From positions 1 through 49,495 of the IMG/VR virus record IMGVR_UViG_3300047566_000254: a stretch of DNA of 49,495 nt. One strand, written 5' to 3'. The position numbers were made by a program, and so were the translations under genes. Shown here piece after piece: positions 1 to 49,495 of the stretch; positions within the stretch are counted from its first letter, which is position 1; the number at the start of each line of letters is the position of its first letter. The DNA comes from a virus. The notes below the pieces were generated by a model that was given only the letters and a program-made list of their open reading frames with translations, had not been told where the DNA came from and did not search any database.

Positions 1-1
1 G

Positions 2-3000
2 GCCAAAGACCTTGCTGAGAATAGACAAAAATATCCTCATACTCCACAAAATCCTCTTTCTGATGCTGATCTTGCTATCAGAGAAAAAAATGAAAAGGAT
101 ATTAATGAGAAGTATACAAAACTGATTGCTAATCTTAAAAAGGAAGAAGAAACTAAACCGGCAGAGGTTGTTAAAACATCTTTAGAGGGTCTTCCTAAGA
201 TGCAGATTCTTGACTCCCAACTTAGTGTGGGTGCCCATAGATTGGAAGATATAAAGACTGGCAAATATATAGATACTGTTGAACAAGCAGAACAAAGACT
301 GGCTAGTACATTAGCATCTTTATCACAGGCTGACTTAGATGAAGGTTTATCTATTGTAGTCACTGAAAGACCTGCAGGACAAGCTAAACCTGCTATACCT
401 AGAAATGAAGTTGTCTATATCAACCCACAAAAGTATTCAATTCAGCTTCGTTACAATAATGCACCTATTGGGTATTTGACAAATGCCGGTTTCTATGTGT
501 TCAAAATAGATGGTCAGGAACTTAATGCTTTAGATCTTTCTGTTGAGCAGTTTGAAAAACTAATGGAAATACCAAAGGACAAAACACCTTTACAAGCACT
601 TGAAAGTTTTCAACAAGATTATAAAATAGCTTCTACTATACAGGTAGCTATTGAAAAACATCTAAAAGATGGAAAGAATACTTTTTCAGGAACTGAAATA
701 CAAGACCTATTATCTATAAAACCTGTAATCAGTCTTGACTTTGTAGATGGGTCACGGCCGGCACCAAAACTTAGTGAACTAGAAACATCAGTAGAGGTTC
801 CTATAAATGAAGCAGGTGAAAGAAGAATGGTTGTTGTAAACAATGCTCGGTATAAAGAAACTGTTGAAAAATTACAAGCAACAGGAGAGTTTACTGAAGT
901 AACTTCTTCTGAATTTGCACCTATGGTATTAGGTGAAATGAGTGATTTGGATTCTCCTGCAATTAAGGCTGCAGGTGAAATACCTATTTCCAATAATATG
1001 GGCATGTACTCCGTGGCAGTAGAAGTAGCTGGTCAGGTAAAATGGATACAGGTTACACCAAGTCTTTATACTGAAGCAGAAATGCAAACAACTTTGAATA
1101 GAATTACAGAGTTGACCAGTAAAGAAAGTAGAACAGATGCAGAAAATAGTGAGATATCATCTTTATTACGTGGTATCTTTATTGCCCTACCTGTCTATAC
1201 AACTGCTGAAAAAAATGGTAAAGTTCAAAAAGTAAAAGATCCTGAGCAAGATTGGACATTTGATCTTTACTATAGTCCTGTAAATAATACTGTAGGGGTA
1301 AAAACTAATAAAAAGAATGCTTTACTTCTCACATTGAGTACTGCTAAATTTACCAATGCAGAAGAATTGGCCCAAGCTATACAGAAAGAAATTTCAAAGG
1401 TTAAAAAGGGAAAACAATTATTTCCGGGAGTAACAATAACTAAAGAAAACTTTAAACATCAGGTACCTTTTACCGGTTCTATTGAACAAAAGAAAGCAGA
1501 TGTAATGAATATGACTGCATCTGTATACCCTAATGTTGCTCAAAGAATATCATTGAGGTACGGGCTCCCTGTAGAAAAACTACAAACTACTATACCTGCA
1601 GAATCTGAGCCAGGTGTACCTAGTAATGTTCAACCTACTGATGTGTCAGAGATAACAAAAAAAACTAGAACAAAAAAAGCTACAAAAAAAGAAGAGTTAA
1701 AAGCTGCAGAAGAAGTAGATTTTGATGCTCTAAAATCGGCAAGAAAAAGAGGAGGTGAGGCTAAAAAAGTTGTTCCTAAGGGTAAAATTTTTGATGAGAA
1801 ATCTGTAGAGAACATACAAAAATTTACAGCATGGGTTAAGAAAAATCTGCCGGAAGAAGTTTTCTCTGTAGGAGCCCTTTCACGACTTGAAGAAGCAATG
1901 TATGATACCCATACTACAGTAGGACAATTTGTTGGCTACCTCAATGATCTTAAAAAGATAAAAGGTGAAATACAAGTTACTGAAACTTCACCATTTAAGT
2001 ACCATGAGGCATTTCATGGCATATTTAGATTATTATTGTCTCAAGACAAAATAGACCAGCTTTTTGCACAGGTACAAAAAGAAGTAAAGGTTACTGCTCA
2101 ACAGTTAAAAGAACTGAAGGAGTCTGACCCTCTTTACATGAATATGTCTGATGCAGAACTGAAAGAAAGGTTCTATGAAGAATACATGGCAGACAAATTT
2201 GATGCTTGGAAAATGAATAGAAATACCCCGGCACCTGGTACTTTAAAAGCATTCTTCCAAAAGCTTTTTGATTTTATAAAAAAATTGTTTGTACGTATTT
2301 CAAGAAACCGTCTCCAGGCAATGTTCTATGAAATAGAAGCAGGTAAATATAAAAAAACAGATCTGCAGGTAAATTCTTTTACAGATGAAATACAGAAAGG
2401 TATATCTACCCCGGCTTTAAAACTAATAAAAATTGAAGAAGGAGTTGAGATAGAAACAGAAAGTGGAACTAAAGTAGTAGATAGATATTTTCCTCAGGCT
2501 AAAGGAGACCAACTATCTTCTAACATTGCTGCTTTGTTCCATCGTATGGTTCAGCAAGAGTCTGGGCATAACAAGAAAAATCTTTTGAATAAGATACTGG
2601 ACATGTATGCTGCTACATACGACACAAATCTTCCTATTTATAAAAGAAGAGCTGCTGCAATTACAGATATTTCTAAAAGAGCTCAGTGGATGGGAGAGCT
2701 TGTGGATCTTGAAGCAGTAGTTACTGATAAAGATGCAAGAGCAAGTTTGATGGAGGCAGTTGATCTTCATCTTAATATTATGGGTTATCGTCAGGAACTT
2801 GATGATGAAAGTACAGTTTCTTTAGAAAATGAGGTAGGTGCAAGAAACACAGAAAATGTACATCAGAAGAACAAGTCACCATTGTCAGATTATGCATCTT
2901 TATCAAAATACCTAAGGGAGTATATAGGTTCTACAACTTATCAGTTAGATAAAGATGAATTTGGTAATACCTCACTGATAGATGGTACACCAATCTACAA

Positions 3001-6000
3001 TACAGTTTCTGCCAATAAGGTTTACAATGGTATGCTTGCAATACTTTCAAACATACCAAATGAAGAAACTATACTTGAAAGAATGGTAGAGTATACCAAG
3101 CATCAAGGTAATCCTGAAACTACAAAATTTCTTAATCGTCTTTTTGAAGATGTTGATTTTGATTTTGATGCAATGACTCCTCGTAAGAATAGTCAGTACC
3201 TGCAACAAGTCATTAAAGGTTTTAACCAGTATAGTACTCAGTATTTATTTACTAGAGTGACTCAGGATAATAAATACCAGACATCTTATGCCAATACTAA
3301 AGATGCAGCAAAGGTGCAGTTTTCAAATTGGAGGGATCAGTATGAGTCTTTAAAGACAGTAAAAATTCTTTCAGTAAGAAAGCTGGTAGATAAGATGTCT
3401 AATAACGAGACTAAAATTTCAAATACAGAGCTTGATAAATTTGCTGAATCTATTTCAAAAAATCTTGAAAAAGAGACAGGTATTGCTTTGCATGAAATGT
3501 TTATTAAATTCTCTATTATTGCTTCAAAAAAAGAAGAAGCAAGAACGAAAGAACAACAAAAGTTCTATAATCTATATAGTAATGTAGAGCCAATTTTGCC
3601 ATCTGCACTTGTAGCAAATCTTGAAACACCTCTTAGTAAAGGAGCTAATCTGTTTGCTAGGGATGTAATGGTTGAAGATGGTGAAGAGATAAAAATTGAA
3701 AAAATAAACACCAGTAAACCTTATCAGTTCTTGGTAAAGATAGCTGCAGCTAATGCACTATTTGATGAGACCATTAATACTATATCTTTTACTAATGCAA
3801 ACAATGAAACTGTATATGCACATCAGTTGCCAAACTTTGACTTTATAAGAGCAAGGGAACTGAATGACCTTGCTATCCGGGAAGCACTTGCAATGGACCC
3901 TGAGTTTGGAAACTTCTTGTTGTCTGATCGTAAATTTATTACACTGGCAAACAGAAACAAAATATCTGTAGAACAGATAGATGGTCTTCGTAAAGTTTTT
4001 GAGTCATTTAACCAAGAAACAGGTGAGTCATTTATCAGTAATGCTCTTGAAGTAAACAGACAGCCGGGGATTACTTTTGGTGACTATAACAAACGTGAGT
4101 TTCTTGCTACACTTCTTGGTTTTTATGATGTAAGAAACCAACCTGATGCAGTTGTTCGTAATGATAGTAACACTGAAAGCTGGTATGTGATACCAGTAAT
4201 GACAAGAACAATTGAGGCAAAAAACAGTGCTCACCTGATGAGAATGGCTGTAATACCTTCTGTTAGCAAAGTAAATGGTGTTTTAAAACTTAGTCAGCCG
4301 GCTATGGATAAACTCTATGAGTTTGTAGTTTCTGAACTGAAGAATATCAGAAGAGCTAAAAAGGAAATTGAGGAAATTAATAGTGGTACATTTACCGGTA
4401 AAGTATTACAGGGCTACCACACAGGTAAAAAGAATGACGATGGTAGTTGGAAAACTGTACCAAGGGGCCTGAAATTTTTTAACATGAGACTGGCACTTGG
4501 TGATCTTGCTGAACAAATAGAAGCAGCCCCTGATGCAGAACTTAATGAAACCAAGGTAAAAGACCAACTTAATAGATATTGGTTAGCACAAGCCGATTCT
4601 CTTGCTACAGAAATGGCACTTGAGGGTCTGATTAATCTGAAAAAAGAAAATGGCAAAGTAACAAAAATATCTAATATACTGGCACCTAATTTTATTTTTG
4701 AAGGGTTTGGTAATCAGCAGGTAAATGATGGGATGAACATTGTAAATAATGACCCAATGTTCAATATTGCTCAGATTATGGTCAATGACTTTATAAATAC
4801 TGTTGCAATTAATCAACTGATGCTGGGCAATGAAGCCAAATCATTTAAAGATCCAATTGACCAGGTAAAAAGAATGGCCGGTGCAAATGCACAGGGCCCC
4901 TCTATGAAAACCTCTTTTACAGCAACAGACCTTGGAATTAGTCATGCTCTCCCTACTATATCCCATGTTACTTATTCGGATGCAGAAGGTATTGTAAAGT
5001 CATCTGTATCAGGTAGTAATATTCAGTCTGATGATGGGCAGATGTACGGAACAGCAAAAGGTCTCAGATATGCACTCTTTGGTTTTGGCAAGCTTACTAA
5101 GTTGCAAGCTGATATTATTACAAAGCTGGAGCAAGGTATAGATATAACAGAGAAAGAATTCTTTGAAGCAGGTGGGCTTAAAGATGCCGGTGCATTTAAC
5201 TCATTGAAACTTGTCTACTATAACGGTAACACTTACCTGAAATGTTCAATGATCCCTCTTTTTAGAGGAGCTGTATCTATATGGGATGGTAATGAATGGC
5301 AACCTCAAATAGGCAGAGAAGCTGCTCATGAACTTCTAAATAAAATGGAAGACTATGAAGAGAGAAATAAAACTGTAGTATTTGCCCATCCGGAGTCTGT
5401 GTCAAAAGCAATGAAAGCAAATGTTGCCTCATCTATATTTGACATAACTGATGGTAATTTTAATCAGTTAGATAGTAGGTTTATGAGGCAACAGCTTGAG
5501 AACCCTTCTAATAAGATGGTTATAACAGATCCTTCTCAGGCAAAGCAGCAAATAATGTCTGAGCAAGATATTAATACTCCTGTGACTTTTATGGGAGTAG
5601 AGACTACTATAGGAAAGGTTCGTGCTGCTTATATGGCAGATAACTCTCAACGTGTAAAGAATAACTACAACAATGTAGCAAATTCAATCTTTACCCTGAA
5701 AGATGCAATGATTGAACTGGACAAAAGTATTAAGGATAAGCAGTTTACTGCAAAGATGGGGCCGTTCTTTGATAATATGAGAGAAACCCTACGAGCAACC
5801 GGTGCTGATCAGCAGACTCTTGCCTTCCTTGAAACAAAAGATGGACAACCTATATACAACCTCAACTTCCCTTCTACCTTGGAGAAGTTTACAAACATTT
5901 TCCTTAACTATTTTTCTAAAGGTGTAGTTGCAGAAAAAATACCAGGACAAACACTTGCCCTTGTATCCGGGGCTCTGGGTATGGGAGATTGTCTTAAAAG

Positions 6001-9000
6001 AGTAATCAGTCTTGATGAGAATGGTCAGCCTAAAGAGTGGGAAGTTATCTCAAGAGCAGAATACATTAAAAATTTCCGTAAGTACAAGGGAGCAAAAAAA
6101 TGGAGTAATAAAGAAGAAAGAACATTTGATGGTCTGCAAAAAGGTGACTACTATATTGACTCACTTCGTCACAATGTACCTGTTTATGATAAAGAGGGTA
6201 AAATTGTAGGAAGATTCTCTGAGTACATGGCTCCGGCCCACTACAAAGAAGAAATGAATGGAATACCTCATTCTCTTAGAGATGCCTTTGGTATTCGTAT
6301 TCCTTCAGATGATAAACACTCTTACATATCATTGAGAAAAGTTGATACCCTTTCTGTACAATATGGATCTGTAGGTATCTTCCCACATGAGCTTGTAGAA
6401 ATTTCAGGTGCTGACTTTGATATTGATAAAATGTACCTCTCTATTGCAGATACGTACCCTGTATATGATACAGACTCACCTGCAGCAGTTGAGTATGGGC
6501 ATATAAAAGAGAAACTCAAATCTCATTATGAGAGGTTAACTGAGCTGGAAAAACAATTTAAAGCTACTTCAAATTATTCTACTTCTATTGCAGAAAGAGC
6601 AAAAGAAATAAAAAAGGAGATTAATAAGATAACTCTTCAGTATGAAGCAGGTCTTGTTGAACGTGCTGAGTATGAAAGTACAATATTTGATCTTGAAGAA
6701 GAAAAAGAATCTCTTGGTACAGAAGAAGGTAAAGAAGAGAGGGGCCCAATTATTCGGGAGATGAAAATTATTGGAAAAGAGATAAAAGAGTTTAAAAAGA
6801 AAGCTGAGTTACTTAAAGAAAAATTGGACAGTAATGCAACAAGAGTTGCATATGGTGCTCGTACCAGTAGACAAGGTGAATTTGATGAATTTATTAAATG
6901 GCAGGAGCAAAATAATAAGATTTTTAAGGACAAGATTAAAGAGTTAAAGTCTCTGTACCTCTATAAAGAAGATAGTTTTACAAATATTAATTCTGATGTA
7001 ATTGCAGATATTGAGGACTTGAATGAAATGTTCAATCTTGACTCAGATACATTGTTGTATAAGACAGCATTAAAAGAACTTGGTTTTCCAGCAGATGCTA
7101 TTGAGTATTACAATTCTTGTTATGACAAAAACGGAAACAAAATAGTAGAGCTAAATAACGGTGTACTAAACAATAGAGCACTAGCTGCAAAACTTGCAAT
7201 GCAATCAAATGAAAAGATTGTTGAAATAAACAGCACCAGCACCTCAACCAAGCCACTTAGTGATTTAACTGAGAAGTTGATAAAAGTATTTACAGCTATT
7301 TCTAAAGATGAACATATTCCTTATGATAAAAAGAGAGGTGTAGAAACAATCTTAAAAGTATTGCAGGAAAAACCTACAGATGTAAACTCTATTATAGGTA
7401 AGTGTGTTTCATTTGATAATAACAAACAAGGTTCTCGTAATATTGGTGCTACTGCAAATGCAATTCAGGTATATTCTTTGCTAAATCAGTTTGGTGTACA
7501 GATGTTTGACCGTTTTGCAATTACTGTAGATGGTAATACCTTCAATTCATTCTCTCATTCAAAAGAGTGGGAAGAACATGAAGCAGAACCTGTTTTATTT
7601 AAAACAGGAAAACGTAAAGGTGAAATAAAGGGGTATATTATTGCAGGTGAGGAGTTTAGTAAAAAGGACTTTGATGAGAACAATGTTCCAAAGGGTGCAT
7701 ATACTGGAGTACGTATTGCTGCAAATCTTGGTACTTTATTGAATGCCATGACTGATAATGCCAAAGAACGTCTTGCTGCAAGATTGGGGCTGAATATTAC
7801 GGCTCTTGGCTACGTTTCTAACATGGTTGGTACAGGTATACCTTTTGAGACTGCTGTGCTCATAGTGCTTCAGCCGGCAGCAAGAAAATACTTTAGTGAT
7901 ATTCAGAAACTATCAGGTTCCCTTAAAACTAAAGAAGAAGAGAAGACAGGTAAGAAAAAACTACTTGCTGAAAGAATAGAGTCTGCAGACTCCAAGGGTG
8001 ATGTAGATGTATCTGAGACAAACACTGTAACTACTCAGGACTTGATTGATAATATTGCTCAGGGTGGTACAAAGAACATGGATGCATGGGCTTTGAAAGT
8101 ACTCGAAAAAATAGATATTCAAAGTAATATGCTTTCAAATGTGTCTAAAATACAGAAGCTTTCTCAGGGACTTCCAAGAACATGGGAAGATGTAGATGAT
8201 ATGAATACAGCCCTTAAGAATTTGGGCATCAAACTTGATGGAGACCGTTATGTACCAATGACATCTGAGGAATATAAAAAGTATGCAGAAGAAAACTCTA
8301 TGAGTATTCCTTTGGATGTAAAAGACATTCTACTGAAAGATCAGGAGATCATTGCTACAAACCTTAAGGTTCTGGCACAGGTGCAGTATCTTTCTAAGAA
8401 GGTCTTTATTGAAAAGACTCCTTTATTTGCAAGGTTGAAAGAAGTGACATATGGTAACATGAAAGAAATGTCAGCTCTTGAAAAAGAAGATTTTGACCAA
8501 AGGCTTAAACAGGATCTTATATCATTTCTTAGTATTAAAGCATACCGGCACTGGTTGATGTCAAATGATATGCCAGGTACTATTATGTCATTGGATAATG
8601 CAATGATTTATCCTGAGGCAAAGAAAAACAAACCGGCTGACTATAAGGATATTATAGATGTACTTTCAGACCTGAGAGAGAAACTTACAGGTAAAAATGA
8701 GAATTATCTTGTCACAAGATTTTTGATGACTGTAAGTGCAGAAGAAAATAAAGAAGGTATTAATACTGCAGAAGCTAATACATGGGCAAGATTATCTGAT
8801 GCTCAACAAGACAAGCTTGTAAGTTCATTTATTTCTTTGTATGTTAATGCATATGAAGATACTGAGGGAAATGAGATTAATACTCATGATGCAGCAATTG
8901 CTTTGTTTAACTATCTTCTTGTAAAAGATGGTGCCCAGTACAGATCAGGTAGCTTTATCAGGTTTATTCCAACTTTTATGTTCCAGGATATAATGGACAA

Positions 9001-10168
9001 GACTACTGAAGTGAATGACTTTCTTTCTTCAGATAAATGGGATGAGAAAAAAGCAATGTCAATCTTTGGTGTACCTTCTGTAGAACTTATGAATGATTTC
9101 ATACGTTCATATGGTACACATATTGGTAACAGTTTCTTTGTTAGAAGAGTTACTGATAATAAAGGAAGAATTATTCCGGACAATGTTAATAGAAATGAAA
9201 TTGTTCTTACTCCGGAAGAATCTAAAAGATTGGCAGAACATGCTTTTAGTAAACCATACACCAATCCTGTAGATATAAATCCTGATGGTGAGCCATTGAT
9301 ATATGTTGACATATTCAGGGGTATCAGAGATACAGTTGTTCCTACTATGGATGGTATGTATGAGAACAGGGTATTTGGTAAGAGGTATACTGATTTTGAA
9401 AAAGCCCTTTTGACAAAAAATAAATCCTATATAAAAGCAAGTGGCTTTTCCCTTGTACGTGAAGAAATTAAAGGAAAAGCAGGTAAAACACATGATGTGG
9501 TTGAATTCCCTTATACTGTAAAAGTAGGTAGTGATCTATACGAACTTTATATGGTAAGTGAAGGAGTTGATACAACACCTTCACGGGTAATTGCAAAAGG
9601 AGACACTGTTGCAAAAGGTACAAGTGCACAATACCGTAAAACAGAATGGACAGGTGCACCATCTGCTTTTAAAGCACAGGGAGTATTTGGAGTAGTACCG
9701 GTATCTAAAATACAACCAGTTGGTAAAAAGACAACAAAGGCTATATCAGAAGAAGACTTTTCAGAAGAAGAATTAGCAGCTATACAGGCCCAGCAGTACG
9801 AAGAACAGACAGAAGCTCAGGTTAGTCCTGAAAAAAGACTGGCAGAGTTTGGTATTATTCGTGTAGCTGTGAGTGGTGGTTTTGTTGCAGTAAAAGGTAA
9901 CAAACAATATCCTCTTGCTGCAGATGAAAATACTGTGAACAAAATAATAGCAAAAGTACAAGCTGAAGAAGCAAAGAAACCTGCAGAACCTGTTGTACCT
10001 TTACAAGCATCTGCTGAGCAAATGTCTGATGAAAAATGGGATACACTTTTATCTAATATGGGTAAAGGTGAAAAAGCCAAGGCCGAAGCAATTGCCTATA
10101 GAGATGAGAAAAGAGCAGAGGGTAAAACTGATGCAGATATTTTAAACAAAATAAAAGAATGTCTATAA
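2..10168 (+). CDS. Giant crAss-type RNA polymerase protein, 5'-truncated by window edge
   Basis: This is probably the giant virion-packaged RNA polymerase of crAss-like phages, which is injected to transcribe early genes. The frame is open from base 2, so the real start lies outside the window; more than 3,388 residues are visible. Counting from the in-frame ATG at 200, residues 2072-2076 read DFDID inside ISGADFDIDKMYLS, the metal-binding loop equivalent to DFDGD of cellular beta-prime subunits. Residues 602-606 read HEAFH, a zincin HEXXH motif, followed at about 658-665 by FYEEYMAD, a plausible third-ligand segment, and then by an amphipathic helix (FFQKLFDFIKKLF). A Lys/Ala-rich linker lies at about 490-535 and coiled-coil stretches follow the catalytic loop (about 2110-2260). 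It ends one base before the next giant gene, so both are probably co-transcribed. The polymerase call rests on the DFDID context and the size; the zincin call on the motif only. Confidence 0.85.
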   Translation, partial: AKDLAENRQKYPHTPQNPLSDADLAIREKNEKDINEKYTKLIANLKKEEETKPAEVVKTSLEGLPKMQILDSQLSVGAHRLEDIKTGKYIDTVEQAEQRLASTLASLSQADLDEGLSIVVTERPAGQAKPAIPRNEVVYINPQKYSIQLRYNNAPIGYLTNAGFYVFKIDGQELNALDLSVEQFEKLMEIPKDKTPLQALESFQQDYKIASTIQVAIEKHLKDGKNTFSGTEIQDLLSIKPVISLDFVDGSRPAPKLSELETSVEVPINEAGERRMVVVNNARYKETVEKLQATGEFTEVTSSEFAPMVLGEMSDLDSPAIKAAGEIPISNNMGMYSVAVEVAGQVKWIQVTPSLYTEAEMQTTLNRITELTSKESRTDAENSEISSLLRGIFIALPVYTTAEKNGKVQKVKDPEQDWTFDLYYSPVNNTVGVKTNKKNALLLTLSTAKFTNAEELAQAIQKEISKVKKGKQLFPGVTITKENFKHQVPFTGSIEQKKADVMNMTASVYPNVAQRISLRYGLPVEKLQTTIPAESEPGVPSNVQPTDVSEITKKTRTKKATKKEELKAAEEVDFDALKSARKRGGEAKKVVPKGKIFDEKSVENIQKFTAWVKKNLPEEVFSVGALSRLEEAMYDTHTTVGQFVGYLNDLKKIKGEIQVTETSPFKYHEAFHGIFRLLLSQDKIDQLFAQVQKEVKVTAQQLKELKESDPLYMNMSDAELKERFYEEYMADKFDAWKMNRNTPAPGTLKAFFQKLFDFIKKLFVRISRNRLQAMFYEIEAGKYKKTDLQVNSFTDEIQKGISTPALKLIKIEEGVEIETESGTKVVDRYFPQAKGDQLSSNIAALFHRMVQQESGHNKKNLLNKILDMYAATYDTNLPIYKRRAAAITDISKRAQWMGELVDLEAVVTDKDARASLMEAVDLHLNIMGYRQELDDESTVSLENEVGARNTENVHQKNKSPLSDYASLSKYLREYIGSTTYQLDKDEFGNTSLIDGTPIYNTVSANKVYNGMLAILSNIPNEETILERMVEYTKHQGNPETTKFLNRLFEDVDFDFDAMTPRKNSQYLQQVIKGFNQYSTQYLFTRVTQDNKYQTSYANTKDAAKVQFSNWRDQYESLKTVKILSVRKLVDKMSNNETKISNTELDKFAESISKNLEKETGIALHEMFIKFSIIASKKEEARTKEQQKFYNLYSNVEPILPSALVANLETPLSKGANLFARDVMVEDGEEIKIEKINTSKPYQFLVKIAAANALFDETINTISFTNANNETVYAHQLPNFDFIRARELNDLAIREALAMDPEFGNFLLSDRKFITLANRNKISVEQIDGLRKVFESFNQETGESFISNALEVNRQPGITFGDYNKREFLATLLGFYDVRNQPDAVVRNDSNTESWYVIPVMTRTIEAKNSAHLMRMAVIPSVSKVNGVLKLSQPAMDKLYEFVVSELKNIRRAKKEIEEINSGTFTGKVLQGYHTGKKNDDGSWKTVPRGLKFFNMRLALGDLAEQIEAAPDAELNETKVKDQLNRYWLAQADSLATEMALEGLINLKKENGKVTKISNILAPNFIFEGFGNQQVNDGMNIVNNDPMFNIAQIMVNDFINTVAINQLMLGNEAKSFKDPIDQVKRMAGANAQGPSMKTSFTATDLGISHALPTISHVTYSDAEGIVKSSVSGSNIQSDDGQMYGTAKGLRYALFGFGKLTKLQADIITKLEQGIDITEKEFFEAGGLKDAGAFNSLKLVYYNGNTYLKCSMIPLFRGAVSIWDGNEWQPQIGREAAHELLNKMEDYEERNKTVVFAHPESVSKAMKANVASSIFDITDGNFNQLDSRFMRQQLENPSNKMVITDPSQAKQQIMSEQDINTPVTFMGVETTIGKVRAAYMADNSQRVKNNYNNVANSIFTLKDAMIELDKSIKDKQFTAKMGPFFDNMRETLRATGADQQTLAFLETKDGQPIYNLNFPSTLEKFTNIFLNYFSKGVVAEKIPGQTLALVSGALGMGDCLKRVISLDENGQPKEWEVISRAEYIKNFRKYKGAKKWSNKEERTFDGLQKGDYYIDSLRHNVPVYDKEGKIVGRFSEYMAPAHYKEEMNGIPHSLRDAFGIRIPSDDKHSYISLRKVDTLSVQYGSVGIFPHELVEISGADFDIDKMYLSIADTYPVYDTDSPAAVEYGHIKEKLKSHYERLTELEKQFKATSNYSTSIAERAKEIKKEINKITLQYEAGLVERAEYESTIFDLEEEKESLGTEEGKEERGPIIREMKIIGKEIKEFKKKAELLKEKLDSNATRVAYGARTSRQGEFDEFIKWQEQNNKIFKDKIKELKSLYLYKEDSFTNINSDVIADIEDLNEMFNLDSDTLLYKTALKELGFPADAIEYYNSCYDKNGNKIVELNNGVLNNRALAAKLAMQSNEKIVEINSTSTSTKPLSDLTEKLIKVFTAISKDEHIPYDKKRGVETILKVLQEKPTDVNSIIGKCVSFDNNKQGSRNIGATANAIQVYSLLNQFGVQMFDRFAITVDGNTFNSFSHSKEWEEHEAEPVLFKTGKRKGEIKGYIIAGEEFSKKDFDENNVPKGAYTGVRIAANLGTLLNAMTDNAKERLAARLGLNITALGYVSNMVGTGIPFETAVLIVLQPAARKYFSDIQKLSGSLKTKEEEKTGKKKLLAERIESADSKGDVDVSETNTVTTQDLIDNIAQGGTKNMDAWALKVLEKIDIQSNMLSNVSKIQKLSQGLPRTWEDVDDMNTALKNLGIKLDGDRYVPMTSEEYKKYAEENSMSIPLDVKDILLKDQEIIATNLKVLAQVQYLSKKVFIEKTPLFARLKEVTYGNMKEMSALEKEDFDQRLKQDLISFLSIKAYRHWLMSNDMPGTIMSLDNAMIYPEAKKNKPADYKDIIDVLSDLREKLTGKNENYLVTRFLMTVSAEENKEGINTAEANTWARLSDAQQDKLVSSFISLYVNAYEDTEGNEINTHDAAIALFNYLLVKDGAQYRSGSFIRFIPTFMFQDIMDKTTEVNDFLSSDKWDEKKAMSIFGVPSVELMNDFIRSYGTHIGNSFFVRRVTDNKGRIIPDNVNRNEIVLTPEESKRLAEHAFSKPYTNPVDINPDGEPLIYVDIFRGIRDTVVPTMDGMYENRVFGKRYTDFEKALLTKNKSYIKASGFSLVREEIKGKAGKTHDVVEFPYTVKVGSDLYELYMVSEGVDTTPSRVIAKGDTVAKGTSAQYRKTEWTGAPSAFKAQGVFGVVPVSKIQPVGKKTTKAISEEDFSEEELAAIQAQQYEEQTEAQVSPEKRLAEFGIIRVAVSGGFVAVKGNKQYPLAADENTVNKIIAKVQAEEAKKPAEPVVPLQASAEQMSDEKWDTLLSNMGKGEKAKAEAIAYRDEKRAEGKTDADILNKIKECL

Positions 10169-10169
10169 A

Positions 10170-13100
10170 ATGAGCTGTCCTAATAAGTCACATCCTGAGT
10201 ATAAGAAACTTGTTGAAATATATGGAGAGGGTAAGGCCCTTATTATCTGGGAAAGAAACAATGAACAGATTCCTTCTGTGGAAGAAAGTATTAAACTTCT
10301 TTTCCCTGGCAAGGTATCTGTAGTGGATGCTCTCCGGGCCTGGAATACTGGTACCTTCTCAGGTAAAAACCAAAAACAGTTTGAGCCGGTAATAGATAAG
10401 TTGATACTGTCTGATCCTGATGCCAAAGTTGGTGGTGGGGAATCATTTAATGATGTAAAGACCAGGACCATAGAAGAAGGCAAAAGGATACTAGACTCTG
10501 CACCTGGAAACAGTGCAGTAATAACTCACTCTACTGTCCTTAAATTCCTGCTTCTGTGGGATAAAATGGGCCGGCCAGAAGACCTATCAAAACTCACACC
10601 TGAGATGTACCTAGATGTAAGTACAAAACCAGGTGAGATGGAAAAGGTAAAGGGGACCAATGGAGACATCTTCTTCATCAGACACGGAGAGACAGATGAC
10701 AATGCAGATGGTAACCTCCGGACAGATGACACCATGCTTACTGATAAAGGTACAGCACAGGCTTCAAAAGTAGGAAAGCAATTAAAGGATATAGCTATAT
10801 CTCAGGTGTTTGTATCTCCTTTGCCAAGAGCTGTGCATACTACAAATCTTATTCTACAGCAACAGCCTAAAGAAAAGAAAAAAATAACCCCTGCACCTTC
10901 TTTGCTTCCTGTAGCTCCTCCTAGTGACAGAAAGTTATTTGCAAAAGAATTGACTACAACTATTATTAATCAATTTTCAGGAGCTAATACTGTAAAAGCA
11001 GGTACTGCTAATGCATTAAAAGTAGTAAACAAAGACACATTTGCCCAGAAAAAAGCAATTGCAAATAGTATAGCTGCGCAGATAAATAAAAAGTATGGCC
11101 CAGGTACAGCATCTTATGAACTTAGTAATAGTGATCACTACATAAACATTCATCCTTCTGTTAGTGTTTTGGAAACTGAATGGAAAAGGCTTAATGAAAG
11201 ATATGATGCTGCTTTATTAAAAGATGCTACAAAACTTCAGGAAAAAAATCTTGAAGGTTCTACTGTTACAGAAGAAGGAGATATAGTTCCTTTCTATCAA
11301 ATAACTTCAAAAACTAAACCAGCACCTATAAAAAAGGTTGATAGAATGGTAAAAGCCTTTATTGAATCTCTTGGAGGGCAAATCAATGAGGTTAATGAAA
11401 TAGTAATTGATGGGAAAGTTATTTCAGCAAATGCTGTAGCAAATGTTATTACTCGTACTATTCAAGTGGTAACAGGTAAAGCATCTGCTGATACCTTGCC
11501 GGAAGAAGCTGCTCATATTTATGTTCAATGGCTTCCTACAAACTCAGTACTGCTTCGGGATATGCTAAAGGATATCAAGAATAGGAAAGAGTATAAAGAA
11601 GTAATGGATGAGTATAGTTCAAATCCTTTTTACCAGAATGAAGACGGATCAATAAATGAAGAGAAAATAGCAAAAGAAGCTATTGGTAAAGTTATTGCTG
11701 GGGTTATTGTTGGTAGATATACTAAAGATATTAAAGCAAAGTCATGGTTTCAAAGAGTTATGGATTGGATCAAGAAACTCTTTAAAAATGCTGAGTTTAA
11801 AGAAGTAGCTGAGCCTGAAGTATCTTTTCAAAAAGCTGCAACAGAAATACTTACTGCAGATACATCAAGTCTTGACATGAAAGCAGTAAAAGCTGCACAG
11901 GATAAAGGTGAATACTACTTCCAGTTAAAACCGGAAGAAAAATCAATTGTTGAGAAACAACTAAAATCAGCAACTGATGTGCAGAAAGAAATAGTAAAAG
12001 AAGTCTATCTTGATGTACATGATAGAATAATACTTGATAAGTCTATTAATCCAGCAACAGGTAAACCATTTCATCAGTATAGGGATTTAAAAATTAAAAA
12101 TTTTACGGTATATACTTCTACAACTACTGCAATACACGGTAAAAAAGACATTGTAGGATTTGATGATAATCGTGAGTGGGGAAATGATTTTGATGCATTA
12201 TTAGAAGGTGTTATTTTAGGAAAAAAGCTTGATGAAATAGAAAAAGTATCTGATAGAATTGATGCTGTAAAAGATGAAGCTTATAACTTTTTAAAAGGTC
12301 TTGTTGCTGCATGGACTGCAGATGGTACTATTGCATTACCTCAGGTTATTGTTGCCAATAAAAATGAGGGTATTCCTGGTGCATTACCTATAGCAGGATC
12401 TATTGACTTGCTACTTGTGCATCCTGATGGTGAAATGACAGTAATAGATCTCAAGACTTCTGCTACAAGTATCTTTGAACGTAGTTATAGCAGAAATGCA
12501 TATCCAACAGGCCCGGAGTCTTTACTCCCAGATACACAACTTACTAAAAGCCAAGGCCACTCTATACAAGTAATGACCTATGTAAAACTTTTGAACCTTA
12601 TGGGGTATCCTGTTCGTTCTGTAAGAACTGAACATATACATCTTACAGCAAGTGGTGACAAGGTTACTAAATTTACCTATGAGAAGGCTGTACCAAGAGT
12701 AATGAGTGAAAGTGAAAAGTTTGTCAATAAAATAGTACCTACTAAATATGAAGGTAGAAATAGGTTAGATGAGTTAAATGAAAAGTATGAAACAGGTAAT
12801 CCTACACACAGAAGTTCATTTGGAGAGAGCAAAGAACAGAAGGCTGAAAGATTAGCAGTATATGAAAGTATGGAAGATGCTATTCTCCGGCTCTTTACTG
12901 CTGCTGAAGACTGGCAAAAATATCTTGAGGATCTTAAACACCAAACCGTATTTGATGTAAAGGATGATAGTATCAGAAAAATAGATCACCTTGTTACTAA
13001 AATGCAGACATTGTATGCTGAAGGAAAAAAAGAAGAAATATACCCTCTCTTTCTTTCAGTATTTAATAACCATATAGTAAGTGTATTGAATACAATAAAC

Positions 13101-16100
13101 AATCCTGAGAACATTAAAAAACCAAACTACATCAGGACTGTATATCTTTCTAAAAAATATCTTGATACATTTAAGCCTTTCTTGATTTCCTCTTTTGCAA
13201 CTGCTACAGGTGCAGGTACTCTGTTCAATAAAATAGACATAAATGTAAGAGCAACAGATGTTGCAATTATTGGTGCTATTAAAAATACTGTAAAAGAGCT
13301 GGTACAAGGTTGGTCATCTAATAAAGCATATCTTAATAATGATATACTTGAAGCAGTTTTAAAAATAGACAAAGATATATCAGGAACTAATTTATGGTTA
13401 GATACTTTAGGAAATAGTGGTGTTGTAATTCTTGAAAATGCTGCTAAAATGCTTGCTGCAGCAAGACAGACTGTACGGGAAAATGTAAACAAACAAAAAG
13501 AAGAAGTACATGAACTTGGAAATAAACTGATAGAAGCTGCCGGTACAAAAGATCCTGCAAAGCTTTTCTCTTTTATGTATCAGGTTGGAGCTGATGGAAA
13601 ACGTAATGGAAGAATTGTCTCTCAAAAAGGTACTAATTACAACTCTCTTTTTGAAAAAGTAAATATTCCTTTGTACAATCTTGATGGTACAAGAAAGGAA
13701 TTTTTTAAGACTCCAAGTACACCAGAAGAAATACAGTGGAATAAAGATCTCTATTACCTGAAACAGTCCTATAAAGAATTCATGGAACCTGAGCACACTG
13801 AAGTTGAATGGGTGTCTTATGTGGACTTATATGGTAGACAAAGAAAATCTCCTGAAGCAACTACCACAGAAGGCAAGTACCATAAGTATACAGAACAGTT
13901 CCTAGCTGAGAGAGATAAATACATGGAACAAGATGACTTTGGGAACTGGAAAGCAAAAAAAGGAGAAACAGACCCAGAGTATGTTGCCTGGAGAACTGAA
14001 AATTTTGACTGGAATAACTATATAAAAGCAGATACTGAACTGGATGATGATAACAAACGTATCCCTACTGGCACAGTGACTGAAGCAGGTAACTGGTTTC
14101 CAAAGAAAAAAAATATTGTATCTAGGGAATTTGCTGCAGATGGTACAGACCTTTGGGACTCTACATACAGAAAAATAATGCAGCCCAAAACAAATCTTGA
14201 ACAGGCTCAAAGTGCTTTCTATAAAGGTTATGTAGATCTTATGAGGGAACAAATTGAAAAATTACCTCCCTCTGCTATGTACTGGTTTGAACAAGGTTTT
14301 GTTCCTACACTTAAAGGTAACTTTATAGATGAATTATCTCAGTCTGGAGCAGGTTTTGCAACAATTACAACTCATCAGCTTCGTACATTTTTTGATACTA
14401 CTGCAATGAGTAATCAGTCTGATGTTGCAAAGACCGGAAGTTCAGTTCAGTCTATTCCTATAATGTTTATGGCATCTTTGCAGTCCCAAAAAAGACTAAA
14501 TGAAATAGAGACTCAACTGGAGCAATGGGCCACTAAAAAAGAAGGAATGGATGCCAAAAAGTGGCATGAAAAGAATGATACACTTGTTAATCTCCGTAAT
14601 AAAGAACTGCATAAAATGACTGCAGAACAGATTCACCCTGATCTTGTTCTTGGTCTTGAAGCATTCCTGCATATGGCAGAGAACTTTCACATTATGACAG
14701 GTGTAGAAGATACATTGCTTGCTGTAAGAGACCATTTAAAAACAATGAAATTTCGTACTGCAAGTGGTAAAGAGATTGAAGGTGAAAAATCAAATGCACT
14801 AAGAAGGCTTGAAAAGTTTATGGACATGTGTTTTTACAATGATCCTACTTTTACTAAGTCTGTTGCTGAAGTTGTTATTCAAAAATTACAAAAGGTTACA
14901 TCCGGAATGTCAATTCCTTTTAACATTTTTGGCACTATAAACAACAAAGTTGTTGCTAGGATTAACAACCGTATTGATGCATTAGGAGGAGATTTTTTTA
15001 GCCACAGAGCATATAACCGGGCAATAAAACTCTACAATACTGAACATATACCTGGGTATGTTGCAACTATTGGCAAAACCAAGGATGGTAAAGAGTATGG
15101 AGAAAAGAAAGCCGGTAGCCTTTATGAGTGGCTTACTGATGATTATAACATGGTAAGGCATGCTCACGTAGACCAAAGCAAAGTAAACTTACTTAGCTGG
15201 GGCTATAAAGGCTATGAGGCAGCAGAATGGGAGGTACAATCTCTTGTGGGAAATGCTATTCTTGACAGTACACAGATGAAGTATACTGGTACAGATCCTG
15301 GCAGACATGATTGTTCTATCAGAGATGCCTATTCATTTGATCCTAACACAGGTGAAGCCCATCTTATAGAGGGGTATAAATTTCTTGACAATGATGGTAA
15401 TATTGCAAAAGACCAGGATAAAGCAAGAAAAATGGTAATCAACCGTATCCATGAAACAAATGACAGGATACATGGTAATTATGACTCTGCAAACAAAACA
15501 ATGCTGGAGAGCACTATTGCTGGTAAACTTGCTATTCAATTCCATAAATGGGTATGGCCCAACTTTAAAGCAAGATTTCAGAAAGGTAAATTTGATGAAA
15601 ACCTTGGTGGGGGTATGGATATTGAGGGTAGATATGTTACTCTCTGGAATTTGATGAAAAGTATTGCAAAAACAAAGGAACTTACAAACAGGTGGGGTGA
15701 GCTTACACCTCATCAAAAAAATAATCTGAAGAAAGATCTAGCTGATCTTATGTATTTTGCATCATTCTTCTTACTTGCTCATATTGTAAAAAGTCTTGCT
15801 GCAGGTATACCGGATGATGATCCTGTATTAAAAAAAATGGCAAACTGGTTGAGGTATCAGTCGTCAAGAGGAATGCAAGAAGTTGGTTTGTTTATTCCTA
15901 TAATAGGTGCTGTAGAATCTTATCAATTGGTTCAAAATCCATTTGCAGCAACTAATGCTTTGGCAAAATTTGCACAACTTGTAAGTTCTGCAGTTGAGTA
16001 TCCTTTTTTAGAAGATGATAAAAGATATTACCAAAGAGGAAACTTTAAGGGACAGCTTAAGGTATACAAGTTAAGTAAAGATGTTATACCAATTTTAAGG

Positions 16101-16154
16101 GAGGTCAACAGAATAACTAACCTAAATACAGTAACTACTTTCTATGTGAAGTAG
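10170..16154 (+). CDS. Giant multidomain virion-type protein: permuted histidine phosphatase, zincin-like, PD-(D/E)XK nuclease
   Basis: A 1,994-residue protein, likely packaged and injected with the polymerase. The N-terminus (SCPNKSHPEYKKLVEIYGEG) resembles leaders of large polyvalent phage proteins. Residues about 50-230 carry all histidine-phosphatase signatures but in permuted order: RAWNTGTFSG, GGES (89-92), THS (H120), then FIRHGET (R171, H172, G173), LTDKGTAQA and SPLPRA (R220). At 444-449 PEEAAH sits where a zincin would have HEXXH, so the first ligand is lost; an amphipathic helix (WFQRVMDWIKKLF) follows, as in the upstream giant. A PD-(D/E)XK core is visible as GSID (D746), then VIDLKT (D760, K762) and a downstream Q..Y helix. 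A hydrophobic stretch lies at about 1857-1880. It starts one base after the polymerase stop; a terminator overlaps its own stop. Domain calls are by motif; the molecule's job as a whole is inferred. Confidence 0.8.
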   Translation: MSCPNKSHPEYKKLVEIYGEGKALIIWERNNEQIPSVEESIKLLFPGKVSVVDALRAWNTGTFSGKNQKQFEPVIDKLILSDPDAKVGGGESFNDVKTRTIEEGKRILDSAPGNSAVITHSTVLKFLLLWDKMGRPEDLSKLTPEMYLDVSTKPGEMEKVKGTNGDIFFIRHGETDDNADGNLRTDDTMLTDKGTAQASKVGKQLKDIAISQVFVSPLPRAVHTTNLILQQQPKEKKKITPAPSLLPVAPPSDRKLFAKELTTTIINQFSGANTVKAGTANALKVVNKDTFAQKKAIANSIAAQINKKYGPGTASYELSNSDHYINIHPSVSVLETEWKRLNERYDAALLKDATKLQEKNLEGSTVTEEGDIVPFYQITSKTKPAPIKKVDRMVKAFIESLGGQINEVNEIVIDGKVISANAVANVITRTIQVVTGKASADTLPEEAAHIYVQWLPTNSVLLRDMLKDIKNRKEYKEVMDEYSSNPFYQNEDGSINEEKIAKEAIGKVIAGVIVGRYTKDIKAKSWFQRVMDWIKKLFKNAEFKEVAEPEVSFQKAATEILTADTSSLDMKAVKAAQDKGEYYFQLKPEEKSIVEKQLKSATDVQKEIVKEVYLDVHDRIILDKSINPATGKPFHQYRDLKIKNFTVYTSTTTAIHGKKDIVGFDDNREWGNDFDALLEGVILGKKLDEIEKVSDRIDAVKDEAYNFLKGLVAAWTADGTIALPQVIVANKNEGIPGALPIAGSIDLLLVHPDGEMTVIDLKTSATSIFERSYSRNAYPTGPESLLPDTQLTKSQGHSIQVMTYVKLLNLMGYPVRSVRTEHIHLTASGDKVTKFTYEKAVPRVMSESEKFVNKIVPTKYEGRNRLDELNEKYETGNPTHRSSFGESKEQKAERLAVYESMEDAILRLFTAAEDWQKYLEDLKHQTVFDVKDDSIRKIDHLVTKMQTLYAEGKKEEIYPLFLSVFNNHIVSVLNTINNPENIKKPNYIRTVYLSKKYLDTFKPFLISSFATATGAGTLFNKIDINVRATDVAIIGAIKNTVKELVQGWSSNKAYLNNDILEAVLKIDKDISGTNLWLDTLGNSGVVILENAAKMLAAARQTVRENVNKQKEEVHELGNKLIEAAGTKDPAKLFSFMYQVGADGKRNGRIVSQKGTNYNSLFEKVNIPLYNLDGTRKEFFKTPSTPEEIQWNKDLYYLKQSYKEFMEPEHTEVEWVSYVDLYGRQRKSPEATTTEGKYHKYTEQFLAERDKYMEQDDFGNWKAKKGETDPEYVAWRTENFDWNNYIKADTELDDDNKRIPTGTVTEAGNWFPKKKNIVSREFAADGTDLWDSTYRKIMQPKTNLEQAQSAFYKGYVDLMREQIEKLPPSAMYWFEQGFVPTLKGNFIDELSQSGAGFATITTHQLRTFFDTTAMSNQSDVAKTGSSVQSIPIMFMASLQSQKRLNEIETQLEQWATKKEGMDAKKWHEKNDTLVNLRNKELHKMTAEQIHPDLVLGLEAFLHMAENFHIMTGVEDTLLAVRDHLKTMKFRTASGKEIEGEKSNALRRLEKFMDMCFYNDPTFTKSVAEVVIQKLQKVTSGMSIPFNIFGTINNKVVARINNRIDALGGDFFSHRAYNRAIKLYNTEHIPGYVATIGKTKDGKEYGEKKAGSLYEWLTDDYNMVRHAHVDQSKVNLLSWGYKGYEAAEWEVQSLVGNAILDSTQMKYTGTDPGRHDCSIRDAYSFDPNTGEAHLIEGYKFLDNDGNIAKDQDKARKMVINRIHETNDRIHGNYDSANKTMLESTIAGKLAIQFHKWVWPNFKARFQKGKFDENLGGGMDIEGRYVTLWNLMKSIAKTKELTNRWGELTPHQKNNLKKDLADLMYFASFFLLAHIVKSLAAGIPDDDPVLKKMANWLRYQSSRGMQEVGLFIPIIGAVESYQLVQNPFAATNALAKFAQLVSSAVEYPFLEDDKRYYQRGNFKGQLKVYKLSKDVIPILREVNRITNLNTVTTFYVK

Positions 16155-16164
16155 TTACTGTTTT
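16128..16164 (+). terminator. Intrinsic terminator overlapping the end of the second giant gene
   Basis: A perfect 13-bp stem (ACAGTAACTACTT at 16128-16140 with its complement at 16149-16161) has an 8-base loop and is followed by TTTTA. The TAG stop codon of the giant gene (16152-16154) lies in the descending arm, so the hairpin is part of the coding end. A weaker outer pairing, TAACCT (16118-16123) with AGGTTA (16167-16172), encloses it. There is no comparable T-run in the minus direction, so it chiefly ends the plus-strand giant-gene transcript before the opposing gene at 16170-16571. Confidence 0.85.
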
Positions 16165-16169
16165 ACAGG

Positions 16170-16571
16170 TTAATTAATAAAGACATCTTGTTTAAGATGA
16201 TCTTGGGTGTACTGCTCTTTTCTATAGACAACTTTGCCGTTAACTCTACAGATAGAGCCGTCTTTATTTCTTTTGATAAATTCCTCCGGTTCTTCTTTTA
16301 GTATAGGAGAAAAGGTCTCAATTACATGTATTTTACCTGGCAAAGGCATGCCATCATAAAAATCCATTTTTAACATAGGATCTAAGTTGCCTGTAATGGC
16401 CCCATGCCTCCAAGATTTTATAATTTTTTCCCCTACCACTCTTTCTTCAAGTTGCTTGAGTTTTACAAGAATTATTAAAGACTCATCATCTGTAACACAT
16501 AATGTTCCATGATTACAATCCTCAATTATTACTCTGTGCAACTTTACTTTTGTATCATCATAAGTATTCAT
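16170..16571 (-). CDS. Unknown 133-residue protein with its own host-type promoter
   Basis: I do not recognise this protein. It is soluble-looking, mixed charge, without a signal peptide or membrane segment. The C-terminal part (FIKRNKDGSICRVNGKVVYR) looks like a small beta-rich module. It stands alone between the convergent giant gene, whose terminator it faces, and the divergent lysis operon. A near-consensus Bacteroidetes promoter sits only about 20 bases upstream, so it can be made by host RNA polymerase independently of both main blocks. An isolated gene with a host promoter is a reasonable candidate for an early host-interaction or regulatory factor, but that is inference from position only. 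Confidence 0.75.
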   Translation of the reverse strand: MNTYDDTKVKLHRVIIEDCNHGTLCVTDDESLIILVKLKQLEERVVGEKIIKSWRHGAITGNLDPMLKMDFYDGMPLPGKIHVIETFSPILKEEPEEFIKRNKDGSICRVNGKVVYRKEQYTQDHLKQDVFIN

Positions 16572-16590
16572 ATTCTTAAATATTCTTTTA

Positions 16591-16621
16591 CAAAGTTACA
16601 GCATAAACATTTTATGTGCAA
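16591..16621 (-). promoter_or_regulatory. Bacteroidetes-type promoter for the 16170-16571 gene
   Basis: On the minus strand TAACTTTG (16598-16591) matches the TAnnTTTG -7 box exactly. A TTG -33 element lies at 16621-16619 with a 20-base spacer. The predicted start of transcription is about 16585, giving a leader of roughly 15 bases before the ATG at 16571. Confidence 0.75.
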
Positions 16622-16706
16622 CTCTTTCTGTTCATTTATTTAATTCTAATTTGGCTTCTTGCCGGTTTTTTTGTATATTAATAGTGAGAGATAAAAACAA
16701 TTAATT

Positions 16707-17039
16707 ATGAGCACTACAACTAGTAGAACATGCCTTTATTACTTTGTTCACCTGAATGAGGATCAGTTTCCTATTCCAGGTACAATGTATGCTAAAGGAA
16801 ATAACAATAAAATTGACCAAGGGTATAAGTGCCGGGAAGCTAGGCTCACAGGTAAGGTAATGACTCCACCTGCTGGATATGTACAATGCTTCCCCTCCAA
16901 TGGCCTTAGATACTGGTATCAGCTGGATAGTAAGGGTAACATACTTCCAAACTCTTTGGTGGCTGTAAAAGGGGTTCCCAAGCAGACTGGAGGCCGGCCT
17001 TGTCAGTACATAGAGTACAAAATTTTCAAACACTCATAA
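16707..17039 (+). CDS. Unknown 110-residue protein, first gene of the lysis operon
   Basis: I do not recognise this protein. It has no signal peptide or membrane segment and is rich in Gly, Pro and aromatic residues, with short beta-like segments (VQCFPSNGLRYWYQLDSKGN). This could suit a small structural or tail-associated protein. It is the first gene of the plus-strand run 16707-19491, with 9 bases to the holin-like gene, so it is probably co-transcribed with the lysis genes. No Shine-Dalgarno sequence precedes the ATG, only an A-rich stretch as usual for Bacteroidetes. The 135 bases upstream contain no plus-strand TAnnTTTG box that I can see, so transcription may depend on the phage polymerase. 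Confidence 0.75.
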   Translation: MSTTTSRTCLYYFVHLNEDQFPIPGTMYAKGNNNKIDQGYKCREARLTGKVMTPPAGYVQCFPSNGLRYWYQLDSKGNILPNSLVAVKGVPKQTGGRPCQYIEYKIFKHS

Positions 17040-17048
17040 AATACAGTT

Positions 17049-17309
17049 ATGAACTTTAAAGCATGGTTAATTGACCTTTTTAAGGATGAAAGAGGTGTTA
17101 CCTCTATTAAGCCAGTTGTAGCCCTCATAGGATGCCTATTCCTGAGTGTTACTACTCTTTTGAACAGTTACACTCATGGTGACATTAAGCCGGCTCCTGA
17201 ACTGGTTAATGCAGTCATGATCATAACTGTTGTAGGTATGGGTGCTGATACAGTGGACAAATTCACCAAAAAGGCTCCTTCTGATAAAGAAACTAAATCT
17301 GAAGCTTAA
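17049..17309 (+). CDS. Holin-like small membrane protein
   Basis: An 86-residue protein with two hydrophobic segments, at about residues 20-41 (SIKPVVALIGCLFLSVTTLL) and 52-68 (PELVNAVMIITVVGMGADTV), and a short charged C-terminal tail. This size and topology fit phage holins, which permeabilise the inner membrane at lysis. It lies in the lysis cassette ahead of spanin-like genes and the lysozyme. Its TAA overlaps the ATG of the next gene by one base (TAATG), implying translational coupling. The call rests on topology and position; no specific holin family is claimed. Confidence 0.65.
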   Translation: MNFKAWLIDLFKDERGVTSIKPVVALIGCLFLSVTTLLNSYTHGDIKPAPELVNAVMIITVVGMGADTVDKFTKKAPSDKETKSEA

Positions 17310-17650
17310 TGGCAACAGCTAAAGGCACAGGTGTTAAACAAGGGTTGAAAGCTGCTGCTGGTTCTAAATCAGTAGCAGTTAAAGCCCCATCTATGATGCC
17401 CATCAGCTTCAAGGACTTTAGTAAAGACCCGGTAAAAGGATTACTCTTTATAGTACTGATGGCCATTGGTTATTTGTATGTGGATGGTAAGATGAATTAC
17501 ACCAAGCAAATAGATAACCAAGGTAAAAAGATACAGGTACTTGAAGATAAGGTAGACAAGGTGGTAAACCAGTTGAGAGTATCTGATAGTACCCTGGCAG
17601 CTGCTGAGTCCAAAATAGCTTTGCTTCAACAACTTGGTAAGATAAAATAG
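17309..17650 (+). CDS. Membrane-anchored coiled-coil protein, possible inner-membrane spanin
   Basis: A 113-residue protein with an Ala/Lys-rich N-terminal cytoplasmic segment, one membrane helix at about residues 44-60 (GLLFIVLMAIGYLYV) and a C-terminal coiled coil from about 66 to the end (heptad-like IQVLEDKVDKVVNQL). An N-in, coiled-coil-out arrangement next to a lipoprotein gene is what an inner-membrane spanin looks like. It is coupled to the holin-like gene by a TAATG overlap and has one base to the lipoprotein gene. The spanin role is inferred from topology and neighbours. Confidence 0.6.
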   Translation: MATAKGTGVKQGLKAAAGSKSVAVKAPSMMPISFKDFSKDPVKGLLFIVLMAIGYLYVDGKMNYTKQIDNQGKKIQVLEDKVDKVVNQLRVSDSTLAAAESKIALLQQLGKIK

Positions 17651-17651
17651 T

Positions 17652-18023
17652 ATGAAAGTTATAAAGACCGTAATATATATTTCTACAATCGTAATGATTG
17701 CTTGTAATAACCCTAGTGATTTTTCTGCTACTGCAGTAAAAGATAAATATGAAAAACTTGACTCAGTTCTTATTAAAAGCAAAAGCAATATTACTTCAGT
17801 TGGAAGAGCAAATCAGAAAAGTGATTCAACAATCTCCACGAAAGTAGAGAAGACTGTCAAGAAAATTGAAGTATTGCATAATGAAGTAGTAGTACTTAAA
17901 AAGGAAAACAATGAACTCAAAGCAAAACTTGGTGACACTGTTGTTCGTGTTAATAAGCATTTCAACTTATTGCCAGTCAATGAGCCAGACAACGGTAAAC
18001 CAGGTACCAGCAGTGACGAGTAG
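17652..18023 (+). CDS. Small lipoprotein with coiled coil, possible outer-membrane spanin
   Basis: A 123-residue protein with an N-terminal signal sequence and a lipobox-like end (VMIACNN, Cys at residue 18), followed by a long coiled coil at about 62-97 (VEKTVKKIEVLHNEVVVLKK). Lipidation and a periplasmic coiled coil next to a membrane-anchored coiled-coil protein fit an outer-membrane spanin partner. Its last 113 bases overlap, in another frame, the signal-peptide start of the next gene, as happens in many phage spanin gene pairs. Which proteins pair is uncertain because the next gene also has spanin-like topology. Confidence 0.6.
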   Translation: MKVIKTVIYISTIVMIACNNPSDFSATAVKDKYEKLDSVLIKSKSNITSVGRANQKSDSTISTKVEKTVKKIEVLHNEVVVLKKENNELKAKLGDTVVRVNKHFNLLPVNEPDNGKPGTSSDE

Positions 18024-18615
18024 TGTTACACCTACTGCTGCACCTGTAATAAACCAACAGCTCATACCCATCCCACCTGCAGCTCCTTCCCAGTACCCAA
18101 TGACTAAAGTGCTGGATAATGGAGATACTGTAGTTGTTATGACAGTGCAGCAGGGCAAGGATATGAACAAGAAATTCTTGATGTTCAAAGAGGATATTAA
18201 GAATGCCAAGAAAAAAATTGACACACTGACAGAATCTAATAGCTTTCTCTCAGACTTTAGCAATGCAGTATGGGTAAAGAACCGGGATTATGAAGCTGAT
18301 ATAAAAAGTTTGTCTGATAGAAACACAATACTACTTCAGAAAAGCCAGGCCCTAGGGGACACTATTAAAGCAATGACTGACCGGTTAGTTTTAGACAAAA
18401 TCAGGTTAGACATGGCAAGAAGTGATGCTCAGAATAAAGCCGATCTTTACAAGACTACTGTAGAGATGAGGATGGAAGACTTGAAAGAAAAGTTGGAGAG
18501 GGAAGAAAAAAGAACAAAGTACAACTCAACCAGGTCTTTTATAGAAGGTGGGTTAATAGTAGCTGTTTTGGGAATAGCTGCTGACATGGTACACACATAC
18601 TATTTTAAAAAGTAA
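17911..18615 (+). CDS. Exported coiled-coil protein with C-terminal membrane anchor (unimolecular-spanin-like)
   Basis: A 234-residue protein. The N-terminal signal sequence (TLLFVLISISTYCQS) ends in a Cys-Gln that could be a type I cleavage site or a poor lipobox. It is followed by a Pro-rich stretch at about 33-62, a long helical/coiled-coil region at about 78-205, and a single C-terminal membrane helix (FIEGGLIVAVLGIAADMV) with a Lys-Lys end. Export signal plus C-terminal anchor resembles unimolecular spanins, which link the two membranes. I chose the ATG at 17911 because the signal sequence begins there and an AGGAAA purine tract precedes it; this start lies inside the preceding lipoprotein gene, 113 bases from its end. 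Confidence 0.65.
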   Translation: MNSKQNLVTLLFVLISISTYCQSMSQTTVNQVPAVTSSVTPTAAPVINQQLIPIPPAAPSQYPMTKVLDNGDTVVVMTVQQGKDMNKKFLMFKEDIKNAKKKIDTLTESNSFLSDFSNAVWVKNRDYEADIKSLSDRNTILLQKSQALGDTIKAMTDRLVLDKIRLDMARSDAQNKADLYKTTVEMRMEDLKEKLEREEKRTKYNSTRSFIEGGLIVAVLGIAADMVHTYYFKK

Positions 18616-18625
18616 ATAACATAAA

Positions 18626-19057
18626 ATGGCAAATTTTAAAGAAGCAATTGTAGATACTCTCAAAGCAGAGGGTGGTTTTGTTAATGACCCGGCAGATGCA
18701 GGTGGGTATACCTATAGAGGTATTACCAAGAAAAACTTTCCTAACTGGGCTGGCTGGGCCAAGCTTGCTGCATGGGTAGCTACACATGGACAACCAAAAA
18801 CCGGGCATATCTTTACAGAAGCTGAGATACCTGGGTTAGAAACAGACTGTCATGTTTTTTATAAGCAACAGTTCTGGGACAAGGTTATGGGAGATCAAAT
18901 TCTTAACCAAGAAGTAGCTGCAGATTTATTTGACTCTGCTGTGAACATGGGAATCCATCAGGCAGTAGTCCTGTGCCAGAGGTCTTTAGATATACCTGAG
19001 ACAGGTAAAATGGATAGCTCAACACTTAACATTCTGAACCAAAACAACGAAGCATAA
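18626..19057 (+). CDS. Peptidoglycan hydrolase, GH108-type lysozyme (endolysin)
   Basis: Probably the endolysin that cleaves the glycan strand at lysis. The N-terminus has the glycoside hydrolase family 108 signature: AEGGFVNDPADAGGYTYRGIT, with E15 as likely catalytic acid. The segment SAVNMGIHQAVVLCQRSL resembles the start of the PG_binding_3 module that normally follows. At 143 residues it is shorter than the roughly 170-180 usual for the family, and it stops soon after the DSSTLNILN segment, so the C-terminal helix region looks trimmed. No signal peptide is seen, so release would need the holin-like protein. Its TAA overlaps the next ATG by one base. Confidence 0.85.
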   Translation: MANFKEAIVDTLKAEGGFVNDPADAGGYTYRGITKKNFPNWAGWAKLAAWVATHGQPKTGHIFTEAEIPGLETDCHVFYKQQFWDKVMGDQILNQEVAADLFDSAVNMGIHQAVVLCQRSLDIPETGKMDSSTLNILNQNNEA

Positions 19058-19491
19058 TGAAAAAAATACTGTTCCTACTTTTATTAGTAATTACTACTAC
19101 CGGTGCCCAGGCACAAAGTCCAATGGACAGCTGTCTTGTTTACAAGATGCAGCTGGCTAAGTCAATGGAGAAACTGTATAAGGCAGACATGCAGATCAAG
19201 AAAATAAAAACTTGTATTGCCAGTGCCAAGAAAAAACCTGCTGAAAAGAAAGTATTTTTTGAAACAGTAACATTGATTCTTACTACTCCTATTCAGGGTA
19301 CTATTCAGTTGTCATATAGCCAGCCGGATAGTTGTTCCTACTATAAAACTGAATGTAAAAAAGTAAAGCACAAAATATACATGGCCAACAAGCAGCTGAA
19401 CACTGTTAAGTACTATGCAAAGATTTGTGAGAAAAAACCAACCAATAAGAAATTCTTTTTTGGTTGGGTTAGTAACCGGGCTATAAAGTAA
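19057..19491 (+). CDS. Secreted Lys/Cys-rich protein of the lysis operon
   Basis: A 144-residue protein of unknown function. It has a clear signal peptide (LFLLLLVITTTGAQAQSP) with a type I site after AQA, just before Gln, which is common in Bacteroidetes. The mature part is highly basic and has spaced cysteines (SCLVYK, KTCIAS, SCSYYKTECKK, KICEKK) that could form disulfides in the periplasm. It is translationally coupled to the lysozyme gene. The stop is immediately followed, with no spacer, by the stop of the opposing UDG-fold gene. It might bind peptidoglycan or help lysis, but this is only from position. Confidence 0.7.
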   Translation: MKKILFLLLLVITTTGAQAQSPMDSCLVYKMQLAKSMEKLYKADMQIKKIKTCIASAKKKPAEKKVFFETVTLILTTPIQGTIQLSYSQPDSCSYYKTECKKVKHKIYMANKQLNTVKYYAKICEKKPTNKKFFFGWVSNRAIK

Positions 19492-20151
19492 TCACCAGTT
19501 TATAGTTGGTTTGCCCTGTGCTGTTAAAATGTCATTGGCCCATTGTGGCCACTGTGTATCACTAATAGAAACTGTCTTGAGTTGCATCTTCCTTACGTGG
19601 GGAGATGCAATATCTTCTTCATACTTCCATGTACCAGCACCTAAAAATAACCATGGGATGTCCGGGTATTTTTTATTAAGTACCTCTATGATTCTCATAA
19701 TAAAAGGCTCCCACAATTTACTATGTGGTTTACCATCTATTCTTGTAGTCAGGGCCAGTGGTACTATAAGCACTCCCTGATCCAACCATGACTTGACAAT
19801 GTACGTACCTCCTTTTCTTTTTTTGTCTACAGACTTACATAGGGCACCTGGTTCATTAAGCTCTGGGTTTCCAGGCATGTTCAGTAAAAAAGGAACCCCT
19901 GTAACATACTCAAGCTTATTACACAGGTAATCTGTAAACATTACTGCTCTCACTTTTCCAACCGGCACAATTTCCAAGAAATCAAAAGCACTGGATAGGG
20001 CCGGGCAAAACCTCTGGTTATCTTCTTCTACTTTTTTCTTAAGCTCTTTTACAATATCCAGGAAGTCAGATGACTCTAAAAATATCCTTAACTGATCATA
20101 CCAACCACTTTCTTTTAACTTCTCATTTATTTTTTTTACAATTTCTTGCAT
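19492..20151 (-). CDS. UDG-fold protein with altered active site (paralogue of 31012-31800)
   Basis: A 219-residue protein related to family 1 uracil-DNA glycosylases by overall layout: an N-terminal helical segment (WYDQLRIFLES), a motif-1 position (VMFTDYLCN, residues 70-78, in place of the LGQDPYHG pattern), the core LALTTRIDGKPHSKLWEPF, and a C-terminal end (GKPTINW) matching the family's KPIDW-like end. D74 aligns with the catalytic Asp, but the PYH residues and the distal HPSP motif are missing. It may be a slow, changed-specificity or non-catalytic DNA-binding protein. It is the last gene of the minus block and abuts the opposing secreted-protein gene. Its first bases contain the -33 element of the divergent promoter at 20145-20175. 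Confidence 0.7.
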   Translation of the reverse strand: MQEIVKKINEKLKESGWYDQLRIFLESSDFLDIVKELKKKVEEDNQRFCPALSSAFDFLEIVPVGKVRAVMFTDYLCNKLEYVTGVPFLLNMPGNPELNEPGALCKSVDKKRKGGTYIVKSWLDQGVLIVPLALTTRIDGKPHSKLWEPFIMRIIEVLNKKYPDIPWLFLGAGTWKYEEDIASPHVRKMQLKTVSISDTQWPQWANDILTAQGKPTINW

Positions 20152-20175
20152 CCTTATACTTTTTTGTTACCTTTG
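20145..20175 (+). promoter_or_regulatory. Bacteroidetes-type promoter for the 20199-20540 gene
   Basis: TACCTTTG at 20168-20175 matches the TAnnTTTG -7 box. CTTG at 20145-20148 can serve as -33 with a 19-base spacer. The -33 element lies inside the start of the opposing UDG-fold gene. The expected start of transcription, near 20182, leaves a leader of about 17 bases before the ATG at 20199. Confidence 0.65.
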
Positions 20176-20198
20176 TTTTCAACAAAATTACCTACTAT

Positions 20199-20540
20199 AT
20201 GTCAGAAAATCAACAACAAGATTTAATGCTGCCTCATATCAAGCAAGATGCAATTGTAGAAGTAAAAATAGGCACTGCATTTATAAACAGACTGCACACA
20301 ATGATGCACTATCTTGTTGAAGGCCATGAGGAAGATGTAAAGCTGCTGGAAGCCAAGAAAGGCTCTGAAGAAACACTTACTCTTTGGGAAAATGCTGTAG
20401 TGACTACTACTATGTTGTTACAGGAAATTCTCCGGGTTGCTCAAGAAAATGACCAGGTAGAGTATAGATCTTTAAAGGAAAGTATCATGGGTGAAATTAA
20501 TCCCAATAACCTTCCTCAAGATTCAGATCAGCCTGTGTAG
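20199..20540 (+). CDS. Unknown 113-residue helical acidic protein
   Basis: I do not recognise this protein. It is acidic and almost wholly helical (TAFINRLHTMMHYLVEGHEE; VVTTTMLLQEILRVAQENDQ), with an acidic/Gln tail. The ATG at 20199 is chosen over upstream in-frame codons because a host-type promoter ends at 20175 and nothing upstream could be transcribed from it. It is an isolated plus-strand gene within the minus block. Its 3' end overlaps the end of the convergent gene 20497-20760 by 44 bases. Independent host transcription and acidity would suit a small early regulatory or inhibitor protein, as inference only. Confidence 0.75.
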   Translation: MSENQQQDLMLPHIKQDAIVEVKIGTAFINRLHTMMHYLVEGHEEDVKLLEAKKGSEETLTLWENAVVTTTMLLQEILRVAQENDQVEYRSLKESIMGEINPNNLPQDSDQPV

Positions 20541-20760
20541 GATTATCATCTTCCTCATACTCTTCTTCTTGTATCTGCTCTGCTTGCTCCGGGGTAAGTA
20601 TCACTCCATTTGTTTCTGCAAAAGAAGCATACCAGACATTTCCAATCTGGCACCCGAATCCTTCTATGCATATTCTTTCCAGTTCAGTATCTGAGATGGT
20701 GAAGTACAACTTTGTGGGAATGTCTATTACCCTTTGGTCACAAGAGCAGTTGTATAACAT
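20497..20760 (-). CDS. Unknown 87-residue acidic-tailed protein
   Basis: I do not recognise this protein. It has a Cys near the start (LYNCSCDQ), beta-like segments and a strongly acidic C-terminus (EQIQEEEYEEDD). The ATG at 20760 is preferred to the TTG at 20781 because the TTG lies inside a TATCTTTG promoter box (20786-20779). Its 3' end overlaps the convergent gene 20199-20540 by 44 bases. An inverted repeat upstream could be an operator, so the gene may be separately controlled. Confidence 0.65.
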   Translation of the reverse strand: MLYNCSCDQRVIDIPTKLYFTISDTELERICIEGFGCQIGNVWYASFAETNGVILTPEQAEQIQEEEYEEDDNPTQADLNLEEGYWD

Positions 20761-20778
20761 ATGGAAAAAATATCTACT

Positions 20779-20811
20779 CAAAGATAACCAGTTACACCAA
20801 TAAAGTGTAAC
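20779..20811 (-). promoter_or_regulatory. -7 box plus adjacent perfect palindrome, possible operator
   Basis: On the minus strand TATCTTTG (20786-20779) matches TAnnTTTG, but I see no TTG at the usual -33 distance. Four bases upstream of the box lies a perfect 7-bp inverted repeat, GTTACAC (20791-20797) and GTGTAAC (20805-20811), with a 7-base centre. No T-run follows on either strand, so an intrinsic terminator is unlikely. The placement over the -10 to -33 gap fits a repressor or activator site for the 20497-20760 gene. Confidence 0.45.
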
Positions 20812-20835
20812 CGATTATTTTGAATAACAACACTC

Positions 20836-21213
20836 TTAGCTTAATCCTTCAATAAACTTCTGAAATGCTTTGTTCATTTGCTGCAAATGCCTCTCACCAG
20901 GGAATCCATTTGTTTTGCTACCATGGCAATCAAAGCAAACTAATAAGATGTTGTCTTCCTCATGCCTAAACTGAGGATGTGTACTTTTTTCAATCAGATG
21001 ATCAAAGTGAAAACTCTTCATTTCTTTTCCCAGGTGTTTACCACAATTGCCACAGATATGTGGTCTTTTGTTCCATATGCCGGTGTAGAAAGCAATATCT
21101 TTCTCTCTTGTCTGTTTTTTCTGCTCTGCTTTCTCTTGAGAGATGGGCCGTTTTTTAATTGGCCCACCTCTTTTAAGAGAACTGTTACCTCTTTTTAATA
21201 CTCCTCTTTTCAT
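20836..21213 (-). CDS. HNH nuclease, NinG/phage recombination type
   Basis: A 125-residue protein with a basic N-terminus (KRGVLKRGNSSLKRGGPIKK) and a compact zinc-stabilised HNH fold: CGNCGKHL, then FDHLIEKS, then NILLVCFDCHGSKTNG. The two Cys pairs and the FDH...N...H residues are all present, so it should be an active DNA nuclease. Size and layout resemble small phage HNH proteins such as NinG/Rap that act in recombination, rather than the homing type, since no intron-type or DNA-recognition repeat is attached. It lies in the minus block below the recombinase gene. Confidence 0.8.
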   Translation of the reverse strand: MKRGVLKRGNSSLKRGGPIKKRPISQEKAEQKKQTREKDIAFYTGIWNKRPHICGNCGKHLGKEMKSFHFDHLIEKSTHPQFRHEEDNILLVCFDCHGSKTNGFPGERHLQQMNKAFQKFIEGLS

Positions 21214-21224
21214 TATTTCAGTAA

Positions 21225-21467
21225 TTATTTTTTACCGTCTTTTTGCAAATAGGCACCAGATTTAATAGTCCGTTGTAGCTTTTCCCACATTTGTTTTCTA
21301 GCATCAAATGTGAGGGCTTTTATGGTTATGTCTGCTGCTATTTGCTCTAGGGAAGTATAAAGCTCATTTGTTGCAGCTTGCTCTGCTGCATACCTTTCCT
21401 GTTCTTTGTCAGTATGGTCTTCTTCTACATACTCAGCACCATGAAATCTGTGTTGTTCTTCTTGCAT
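21225..21467 (-). CDS. Unknown 80-residue acidic protein
   Basis: I do not recognise this protein. It is Glu/Gln-rich and helical (EQERYAAEQAATNELYTSLE), with a basic tail. There is no signal or membrane segment. It has 11 bases to the HNH nuclease gene downstream and 6 to the gene upstream, so it belongs to the same transcript. It could be a small partner of one of its neighbours. Confidence 0.65.
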   Translation of the reverse strand: MQEEQHRFHGAEYVEEDHTDKEQERYAAEQAATNELYTSLEQIAADITIKALTFDARKQMWEKLQRTIKSGAYLQKDGKK

Positions 21468-21473
21468 ATTATT

Positions 21474-21938
21474 TTATGTTGTTTTTAGGTTATCTAAAGC
21501 AGGATTATGCATCATTGTTATTTTTATCTGATTCCAAGGAATATTTTCACTAGCTTTTCTTTGTACCAATTGTGCCAAATAGTTTTCTTTTCCTCCAAAG
21601 GATTCCCATGCTTCATCTTCTGATTGGTAGTACTTACCTGTCCAGCCATTACTATTTGTTTTTTCATTGTACCACCATATTCTACTCTGCATATCTACAT
21701 ATCCATTTTGTTCTTGTCGTTGTATACTTTCAAGAGATATCTGTAGTTCATATTTTAAGCATGCTACCTCAAATGATATAGCTTCTATCTCAGCTATTTT
21801 TTTGGGGCTTTCTGGTGGATCATATCCTTGGCCCAAATGGTATTTACCCAACCATATTTCATACTTATTTAAAACCACTTTTGGTTTTTCTACTGGTTCA
21901 GTAATATCAAATACTATAAACTCATGACTACTTTGCAT
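21474..21938 (-). CDS. Unknown 154-residue protein
   Basis: I do not recognise this protein. It begins with beta-like segments (EFIVFDITEPVEKPKVVLNK), has a central amphipathic helix (AEIEAISFEVACLKYELQIS) and an aromatic-rich stretch (RIWWYNEKTNSNGWTGKYYQ) that resembles small WG/WY-rich modules. There are no membrane segments. It is one base from the next upstream gene and so is translationally linked within the minus block. Confidence 0.7.
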   Translation of the reverse strand: MQSSHEFIVFDITEPVEKPKVVLNKYEIWLGKYHLGQGYDPPESPKKIAEIEAISFEVACLKYELQISLESIQRQEQNGYVDMQSRIWWYNEKTNSNGWTGKYYQSEDEAWESFGGKENYLAQLVQRKASENIPWNQIKITMMHNPALDNLKTT

Positions 21939-21939
21939 A

Positions 21940-22338
21940 TTATTTTGGTTTAGTTGTGTCTATAACAGTAATTATCTTGTTATCCTCAACAGCTATCTGT
22001 ATAGTACCATATACCGGATAAGTACCAGAACCAAGCACCCTTATCATTTCTCTTACCTGAGGAGTGAGAAGTACTGTTCTCACAGTACTCTCCTCAGCAT
22101 CTAATGGTCCTATTCTTTCTCGGAATCTTTCTATACAGTGTGTTGTAATAAGGATCTCTCTTGTCTCCAGGTGCTGTATGCCTTTTTGTACACCGGCCAA
22201 TCTTTCTTGTAATACCTCCAGCTCTTTCTTCAACCTCTTCTCTTCTTTCTTTACCTGCTCTATCTTACTCTGCAACTTATTTCTCTGTGCATACAAACTG
22301 GATAGCTTACTCTCCTTCCTCTCTTTTTCTTGTTTCAT
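21940..22338 (-). CDS. Coiled-coil protein with small C-terminal alpha/beta domain
   Basis: A 132-residue protein. Residues about 5-60 form a Lys/Glu/Gln coiled coil (LSSLYAQRNKLQSKIEQVKK), and the rest is a small domain beginning ITTHCIERFRERIGPLD. The latter recalls phage domains in which a His-x-x-x-Arg-x-x-x-Arg segment precedes a small beta-sheet (YGTIQIAVEDNKIITVID). It overlaps the upstream gene by 32 bases. The function is unknown; oligomerisation through the coiled coil is likely. Confidence 0.7.
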   Translation of the reverse strand: MKQEKERKESKLSSLYAQRNKLQSKIEQVKKEEKRLKKELEVLQERLAGVQKGIQHLETREILITTHCIERFRERIGPLDAEESTVRTVLLTPQVREMIRVLGSGTYPVYGTIQIAVEDNKIITVIDTTKPK

Positions 22339-22711
22339 TTTTCCATTCTTTAACTTTTTTTTCTGCTGCTTCTAAGAGTAGTTGTACTCCTTTTATAGGC
22401 CACATCTGACAAGAACCGGCAATTTTTACTTTACACATTAATCCGTTTGGTACCTTTTCTCCATCTTTCTCCCATTTAGCTATCTCATCATCAATTTCTT
22501 TCAATGTAATCTTGCTAATATCGGTGTACTCTTTGTCCAATTGCTTCTTTCGTTCTATCTGATCGTTTTGCAACTTTGTCATAAAATCAGTAAACTCTCC
22601 TAATGTAATTGGTTTACCGTTATATTTCACAACATTGCCCTTCTGCTCTTGGAGCCTTTTCCATAATCCTCCTCCTTTATGATTCAGATGATCCTCTTGA
22701 TTTTCTTTCAT
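22307..22711 (-). CDS. Unknown 134-residue charged helical protein
   Basis: I do not recognise this protein. It is Lys/Glu-rich and predicted mostly helical (FMTKLQNDQIERKKQLDKEY), with a short segment containing two Cys (LMCKVKIAGSCQMWPIKG). It overlaps neighbours on both sides (35 bases upstream, 32 downstream), so the three genes 21940-23135 form a translationally coupled set. No membrane or export signal is visible. Confidence 0.65.
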   Translation of the reverse strand: MKENQEDHLNHKGGGLWKRLQEQKGNVVKYNGKPITLGEFTDFMTKLQNDQIERKKQLDKEYTDISKITLKEIDDEIAKWEKDGEKVPNGLMCKVKIAGSCQMWPIKGVQLLLEAAEKKVKEWKNETRKREEGE

Positions 22712-23135
22712 CTTCTTGATTTTTACGTATAGTATCTGATAACTCTAGCCATTTTTTACTTTCTTCCCAGTTTTTATGGTCTGCTAAATCATACCCTATG
22801 TAGCTTGCCATTACTTCTTTTGCTCTTGACATATGGGCATATGACTTATTACCAAAACAGGCCATTATGTTATCCATCACTTTTGGAAACTCTTCTTCTG
22901 TACATGTACTTATCCTCCATATAGAAACTGGATCTTCATCTACCAGAGAAAGTCCTATAAATTCTATAGTATCCATGGCACCATCTTCTGCAAACCAATG
23001 TGGTGGGAATCGTATATAGCTCCTTTGTGCTATTCTATAGTACCCTAAATGCTTTGCCATCCAAAGATTGAATTTGTCTTCATCTATTTTGGCAGCATGC
23101 ATCTTTTCAACTGTAGGCAGTTTTTGTTGTTCCAT
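22677..23135 (-). CDS. Unknown 152-residue protein next to recA
   Basis: I do not recognise this protein. It is Trp-rich and globular (FNLWMAKHLGYYRIAQRSYI; WRISTCTEEEFPKVMDNIMA) with a charged Ser-rich tail. The start is one base from the recombinase stop, so the two are co-transcribed. It may act with the recombinase, but no motif supports a specific role. Confidence 0.7.
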   Translation of the reverse strand: MEQQKLPTVEKMHAAKIDEDKFNLWMAKHLGYYRIAQRSYIRFPPHWFAEDGAMDTIEFIGLSLVDEDPVSIWRISTCTEEEFPKVMDNIMACFGNKSYAHMSRAKEVMASYIGYDLADHKNWEESKKWLELSDTIRKNQEDERKSRGSSES

Positions 23136-23136
23136 G

Positions 23137-24129
23137 TTACTTCAACTCTTTCAACTTCTCCAATACTTGTCTTTCAATTTCCGTGGCATACTCAGGATTA
23201 TCAGATAAGAACTGAAGTACACCCTGCTCACCCTGTACAGACTTTTCTACATTAGGTAGAGTATACCAGGCCCCGGATCTTGTTATAAATTTTAAATCCT
23301 GTGCCAAGCTAATAATCTCCATCATCCGGCTTATGCCTTTGCCCCAATCAATGACAAATTCAGCTTTACCAAATGGTGCTGAACATTTGTTCTTGATTAT
23401 CTCTACAGTAGTTTTGTTGCTCTCATTCTCTTTGTCAACAGATTTGTTTACTTTCATCCTCATGTCTGAGTAAAACTTCCATGCAAGACCACCTGTGCTT
23501 TGGTTAGGATCACCATAACCACCTACATTCTGTCTTATCTGGGAAATACCCATCATGGTGCACCTGTTGTCCCTAAGAAGAGGTTTGATTTTACCAAGGC
23601 CCTGGCTATTTAATCTTGCCTGCAGACCAATAGTTACATCACCAACTTCACCATCTACTACTTTTCTTGGCATAGCTGCTGTATGGGAGTCATGTATTAC
23701 AAGCCTTATATTCCCAGTCTTGATTAATTCTTCAGTCATGTTGTAACCATCTTCCATACACTCTGGCTGAATGATAATAAGCTTATCCATGTCTACTCCA
23801 AGAGCAGTTGCATAGGCCCTGTCAAAAGACTGCTCATAGTCTACCAGTACACACTTGCCTTCCAGCTTTTGAAAATTGGATATTGCATGCAAAGTAAGAG
23901 TGGATTTACCTGAGGATTCCATACCTAGTAGCTCTATTAATTTACCTACAGGTAACCCACCAATGTTAGTAGCAAGATTAAGTGTCAGTGAGCCACTGTC
24001 TACTACTTCCAATTCTTCCCTGGTATCTTTACCCATTATAATTGTACCTACACCGAATTTTTTCTCCAGTGCTTTAAGTTTCTCAGCAAGAATGTCTTTT
24101 TCCTGCTCTGTTGCTGCTGTTTTTGCCAT
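23137..24129 (-). CDS. RecA/UvsX-type recombinase
   Basis: A 330-residue RecA-family ATPase that would coat single-stranded DNA and drive strand exchange. Evidence: Walker A GMESSGKST at residues 69-77, preceded by the family's PVGKLIELLG; the segment ARLNSQGLGKIKPLLR equivalent to the RecA core after Walker B; and MGISQIRQNVGG matching the MNQIR-type motif. It is a little shorter than bacterial RecA (about 350) and lacks most of its C-terminal domain, as in phage versions. The ATG at 24129 is preferred to an upstream in-frame start at 24207, which would put a terminator hairpin inside the coding region and add a Cys-rich unrelated leader. An intrinsic terminator lies directly upstream. Confidence 0.9.
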   Translation of the reverse strand: MAKTAATEQEKDILAEKLKALEKKFGVGTIIMGKDTREELEVVDSGSLTLNLATNIGGLPVGKLIELLGMESSGKSTLTLHAISNFQKLEGKCVLVDYEQSFDRAYATALGVDMDKLIIIQPECMEDGYNMTEELIKTGNIRLVIHDSHTAAMPRKVVDGEVGDVTIGLQARLNSQGLGKIKPLLRDNRCTMMGISQIRQNVGGYGDPNQSTGGLAWKFYSDMRMKVNKSVDKENESNKTTVEIIKNKCSAPFGKAEFVIDWGKGISRMMEIISLAQDLKFITRSGAWYTLPNVEKSVQGEQGVLQFLSDNPEYATEIERQVLEKLKELK

Positions 24130-24152
24130 AAATTTTGATTGATTTTTAAAAT

Positions 24153-24188
24153 AAAAAAGGGCTATAAATATACAATATTTACAGCCCT
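24153..24188 (-). terminator. Intrinsic terminator between nuclease gene and recA
   Basis: Read on the minus strand, AGGGCT(G)TAAATA pairs with TATTTA(T)AGCCCT (outer arms 24183-24188 and 24058-offset 24158-24163), a 12-bp stem with one mismatch and a 5-base loop, followed directly by TTTTTT. This is a textbook rho-independent terminator at the end of the 24221-25306 gene. As no TAnnTTTG promoter lies between it and recA (ATG at 24129), recA expression would need readthrough, antitermination or a phage-specific promoter. Confidence 0.85.
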
Positions 24189-24220
24189 CTTGCAAGCATT
24201 TTAACACCTATTTCTTACTA

Positions 24221-25306
24221 TTATTCATAGTTTAAATCAAGTGTAACTTCACCATTATTTTGTGCTATTGCCATAGCTGATGACCATATACCTGTCTCTA
24301 CATGCCAGGTAATTTGTTTGATTAATTCTGTAAGGCCACTGTACTTATATCCCCGGAGATGGAAACCATCTCTTGCTTCTCTCAGGTCATTAGAACTCAG
24401 TACTAATACAACCGGATCAGCAAAGCCTGCAGTGTCTATGAAAATGAATTTCATAGGAAGAATTTGATATCCTTCCAGGCCGTGTTCTTTTGCCCATACA
24501 GTAAGTGCATAGTTATACATAGCTGCCTGCAGGTAATAACCAAACTTTGTGTAGGACTGTTGTGGGTTTTCATTATCCCAGCTTGTCTTCCAATCTATTG
24601 GGGCAATTGTTTTGTCAATGTGGTCTACTATTACTTTATCAACCATTGCCTTGTAAGGTACCTCATCTATATCAAACAGAATAGGTAGCTCATGAAATAC
24701 TTCTACACCGGTGTCTGTTTTTACATTTGCATAGTACTGTGAATGAGGGTGTGCTTTTATCTTCTCTACTAATCTCTCAGCCTGCTGAACTACCGGGACA
24801 GATACAACCATCTTACCTATGGCAAGTAGCTTCTCTTTGTAGTAGATTTCAGCATCACCTGTAAACATAGAAAGGATCTTTGCAGCATCTTTACCTTTGA
24901 AAGCAACTTCTTGCATGTTGTAGTCATACTTAGTAGCTGTAACAGCATCCATAAAAATAGTCTCAAAACTATCTGTCTGCATACCTGTTTCTTTGTCTAT
25001 GCTCTTCAAAGTCCTGTTGTACAGGTTATTCACAAGATCAGCCATCTGGCCCTTAGGCTCTGCTGATACTGCTATGTGAAACTTCTCATCAAAGTCCATA
25101 CCGGATAACAAAGTATGTACCAGGTGCCCCATAATGATAGAGCTGGATATCTTCTCTTCTTTTACTTCACCAAGAACCATTTCTTTGTAAAAAGCTTGTC
25201 TGTCTGAATCAAACTTTTTGATGGAGCTGTATGAAAGCCTGTCTTTTAAACCTCTGTAGGTTTGTTCTGATATTCTTGAGTCTTCTACTTTTTTTGTTAT
25301 GTTCAT
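24221..25306 (-). CDS. PD-(D/E)XK exonuclease, RecE/Cas4-like
   Basis: A 361-residue protein with the fold's core: an early helix (RLSYSSIKKFDSDRQAFYKE) and an HLVH-type position (MGHLVHTLLSG), then YKAMVDKVIVDH, APIDWKTSW and the downstream Q-x-x-x-Y helix (GYYLQAAMYNYAL). D of MVDK and D/K of IDWKTS fit the catalytic DxK residues. This arrangement is typical of phage RecE/Cas4-like nucleases that resect DNA ends for the recombinase. It lies directly upstream of recA, separated only by a terminator. Its start overlaps the stop of the small upstream gene by one base. Polarity and substrate are not visible. Confidence 0.85.
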   Translation of the reverse strand: MNITKKVEDSRISEQTYRGLKDRLSYSSIKKFDSDRQAFYKEMVLGEVKEEKISSSIIMGHLVHTLLSGMDFDEKFHIAVSAEPKGQMADLVNNLYNRTLKSIDKETGMQTDSFETIFMDAVTATKYDYNMQEVAFKGKDAAKILSMFTGDAEIYYKEKLLAIGKMVVSVPVVQQAERLVEKIKAHPHSQYYANVKTDTGVEVFHELPILFDIDEVPYKAMVDKVIVDHIDKTIAPIDWKTSWDNENPQQSYTKFGYYLQAAMYNYALTVWAKEHGLEGYQILPMKFIFIDTAGFADPVVLVLSSNDLREARDGFHLRGYKYSGLTELIKQITWHVETGIWSSAMAIAQNNGEVTLDLNYE

Positions 25307-25512
25307 TAGATGGTATTTTCCAGTTGTTTAATTTTTTTGTCAATTACTTCAATACACTCAGCCAGTCCTGTGTTGTAGATAGTATTACCCAATCGTTCCA
25401 CCTGCCCTATAGAAAGGTTAGATGGCTTCCATTTTTTAAGTACACTAGCTTTTAGCTGTTTTAAAAGCACCACTTCAGGTGCATCCGGTTTTGCTCTTTT
25501 TGATTTTGCCAT
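25306..25512 (-). CDS. Small basic protein coupled to the exonuclease
   Basis: A 68-residue Lys/Leu-rich protein of unknown function (KRAKPDAPEVVLLKQLKASV). It is basic in its N-terminal half and helical. Stop and next start share one base (TAATG), so it is translationally coupled to the PD-(D/E)XK nuclease and may be its small partner. No further motif is visible. Confidence 0.65.
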   Translation of the reverse strand: MAKSKRAKPDAPEVVLLKQLKASVLKKWKPSNLSIGQVERLGNTIYNTGLAECIEVIDKKIKQLENTI

Positions 25513-25521
25513 GATTATTGA

Positions 25522-26103
25522 TTATTGTAAAGAGTTAATATAATCTTCTAATGAACGTACTTTCCAATGTATTACCCTGTCTTTCCCAGTAGGTGTTTTT
25601 AACCAGGCTTTAGGAGTAAATGTCTCTTCAAAAAGCTTATGGGGCTGTACTAGATTTACAAATATTTGGTGTTGCTGATACACCCACTTTTGATTGATTT
25701 TGAACAGTCTGGTCATGTTGTTTTGGTCAAAAGATGGTTTTACTTCAATGTATGTAACCCATTTTCCTATAAAGGGTTTTACAAACTTTCTTGCATTCCA
25801 CATTCTGTCTATAAACAATACTGCACCTGCCTGTGTCCAAGTTACTTTAAACTCCGGAGTGTACACATGATCTTCAAGGATTACCTGGTTCTTTTCCACT
25901 TCCTTGGTTTTTGTCTTCATTTCTACCACCTGAGTATACTTGTTCTCCAGTCTCTCAGATAACCGGATAGGTTCTGCTCTTTCAATCTTTTCTACATAGC
26001 CAGCTTCTATAAGCTCTTCAAAATACATAATTGCCATGACCTCTTCTTGTGAATCCACAGCAAGACCGTTGTAGTACTTCTGTTCTTTCTTTTCTTTAGC
26101 CAT
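25522..26103 (-). CDS. PD-(D/E)XK endonuclease, Holliday-junction-resolvase-like (DUF1064-type)
   Basis: A 193-residue nuclease. It contains an N-terminal VDSQEEVMAIMYFEELIEAG (the catalytic Glu helix), then YTPEFKVTWTQAG and VTYIEVKPSFDQNN, i.e. the D/E...ExK core, and a following helix with LFKINQKWVYQQ. This matches the phage DUF1064/T7 endonuclease I group, which cleave branched DNA. An 18-base gap connects it to the small gene and exonuclease downstream, forming a recombination cluster with recA and the HNH protein. Activity is likely but the substrate is inferred from the family. Confidence 0.8.
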   Translation of the reverse strand: MAKEKKEQKYYNGLAVDSQEEVMAIMYFEELIEAGYVEKIERAEPIRLSERLENKYTQVVEMKTKTKEVEKNQVILEDHVYTPEFKVTWTQAGAVLFIDRMWNARKFVKPFIGKWVTYIEVKPSFDQNNMTRLFKINQKWVYQQHQIFVNLVQPHKLFEETFTPKAWLKTPTGKDRVIHWKVRSLEDYINSLQ

Positions 26104-26107
26104 ATTG

Positions 26108-26335
26108 TTAATTAAATTCTATTGGTTCTAATTGTTTTAAAATTCCTTTCCACAACTTCTTATTACCATACTCACACCTGATGTTTCCAGACTTACAATA
26201 ATACTCTATGATGTTATTGTCTTCCCGGTCAGTCCATGATTGATAACCATAAATGTCTTTCATCTTTATTTTCAGGTGAGTAAATCCATCTATGGTTATA
26301 ATCAAAGAGTAGAAGTTAGTTTTTACTTTGACCAT
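26108..26335 (-). CDS. Unknown 75-residue protein
   Basis: I do not recognise this small beta-rich protein (FYSLIITIDGFTHLKIKMKD) with two Cys and aromatic residues. It overlaps the upstream gene by 20 bases and is 4 bases from the resolvase-like gene, so it belongs to the same transcript. Confidence 0.6.
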   Translation of the reverse strand: MVKVKTNFYSLIITIDGFTHLKIKMKDIYGYQSWTDREDNNIIEYYCKSGNIRCEYGNKKLWKGILKQLEPIEFN

Positions 26336-26585
26336 CTTTAATCTCTTTTATAAGATCCTCAAGATCTGTTTGTACTATTTTAGACTGTTTTTTGGGAAGC
26401 TCTCCAAGATACTTTCTTTTTAAAGAAAGAACAAGTGCCTCTGTTACATTTTCTATTTTGTTATAGTCAACATCTTGTTTTGCTCTTTCTTCTGCATAAA
26501 TAGTCAAAGCATCCTTGAGCACCCAGGAAAACCCAGGTGTCTCAAGAACTGCTAGTTTCTTCTTAGTGTTTGCTATGTTGCTCAT
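26316..26585 (-). CDS. Unknown 89-residue helical protein
   Basis: I do not recognise this protein. It is helical and charged (IENVTEALVLSLKRKYLGEL), with no signal or membrane segment. It overlaps both neighbouring genes (20 bases downstream, 4 upstream as ATGA), which supports that it is expressed by coupled translation. Confidence 0.6.
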   Translation of the reverse strand: MSNIANTKKKLAVLETPGFSWVLKDALTIYAEERAKQDVDYNKIENVTEALVLSLKRKYLGELPKKQSKIVQTDLEDLIKEIKDGQSKN

Positions 26586-26845
26586 TGTTTAATTGAATTT
26601 TCCCAGATTACTTCTTCCCCTCTGTACACTTCAACAGTTGCATCACCATAATTGTCTTTGGGAGCAATGTGTAGTTCAGTATCATATAGAGTTTCACATT
26701 CTATGAAGCCCTTGTTTTCATCATAGATGCTATTTGTGGTACCCTCTTTTATTTGTTGGATTATTTTATCCATATCTGTATCATCTGTGAAATATGCTCT
26801 AGTCCATATAGTGCATTTGGTATCCACGTAGTTATTACTTATCAT
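26582..26845 (-). CDS. Unknown 87-residue acidic protein
   Basis: I do not recognise this protein. It is acidic and beta-rich (CETLYDTELHIAPKDNYGDA). The ATG at 26845 is preferred to one at 26866 because it starts 2 bases after the upstream stop rather than inside that gene. The 3' end overlaps the next gene by 4 bases. Confidence 0.6.
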   Translation of the reverse strand: MISNNYVDTKCTIWTRAYFTDDTDMDKIIQQIKEGTTNSIYDENKGFIECETLYDTELHIAPKDNYGDATVEVYRGEEVIWENSIKQ

Positions 26846-26847
26846 AT

Positions 26848-27093
26848 TTAGTTTGTTAGCTTCCAATCATTAAAACCACAAGTAAATGCAATAGGGTCAT
26901 ATTTTCGTAGTACTTCACCACATTTTCTTTGTCGTATTCTTAAGTTAAGAAGAGGTGAATTTATATATCCACCTGCTCTTGTTTTTACAGTCATGTAAAT
27001 AAGTTCCTCTCTGGCTGTTTCAAAGTCCATATCACTGTAGAACTCATTCAGATACTGTTGATATGCTTGTTTCGTTTTCTTCTGATTTGCCAT
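26848..27093 (-). CDS. Unknown 81-residue basic protein
   Basis: I do not recognise this protein. It begins with a basic helix (ANQKKTKQAYQQYLNEFYSD) and carries a basic stretch RIRQRKCGEVLRKYD. It is downstream of the HNH homing endonuclease by 26 bases and two bases before the next gene. It could bind nucleic acid, but no fold is recognisable. Confidence 0.6.
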   Translation of the reverse strand: MANQKKTKQAYQQYLNEFYSDMDFETAREELIYMTVKTRAGGYINSPLLNLRIRQRKCGEVLRKYDPIAFTCGFNDWKLTN

Positions 27094-27119
27094 TCCAATT
27101 CAATTTAGTTGCTATTAAC

Positions 27120-27854
27120 TCAATCTCTTCCTATTTTATCATTTTTTATTTTTTCATATCGAGCTTTTGAATAAATTCTTTGGCATTCCTTACATTTAGA
27201 ACACATACCCTTTCCATGTGTTGTTTTGGAAAACTTTTCCCTAGTAAGTTTCTTTTTACAAGCAGAACATACTTTTTCATTCTCATTACAAAAATGCTCA
27301 GATATAAATTTATTATTAGCCACAATCTCCTGTTCCCTTATTATATTTAAACTTGCAAACTCTCCATGTAATTCTTTTGCAAATTCATTATATTGTAAAG
27401 CTGCTTCTATTTCTGTTCTAAAAGATTTATAATATCTTTTATTTCCATTTACACATACTGCACTCCATGTTATAATATACTCTTTTTTGAAATTGTTAAA
27501 ATATTGACGTTTTGATACTCCTAAGTATTTAGAAGTGGCACTTATCTTTTTTATTTGATTGGCAGAATTTTCAGCATATGTAGCTATTCTGAGATTAGAT
27601 TTTTGGTTATTCAATGTATCACCATCAATATGGTCTATCAAAACTTTACCAGTTATATTCATTACTTCTCTATGTAAATAACCAATAGAATGTCTTTTAC
27701 CGTTCCATGTACCTCTTCTTACATAAAATTTCCTACAGTCTATTCCCGTATAAGCTATATACCAACTGTACTTAATTATCCTATCATAATCTTCATCATC
27801 TACAAGTGCAACTTTTCCTTTCCCGTATTTTCCACCAAGAATAACTTCTTTCAT
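27120..27854 (-). CDS. HNH homing endonuclease with AP2 DNA-binding domain and zinc finger
   Basis: A 244-residue free-standing homing endonuclease. Order of domains: a small beta N-terminal part; HNH core at about 60-92 (LHREVMNI, then LIDHIDGDTLNN and NLRIAT; D74, H75, N82/N83); an AP2-type DNA-binding domain at about 108-170 (YLGVSKR, KSFRTEIEAALQYNEFAKEL, HGEFASLN); and a C-terminal CxxC...CxxC zinc finger (VCSACKKK, CSKCKEC). Such enzymes cut a specific site and spread by recombination. It interrupts the run of small phage genes and has its own -7 box and a pseudoknot-capable leader upstream. No intron splice signals are recognisable. Confidence 0.9.
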   Translation of the reverse strand: MKEVILGGKYGKGKVALVDDEDYDRIIKYSWYIAYTGIDCRKFYVRRGTWNGKRHSIGYLHREVMNITGKVLIDHIDGDTLNNQKSNLRIATYAENSANQIKKISATSKYLGVSKRQYFNNFKKEYIITWSAVCVNGNKRYYKSFRTEIEAALQYNEFAKELHGEFASLNIIREQEIVANNKFISEHFCNENEKVCSACKKKLTREKFSKTTHGKGMCSKCKECQRIYSKARYEKIKNDKIGRD

Positions 27855-27869
27855 TTTGTATAAAAAGTT

Positions 27870-27942
27870 TTGCCGGTTTGGACATAACTATCTGGTACAT
27901 AGTTACACCCTCTCCGGCAAGTTTCTTTAAATGTAGTACCAG
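27870..27942 (-). ncRNA. Pseudoknot-capable structured leader of the HNH homing endonuclease gene
   Basis: In the gene-less 27855-27977 segment, two nested perfect stems occur: TTGCCGG/CCGGCAA (27870-27876 with 27914-27920) enclosing TAACTAT/ATAGTTA (27885-27891 with 27899-27905). The 7-base loop of the inner hairpin (27892-27898, CTGGTAC on the plus strand) is perfectly complementary to GTACCAG at 27936-27942. The minus-strand RNA could therefore form a loop-to-upstream pseudoknot about 16 bases before the HNH start codon. Function is inferred: probably translational control. Confidence 0.55.
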
Positions 27943-27957
27943 TACATTTTATCTATA

Positions 27958-27965
27958 CAAAAGTA
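27958..27965 (-). promoter_or_regulatory. Candidate -7 box for the HNH homing endonuclease
   Basis: TACTTTTG on the minus strand fits TAnnTTTG. The nearest TTG (27984-27982) is only 16 bases upstream, so the -33 part is weak. A start near 27951 would give a leader of about 97 bases including the structured segment. Confidence 0.45.
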
Positions 27966-27977
27966 AGAAAGTTATTA

Positions 27978-28964
27978 TCACCAACCTAATTGTTTGGCTA
28001 TGTTATTACATTCTTGAATAGTTATTCTATGACAACCCACAACAATATGCACATTAGTAATCTCTCTTACTCGGTACTTATCTAAGAGACTGTAGTCACA
28101 GCATGCTTCACTGGTGCACCCACCTTTCTTCAGCATTACCTGGATATACCGGTAAAATTTATGAGCTACTTCTACAGGTATTTCTACATTCTGGGAAGTT
28201 TGTATTCTCTGTTTCTCTACATTATACCTAAGAAGGTCAGGTAAGTTGTGTGAGTGTTTATACGAGTAGGGCCTATATACATATGGTTCAAAATTTCTCC
28301 ACTTCTGTATCTGCTCCTCATTCTTCTTTAGTTCTGCTCTTTCTCTTGCTAACCTTGCTTTCTCTCTCTTTTCTTTAAGTTTAGGGTCTAAAAGTCTTTC
28401 CCTTTCTTTCTTCTGATACTCTTTTATTTCTTCTTCATACTTACCATTTTTTAAGTCCTCTATAAAGACTTTTATTTGTTCAGGATATTCTATTTTAAAA
28501 AAAGCAAGGTATTTTTCAAGTTGGTTTAAAGTTGCCTTAGCTTCTCTTAAAATGAAAGACTTATTACTTCTTGCATTTTTAAACTTATTAATTGCTGTTC
28601 TTATTTCTGATAACCAGTGATCTATGTTTAAAGAATGATTAGGTTTTCCATAAGTAGGAACCCAATACATGTATACTATATTATGCTGTCTTATAGCATT
28701 TACTACATCATTTATATGCTTCCGAGTAGTATTACTATATTCTCTTAGTGTAAAAAACATAGTAGTTTTTTCACCATCTACATGTCTTCTTGCTATAGGA
28801 AAGTGTCTGCCATAACTATATATAACATCACCTTCTATAAAACCATTGCCAAACCTTGCTTCCCTACCTGGTTCATTTGAAAAGATATGTGCAATGTCTG
28901 ACATTGAACTAAACACTGTTCGTTGTCTTTTTGGTTTCTTTGTATCAGTTGTTGTCAATTCCAT
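27978..28964 (-). CDS. Unknown 328-residue protein with central charged coiled coil
   Basis: I do not recognise this protein. The N-terminal third is globular (IEGDVIYSYGRHFPIARRHV; a segment typical of phage proteins that begin with a short beta region). A strongly charged helical segment follows (about 180-235: KYEEEIKEYQKKERERLLDP, then RLARERAELKKNEE), and a Cys-rich C-terminus (GGCTSEACCDY; VVGCHRIT) that could bind a metal. The ATG at 28964 is preferred to 28994 because it reduces the overlap with the upstream gene from 50 to 20 bases. It lies directly upstream of the HNH leader, so this locus may be the homing site neighbourhood. Confidence 0.7.
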   Translation of the reverse strand: MELTTTDTKKPKRQRTVFSSMSDIAHIFSNEPGREARFGNGFIEGDVIYSYGRHFPIARRHVDGEKTTMFFTLREYSNTTRKHINDVVNAIRQHNIVYMYWVPTYGKPNHSLNIDHWLSEIRTAINKFKNARSNKSFILREAKATLNQLEKYLAFFKIEYPEQIKVFIEDLKNGKYEEEIKEYQKKERERLLDPKLKEKREKARLARERAELKKNEEQIQKWRNFEPYVYRPYSYKHSHNLPDLLRYNVEKQRIQTSQNVEIPVEVAHKFYRYIQVMLKKGGCTSEACCDYSLLDKYRVREITNVHIVVGCHRITIQECNNIAKQLGW

Positions 28965-29286
28965 AGTTGTGTATTTTTGAAAGTTCTTTAACATACTCTA
29001 TCACATCTTCCGGGATACAGTCTCTTGTAAGCTCTATACCCAACTTTCTAGTGATTCGTCTCTTCTCTTTTATGTATTCATGGACATTTTTCCATCCTTC
29101 TACTTCTAACACATTACCACCAAACCCGGCAGTAATATCATTCTTTTTTCCACATGCCCAGAGATCACCATTGGCAAATACTATGGTGTAGCAAATCATG
29201 CTTTTCTGATCATAAAACACCCAGAACTTTTTAAAGGTTCTAGGTGTTGTATTGACTTTTGTTTGTTTTCTTTTTTTACGGCCCAT
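28945..29286 (-). CDS. Unknown 113-residue basic protein
   Basis: I do not recognise this protein. It has a very basic N-terminus (GRKKRKQTKVNTTPRTFKKF) and a mixed alpha/beta body. The basic tail suggests nucleic-acid binding. It has two bases to the upstream gene and overlaps the downstream start, consistent with coupled translation. Confidence 0.65.
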   Translation of the reverse strand: MGRKKRKQTKVNTTPRTFKKFWVFYDQKSMICYTIVFANGDLWACGKKNDITAGFGGNVLEVEGWKNVHEYIKEKRRITRKLGIELTRDCIPEDVIEYVKELSKIHNYGIDNN

Positions 29287-29288
29287 TT

Positions 29289-29966
29289 TTAGTAAATTTT
29301 TCCAGTGCAGTCCATCTCATATTCATTTGCTTCAAGAGTATCTTTTACCTGCTCATCTGAGGTAAGATGTTCATACTCTTGTTCAAGTGCTTTGTAAATA
29401 AGTGAGGACTGTGTAACTATGTCTTCTGATATGTCCTCTTCTATTTTTTCCAATACACTTATTAGATTTGGTAAATCATATACTTTATTTGGATACCAGA
29501 TAAGACAAAGCTCTGTACTTTTTTCATGGTAGTAGTGCCCATGCCTTATTATATCTGCACGATAGTCTAACCCACTTACCATATTATTTTGTAACAATTT
29601 TACTATCCTACTGTACTTAGGATTATTAGTAAATACCAACCACTTAGTGACATCTACTTTACCGGTAAAAGAGGCACCATCACCCTGAGACCAGAATCCA
29701 CTAAAATTGATGTTGATATCTGTTACTGTCTTTTTGTTACCAGTAGGCAGATACCTTTTCTTTTCTGAATCATATTTTTTCTCATCAACTACTCTGTCAC
29801 TGGTTATGTCATAACCCATTTCTTCAAGCTTCTCTTGCCACTCTTCATAAACAAATTCCCACCAATCATAGTCTACATTGATATCACGATGTTTCTCTAT
29901 AATCACTTTCTGCACTTCTTCATCCCATTCTTCTATTTGTCGGCATTCTATTTGTACTGTTTTCAT
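29289..29966 (-). CDS. Conserved phage/plasmid-type protein with SGFWSQGDGASF motif
   Basis: A 225-residue acidic protein. It contains INFSGFWSQGDGASFTGKVD at about residues 87-106, a motif I know from a widespread family in phages and plasmids that is sometimes loosely labelled antitoxin; its function is not established to my knowledge. The N-terminal part is Trp/Glu-rich (VDYDWWEFVYEEWQEKLEEM). It overlaps the upstream 53-codon gene by four bases (ATGA). No toxin-like partner stands next to it. Confidence 0.65.
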   Translation of the reverse strand: MKTVQIECRQIEEWDEEVQKVIIEKHRDINVDYDWWEFVYEEWQEKLEEMGYDITSDRVVDEKKYDSEKKRYLPTGNKKTVTDININFSGFWSQGDGASFTGKVDVTKWLVFTNNPKYSRIVKLLQNNMVSGLDYRADIIRHGHYYHEKSTELCLIWYPNKVYDLPNLISVLEKIEEDISEDIVTQSSLIYKALEQEYEHLTSDEQVKDTLEANEYEMDCTGKIY

Positions 29967-30124
29967 TGTATCAGTTTTAAAATTTCCTGATAAACTTTTA
30001 CTCTTTCCTTACACCTCATTAGTGCATCTCTGTCTGTTCTTTTGCATGTTTCCAGGTGCCTGTCTGTAAATACATCTACCTGCTTTTTGTAGTATTCAAG
30101 CTTCTTTTCTATTTGTTGTCTCAT
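29963..30124 (-). CDS. Small 53-residue helical protein
   Basis: A short gene supported by coupling: its ATG overlaps the upstream stop and its TGA overlaps the downstream ATG, both as ATGA. The product is a charged helical peptide (RQQIEKKLEYYKKQVDVFTD) with two Cys. The function is unknown; it could be a small coiled-coil partner. Confidence 0.65.
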   Translation of the reverse strand: MRQQIEKKLEYYKKQVDVFTDRHLETCKRTDRDALMRCKERVKVYQEILKLIQ

Positions 30125-30330
30125 AGCATTAATGAATTAAAATCAAACCAACCTTGTGCTTCACTTATTCCTAAAAGAAAAGCTTTTGCTTCTTCTTTTG
30201 TGGCAAACTCATAAGATTTTACATCTATCTCATTTACATGTTCACACATCCATTTCTCGTGTTCTTCTTTAGATAACTCTTCAAGTATTTTGGCATTTTT
30301 ATTCCCCCATGCTACTACTACTTTTGGCAT
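30121..30330 (-). CDS. Unknown 69-residue protein
   Basis: I do not recognise this small alpha/beta protein (MPKVVVAWGNKNAKILEELS). It contains the YEFATKEEAKAFLLGISEA pattern also seen in other small genes here (for example DYFATKEEAIKWAQDN in 33842-34318), so these may share a small domain. The ATG at 30330 is chosen because the upstream gene ends at 30332. Confidence 0.65.
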   Translation of the reverse strand: MPKVVVAWGNKNAKILEELSKEEHEKWMCEHVNEIDVKSYEFATKEEAKAFLLGISEAQGWFDFNSLML

Positions 30331-30331
30331 G

Positions 30332-30844
30332 TCACTTGTTTTTAAATTTGTCCATAATAACTTCCTTCTCATCAATGCCTAGGTCATACCATGCATCTCT
30401 TGCTTTTTCATCTTTTTCCTCTGGTGTAAAATTTTCATCAATGCCCATTAGTTCAGCCATTACTGAAGGTGCCAGTGTTTCAAACCAATCATTTACCGGG
30501 CCCTCATCACTTATCACATACTCTTCATTGGAATCACTCCACTCTTCTTCTGTAACCAGGTAACCTATCCTATTTATCCAATGATAACCGGCTACAATAC
30601 CATACCACCCAGCATTGTTGTCAATAATAGTCCATACTCTGCCTTGTGGTATGCTTTTTACATAATCAAGCTCTTTCCCATAGGTTTCATACATACATCC
30701 ATTATGTGGTGCCAAGTCATTGTAAGATGTAGTTCCATGGTCATCAGGATTCTCTTTGTTGAATTGAGCTACAAGTATAGTGTTATATTCAGGATGGTAC
30801 TTTTTGTAAAAATCCTCTTCTGTTAGTGTTGTGTTGTTATCCAT
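30332..30844 (-). CDS. Unknown 170-residue acidic protein
   Basis: I do not recognise this protein. It is strongly acidic, with Trp/Gly-rich beta segments (GRVWTIIDNNAGWYGIVAGY) and a C-terminal helical part. No motif for catalysis or membrane insertion is visible. It overlaps the upstream 57-codon gene by eight bases. Confidence 0.7.
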   Translation of the reverse strand: MDNNTTLTEEDFYKKYHPEYNTILVAQFNKENPDDHGTTSYNDLAPHNGCMYETYGKELDYVKSIPQGRVWTIIDNNAGWYGIVAGYHWINRIGYLVTEEEWSDSNEEYVISDEGPVNDWFETLAPSVMAELMGIDENFTPEEKDEKARDAWYDLGIDEKEVIMDKFKNK

Positions 30845-31010
30845 TTTCTTCTTTGATTGATTGTTGTATTAAATACAGCTCAGTAAGAAGAGCCAGGTAC
30901 TCCTTGATGGTTATCTCTGGTTCTTCTTCAATAAGCTGGTCCAGTTCCACTTCTGATAAGTGCTGGAATTTTTTTACCTCTTTTTCTTCTTTTACCTTTT
31001 TCTTTTTCAT
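30837..31010 (-). CDS. Small 57-residue Lys/Glu-rich protein
   Basis: A short gene that fills the interval between the UDG-fold gene (1-base gap) and the 170-residue gene (8-base overlap). The product begins with a Lys run (KKKKVKEEKEVKKFQHLSEV) and continues as acidic helices. The tight fit and good frame support it; function is unknown. Confidence 0.6.
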   Translation of the reverse strand: MKKKKVKEEKEVKKFQHLSEVELDQLIEEEPEITIKEYLALLTELYLIQQSIKEENG

Positions 31011-31011
31011 A

Positions 31012-31800
31012 TCAAAAGGGGCAATCTTCGACAGTTGTTGTATCAGGTGCCGGGTTGTATACCTTTACCTCTACATCTTTTTTTCTGAACCAGTTTACTT
31101 TGTGTTCCGGCCCATTTGTTTTTTCCAATACCTCATTTACCCAGGTGTGTACATTATCATGCCTCCATTTCCTATCAGCATAAGCTGCAGCTGCCGGATG
31201 TTCTACTTTCTTGATATAATGACTTATGGGCATGATGTACTTCTCATATGCCTGGGCTGTTTTTCCAACAAAAACCACCGGTATACCTCTATAGTACTTG
31301 TCTACTATTTCCTCAAAGAAGAACTTTGTAAACGGTTCCCATAATTGGGCATGACTATCTGGCCGCCCGGCTTCCACTGTTAATGCACTATTCAGCAACA
31401 TCACATGCTCTTCCTGTAACAGATATGTTAGATCACACCTGAGGTCATTAAATGGGTCAAACCCATATTGTTCTTCCAGGGCCTGATACCATTGGTACAA
31501 GGTAGGCTGCTCATAAGGAGCTATATTAGAGCAATCCATCGGTATACCACTGGCTACAGCTATACCCTGCCTTTTTGTGGCATAGGGGCACTGTAACAGC
31601 ACCAAAGCTTTCATCTTGTGTCTGTCACATAGCTTGAATGATTTGAACACCTCAGAGGATGCTGGATACACTTCTTTGCCAGCTTTAGTAGTAGCCTTAA
31701 GGGTGGAGAAAATCTTGTCAAATGCTTCTGATTCTATGAACGGTCTAAATAGCTCCAGCCAAGTTCCAAACTGTTCTGTTATACTACTATTTATTTTCAT
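31012..31800 (-). CDS. UDG-fold protein (family 1-like) with catalytic Asp replaced by Cys
   Basis: A 262-residue protein clearly resembling family 1 uracil-DNA glycosylases: VYPASSEVFKSF near the start, motif 1 LVLLQCPYATKRQGIA at 66-81 (family pattern LGQDPYHGPGQAHGLA), core VMLLNSALTVEAG with HAQLWEPF, VVFVGKTAQAYEKY, distal VEHPAAAAYADRKW (family HPSPLS) and a VNW end. The catalytic Asp of GQDPYH is Cys71 and its His is Ala74, so ordinary glycosylase chemistry should be weak or absent. A Pro/Asp-rich tail follows. It may be a DNA-binding or polymerase-processivity factor, as poxvirus D4 is alongside its glycosylase role. A paralogue lies at 19492-20151. Confidence 0.75.
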   Translation of the reverse strand: MKINSSITEQFGTWLELFRPFIESEAFDKIFSTLKATTKAGKEVYPASSEVFKSFKLCDRHKMKALVLLQCPYATKRQGIAVASGIPMDCSNIAPYEQPTLYQWYQALEEQYGFDPFNDLRCDLTYLLQEEHVMLLNSALTVEAGRPDSHAQLWEPFTKFFFEEIVDKYYRGIPVVFVGKTAQAYEKYIMPISHYIKKVEHPAAAAYADRKWRHDNVHTWVNEVLEKTNGPEHKVNWFRKKDVEVKVYNPAPDTTTVEDCPF

Positions 31801-31858
31801 TTTTTATTTTTAAATACCCATTTAAATCCACCATGTTGAGTTCTTCCATTTTTATTAT

Positions 31859-32041
31859 TTATCTGCATTTCTTTCCATATTTATCAAATTTACCTCTTAC
31901 AACACTTCTTATTTTACTACACTTTTTTAAATTATGTATTCTTCTTTTATTTTTAGGAATATTTATCCAAATATTATAAAATTGTCTCTCTGCAAGATTA
32001 TAAAGTATAATAAATGGTCTACATCTATCATTTAAGTTCAT
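31859..32041 (-). CDS. Small 60-residue basic protein
   Basis: A very basic peptide (IPKNKRRIHNLKKCSKIRSV) with an aromatic N-terminal half. It starts one base after the stop of the upstream gene, which supports coupled expression. The function is unknown; the charge suggests nucleic-acid binding. A 58-base spacer without features follows before the UDG-fold gene. Confidence 0.5.
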   Translation of the reverse strand: MNLNDRCRPFIILYNLAERQFYNIWINIPKNKRRIHNLKKCSKIRSVVRGKFDKYGKKCR

Positions 32042-32042
32042 A

Positions 32043-32240
32043 CTACGATTTTAATATTTGGGATCTTGATACAACTCTTTGTTCTCTTACTACTACACAA
32101 TTACTCAAAGAAGTAGCATCAGTAATAGTAGTAGTTATTTGCTTAACATCTTCATAGACTTTTTGTACACTCTCTGTACTTTTTACAGTTACTTCTACCT
32201 CTATAATATACTTAATTGGTATTGTATATGTGTATTCCAT
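32043..32240 (-). CDS. Unknown 65-residue protein
   Basis: I do not recognise this small beta-rich protein (YTIPIKYIIEVEVTVKSTES). It is the first gene after an intrinsic terminator on the minus strand, so its expression with the 60-residue gene depends on readthrough or on a promoter type I do not recognise. Confidence 0.55.
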   Translation of the reverse strand: MEYTYTIPIKYIIEVEVTVKSTESVQKVYEDVKQITTTITDATSLSNCVVVREQRVVSRSQILKS

Positions 32241-32251
32241 AGTTTATTTTT

Positions 32252-32286
32252 AAACAAAAACAGGGGAATTGTTAGTTCCCCTGTTT
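32252..32286 (-). terminator. Intrinsic terminator after the 32297-32851 gene
   Basis: AAACAGGGGAA (32258-32268) pairs perfectly with TTCCCCTGTTT (32276-32286): 11 bp with a 7-base loop. On the minus strand the stem is followed by TTTTTGTTTA, so it would terminate the transcript coming from the 184-residue gene upstream. Confidence 0.85.
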
Positions 32287-32296
32287 CTCCAATTTA

Positions 32297-32851
32297 TTAA
32301 AGATTTTCTACACACTTCTGTTCATTGCTGATAAGACAGTTTACTTTATCTACTACCGGCTGAATCTGGACTACTAAAGTCTGAGTAACTTTACTTGCTT
32401 CAGGAAAGAATCTCAAAGCATTTGGCATAACTTCTCCTACTTTCTTATGGGTGCCCAAAGTAAGAAGTGTATTGTATATTTCTGTTTTAGTACTTTCCCA
32501 TTTGTTGTACATGTTGTCAGCTGCATCTTTCAGTTTCACATAAGCAGTTGATTCTTTTTTGTCAAGCTCTAACTTAATAGAGCTTCCATGGGCAGAAGGC
32601 AAAGCTTTGCTAAGATTATACCAATTGTCATCATTTGAAATACCTATGCCATACACATAGCATCCAGTAGTTTTTTCTACATACTCAGAGTGTAACGTCC
32701 AAACTTCTACTATTTCTTTTGGTAGTCTTTTAAGATGAGCACCAATTAAAAACTCCTTAAGTTCAGTATACGACTGCTCATACTTTGTTAAAAGTGGTTT
32801 TGTTATTTCTCTAGCAGCTTCTAATGCTGCTCTAGTTGTTATTTTTCCCAT
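32297..32851 (-). CDS. Unknown 184-residue helical protein
   Basis: I do not recognise this protein. It is largely helical with a short beta-like centre (ETTGCYVYGIGISNDDNWYN region is read only as a loop) and no membrane segment. An N-terminal helix ALEAAREITKPLLTKYEQSY may oligomerise. It is followed directly by an intrinsic terminator, so it ends a transcription unit within the minus block. Confidence 0.65.
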   Translation of the reverse strand: MGKITTRAALEAAREITKPLLTKYEQSYTELKEFLIGAHLKRLPKEIVEVWTLHSEYVEKTTGCYVYGIGISNDDNWYNLSKALPSAHGSSIKLELDKKESTAYVKLKDAADNMYNKWESTKTEIYNTLLTLGTHKKVGEVMPNALRFFPEASKVTQTLVVQIQPVVDKVNCLISNEQKCVENL

Positions 32852-32870
32852 GTTTTATGGTTTTTATAGT

Positions 32871-33098
32871 TTAAAAATCATTCTGTTCTTCTTCAAATTC
32901 TATTTCACTTTCTTCAAGCTCAAACTCAAAACTGTTGCATATATCTTCTAATGACCTATTTTCTAAATAATCCTTTTCCCAGTCACTGCCCATAACCAAG
33001 TAAGAAGATATGGCTTCTTTTGCTTCTTCTTTAGAGGGACTATTGTAACCGGTAGCCATATACCGGTTACATTGTTTGTCCCAAAATCTGTAAAACAT
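32871..33098 (-). CDS. Small 75-residue acidic protein
   Basis: The protein starts with an aromatic segment (FYRFWDKQCNRYMATGYNSP), has a SKEEAKEAI helix like other small genes here, and ends in a long acidic tail (FELEESEIEFEEEQ). Its ATG overlaps the stop of the DUF932-like gene by one base, so it is translationally coupled to it. Function unknown. Confidence 0.6.
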   Translation of the reverse strand: MFYRFWDKQCNRYMATGYNSPSKEEAKEAISSYLVMGSDWEKDYLENRSLEDICNSFEFELEESEIEFEEEQNDF

Positions 33099-33838
33099 TA
33101 TGCTGTCTCAGCTATACCATATTCTTTTGTGAAGAACTGGTGGTTGTCAATCTGCTGCTGCATCCAGGTGTTAGGAGAGGCTGATTTCAAAGAATATGTG
33201 ACATGATTGTACAATTCCCATAGACTTCCCGGATGGCCATAGTCAAAAGTTGGTTTCTTTGTTTCCCGGTTGATGATATTTAACTGGGTGCTGGTAATGA
33301 TACCTTCTTCCATAAATAACCGGCCCATGAGCTCAGAAGTAGTTCTTTTTGTCACTTCTATCTCCTGCATCCTTTTTTTCTCTATCACCATTTTGTCAAA
33401 GGTATCCCCGGCATTAGAGATGTAATCTGCCAGTAACCTTGGTGTTACTGATTGAATTTCTCCTACATGCTTGCTTTTGAAGGTCCCCATGTCTCCCTTT
33501 ACTATTCCGTTTTCACAGATAAATACTGAAGCTCCAACTGCAAATTTCAGGCTAAGGGTTTTATTGTAACTATTCTGCCAGGCTATCATCATGCCCATAT
33601 CCGGATCATCCCCCCAGGCAAGATGATATTTGCCATTTGCTTTACTTCCATGAGCACTGTATGTATACTCTTCTTTGGTAAGTACAAAATTACAACGGTC
33701 AAGTGCTTCCTGGGTTATATCCATGAGATGACCATGCCCTACCGGTTTATACCAAGATGTTTGTTTGGGTATTTCCAATGACTTAAGGAACTCCTTACTT
33801 GACATTACTTCTGCTATAAGATTTTCTGTTGTTTCCAT
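33098..33838 (-). CDS. DUF932-like phage/plasmid protein
   Basis: A 246-residue protein whose central part (MIAWQNSYNKTLSLKFAVGA followed by SVFICENGIVKG) matches the DUF932 / phage-plasmid-like family, where a conserved Ser-Tyr-Asp/Asn and a Cys-x-Asn-Gly are diagnostic. Family members occur near replication genes of phages and conjugative elements and their biochemical role is unknown to me. The C-terminal half is helical. It lies within the minus block, coupled to the 75-residue gene downstream. Confidence 0.7.
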   Translation of the reverse strand: METTENLIAEVMSSKEFLKSLEIPKQTSWYKPVGHGHLMDITQEALDRCNFVLTKEEYTYSAHGSKANGKYHLAWGDDPDMGMMIAWQNSYNKTLSLKFAVGASVFICENGIVKGDMGTFKSKHVGEIQSVTPRLLADYISNAGDTFDKMVIEKKRMQEIEVTKRTTSELMGRLFMEEGIITSTQLNIINRETKKPTFDYGHPGSLWELYNHVTYSLKSASPNTWMQQQIDNHQFFTKEYGIAETA

Positions 33839-33841
33839 TTT

Positions 33842-34318
33842 TTAAAATTGACTTATTACACAAATTTTTCCATCTTCATCAGCACCAAGATTATCTTGTG
33901 CCCATTTGATTGCCTCTTCTTTTGTGGCAAAGTAATCCACATTTACCCACTCCTCAGCATTGCCCTGTCGTATATGGTTGATGCTAGGTATATCAACAGC
34001 AAAATGAAGGTATTCATCTGGCTTAATTGTCTCTCCTTCTTTTTTGTCTTTATTCCACTTAGGCAGTTGTGGTTCACCTGTGAATCTTATTTGTGGCTCT
34101 TCTATTTGATCTTCACTCACACCTGTTACTTCAAGTATGTTGTGATCATAATCTGGGTCATAAGACCAACCCATATAAGAAAAGAACTCACCTACTGTGA
34201 GTCCTGACTCTTCCATTATTAATTCGGATTCTTCTCTTGGATCTTTGTTATCCGGAAACTCTGCTCTAAAATACTGCTTATAATTTGCACCATCCCGGTA
34301 CATAACATCATAAATCAT
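33842..34318 (-). CDS. Unknown 158-residue acidic protein
   Basis: I do not recognise this protein. It is strongly acidic with aromatic beta segments (MIYDVMYRDGANYKQYFRAE) and ends with DYFATKEEAIKWAQDNLGAD, a small alpha/beta motif shared with other small genes in this window. Three bases separate it from the DUF932-like gene. Confidence 0.65.
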   Translation of the reverse strand: MIYDVMYRDGANYKQYFRAEFPDNKDPREESELIMEESGLTVGEFFSYMGWSYDPDYDHNILEVTGVSEDQIEEPQIRFTGEPQLPKWNKDKKEGETIKPDEYLHFAVDIPSINHIRQGNAEEWVNVDYFATKEEAIKWAQDNLGADEDGKICVISQF

Positions 34319-34475
34319 TTTTTACTGCTTTTATGGCTTCTTCCAGTTCTGTAGAAGCTGCTACACTGGCACATGTATCAATTACCTGGTGTACCCACTG
34401 TTCAATAAATTCTCTTTTTTTGTTCCAGTTACTTTTCCTGTGTAGTTCATCTACTACTTCTTCTATTTTCAGCAT
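34308..34475 (-). CDS. Small 55-residue helical protein
   Basis: A short gene overlapping the next start by 11 bases and 5 bases after the upstream stop. The product is a single amphipathic helical protein (VDELHRKSNWNKKREFIEQW). Tight packing supports expression; function unknown. Confidence 0.55.
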   Translation of the reverse strand: MLKIEEVVDELHRKSNWNKKREFIEQWVHQVIDTCASVAASTELEEAIKAVKNDL

Positions 34476-34480
34476 GTTTT

Positions 34481-34801
34481 TTATTTTTTTGGTATTCTTT
34501 GTGAGATGTAATAATCAAGAGTGCTCCAGGTAATACCATTATTGCAGTCATGGCTGTCAATCATTTCTTCAAGGTCTTCTTGTGCCTGATCTTCTGTGTA
34601 ATCTACAAAATCGTAAGCTTCCTTTGCCCTACTTATAAAATCTTCTGCCTTCCAACGTATACTTTCTTTGGCTGCCTGTTCATACTCATCTATGATAGGC
34701 TGTATCTCTTTCATAAAAAGACATACTGAAGTTGGATCAGGTAATTCTTCTGTGAACCTTATGTAAATCTGTTCTATCTTTTCATTCAAATTACTGTACA
34801 T
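34481..34801 (-). CDS. Unknown 106-residue acidic helical protein
   Basis: I do not recognise this protein. It is acidic and helical (IIDEYEQAAKESIRWKAEDF), with a C-terminal aromatic segment. It overlaps the upstream gene by 11 bases. Confidence 0.6.
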   Translation of the reverse strand: MYSNLNEKIEQIYIRFTEELPDPTSVCLFMKEIQPIIDEYEQAAKESIRWKAEDFISRAKEAYDFVDYTEDQAQEDLEEMIDSHDCNNGITWSTLDYYISQRIPKK

Positions 34802-35042
34802 CTTCTTCTTGATTTATATCATCAAACCATACAGCCATAGTTCCTAAATGCTCCTCGCAAGTTTTTGCATCCCAGGCATCAATAGCTAAACCAAGACCAT
34901 CATCAGATTGTGCAATGCAGATATCAATACCACTATTTTTATCCCCTACTCTGATCCAAACTCTGCCATCCTTATTCTCTACATTAACGACCTTTTCTTT
35001 CTCATCGTTAACTGTTACTCTTATCGGTAAAAACTTTCCCAT
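34791..35042 (-). CDS. Unknown 83-residue beta-rich protein
   Basis: I do not recognise this protein. It is composed mostly of beta strands (KFLPIRVTVNDEKEKVVNVE; GRVWIRVGDKNSGIDICIAQ) and ends in an acidic tail. Its ATG shares one base with the upstream stop (TAATG), so it is translationally coupled. Confidence 0.6.
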   Translation of the reverse strand: MGKFLPIRVTVNDEKEKVVNVENKDGRVWIRVGDKNSGIDICIAQSDDGLGLAIDAWDAKTCEEHLGTMAVWFDDINQEEDVQ

Positions 35043-35275
35043 TATGATACTATTTGTGTTATTTCAGGACCTTGATCATCTGTAACAAATCCAAAGTCTA
35101 TTTCAAATTCTTGCTTTGTTTTTTGATTCACTATTTTCCAAATCCAATCATTACCATGCTCTTGTAAGTTGCAGAAAGTTTTTGTAATTGCTGCTACCAT
35201 TTTCTCCTCTTCAGTAGAGAAATCCTCATCATCTACCTCTTCTGTGATGGCCCAGATAATATCATATGTTGCCAT
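35042..35275 (-). CDS. Unknown 77-residue acidic protein
   Basis: I do not recognise this protein. It is acidic (ITEEVDDEDFSTEEEKMVAA) with a beta-like C-terminal half. Start and stop are tightly spaced to both neighbours (two bases upstream, one-base overlap downstream). Confidence 0.6.
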   Translation of the reverse strand: MATYDIIWAITEEVDDEDFSTEEEKMVAAITKTFCNLQEHGNDWIWKIVNQKTKQEFEIDFGFVTDDQGPEITQIVS

Positions 35276-35277
35276 AG

Positions 35278-35460
35278 TTATTCGTGTTCTGTGTTAGCTG
35301 CCAAGTAAGCCTGCATGAATTCTTTCTTTGCTTCTTCAAGGTTGTGTGATTCAACCAATTTACACCAAGTACCACTTTTTTCTGCATGCTCTGCCAGGCT
35401 GTAAACAATAATCTGATTGCTGTATCTGTTGTATCCCAGGTAGTAAGTCTTCTTTTCCAT
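35278..35460 (-). CDS. Small 60-residue protein downstream of the primase
   Basis: I do not recognise this small alpha/beta protein (KTYYLGYNRYSNQIIVYSLA, then ESHNLEEAKKEFMQAYL). The segment with EEAKKEF again resembles the small repeated alpha/beta motif of this genome. It lies two bases from the primase stop and is presumably co-translated. Confidence 0.6.
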   Translation of the reverse strand: MEKKTYYLGYNRYSNQIIVYSLAEHAEKSGTWCKLVESHNLEEAKKEFMQAYLAANTEHE

Positions 35461-35462
35461 TG

Positions 35463-36458
35463 TTAAATTAACTGTTTGTTTTTGAAGTGTTTTATTATTG
35501 ATTCTGGTCCATAAATTTTATACATATCGGCCCAGTCCTTTATTCCTTGTTCTTCGTAAAAATGATCAGGTACATTGATATGCCTGAACCCATATTTGTT
35601 TGTTATCAACAGGCTTGCTTTTTTACCTGCCGGATCACTGTCATAATTCACTACTACTTCCTTCCCAGAAAGGGATTCTACAAACTCCTTGGTGTAACAT
35701 AACTCTGACTCATTCTGCACATTAACCACTGTCCATTCAGGTAAAAGATCACTAAGCACAAGTCTGTCTTTTCTTGCTTTTGTAATCAGTACTTTGCTGG
35801 CACCGGCTATAGCTGCTTTATTCTCCACAATAGTCATGTCTACATTACCTTTCCATTTGTTATCCTTATTGGCAAATGGTTTGTAAATCTTCCATCCTAC
35901 ACCAGGAAACAGATAACCAAAGCATAGCTCTTTTTTTTCCAAGTCTTGTTTGAACCCATTCAATGACCACTCTTTTACAGAGTATATCTCTTCTGCTTTA
36001 CATTTGTCAGGTGTGATGCCAAAAGAAGCCCAGTAGTCAACCTCTGCTGCTGTGAACTTGCTTTTAACAGTACACCTAATGATTGTATACCTTTTTTGCT
36101 CCAGCACCGGCTTTGTGTAACTACTTACCACTCTTTCACAATTCTCACACTCACCTGCACCAGTTATACCAAAATCTTTGGCTACTTTTTGTATGGCTTC
36201 TACATAACTAATACCAAATAATTGCTGCACTAGTGCTATACAATCACCATGGTAAGCAGCATCTCCCATATCATTATGGAATAGCCGGCCATCTTTCATG
36301 TAGACACCAAAAGAAGGATTGTTATCTTTTCTAAAAGGACTGCTGATGTTCCCATTGACCTTAAACTCTCCCAGGTAGTACCTGTATATGGAGTAATCAT
36401 CTGTTTTAGCAAAGATGTCTTCAATTCCTATTACCGGCTTCTTCTTTTCCAGTTGCAT
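35463..36458 (-). CDS. DnaG-type primase with degenerate zinc ribbon
   Basis: A 331-residue protein that should synthesise primers for the phage polymerase. The N-terminal part matches the CHC2 zinc-ribbon layout (SPFRKDNNPSFGVY at 40-53, then RLFHNDMGDAAYHGD), but the Cys/His ligands are replaced, so zinc is probably not bound. The C-terminal TOPRIM part has VLITKARKDRLVL and VVNYDSDPAGKKAS with D273 and D275 as the DxD pair; the usual upstream Glu is not evident (TKARKD instead). The ATG at 36458 is preferred to 36491 because it halves the overlap with the upstream gene. It stands near the helicase and polymerase, as in other phage replisomes. Confidence 0.8.
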   Translation of the reverse strand: MQLEKKKPVIGIEDIFAKTDDYSIYRYYLGEFKVNGNISSPFRKDNNPSFGVYMKDGRLFHNDMGDAAYHGDCIALVQQLFGISYVEAIQKVAKDFGITGAGECENCERVVSSYTKPVLEQKRYTIIRCTVKSKFTAAEVDYWASFGITPDKCKAEEIYSVKEWSLNGFKQDLEKKELCFGYLFPGVGWKIYKPFANKDNKWKGNVDMTIVENKAAIAGASKVLITKARKDRLVLSDLLPEWTVVNVQNESELCYTKEFVESLSGKEVVVNYDSDPAGKKASLLITNKYGFRHINVPDHFYEEQGIKDWADMYKIYGPESIIKHFKNKQLI

Positions 36459-36723
36459 ATGATGGTTCTTCTGGTTGCTCTTCCTTAGCAAACTGACAAA
36501 TTAACATAAAATAATTGTCTTTTATACTAAAAAAGTTATTTGCCCAGTAGGGCCTGACTTCTTTCTTCACTTTCATTTGCCCATTAGCATCTATATAACT
36601 TTCAATATCATAAAGATCTGACACATGAACATTTTTCGTATCTTCTTTCCAGGCTGCCTCAGCTAAAGCTATTGCAAGGCCTTCAACATCTATTGTCTTA
36701 TACTCTTTCTTTGTAGATTCCAT
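36421..36723 (-). CDS. Unknown 100-residue protein upstream of the primase
   Basis: I do not recognise this protein. It is acidic, with helices (IDVEGLAIALAEAAWKEDTK) and an aromatic centre (VRPYWANNFFSIKDNYF). It overlaps the primase start by 38 bases and the upstream gene by 26 bases, which suggests coupled translation and possibly a partner role with the primase. Confidence 0.6.
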   Translation of the reverse strand: MESTKKEYKTIDVEGLAIALAEAAWKEDTKNVHVSDLYDIESYIDANGQMKVKKEVRPYWANNFFSIKDNYFMLICQFAKEEQPEEPSYATGKEEAGNRN

Positions 36724-37015
36724 AAACTTTCAATAAATCTATAACTTCATCTAAACATTCTCCGTCTGTTTTCTCATCTCCATCCTGGTTAATAATCTCA
36801 CTTAGCTGATTACCAAGATCATCAACTAATATATTATTATCTGATACAGGATTAACTGATGAAAGATATATACCAGACTGTTCTACCCATGCCATTTCTT
36901 GAGAGATAAGAGATTCTATAAGTTCTTCATACTCATTTTCTTCACCTACATCTATTCCTTTGAACATCCGTAGTTTGTCTTCATTTACCTCAACTTCAAT
37001 CAGATATTTTGCCAT
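36698..37015 (-). CDS. Unknown 105-residue acidic protein
   Basis: I do not recognise this protein. It starts with a beta segment (KYLIEVEVNEDKLRMFKGID) and is strongly acidic throughout. It overlaps both neighbours. No membrane or export signal is visible. Confidence 0.6.
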   Translation of the reverse strand: MAKYLIEVEVNEDKLRMFKGIDVGEENEYEELIESLISQEMAWVEQSGIYLSSVNPVSDNNILVDDLGNQLSEIINQDGDEKTDGECLDEVIDLLKVYGIYKERV

Positions 37016-37175
37016 CTTCTTTTGGTTTTAAATACTTATCCAATATTGGCCATAGAGTTTCTAGTATAATACCATCTTCAGTACATTCTAACCCTTCATC
37101 CCATACAGAAACAGAGGCACCAGAAATCTCTGATGCCATCTGATCATATTCTTCTTTACTTAACCGGTTGGTCAT
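36996..37175 (-). CDS. Small 59-residue protein
   Basis: A short gene overlapping the next start by 20 bases and beginning one base after the upstream stop. The product (TNRLSKEEYDQMASEISGAS) is acidic, partly helical, with no recognisable motif. Confidence 0.55.
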   Translation of the reverse strand: MTNRLSKEEYDQMASEISGASVSVWDEGLECTEDGIILETLWPILDKYLKPKEDGKISD

Positions 37176-37176
37176 A

Positions 37177-37521
37177 CTATGCTTTTTGGATACGTTCCAT
37201 GAACTTCTTTACCAGTGCATCATGCTCCCTTTGGAACTCTACTATGATATCCCGGTTTGCTTTGCTCATATTACCTGGTATTTCACCCATGGTTACACCG
37301 TCCAATATCCGGATCATGTCAATCTTCTCTTGCATGTTTTTGATAAAGTCTTCAGTGCTTTGAAGTTTCACTGGTGCTTTACCATCTGTTATCCTACGTT
37401 GCCTTGTCTTTTTTTCAACAGGTGTATTCTCTGTACCCATAATTACACTTCCTATTGTGTTGGCCAATTCTTCTGGTGAAACTGTGTCTAAACTTGCTGG
37501 AAATACTGGTTCTGTACTCAT
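37177..37521 (-). CDS. Unknown 114-residue protein
   Basis: I do not recognise this protein. The N-terminal half is low-complexity with a basic patch (VEKKTRQRRITDGKAPVKLQ); the rest is helical (KANRDIIVEFQREHDALVKK). It is the first gene after the terminator that follows the SSB-like gene. Confidence 0.6.
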   Translation of the reverse strand: MSTEPVFPASLDTVSPEELANTIGSVIMGTENTPVEKKTRQRRITDGKAPVKLQSTEDFIKNMQEKIDMIRILDGVTMGEIPGNMSKANRDIIVEFQREHDALVKKFMERIQKA

Positions 37522-37548
37522 TTTTTGTTTTTTGTTTGTTTAAAGATT

Positions 37549-37578
37549 AAAAATGGGAGAGGATTTTACCCCTCTCCC
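37549..37578 (-). terminator. Intrinsic terminator after the SSB-like gene
   Basis: GGGAGAGG (37555-37562) pairs perfectly with CCTCTCCC (37571-37578), an 8-bp G+C-rich stem with an 8-base loop. On the minus strand it is followed by ATTTTTAA. It would end or reduce transcription coming from the SSB-like gene. Confidence 0.8.
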
Positions 37579-37590
37579 TGGGTTGTAAAA

Positions 37591-38532
37591 TTAAAAGTCT
37601 GTATCATCTACAGGTGTGTTATCTACCTGTATCATGTCATTAGCTGCCGGTTTGTATGTATCCGGGTCAAATGGCTGAAGTGCACCAAGAATAGTAGGCT
37701 CCTTATAGTTCCATTTGTCAAAGCTTTCTTTCCACTTCTTTAGGAAAGTATTTCCTGTAAAAGCCCCGGTAGTAATACCAATGTTTACCTGCTTCATCAT
37801 ATAGCCAGACATAAAGCCACCATAGATTTTTTGGAATATTTTACCATCATCATCCACTTTAGCAGTAGCCAGGCACACAACATCACCTATGATACTGTCT
37901 TCCTTAGAGGCCCGAATCATGGAACCAAATTCATCCTGCACATACTTATCAGGGTTTGCAAACAGCTTCTTTGTATCTATGAAGATACTATTCTGCTCAT
38001 CTGCATTCTTCTTTTTGTCATAGTAGAAATTAACCTTAGCCTGTTTCCAATCATTACCTTCACAACCAAACATGGCCCTCATGAAAGTATATAAAGAAGC
38101 TTCACCCTGGATAGCCTGCCTCAATTTACAAGGTGAAATAGGCACCCATTTTATTTTGTCCTCTTTGTCCTTCTCTGTATAGGACCTGAAGCTTTCCCAT
38201 AGATTTTCTTCAGAATCAGCATATTGATTTATACCGGTCTGATTTACAAACTGCATTTTGTCACCACCTTTGTTTACTGCTGGCTTGTTGATAAGCATAA
38301 ACTCTACCGGGAATTTGTCTTTTCCTTCAGTTTCCAGCCAGAATTTGATTCTGACATAATCATCACCACCGGCTTTTGTTGTACCATGATAAGAGAACTC
38401 ATCTTTGTCTCCATCATTTTCAAATCCTAAGATCTCAGATAGTTCCTGCCTTGTTGGATTGACACATAACACCTTACCTTTAAAGAAGCCGATTTTCACA
38501 TTGCTTTTGACTTCACTTTTGTTTAAAATCAT
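37591..38532 (-). CDS. Candidate single-stranded DNA-binding protein
   Basis: A 313-residue protein with an acidic C-terminal tail ending in a Phe (VDNTPVDDTDF), the feature by which many SSB proteins dock replication and repair partners. The body is beta-rich with aromatic residues (DYVRIKFWLETEGKDKFPVE; GKIFQKIYGGFMSGYMM). It lies beside the Sak4-like ATPase, as SSB genes often do, and near the primase and helicase. The sequence is not a classical OB-fold SSB by eye, so this is inference from tail, composition and neighbours. A strong terminator follows it, which fits an abundantly expressed protein with its own transcript end. Confidence 0.6.
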   Translation of the reverse strand: MILNKSEVKSNVKIGFFKGKVLCVNPTRQELSEILGFENDGDKDEFSYHGTTKAGGDDYVRIKFWLETEGKDKFPVEFMLINKPAVNKGGDKMQFVNQTGINQYADSEENLWESFRSYTEKDKEDKIKWVPISPCKLRQAIQGEASLYTFMRAMFGCEGNDWKQAKVNFYYDKKKNADEQNSIFIDTKKLFANPDKYVQDEFGSMIRASKEDSIIGDVVCLATAKVDDDGKIFQKIYGGFMSGYMMKQVNIGITTGAFTGNTFLKKWKESFDKWNYKEPTILGALQPFDPDTYKPAANDMIQVDNTPVDDTDF

Positions 38533-38567
38533 ACACTTGTTTTTAATTGTTACTAATTGTTGTTACC

Positions 38568-39281
38568 CTACTCTTCTGTTAATTTCCATATAAACTTTGT
38601 AAACCTATTTATTGTTTGTACTCTACCTTTACAATGAGTTGTAATAGTATTTGGATTTACACCAGATAATCTTGCAGCTTCTGCAATTGATTCATATTTT
38701 GCTATAAAAACCTCTTCTTTGCTATACTGTATAACTGCTTTTTTACTTGCAGCTCTAAATGCACTTGAAACTCCTCTTCTCTTAGCTACTTCTGACTTAT
38801 ACTTTTTAACTGCTTCTGAGTCTTTTCTACCCAGTATAGCCCTTCTTGTGTTTGCTTTATGGGCTTCTGTAATTACTTGAAGTTTTCTTTTCTCTTTTAT
38901 TTTAGCTATATGATCAGCTGTAAGTATTCTTCCTTTCTGAGATAAAGATGATTTTAATTTTGTTTCCTCAGATCTTCTAATAGTTTTATTTGGGCCTGTT
39001 GGTTGTATATTATAGCCCTTTTCTTTGTTATGGCTGTCTAACATAACTGCCCAATAGTTTTCCATACTACACAAATAATTTTCTTCCCATTTTTCAAGAA
39101 TCTCAAATCTAAAACAGTCTATCCCGTATAAATTTACAGCATGCTGTAGATGTACATTACTATGGTTATTTCTTTTTAGCTCAGACCAGTGACATCTTTT
39201 TCTTTTATCAAAATCTATAGCATATCCAACATAGATTTTACCATCCAATGTATTGGTTATAGTGTATATACCAGAGTTCAT
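38568..39281 (-). CDS. GIY-YIG homing endonuclease
   Basis: A 237-residue free-standing homing endonuclease. The N-terminus has the GIY-YIG fold (SGIYTITNTLDGKIYVGYAI, then FDKRKRCHW with the catalytic Arg region, and a later SMENYWAV with Glu). A NUMOD3-like Lys-rich middle (SQKGRILTADHIAKIKEKRK) and a C-terminal NUMOD1-type helix-turn-helix (IAEAARLSGVNPNTITTHCK) give DNA recognition. It sits between the ATPase and the SSB-like gene. Its leader contains two interleaved long helices, the inner one ending 9 bases before the ATG. Confidence 0.9.
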   Translation of the reverse strand: MNSGIYTITNTLDGKIYVGYAIDFDKRKRCHWSELKRNNHSNVHLQHAVNLYGIDCFRFEILEKWEENYLCSMENYWAVMLDSHNKEKGYNIQPTGPNKTIRRSEETKLKSSLSQKGRILTADHIAKIKEKRKLQVITEAHKANTRRAILGRKDSEAVKKYKSEVAKRRGVSSAFRAASKKAVIQYSKEEVFIAKYESIAEAARLSGVNPNTITTHCKGRVQTINRFTKFIWKLTEE

Positions 39282-39290
39282 ATTGCAACA

Positions 39291-39394
39291 ACAGTATTAC
39301 CAAGCAGGTGCAACTATTACACTGATGAGAGTGGAATATCCTGCCGGTAATACTGTATGTTTAATGAGTTCATAAATCAATGTAATAGTTGCAC
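39291..39394 (-). ncRNA. Interleaved double-helix (pseudoknot) leader of the GIY-YIG gene
   Basis: Two perfect inverted repeats interlock. Pair A: ACAGTATTACC (39291-39301) with its complement at 39346-39356, extended by GCAGG (39304-39308) with CCTGC (39340-39344). Pair B: GTGCAACTATTACA (39308-39321) with its complement at 39381-39394, 14 bp. As arms occur in the order A, B, A', B', the RNA would form an H-type pseudoknot, or the two helices alternate. Helix A ends 9 bases upstream of the GIY-YIG ATG (39281), covering the ribosome-binding site. Function is inferred as translational control. Confidence 0.65.
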
Positions 39395-39396
39395 AA

Positions 39397-39404
39397 CAAA
39401 TGTA
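39397..39404 (-). promoter_or_regulatory. Candidate -7 box for the GIY-YIG gene
   Basis: TACATTTG on the minus strand fits TAnnTTTG and lies immediately upstream of the outer arm of the structured leader. No TTG is found at 19-21 bases upstream, so the promoter is only partly supported. Confidence 0.4.
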
Positions 39405-39416
39405 CAACTTTTTTGT

Positions 39417-40115
39417 TTACAGACTGTAATACTCTTCTATACTTTTAAAAATATATTCTGCACTATTAGGAATTTCTAATAGAGTATTACCATCTTTGTC
39501 AGGAAACATCCCTTCAGGTACTTTAGTAGAAGTGTCTTCTTCAAAAGTCCGTAAAAAGTACCCAGGTTTACCATCCTTTACTCTTGTACCTGTGTACAAT
39601 ACAATAGAAAAATGCTGCTCAATTTTACCATCAAATTCTTTACCATGAGTAGCCATTCTCCTTACTTTATACCCTTCATCTATTTTAGTAAGTTCATCAT
39701 GAGAAAGTACTATAATATCTTTTTGGATATTTTTTACCATTTCTAAATACTCATATACCTGCCTATTATAATTCTTATACACATCAAAACCTGTAAAATT
39801 TTGTGTCATTTCCTTAATAAGAACATTGAAGGCCATAGTCTGAGAATCAATGATTATATTTTTTATAGCAGGATCAGCTCCATATACTTCTATATTCTTT
39901 TTAAAGGCTCCCCATGTTTTAGGTTGCCCCATATACTTAAATGCTTTACCTTGTTTAAAAGGCAATGGTTTTCTTTCCATGTTGACATAGCCAGTTGTGT
40001 CATGATCTGCGGTTTTGGATAAATAACTTTTACCCGTACCACTTTGCCCAACAATAGCTACTTTAGCATAGAAATTTCTTTCTTTCTGTGATTGTGTTAC
40101 ATTTGTTTCACTCAT
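39417..40115 (-). CDS. Sak4-like RecA-fold ATPase
   Basis: A 232-residue ATPase. Walker A is GQSGTGKS near residue 23-30, preceded by YAKVAIV; a Walker B-like IIIDSQTM follows at about 92-99. A later segment KDIIVLSHDELTK resembles the sensor strand of the Sak4/AAA_24 family, which acts as phage single-strand annealing recombinase with SSB. It lies beside the SSB-like gene and shares the block with RecA and the nucleases. A structured segment and the GIY-YIG gene are inserted between it and the SSB-like gene. Confidence 0.8.
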   Translation of the reverse strand: MSETNVTQSQKERNFYAKVAIVGQSGTGKSYLSKTADHDTTGYVNMERKPLPFKQGKAFKYMGQPKTWGAFKKNIEVYGADPAIKNIIIDSQTMAFNVLIKEMTQNFTGFDVYKNYNRQVYEYLEMVKNIQKDIIVLSHDELTKIDEGYKVRRMATHGKEFDGKIEQHFSIVLYTGTRVKDGKPGYFLRTFEEDTSTKVPEGMFPDKDGNTLLEIPNSAEYIFKSIEEYYSL

Positions 40116-40134
40116 ATGCTGTGTTGTTTTTTAC

Positions 40135-40377
40135 TTAGTTTGTAGGATAAAGGACTACTGCATTTACTGCAGTTTTTTCATCTTTCCAATATTCATCTTC
40201 TTCAGAGTCTTCTGGGGCATAGATTTCACCAGACCATGTTGTATTTGGTACATACTTAGCTGGATATTTATGGCTACAAAGTGGACTATAACTATTTCCT
40301 TCAGCATCACTACTTATAATCACTTCTGCATCATCTGGAACATCTGCTAGTAAAAGCAGTAATTCTTTTTTATTCAT
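40135..40377 (-). CDS. Unknown 80-residue conserved-type phage protein
   Basis: The start NKKELLLLLADVPDDAEVII resembles a small family frequent in phages, with a helix and then D-A-E-V-x-I, whose function is unknown to me. The rest is acidic with aromatic residues. It lies between the helicase and the ATPase, so it may be a replication accessory protein, by position only. Confidence 0.6.
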   Translation of the reverse strand: MNKKELLLLLADVPDDAEVIISSDAEGNSYSPLCSHKYPAKYVPNTTWSGEIYAPEDSEEDEYWKDEKTAVNAVVLYPTN

Positions 40378-40387
40378 TTGTTTTAAT

Positions 40388-41461
40388 TTACTGTAAGAAA
40401 TAAGCTCCGGATAAAACAGAGCTGTATATATCTTCTGTCATTTGGTCAGCTTTCACTAATTCTTTAAACATGCCTGTGGCACCATGAAAAGCACAACCTA
40501 CTCTTATTGAATCCTCACCATAGGTATTCTTCAGGATCTTTACACTTCTAAAGTGCTTGGCCCCGGTTTCTTTGTTCACAAGCTTATTTGCATCATACCC
40601 AGGTACAGTAGTGTTGTATCTTATGGGGTCAAACAGGCTCATAATTACATCTGCTGCTTCACCCGGAGCACCTGATTCTTTTATCTGGTCTACGGTAGGC
40701 TCAAAAGAATCCATTTTCTGGTACTGTACACTACCCAACTCTCTGGTTATCTGTGCTACAAACACAGGTGTATAGCCAAAGAAGTCCCTCCATTCCTGAG
40801 CATACTCTGTAAGCTTATCAATAGCTTCCTTTTTGGTAGTATACCCTCTTTCCATCCTCACCAGTCCAATATGATCCACTATAGGTATCACCAGCTCATA
40901 AGGATTGTTAGGAACATACACTTTATTGTACTCAGACACCTGCTCTATCTTTCCTCTTTCCTCAGCAAACTTCTTTATAAACTTATAACTGCCGGTAGGA
41001 TTATCAGCCCCCTCTTTGATGATTACAAACTCACACAACTCATTGATATAATCCTCATACATCATGATCAGGTCATGTTCATCCGGGGTTAACCGGTTGT
41101 TAGACCACCACCCCAGCATTTTTCCTATAGGGATGAGTTTTCCATGATCTTTGAAAATCTTTCTTGCCAACCACTTTGTCTTGGTATAGATTTTGCTTCT
41201 CTCATAAGAGAAAAGAATAGGGGTTATTTTAAGCTTTGTTGTATGCTTATTCTCCATGTACCAGTCAAAAGGATTAAGTATCCATGCATCATGCACAAGA
41301 GAGCTTTTACCACTACCAGTTGGCCCAAAGACCAGTGTCATGATTTTCTTTCTTATACTGACATACTTATTGAGCTTGGTAAAGCCCATAGAAACACTAT
41401 GGTTTCTTCCTTCTTTACCAGCTTCAATTTCCTGTAGTATCTGCTCAAACTCTGTGCTCAT
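40388..41461 (-). CDS. Replicative DNA helicase, DnaB/SF4-type
   Basis: A 357-residue RecA-fold helicase. Walker A is FGPTGSGKSS at about residues 44-53; a Walker B-like segment VIPIVDHIGLVR lies at about 190-201, followed by FGYTPVFVAQITRELG, matching the DnaB helicase motif around Q-x-x-R. The C-terminal region (AADVIMSL, then RSVKILKNTYGED) fits the SF4 core strand and arginine-finger region. It lacks a separate N-terminal DnaB domain. The upstream gene overlaps it as ATGA and has features of a helicase loader. Confidence 0.85.
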   Translation of the reverse strand: MSTEFEQILQEIEAGKEGRNHSVSMGFTKLNKYVSIRKKIMTLVFGPTGSGKSSLVHDAWILNPFDWYMENKHTTKLKITPILFSYERSKIYTKTKWLARKIFKDHGKLIPIGKMLGWWSNNRLTPDEHDLIMMYEDYINELCEFVIIKEGADNPTGSYKFIKKFAEERGKIEQVSEYNKVYVPNNPYELVIPIVDHIGLVRMERGYTTKKEAIDKLTEYAQEWRDFFGYTPVFVAQITRELGSVQYQKMDSFEPTVDQIKESGAPGEAADVIMSLFDPIRYNTTVPGYDANKLVNKETGAKHFRSVKILKNTYGEDSIRVGCAFHGATGMFKELVKADQMTEDIYSSVLSGAYFLQ

Positions 41462-41955
41462 ATGTCTAAACTAAAGTTTTCTGTATTGGGCTGTTGTGTT
41501 TGTTCTTGGACAAGCTCTTCTCCAATGTAGTAGTTAAATCTACCAGAGTTAAGATATGCTGCAGAAGCTTTCATGTATTGGAAGTCATTGTAATCAGACT
41601 TTGTTTTGCTATACCTGTCCCATGTTGCTTGTTTTCTTTGTTGTAATTCTACTTTCAAAGCATGCAACAACTGTTCATCAGTTACACTATGTTTCTTCTT
41701 AGCTTCTTCATAGCATTTATAGGTAACTGCTTTATCTTCTCTTAGAACTCTGGTACCTTTGAATTTTATATCTCGGTAATCAAATCTTGATGTAGCAGGA
41801 TATATACACCACCACTCTTCAAATTCCTTGGAATATTCTTTGTTGATTTTCTCTTTCTTAGGTTTGTATTGGTTAGCCCAGTCTTCATACCCACCTTCCG
41901 GATTTCCTTTCAGAAATGCTTTGATATTATTGTATTGCTGTAATGTAACTGGCAT
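41458..41955 (-). CDS. Candidate helicase loader / replication initiator-like protein
   Basis: A 165-residue protein. EFEEWWCIYPATSRFDYRD and the following helices resemble the F-x-x-W/F-x-x-YP helical segment shared by phage replication proteins and DnaT/DnaD-like C-terminal domains. It overlaps the helicase start by four bases (ATGA), a typical arrangement for loader and helicase. The ATG at 41955, preceded by AGGAGA three bases away, is preferred to an upstream TTG at 41982. The loader role is inferred from position and a weak motif. Confidence 0.6.
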   Translation of the reverse strand: MPVTLQQYNNIKAFLKGNPEGGYEDWANQYKPKKEKINKEYSKEFEEWWCIYPATSRFDYRDIKFKGTRVLREDKAVTYKCYEEAKKKHSVTDEQLLHALKVELQQRKQATWDRYSKTKSDYNDFQYMKASAAYLNSGRFNYYIGEELVQEQTQQPNTENFSLDI

Positions 41956-42003
41956 TCTCCTAATTTTTGAAAGGGTACACAATATACACTGAAACCCTTG
42001 ATT

Positions 42004-42822
42004 TTACAAGCTTTTTGATACATATTTGTTTCTGCATCTTTGCTTACTTATTGACGCAATCATCTTCTCTTTTTTTCTGAGTAAACAAGGTCCATTATCT
42101 CTATAAAGTAACTCTTGTAACCTTATTACTTCTAATTTTTTATGCAAATTCAATCTGTAAAAAGGATTCTTTCTATTTTTAATTTCTACATGCTTTTTGG
42201 GGTTAAAATTATTGTGTAAAAGAAAGGAGTATATTTGGTTTGTAAACTTCTCAGAAGAACTATAAATAGATACATCTATTGTGCCTTCTCTAACTGATCC
42301 ATCCCCATCTATAATACCTCTCAACATAGAAAAAGACAATGGTATTTTAAGCTCTAAAGTCAAAGATTTTCTTTCAGTTATCCCAATAGACTTTAGTAAA
42401 GTATATGTCTCTTTATTTTTAAAAGCAACTCTATATAAGTTAGTACCAAATTTTTTGTTGTATTGTTTATTTATAGAAACCTCATTGTTTAAATACTTTT
42501 TATAATACTCTAAAATGTAGCAATCTTTTTCAGACACTTCTAACACAATACTATTATTTGTTAGACAACCATCTGTAGCCAACCACCCTAACCAGTATTG
42601 TGTTTCTGGATTATCAATATTTTGAAAGTGATTTTTTTTGACAAAAGCTTGTACTATATCATTACCTCTTACAGGTATCCCTTCTCTTGCAAGTATTCTT
42701 CTAATAGTAGTATTATAAGTATTTAACTCATTTGCAATATCCTTTTGGCTTATGCCTTTTTGGTACTGTGTTACTATATACTCAACTTTTTCTTTGGGGT
42801 ATTTGTTTGGTACGTGTTTCAT
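42004..42822 (-). CDS. LAGLIDADG homing endonuclease
   Basis: A 272-residue protein with an N-terminal helix-turn-helix (YPKEKVEYIVTQYQKGISQK) and two LAGLIDADG motifs: WLGWLATDG and LRGIIDGDG. It is a single-chain, free-standing homing endonuclease, lying just downstream of the family A polymerase gene, a common target region. I start it at the ATG at 42822 because a consensus host-type promoter (42872-42841) overlaps the alternative ATG at 42858. The 48 bases after its stop hold a small hairpin, AAGGGT (41971-41976) with ACCCTT (41994-41999), without a minus-strand T-run. Confidence 0.9.
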   Translation of the reverse strand: MKHVPNKYPKEKVEYIVTQYQKGISQKDIANELNTYNTTIRRILAREGIPVRGNDIVQAFVKKNHFQNIDNPETQYWLGWLATDGCLTNNSIVLEVSEKDCYILEYYKKYLNNEVSINKQYNKKFGTNLYRVAFKNKETYTLLKSIGITERKSLTLELKIPLSFSMLRGIIDGDGSVREGTIDVSIYSSSEKFTNQIYSFLLHNNFNPKKHVEIKNRKNPFYRLNLHKKLEVIRLQELLYRDNGPCLLRKKEKMIASISKQRCRNKYVSKSL

Positions 42823-42840
42823 AATCTTGGTTTGATTAGT

Positions 42841-42872
42841 CAAAGATACTAAACACATACCAAACTAACAAA
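42841..42872 (-). promoter_or_regulatory. Bacteroidetes-type promoter for the LAGLIDADG gene
   Basis: TATCTTTG (42848-42841) is a full TAnnTTTG box, with TTTG at 42872-42869 and a 20-base spacer. The -33 element begins immediately after the polymerase stop codon. The expected start of transcription, near 42834, gives a leader of about 12 bases before the ATG at 42822. Confidence 0.8.
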
Positions 42873-45065
42873 TTAATGATGCCACCAATCTACTATAACT
42901 GCTTCTGCAGTCATTTTTATACTTTTACAAAATCTATTCCCACCCTCCTCCATACTTTTTTGCACCTGTTTTTGACATTGGTCAGTGTATCCTTCAAGGG
43001 CCTCAGCAATCATTTCGTCATGAATAAGACTGGTTATATACATTTTGTCTGCAGTATTTTCCTCTATACATTGTCTTCTGAATCTGATTGCTGCTTCTTT
43101 CATTTGAATAGCAGCAAGACCTTGAATCCTATAATTTAAAGCACTTCTTTCCAGACTGCCTCGTAAAGTATAATACTCACTCCACATACCTTTTAACTCT
43201 GGGGATTCTTCAGTTAGTTTTTTACGAAACTCTTGTTTTTTCTCCTCAGAAAAATCTTTGTAGTCTTTAGGGTAATACTTTGTACATTGCTTTCTAACTT
43301 CTTGCATTCTATTCCAATCAGAATCCCAATATCTTCGATCAGGTATGATGTCTATATATCCTGTTTTTACTGCTTTTTCTTTTGTTATTTCAAAATTCTT
43401 TTTAAGAGTTGGAAAAGCATCCATATAATTATCTATAAACTTTTGAGCAGTTTCATCATCTACTCCAAAATCATCTTTTAAAGTATGAGCTCCTCCACCA
43501 TAATTTATTTTAAAATTGATTGCTTTTGCTGCATTTCTTTCTTCTGGATGTGTTTTCTTTGTAACTACTAAATCTGGTTCGTTTCTCATCAAAGAAAACA
43601 TTTTAGTAGCAGTCCAAGAGTGAAAATCATCTTTGAAAACAGGATGTCCATTATTAAAAAAGTCTAGCATATCCGGATCTTGTGTAACTTCTGCAAGGTC
43701 TCTCAGCTCCTGAGCAGAATAGTCTGCATTGATTAGTTTATATCCAGCTGGAGCACAAAATGCTTTTCTATAAGACTCATGTGAATCTATGTTTTGTAAG
43801 TTTGGGTTTCTACTGCTTACTCTTCCCGTATTAAGAATCTGCCGGTAAGAACTGTGTAATCTACCTGTTATAGGATGTACATACTTCAGGAAGTCTTTAC
43901 CAAAGGTAGTGCATGCCTGCTCAGAAGTTTTGAACAGCAGATAGTTAAGTATTAAATCTTTTTTAGGATCTACTATATCTGTTTCTTTTCCTTCACTGTA
44001 GAATTCTTTGTACTTGGCAGGTAAGAGCTTGAGTAGTGCTTTGGCACCTACTGTATATTCTAGGTATTTAGTGCTTTTGCTTTTTTCCTGTGGGCAATAC
44101 CCCAACTCCTTCATCAAAGCTACTACCTGCTTACTACTAGACCATTCAATAAGACATTTTGGATTCGGGTCAAACAAATCAGGGGAGCTACAGAACTTTC
44201 TATTGTCTTTAAAATTCTGTACTACCCAGTCATCCAGCTTTTTCTTCCTGCTGTTAAAGATTATAAGGTTTTTGTCATAGGTATCCAACCACTGTTGTTT
44301 GTCAAAAGTAATACCCTTGAGCTCAATATCAGCAAGAACAAGACAGAACTCATTCTCTATATCTACCACCTGCTTTGGATTATAACCCATATATCCAAGT
44401 CTTTGCCTTTTCCGGATCTCTATAGGGTAAAGAATATCATCTGCACCATAAAGAATCTGTGCCTCTGTAAATGGTCTGTCTCCTATAGTAAGGAAACCCA
44501 TCCTGATGGATTTGTCTATGTATGCCTGTTCTTCCTCATCATCATCCTCACTTTTTTGCTTGAACAAGTCACCTTGTTTTTCTATAGGCTTTATACCTAG
44601 ATGTCTCCCGGCTAATTTCTCCAATGAGTAGCCCAACTGCAAACCATTGGTCTGTATCTGCTCTACAAGCATAGTATCATAGATCTTGTAAAATATTATC
44701 CCATAGTTATGTAGTAAATGTTTTGCCTCGAATTTTAAATTATGTCCTAGCCATAGTCTTTCTTTATTTTCCCACAGTGGCAACAAAGGAGTAATATCTA
44801 CTGACCTTGTATCAATTACATAGACATTATCCTTTGTACCCAGTTGCAACATTATTGTCAAACTAAGATATGGATCTAGGCCACCCTCATAAACAGTTTC
44901 ACTATACTTACCTTTTGGAAATTTTCTGGTAGTTTCTATGTCAACTCCAATTTCCATCTGATCTTTCAGATAGCCATAACACTGCTCTATACTACAATAC
45001 TCTACTTTATCTGAGTAGTTCTCATTAACCGGTCCTATGAACCATATCTTAGGTTGTTGTATCAT
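42873..45065 (-). CDS. Family A DNA polymerase with 3'-5' exonuclease domain
   Basis: The main replicative polymerase, 730 residues. The exonuclease domain has VDIETT (D42, E44) in motif I; the polymerase domain has motif A NADYSAQELRDL (D448), motif B RNAAKAINFKINYGGG and motif C LIHDEM (D683, E684). All catalytic residues are present. It overlaps the upstream 58-codon gene by ATGA. The LAGLIDADG gene follows within 50 bases with its own promoter. Length matches T7-type phage polymerases. It needs the helicase and primase encoded downstream in the same block. Confidence 0.93.
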   Translation of the reverse strand: MIQQPKIWFIGPVNENYSDKVEYCSIEQCYGYLKDQMEIGVDIETTRKFPKGKYSETVYEGGLDPYLSLTIMLQLGTKDNVYVIDTRSVDITPLLPLWENKERLWLGHNLKFEAKHLLHNYGIIFYKIYDTMLVEQIQTNGLQLGYSLEKLAGRHLGIKPIEKQGDLFKQKSEDDDEEEQAYIDKSIRMGFLTIGDRPFTEAQILYGADDILYPIEIRKRQRLGYMGYNPKQVVDIENEFCLVLADIELKGITFDKQQWLDTYDKNLIIFNSRKKKLDDWVVQNFKDNRKFCSSPDLFDPNPKCLIEWSSSKQVVALMKELGYCPQEKSKSTKYLEYTVGAKALLKLLPAKYKEFYSEGKETDIVDPKKDLILNYLLFKTSEQACTTFGKDFLKYVHPITGRLHSSYRQILNTGRVSSRNPNLQNIDSHESYRKAFCAPAGYKLINADYSAQELRDLAEVTQDPDMLDFFNNGHPVFKDDFHSWTATKMFSLMRNEPDLVVTKKTHPEERNAAKAINFKINYGGGAHTLKDDFGVDDETAQKFIDNYMDAFPTLKKNFEITKEKAVKTGYIDIIPDRRYWDSDWNRMQEVRKQCTKYYPKDYKDFSEEKKQEFRKKLTEESPELKGMWSEYYTLRGSLERSALNYRIQGLAAIQMKEAAIRFRRQCIEENTADKMYITSLIHDEMIAEALEGYTDQCQKQVQKSMEEGGNRFCKSIKMTAEAVIVDWWHH

Positions 45066-45238
45066 AATTTCTTCAATTTTTGGTAAGCTTTTAACTCACA
45101 TTCTAGCAGGTGATCTATGTATTGACAATAATCATGTACACCACTAAATTCACGAAGTATACGGAAGTAAATTTTAATGGTTCTTTTATGAGAAAGTAAA
45201 AGCTCCCTCTTCTTAATCCATTTTCTTAGCATCTCCAT
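45062..45238 (-). CDS. Small 58-residue basic protein coupled to the DNA polymerase
   Basis: A short gene: its TGA overlaps the polymerase ATG (ATGA) and its start lies 26 bases inside the upstream gene (an alternative ATG is two codons later). The product is Lys/Leu-rich and helical (LRKWIKKRELLLSHKRTIKI) with two Cys in CQYIDHLLECEL. Coupling to the polymerase suggests an accessory role, but no motif shows it. Confidence 0.65.
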   Translation of the reverse strand: MEMLRKWIKKRELLLSHKRTIKIYFRILREFSGVHDYCQYIDHLLECELKAYQKLKKL

Positions 45239-45422
45239 AGTAGTTTGTTTTTGCTCCTTTAGTCTTACTACTCACCTGCATAGTAGTAGCCCAGGTGTTG
45301 AAGTCTACTCTTTCATCCGGCATGCATACATGAGTAGTGCCTTTGATAGATGAAAGGGGCACCCCATTACAGGGCACCCCAAACAAAACCTCTAAAAATT
45401 TCTTCTTGATATCTGTTAGCAT
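45213..45422 (-). CDS. Unknown 69-residue protein
   Basis: I do not recognise this protein (TDIKKKFLEVLFGVPCNGVP). It has two Cys and a basic C-terminal tail. It overlaps both neighbours (7 bases upstream, 26 downstream), supporting coupled translation. Confidence 0.55.
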   Translation of the reverse strand: MLTDIKKKFLEVLFGVPCNGVPLSSIKGTTHVCMPDERVDFNTWATTMQVSSKTKGAKTNYYGDAKKMD

Positions 45423-45727
45423 GTTTTAGTATTTAATATGCTCTCAATAAGATTGTGTGAGTGGACAGCAATAGTACCATAGTTGTACCCAACAGTAGTG
45501 TGTTTATTTCTTGCAAGCTTTTTGGTTTCCTGCCTCAGGGCCCGGATGTTGTCCATCAACTGCCTTTTCCTTACTTCACTCTTTTCCCATCTCTGATACC
45601 TGGTTGGTGCAATATAGGTACTTTGTACAAATTCTTTTGATGGTCTTGGCTTTGGTGCAGGTGTGTATGCAGTACCCATGATACCTGCTGATGATAATAC
45701 CAAGATGGATTTGATTTGATTTTTCAT
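45416..45727 (-). CDS. Unknown 103-residue protein with possible N-terminal export or membrane segment
   Basis: The N-terminus (KNQIKSILVLSSAGIMGTAY) is a short hydrophobic stretch after a Lys, which could be a weak signal peptide or membrane anchor, followed by a Pro-rich part and then a basic helical segment (EVRKRQLMDNIRALRQETKK). Function unknown. It overlaps the next gene by 7 bases. Confidence 0.55.
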   Translation of the reverse strand: MKNQIKSILVLSSAGIMGTAYTPAPKPRPSKEFVQSTYIAPTRYQRWEKSEVRKRQLMDNIRALRQETKKLARNKHTTVGYNYGTIAVHSHNLIESILNTKTC

Positions 45728-45753
45728 TGCTTTTTGTTTTTTGTTTGTGAGTG

Positions 45754-46317
45754 TTATTGATTTAGTTTTATTTTTTCTATGCAGCCGGCATATCCTGCCA
45801 GATCCACAAGGGAATCCATTTTAGCACAGTTGTCTTTGTTTGCTCTGCAGATTTTTAACCAAGCCATAGCTAGTCCTACCTGCTCAGGTGTGATGGTTAT
45901 TTTAAACAGTACTTCCCATCCCTTGGCTATATCAGCAAAATTATCTGATGTCTTACCATAGTCCTTTTCTCTGTCACCATAGATCAGTGACTTAGCTATA
46001 TCTAGGATAGTTTGTTGTGGATCTTGTTTCTTTTCTGCAGGTGTGGCTGTGGTTTCTTCAACTTTCTTAAGAACAAAAGCAGGGTATGTATAAGCTATAC
46101 AACCATCACTAAAGTCAACATCAACTCCATTGTCTTTATCTACTCCTTTAACTATACCTACTTGCCCAATATACTTGTCCATTGATGCTGCTATCCAAGT
46201 GTTTTGCCACCCCCTTTCAAAGTCTTTAGCTTTTTCTACAACCAGTACTCTGTCTCCTATTTTTAACCGCAGTCTTTTTATTGCTGCTGCATGTGTTTCT
46301 GTTTTATCCAATTTCAT
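45754..46317 (-). CDS. DUF6378-like phage protein with N-terminal SH3-like module
   Basis: A 187-residue protein. Residues about 17-85 form a small beta barrel (KIGDRVLVVEKAKDFERGWQ, then YIGQVGIVKGVDKDNGVDVD). The C-terminal half matches the phage DUF6378 domain: LIYGDREKDYGKTSDNFADI and the later KICRANKDNCAKMDSLVDLA. This domain is common in phages; its function is unknown to me, but the conserved Asp/Lys/Asn and the association with nucleotide metabolism genes elsewhere suggest a nucleotide-related role. It lies upstream of the polymerase. Confidence 0.75.
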   Translation of the reverse strand: MKLDKTETHAAAIKRLRLKIGDRVLVVEKAKDFERGWQNTWIAASMDKYIGQVGIVKGVDKDNGVDVDFSDGCIAYTYPAFVLKKVEETTATPAEKKQDPQQTILDIAKSLIYGDREKDYGKTSDNFADIAKGWEVLFKITITPEQVGLAMAWLKICRANKDNCAKMDSLVDLAGYAGCIEKIKLNQ

Positions 46318-46328
46318 AAGTATTGTTT

Positions 46329-46790
46329 TTACTCTACTGGCATATGCAGTAGTTCTTTTATTAAATCTTTTAGTGGTTCACTTATATTTTCTAGGTACAA
46401 GAGTCCTAGTAATGATGTGGCCTCTTTTATCCATTTGTTTTCTTTTGGTAAGACCTCTGCTTCTTTAATTCCCACATATACTGTACCATCTTTTGCTACA
46501 AAAGGCTGAGGCTTTTTTGTCACAGGTAAATCTTCCCAGGGAGGGGGCTCACTGTATGCTTCACCTGCAATTTTGTACTCTCTTGGTTCAGCTTTTTGTT
46601 TTACTTCTTTTTTATCTTTATAAAGTTTCCACTTCTCCCATAATCCTTCTGAGTCCATCCAGTCACAGTACCTCTTTTCATTAGCCAGCACCCATCCTGC
46701 AGTTCTACCCTGAAACTTTCCATAAGGAATCTTTTTGTTGTGGTCAACATTTAACCGGACTTGTTCTTCCGGTTTCTTAGTAAGCTTCAT
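46329..46790 (-). CDS. Protein with ExoX-C-terminal/DUF3820-like domain
   Basis: A 153-residue protein. Residues about 20-50 (KIPYGKFQGRTAGWVLANEK, then RYCDWMDSEGLW) match the small domain found at the C-terminus of exodeoxyribonuclease X and in DUF3820 proteins, thought to bind DNA. The rest is charged, Pro-rich and helical. It is the first gene after the ~370-base structured segment with its own promoter, so the segment may be its long 5' leader. Confidence 0.65.
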   Translation of the reverse strand: MKLTKKPEEQVRLNVDHNKKIPYGKFQGRTAGWVLANEKRYCDWMDSEGLWEKWKLYKDKKEVKQKAEPREYKIAGEAYSEPPPWEDLPVTKKPQPFVAKDGTVYVGIKEAEVLPKENKWIKEATSLLGLLYLENISEPLKDLIKELLHMPVE

Positions 46791-46814
46791 AATTTTTCTT
46801 TTTTTTACTTAGGA

Positions 46815-47188
46815 GGACTTTTCAGAAACTTGGATGGTAGGAAAAACTTAAGTCACCCCTGCCCCTGTGTCAGGAAGTGACTATAGCTATCCTACCTGCA
46901 GCTTTACTCTGGAGCCACTTCCCTGTCACCCGTTTTGGCTCTAAAAGGGTTTATAAGTCATGAAGAAACCACAATTAGATTTAAAGGATATTTCGGTGCA
47001 CTGCTGCCACCCTCACTTTGGATCAGCTTACGTCCCAGAGACTTGGACTATTTTAAATGAGAAAACCCCCATCTGATTGGAGCCCGTGGAAGGTTATCAG
47101 TCTGAGGGAGTTCAGGAACCAGGGGCTCCATTACTTTTTTATATGTCTTTGATTATTTACTATTGGATCTTTCCACGGGCTCCTATAG
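46815..47188 (-). ncRNA. Large structured RNA or very long structured leader, unknown class
   Basis: A gene-less segment that is G+C richer than its surroundings (134 of 300 bases at 46861-47160 by hand count). Stems seen: GGAGCCCGTGGAA (47079-47091) with its exact complement at 47171-47183, 13 bp plus a G-T and a G-C pair; a second GGAGCCC copy on the minus strand (47129-47123) that can compete for the same partner; GAGCCA/TGGCTC (46912-46917 with 46936-46941); and three nested helices GGTAGGA/TCCTACC (46836-46842, 46890-46896), AGTCAC/GTGACT (46851-46856, 46877-46882) and CCTG/CAGG. The minus-strand promoter puts the RNA 5' end next to the long helix. No tRNA, tmRNA, RNase P or intron signature is recognisable. 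The 3' end is undefined. Confidence 0.65.
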
Positions 47189-47193
47189 CACCA

Positions 47194-47224
47194 CAAAGAT
47201 ACCATCCTTCTGCAGAATTCCAAA
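47194..47224 (-). promoter_or_regulatory. Bacteroidetes-type promoter for the structured RNA
   Basis: On the minus strand TTTG (47224-47221), a 19-base spacer and TATCTTTG (47201-47194) match the host promoter consensus at every position. The expected start of transcription is about 47187, only a few bases before the first arm (47183) of the 15-bp helix. Confidence 0.8.
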
Positions 47225-47237
47225 TAGTTTCTCATAA

Positions 47238-47486
47238 TTAATTTATTCTTATGAGATGATCAACATCAGATGCTTTATAAAAGTAGCCACCTGCTTTAAA
47301 GTGAACTCTGTAAATGACATTAGGCTGTTTGCTGGTGTCTACAGCATAGAACCAATCCTCTGATGTTACAAAAGTACAGTGAGGACATATTTTATGCACA
47401 CCTGCTGCCCTCTCCTCATAGTCAGCTGCCATTCTTTTGCAACTCATGCTCAATAGTAGTAGAGCTCCTAATGCTAGTTTTTTCAT
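47238..47486 (-). CDS. Small lipoprotein
   Basis: An 82-residue protein with a classic lipoprotein signal (KKLALGALLLLSMSCKR, Cys at residue 16). The mature part has a CPHC pair (HKICPHCTFV) that could bind a metal or form a disulfide, and a beta-rich C-terminus (YRVHFKAGGYFYKASDV). A lipoprotein in an otherwise replicative early block may act at the cell surface, for example in superinfection exclusion; that is inference. It overlaps the ParB-like gene by four bases. Confidence 0.75.
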   Translation of the reverse strand: MKKLALGALLLLSMSCKRMAADYEERAAGVHKICPHCTFVTSEDWFYAVDTSKQPNVIYRVHFKAGGYFYKASDVDHLIRIN

Positions 47487-48223
47487 TTTTTATAAAGAAT
47501 TGATGTTACATCAAGTATTGTTCCTTTTTTTGCCCGGTAGTTATAAATCTCTCCTAGCAAAACTAAGTATTGTGTGGAATTTGTACAATCAACCATTGAT
47601 TTTTGTTGGTATGTCAGTTTTGATACCAACCTTTTAAAATCAAAACCAGGAAGACCTGCTAATTTTGCAAAAGCAATAGCAAAACTTCTTTTTTTGTAAC
47701 CTGGATACATTTTGCCTATTTCTATGAGCATATCAGCAAGCTTTTCAGCATGCACAAGATTTTTTACAACAAACTTACCTTCTTTGAAATCATCTAACAT
47801 TCTGTTATGAAAGCCAGCTGCTCCGGTTAATAATGAAATGTTTACAGCATGTCCAAAACCATACTTTTTCTCAAAAGCTTCGTATATGGCATAATCTGTG
47901 CTCCCGGTCTTAACAAAACTATTTGTAAATTCACTGGTAGACCAACGTGGGTCATGGTTGTTTAGCGTTCTTACTGTCGCAATATCAGCTCCTTTTACTA
48001 CATAATAGCAAAAGGGTTTACTAAGTCGTTTTGAAGCTTCCAACCTATGCTGGCCATCAATAACTTCATACTTCTGATTACACTGAGCTGGTGCAACTAT
48101 CTCTGGATTTTTTTTCATACTTTCCATGATACTGAGCACCCTCTTCTCATCTATTTTTCTGTTACCACCAACTACTTTAAACATTTTGTAGTTAGTAGTG
48201 TACTGTATTTTTATCTGCTGCAT
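47483..48223 (-). CDS. ParB-like nuclease-domain protein
   Basis: A 246-residue protein. The N-terminal part (residues about 8-60) has the ParB/Srx layout: GGNRKIDEKRVLSIMESMKK, then KYEVIDGQHRLEASKRLSKP with the diagnostic DGQHRLEA. The rest is helical and specific to this protein, without an obvious helix-turn-helix. Phage proteins of this sort may act as nucleases, CTP-dependent DNA-binding factors or regulators. It overlaps the lipoprotein gene by four bases, so both are co-translated. Confidence 0.8.
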   Translation of the reverse strand: MQQIKIQYTTNYKMFKVVGGNRKIDEKRVLSIMESMKKNPEIVAPAQCNQKYEVIDGQHRLEASKRLSKPFCYYVVKGADIATVRTLNNHDPRWSTSEFTNSFVKTGSTDYAIYEAFEKKYGFGHAVNISLLTGAAGFHNRMLDDFKEGKFVVKNLVHAEKLADMLIEIGKMYPGYKKRSFAIAFAKLAGLPGFDFKRLVSKLTYQQKSMVDCTNSTQYLVLLGEIYNYRAKKGTILDVTSILYKK

Positions 48224-48246
48224 AAAAAATTTTTAGAATGTAAAAC

Positions 48247-48564
48247 TTAAATTTGTATATCTTCTACTTTGTCTTCTGGATTCAAACTTATTTTTATCTT
48301 TTCCAATTCTACCCTAATAGTCTCTAGTACTACTGATGGTGACCAATGATGACTACTTATACTAGGACTTCCCTCTAGGTTAATATACACTCTTATCTCT
48401 TTATCTGGTTCCATCCTTGCTGGATTGTACTTGCCTTCTTTGATATGTTGATAAGAAACTATTTTACCCTCTACAACTAAAGTAGCTGTTGGTATGCCTG
48501 CATCTTCCAGCATTGTTTGTACCTGATTGTACAATTCCTGTAATGATATTGTCTTGTTTTCCAT
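48247..48564 (-). CDS. Unknown 105-residue protein
   Basis: I do not recognise this protein. It is acidic, alpha/beta (LQELYNQVQTMLEDAGIPTA; IRVYINLEGSPSISSHHWSP), with no membrane segment. It lies two bases below the radical SAM gene and 23 above the ParB-like gene, so it belongs to the same transcript. Confidence 0.65.
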   Translation of the reverse strand: MENKTISLQELYNQVQTMLEDAGIPTATLVVEGKIVSYQHIKEGKYNPARMEPDKEIRVYINLEGSPSISSHHWSPSVVLETIRVELEKIKISLNPEDKVEDIQI

Positions 48565-48566
48565 AA

Positions 48567-49406
48567 TTAAAATATGTATCTAATTGTTTTTGTGTCAAAA
48601 TAACTGCCATATACTTCTTTGAACTGTTGAATCATCTTATTTTTGAGTTGCCACTGATACCGGATATTGTTATCTGCATAACTGGAATTCTTCTTTTCCT
48701 GTATGTCTGGCTTCCAGCACATTTCATTTACCTGCTCACTGTTTCTTTTGTACTGTATTTCATTGTAGGTAAGGAATATGCACTCTGATTTAAAGTCTAT
48801 ACCTTCCAGTTGTTGAAATAGTTTTTCGTACTCTTGTAACCAGTTATCATGATAAATGATTGGGCTGAAATTTATGTGCAGCTCAAACTGTTGTTGTAGC
48901 TTTTTAATTGAGCTTATTCTGTCTTGTATTTTGTCTGTATTGGGTTCAAGCACTGAGCTATACACCTGAGGCATAAGAGACACCCTAATTCTGTTTTTTT
49001 GAGGGTCAATTTTATACTCCTTCATCCTTGTAGGATACTTGGTAGCAAAAGTGCTCTTTAGTTTCTCATGACTATTGAAAAAGTCAAATACCTTCTGCCA
49101 ATCATAATACTTACCCATCAATGGTACATCAGTGCTGCAACCTATGTCAATACAGTAATACTTATCATCTACCTGGTTAGGTATCTTCTCCCATGGTTGT
49201 CTTTCTGTCCAGGTGTGTATAGAACGGAAGATATCTTCTATATTCTCATTCACATACACCCTGTCATTGTTATACCTGGAAACATAGCAGTAGCTTTTCA
49301 TGCAACCACCAAGACATCCGTACAAAAAATTAGGAGAAACAGCATCAGAACTTCTTCCATTACCCCTGGTCACCAGGGTTTTGGTTTTCTGTCTTATTAT
49401 CTTCAT
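48567..49406 (-). CDS. Radical SAM protein related to spore photoproduct lyase
   Basis: A 279-residue protein. FLYGCLGGCMKSYCYVSRY holds three Cys (C31, C35, C40) in a CX3CX4C spacing, one or two residues longer than the usual CX3CX2C, followed by Tyr as in radical SAM enzymes. Further matches to spore photoproduct lyase are IGCSTDVP (lyase: E-x-C-x-x-SD), FATKY, the PNTDKIQDRISSIKKLQ segment (lyase EpGT...R...a) and NFSPIIYHDNWLQEYEKLF (lyase aPI...GW..GY..Lf). It could repair pyrimidine photoproducts or modify DNA. The ATG at 49406 is chosen over 49427; it overlaps the upstream gene by 47 bases. Confidence 0.75.
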   Translation of the reverse strand: MKIIRQKTKTLVTRGNGRSSDAVSPNFLYGCLGGCMKSYCYVSRYNNDRVYVNENIEDIFRSIHTWTERQPWEKIPNQVDDKYYCIDIGCSTDVPLMGKYYDWQKVFDFFNSHEKLKSTFATKYPTRMKEYKIDPQKNRIRVSLMPQVYSSVLEPNTDKIQDRISSIKKLQQQFELHINFSPIIYHDNWLQEYEKLFQQLEGIDFKSECIFLTYNEIQYKRNSEQVNEMCWKPDIQEKKNSSYADNNIRYQWQLKNKMIQQFKEVYGSYFDTKTIRYIF

Positions 49407-49494
49407 AAAAAGAATCATATGGGTCATTCAAAGGAATGCCGGCATCTATTTTAGCCTGCTTTACATTTTTAGTTATTCCTTCTATGACATGATC
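49360..49494 (-). CDS. C-terminal end of an upstream gene, cut by the window edge
   Basis: The last 44 codons of a minus-strand gene are visible (KNVKQAKIDAGIPLNDPYDS and a polar tail ending in a TAA at 49360-49362). The frame is open to the window end. It overlaps the radical SAM start by 47 bases. The fragment is too short to identify. Confidence 0.5.
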   Translation of the reverse strand, partial: DHVIEGITKNVKQAKIDAGIPLNDPYDSFYEDNKTENQNPGDQG

Positions 49495-49495
49495 A

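Follow-up and report, generated by a model that had tools for sequence, protein, structure and literature searches.

The RNA gene and its surroundings

Does a gap without genes in a phage genome hold the gene of a structured RNA and, if so, what might that RNA do? The window analysed here, a 49.5-kb IMG/VR virus record, raises this question with the 447 bases between the minus-strand ORFs 47486-47238 and 46790-46329, which hold no gene-like ORF and have a G+C content of 0.43-0.44 against ~0.33-0.40 in the surroundings, as the original prediction had stated. That prediction placed here a structured RNA with a host-type promoter, belonging to no known RNA class, and offered two ideas for its role, namely a free RNA or a leader that switches the DNA polymerase operon. 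It also assigned the genome to the crAss-like phages, which are abundant in Bacteroidetes viromes, and the matches of the window's polymerase, helicase and two giant proteins to such phages (roughly 24-34% identity) agree with this. The RNA lies near the head of a one-strand gene block of ~30 kb, and the DNA polymerase is the sixth gene downstream of it.

Taken alone, the window proves little. Among 100 shuffles of the 391-nt region, 18 fold as well as the region itself (z -0.95), so the predicted structure is not borne out by the folding energy of the whole region, while the first ~133 nt alone fold better than the whole (z -2.9). Similarly, a full-consensus promoter (TTTG-N19-TATCTTTG, 47224-47194(-)) is present as predicted, but such promoters are found in the window at chance level (six against 4.05 expected). 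It is the relatives that demonstrate the structured RNA, because they show base-pair covariation and keep the promoter box in 11/11 distinct sequences, and the element at 47224-46808 (Table 1) is almost certainly real.

Table 1. Features of the RNA gene in the window, with helices of selected relatives
Feature	Position	Strand	Sequence or remark
RNA gene	47224-46808	-	5′ domain to 47062, then 3′ module to 46808
Upstream gene, 82 aa	47238..47486	-	not a conserved neighbour among relatives
Downstream gene, 153 aa	46329..46790	-	ExoX-like C-terminal match in relatives; start 17 nt past module
-33 promoter element	47221..47224	-	TTTG; TTTG or TTGG at equivalent place in most relatives
-7 promoter element	47194..47201	-	TATCTTTG; Bacteroidetes sigma-A type TAHHTTTG; box in 11/11 distinct relatives
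Predicted transcription start	47189..47189	-	G, in helix H0; placed by F. johnsoniae numbering
Hairpin H0	47158..47190	-	TGCTAT 47190-47185 with ATAGTA 47163-47158; H1 5′ arm in loop
H1 5′ arm	47171..47183	-	GGAGCCCGTGGAA; in H0 loop
H1 3′ arm	47079..47091	-	TTCCACGGGCTCC; within H2 loop
Inner hairpin H3	47115..47129	-	GGAGCC/GGTTCC; 5′ strand is second GGAGCCC copy
Hairpin H2	47066..47110	-	CTCCC 47110-47106 and CTGAT 47100-47096 with ATCAG 47077-47073 and GGGGG 47070-47066; parsed in 11 sequences
UUUU tract after H2	47062..47065	-	intrinsic-terminator-like end of 5′ domain; site flagged weakly
3′ module, type A	46808..47061	-	from alignment and pair counts
Module A helix	46979-46975/46944-46940	-	UCUAA/UUAGA
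Module A helix	46970-46966/46952-46948	-	GGUUU/AAACC
Module A helix	46896-46890/46842-46836	-	GGUAGGA/UCCUACC
Module A helix	46882-46877/46856-46851	-	AGUCAC/GUGACU
Module A, further helices		-	GCC/GGC and CCUG/CAGG
H1 arms, window			GGAGCCCGUGGAA/UUCCACGGGCUCC
H1 arms, L164			GGCCCUGAGAAAG/CUUUCUCAGGGUC
H1 arms, L169			GAGGACCGGCAAA/UUUGCCGGUCCUC
Module B long-range helix, L037			CCUCGUGAGA/UCUCACGAGG
Module B long-range helix, L002			CUCAGGAGA/UCUCCUGAG

Relatives and database searches

Relatives were collected by polymerase-seeded scans, and the first homologues then supplied patterns for further scans. The RNA is carried by about a dozen crAss-like contigs of IMG/VR, with 11 distinct 5′ domains, those of the window, L002, L022 (identical L018, L020), L023 (= L027), L039 (= L032), L037, L038 (= L040, L043), L044, L164, L165 and L169. 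A search with a covariance model built on the 5′ domain yielded a single match per record in 12 records, the longest of 133.6 kb. Scans seeded with the 153-aa protein and with the ParB-like neighbour gave no relatives, and two candidates, L006 and L034, were discarded as chance pattern matches.

Rfam 15 at gathering scores has no match in the window and six homologous loci, as had been expected of an RNA outside the known classes, and permissive Rfam scans returned noise only; the family is previously undescribed. INPHARED DNA searches with elements of the window, L044 and L037 gave no match. In a relaxed-pattern scan of GTDB genomes, those of the matches listed that were filtered were chance matches without a promoter, and no host copies were found among them. 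A covariance search of nine phage genomes (Cellulophaga phi14:2, Flavobacterium FpV4, DAC15, crAss001, cr128_1, cr116_1, Leptolyngbya Lbo-JY46 and two unverified scaffolds) gave nothing convincing, the best match (E 0.009, in the Leptolyngbya phage) being weak and multiple, and a structural descriptor found no match in Cellulophaga phi14:2. In the record of this last phage (L175), ORFs at 1279-1983 and 2905-4601, near replication genes, were withdrawn from annotation; the two regions, candidates for other non-coding RNA, match neither Rfam nor the window RNA.

Promoter and 5′ domain

In Flavobacterium johnsoniae numbering the -7 box, of consensus TAHHTTTG, ends at -5 (PMC6847099), which places the predicted +1 at 47189. 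All 11 sequences have a purine at this position, opening H0, and the -7 box (11/11) together with TTTG or TTGG at -33 in most of them marks a Bacteroidetes sigma-A promoter.

The 5′ domain comprises 112-132 nt, from just past the -7 box to the U tract. Its centrepiece is the 13-bp helix H1, which joins the H0 loop to the H2 loop as a pseudoknot or as kissing hairpins, its 3′ arm lying inside the H2 loop in every sequence parsed. This helix had been predicted correctly (GGAGCCCGTGGAA/TTCCACGGGCTCC at 47183-47171/47091-47079) and covaries in relatives, while the H0 and H2 hairpins around it and the boundary between the 5′ and 3′ parts had been missed. The H1 arms differ at almost every position between phages; pairing reaches 12.9/13 within a sequence against 7.3/13 with the arms of other phages, and none of 100,000 random re-pairings attains the observed total. 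In a sequence-only alignment, 87.5% of the H0 and H1 cells are paired (71.2 when shuffled) and 13 of the 18 pairs have changed on both sides, including 4 of the 5 tested in H0. The covariation score for the two helices is 0.458, against 0.194 +/- 0.028 for shuffled alignments and at most 0.127 for slid controls, which is the outcome sought when covariation in relatives was originally named as a check.

The upper part of H2 could be compared by per-sequence parsing only, because loop lengths differ. At its base, the GGGTTTT at the junction with the U tract is invariant in all 11 sequences, and the C-run/G-run-UUUU arrangement (11/11), in which a G+C-rich stem is directly followed by a U tract, makes H2 a predicted intrinsic terminator. 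A 13-bp H1 between loops of 22 and 20 nt would fit into one molecule only if one of the hairpins closes after H1 has formed; judged from the sequence, H1 may form either within one molecule or between molecules. For several type-B RNAs (see below), single-sequence folds show H1 continuing into the 3′ strand of H2, and therefore two mutually exclusive states are possible. Across the 11 sequences the 5′ domain keeps no conserved unpaired core; pairing is kept instead of sequence, which speaks against the domain harbouring an aptamer or ribozyme core. Elsewhere in the window, the H1 arm has no trans targets beyond chance.

A different source of alternative folds had been proposed in two GGAGCCC copies that compete for one partner. 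In the window, the second copy (47129-47123) can indeed pair with the H1 3′ arm, with 0/300 shuffles as good; L169 behaves likewise (again 0/300), its second copy having changed in step with H1, and so does L039 (P = 0.017). The alternative partner is absent in the other 8 of 11 sequences, and the competition is thus a real feature of one sub-lineage (3/11), not of the family.

Two unrelated 3′ modules

The U tract is followed by a 3′ module of one of two types, A or B, without recognisable similarity to each other. Module A (~255 nt) is found in the window, L023, L039, L169 and L168, and module B (~335-375 nt) in L002, L022, L037, L038, L044, L164 and L165. In module A, mean column identity is 85% and the proposed helices are paired in 97% of cells with little covariation; with no more than five close sequences to compare, its fold is weakly tested. 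Module B has 12 pairs with double changes and a score of 0.291 vs 0.145 +/- 0.022, and its long-range helix crosses another helix, which makes a second pseudoknot in the RNA. Unpaired sequence is conserved in the 3′ modules. A group I intron was considered, since the order of the module B pseudoknot resembles P3/P7, and was rejected: there is no Rfam match even at a permissive E-value, and no interrupted gene was seen. In two phages, L022 (1124 onward) and L002 (1509-1655), module B is accompanied by a basic ORF of 44-49 aa (MNKKVPSK...) between the module and the next gene.

In one contig, L019, the gene is incomplete: at L019:1-700 the promoter, the 5′ domain and the 5′ half of module B are replaced by other DNA, which ends in the perfect hairpin AACAAAAATGGGCACTACGTAGTGCCCATTTTTGTT. 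The RNA may be dispensable, since L019 seems to have no intact copy here.

Exchange between close phages and gene context

The two module types occur in phages that are otherwise nearly the same. L022 and L027 agree at 98.4% of positions in the 626 nt that lead up to the promoter, and their identity is 93.9% in the 3.1 kb past the RNA; the polymerase N-termini of L022 and L023 (the same phage as L027) are 96.8% identical. Despite these near-identical flanks, L022 carries module B and L027 module A. The window (A) and L002 (B), with polymerases 89.9% identical, form a second sister pair. The 5′ domain can differ as well: L044 and L164 have 45 identical nucleotides in the promoter region and 98% identity in the 3′ module, with 67% in the 5′ domain (shuffled baseline 47%), and L037 and L038 share a 3′ module (98%) and differ before it. 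Therefore, the RNA is replaced as a unit, and the 5′ domain separately. Such exchange between close phages suggests a working RNA under selection, and the pattern of replacement suggests selection for difference, although neutral drift of the helix together with recombination would also yield part of it. The sister pairs amount to natural swap experiments, different RNA types in near-identical genomes, which makes function testable.

The neighbouring genes vary. Among relatives, six kinds of gene are found directly upstream of the RNA and five kinds directly downstream; c07 (with an ExoX-like C-terminal match in relatives) comes next in 4/4 of the complete type-A cases. In most phages checked, the following 8 kb or so of the same strand include the replication initiator and a DnaB helicase, while in the L044/L164 lineage these lie 10-16 kb upstream of the RNA. 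A leader specific to the polymerase operon is therefore unlikely, and the position of the polymerase as sixth gene, the missing unpaired core and the restriction of the alternative pairing to one sub-lineage also lend no support to the switch proposed originally. A riboswitch finds no support either, given that the 5′ domain keeps pairing rather than sequence and the set of downstream genes is inconsistent. No terminator was seen behind the 3′ module, and the distance from its end to the next ORF is 10-34 nt where measured; the RNA might thus instead serve the following operon as its 5′ leader, and a long leader with a role other than a polymerase-operon switch is conceivable.

Possible functions

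The explanation that we favour, at roughly even chances, is a free-standing phage non-coding RNA, transcribed by the host RNA polymerase, whose 3′ module would act in trans as a folded RNA; it is the better of the two ideas originally offered. Host RNA polymerase would start at 47189, the first base of H0, and the clasp of H0, H1 and H2 would form while the RNA emerges. The CCCC/GGGG-UUUU hairpin could then serve as a pause site or partial terminator, probably giving two products, an RNA of ~125 nt and a read-through RNA of ~380 nt, in which the 3′ module would be the active part, working in trans during infection as a folded RNA or an RNA-protein particle. A 5′ domain that keeps only its self-complementarity, in a gene that is swapped as a unit, points to a trans-acting factor under diversifying selection and not to the leader of one operon; that selection might come from co-infecting phages or a host factor.

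The main rival, possible but clearly less probable, is a cis-acting 5′ leader that works as an attenuator. Here the H2-UUUU terminator would be opposed by H1, or in type B by an extended H1 that takes the H2 3′ strand, and the 5′ domain would set how much host RNA polymerase continues past it to transcribe the 3′ module and the genes downstream. The invariant C-run/G-run-UUUU (11/11), an H1 3′ arm always in the H2 loop, the H1 extension seen in several type-B folds, the alternative H1 partner in the window, L039 and L169, the closeness of the next ORF with no terminator between and the constant c07 after type A (4/4) all fit such a device. However, an attenuator would hardly sit between neighbours of six and five kinds or see its whole gene replaced, A for B, ahead of the same downstream genes, its 5′ domain would lack a conserved unpaired sensor, and the pseudoknotted 3′ module is far bigger than needed.

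Two further readings, both improbable, give the variable 5′ domain a role in recognition. The RNA could be a decoy or counter-defence against a host immune system, with the 5′ domain as the part that is recognised or that evades; the speed at which near-identical phages swap this domain and the whole RNA speaks for it, as does the location in the replication region, and the lack of similarity to any Rfam RNA speaks against it. With a similarly slim chance, the RNA could be an RNA-only specificity system, in which the H1 loops of RNA copies recognise each other or targets of their own phage in trans. If so, the A/B and 5′-domain exchanges would be changes of specificity, each RNA would assemble with its own kind, and the whole would correspond, at the RNA level, to phage immunity or incompatibility groups.

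Processive antitermination is slightly harder still to credit. The nascent RNA would bind host RNA polymerase and let it ignore terminators along the early/middle block, as put RNAs do, and the host-type promoter at the very start, the position near the head of the one-strand block in the window and the conserved unpaired sequence of the 3′ modules would suit this; the L044/L164 RNA, though, lies downstream of the replication initiator and helicase by 10-16 kb, and the single copy, the size and the two unrelated 3′ modules do not suit it. Finally, a chance inverted repeat in leftover non-coding DNA, or a replication origin, agrees with the unexceptional folding energy of the whole region and the chance-level promoter matches in the window, and is barely credible against strong, controlled covariation, a promoter, start position and order conserved in 11 sequences, and a region that lacks the direct repeats expected of an origin and has a raised, not lowered, G+C content.

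Comparison with known RNAs

To our knowledge, few large structured phage RNAs have been described, the best-known of which, GOLLD and ROOL, have no known function. With strong evidence for its base pairs, the present RNA adds a new family, from relatives of crAss-like phages. It would seem to work most like GOLLD and ROOL, and by the Rfam test it is a member of neither; a homo-oligomeric RNA cage is a hallmark of both. GOLLD is a large structured RNA of phages and prophages with a conserved 3′ region, a less conserved 5′ region and a covarying loop-loop pairing (PMC12286853). The window RNA is also large and phage-encoded, with a variable 5′ part, a conserved 3′ part and loop-loop pairing, but it has no Rfam match, is about 380-500 nt long against ~800, has a host-type promoter at the start of the structure and comes with two unrelated 3′ modules. 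GOLLD is often near tRNA genes, whereas ARAGORN found no tRNA or tmRNA in the loci scanned for the window RNA family. ROOL, a phage-associated large ornate RNA, likewise has kissing loops (PMC12286853); the hosts differ, and so do sequence and helices, given the lack of an Rfam match.

Smaller systems share single features. The phi29 pRNA is a phage RNA with two complementary hairpin loops, whose contacts from molecule to molecule span about 4 nt and build a ring on the packaging motor; H1, by comparison, has 13 bp, the present gene lies in the replication region and not beside packaging genes, and there is no Rfam match. The put RNAs of HK022 are structured phage RNAs at the start of a host RNA polymerase transcript, as the window RNA would be, but they are short two-hairpin elements, whereas the window RNA has pseudoknots, a large 3′ module and a single copy. 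In ColE1 RNA II and other antisense-controlled plasmid RNAs, the 5′ loops diverge between relatives, as in the present structured RNA, and set specificity; the partner of the variable loop is here inside the same RNA and not an antisense RNA. Orthogonality has been studied for plasmid RNAs of this ColE1 type (PMC9458437).

Insertions near the polymerase

At L023:3539-5881 (= L027) an intein-like insert (CVDVDTLIDT...GHEIICTMNHKFLT) splits the DNA polymerase behind NTGRM and carries an endonuclease-like ORF; L004/L016 seemingly hold the other half of such an insertion. In the window, a LAGLIDADG homing endonuclease (42004-42872, minus strand) directly follows the polymerase; it is absent in L002 and has its own TTTG-N-TATCTTTG promoter match (42872-42841). 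A second homing endonuclease, assigned to PHROG homing endonuclease families, is encoded at 38568-39281 on the same strand.
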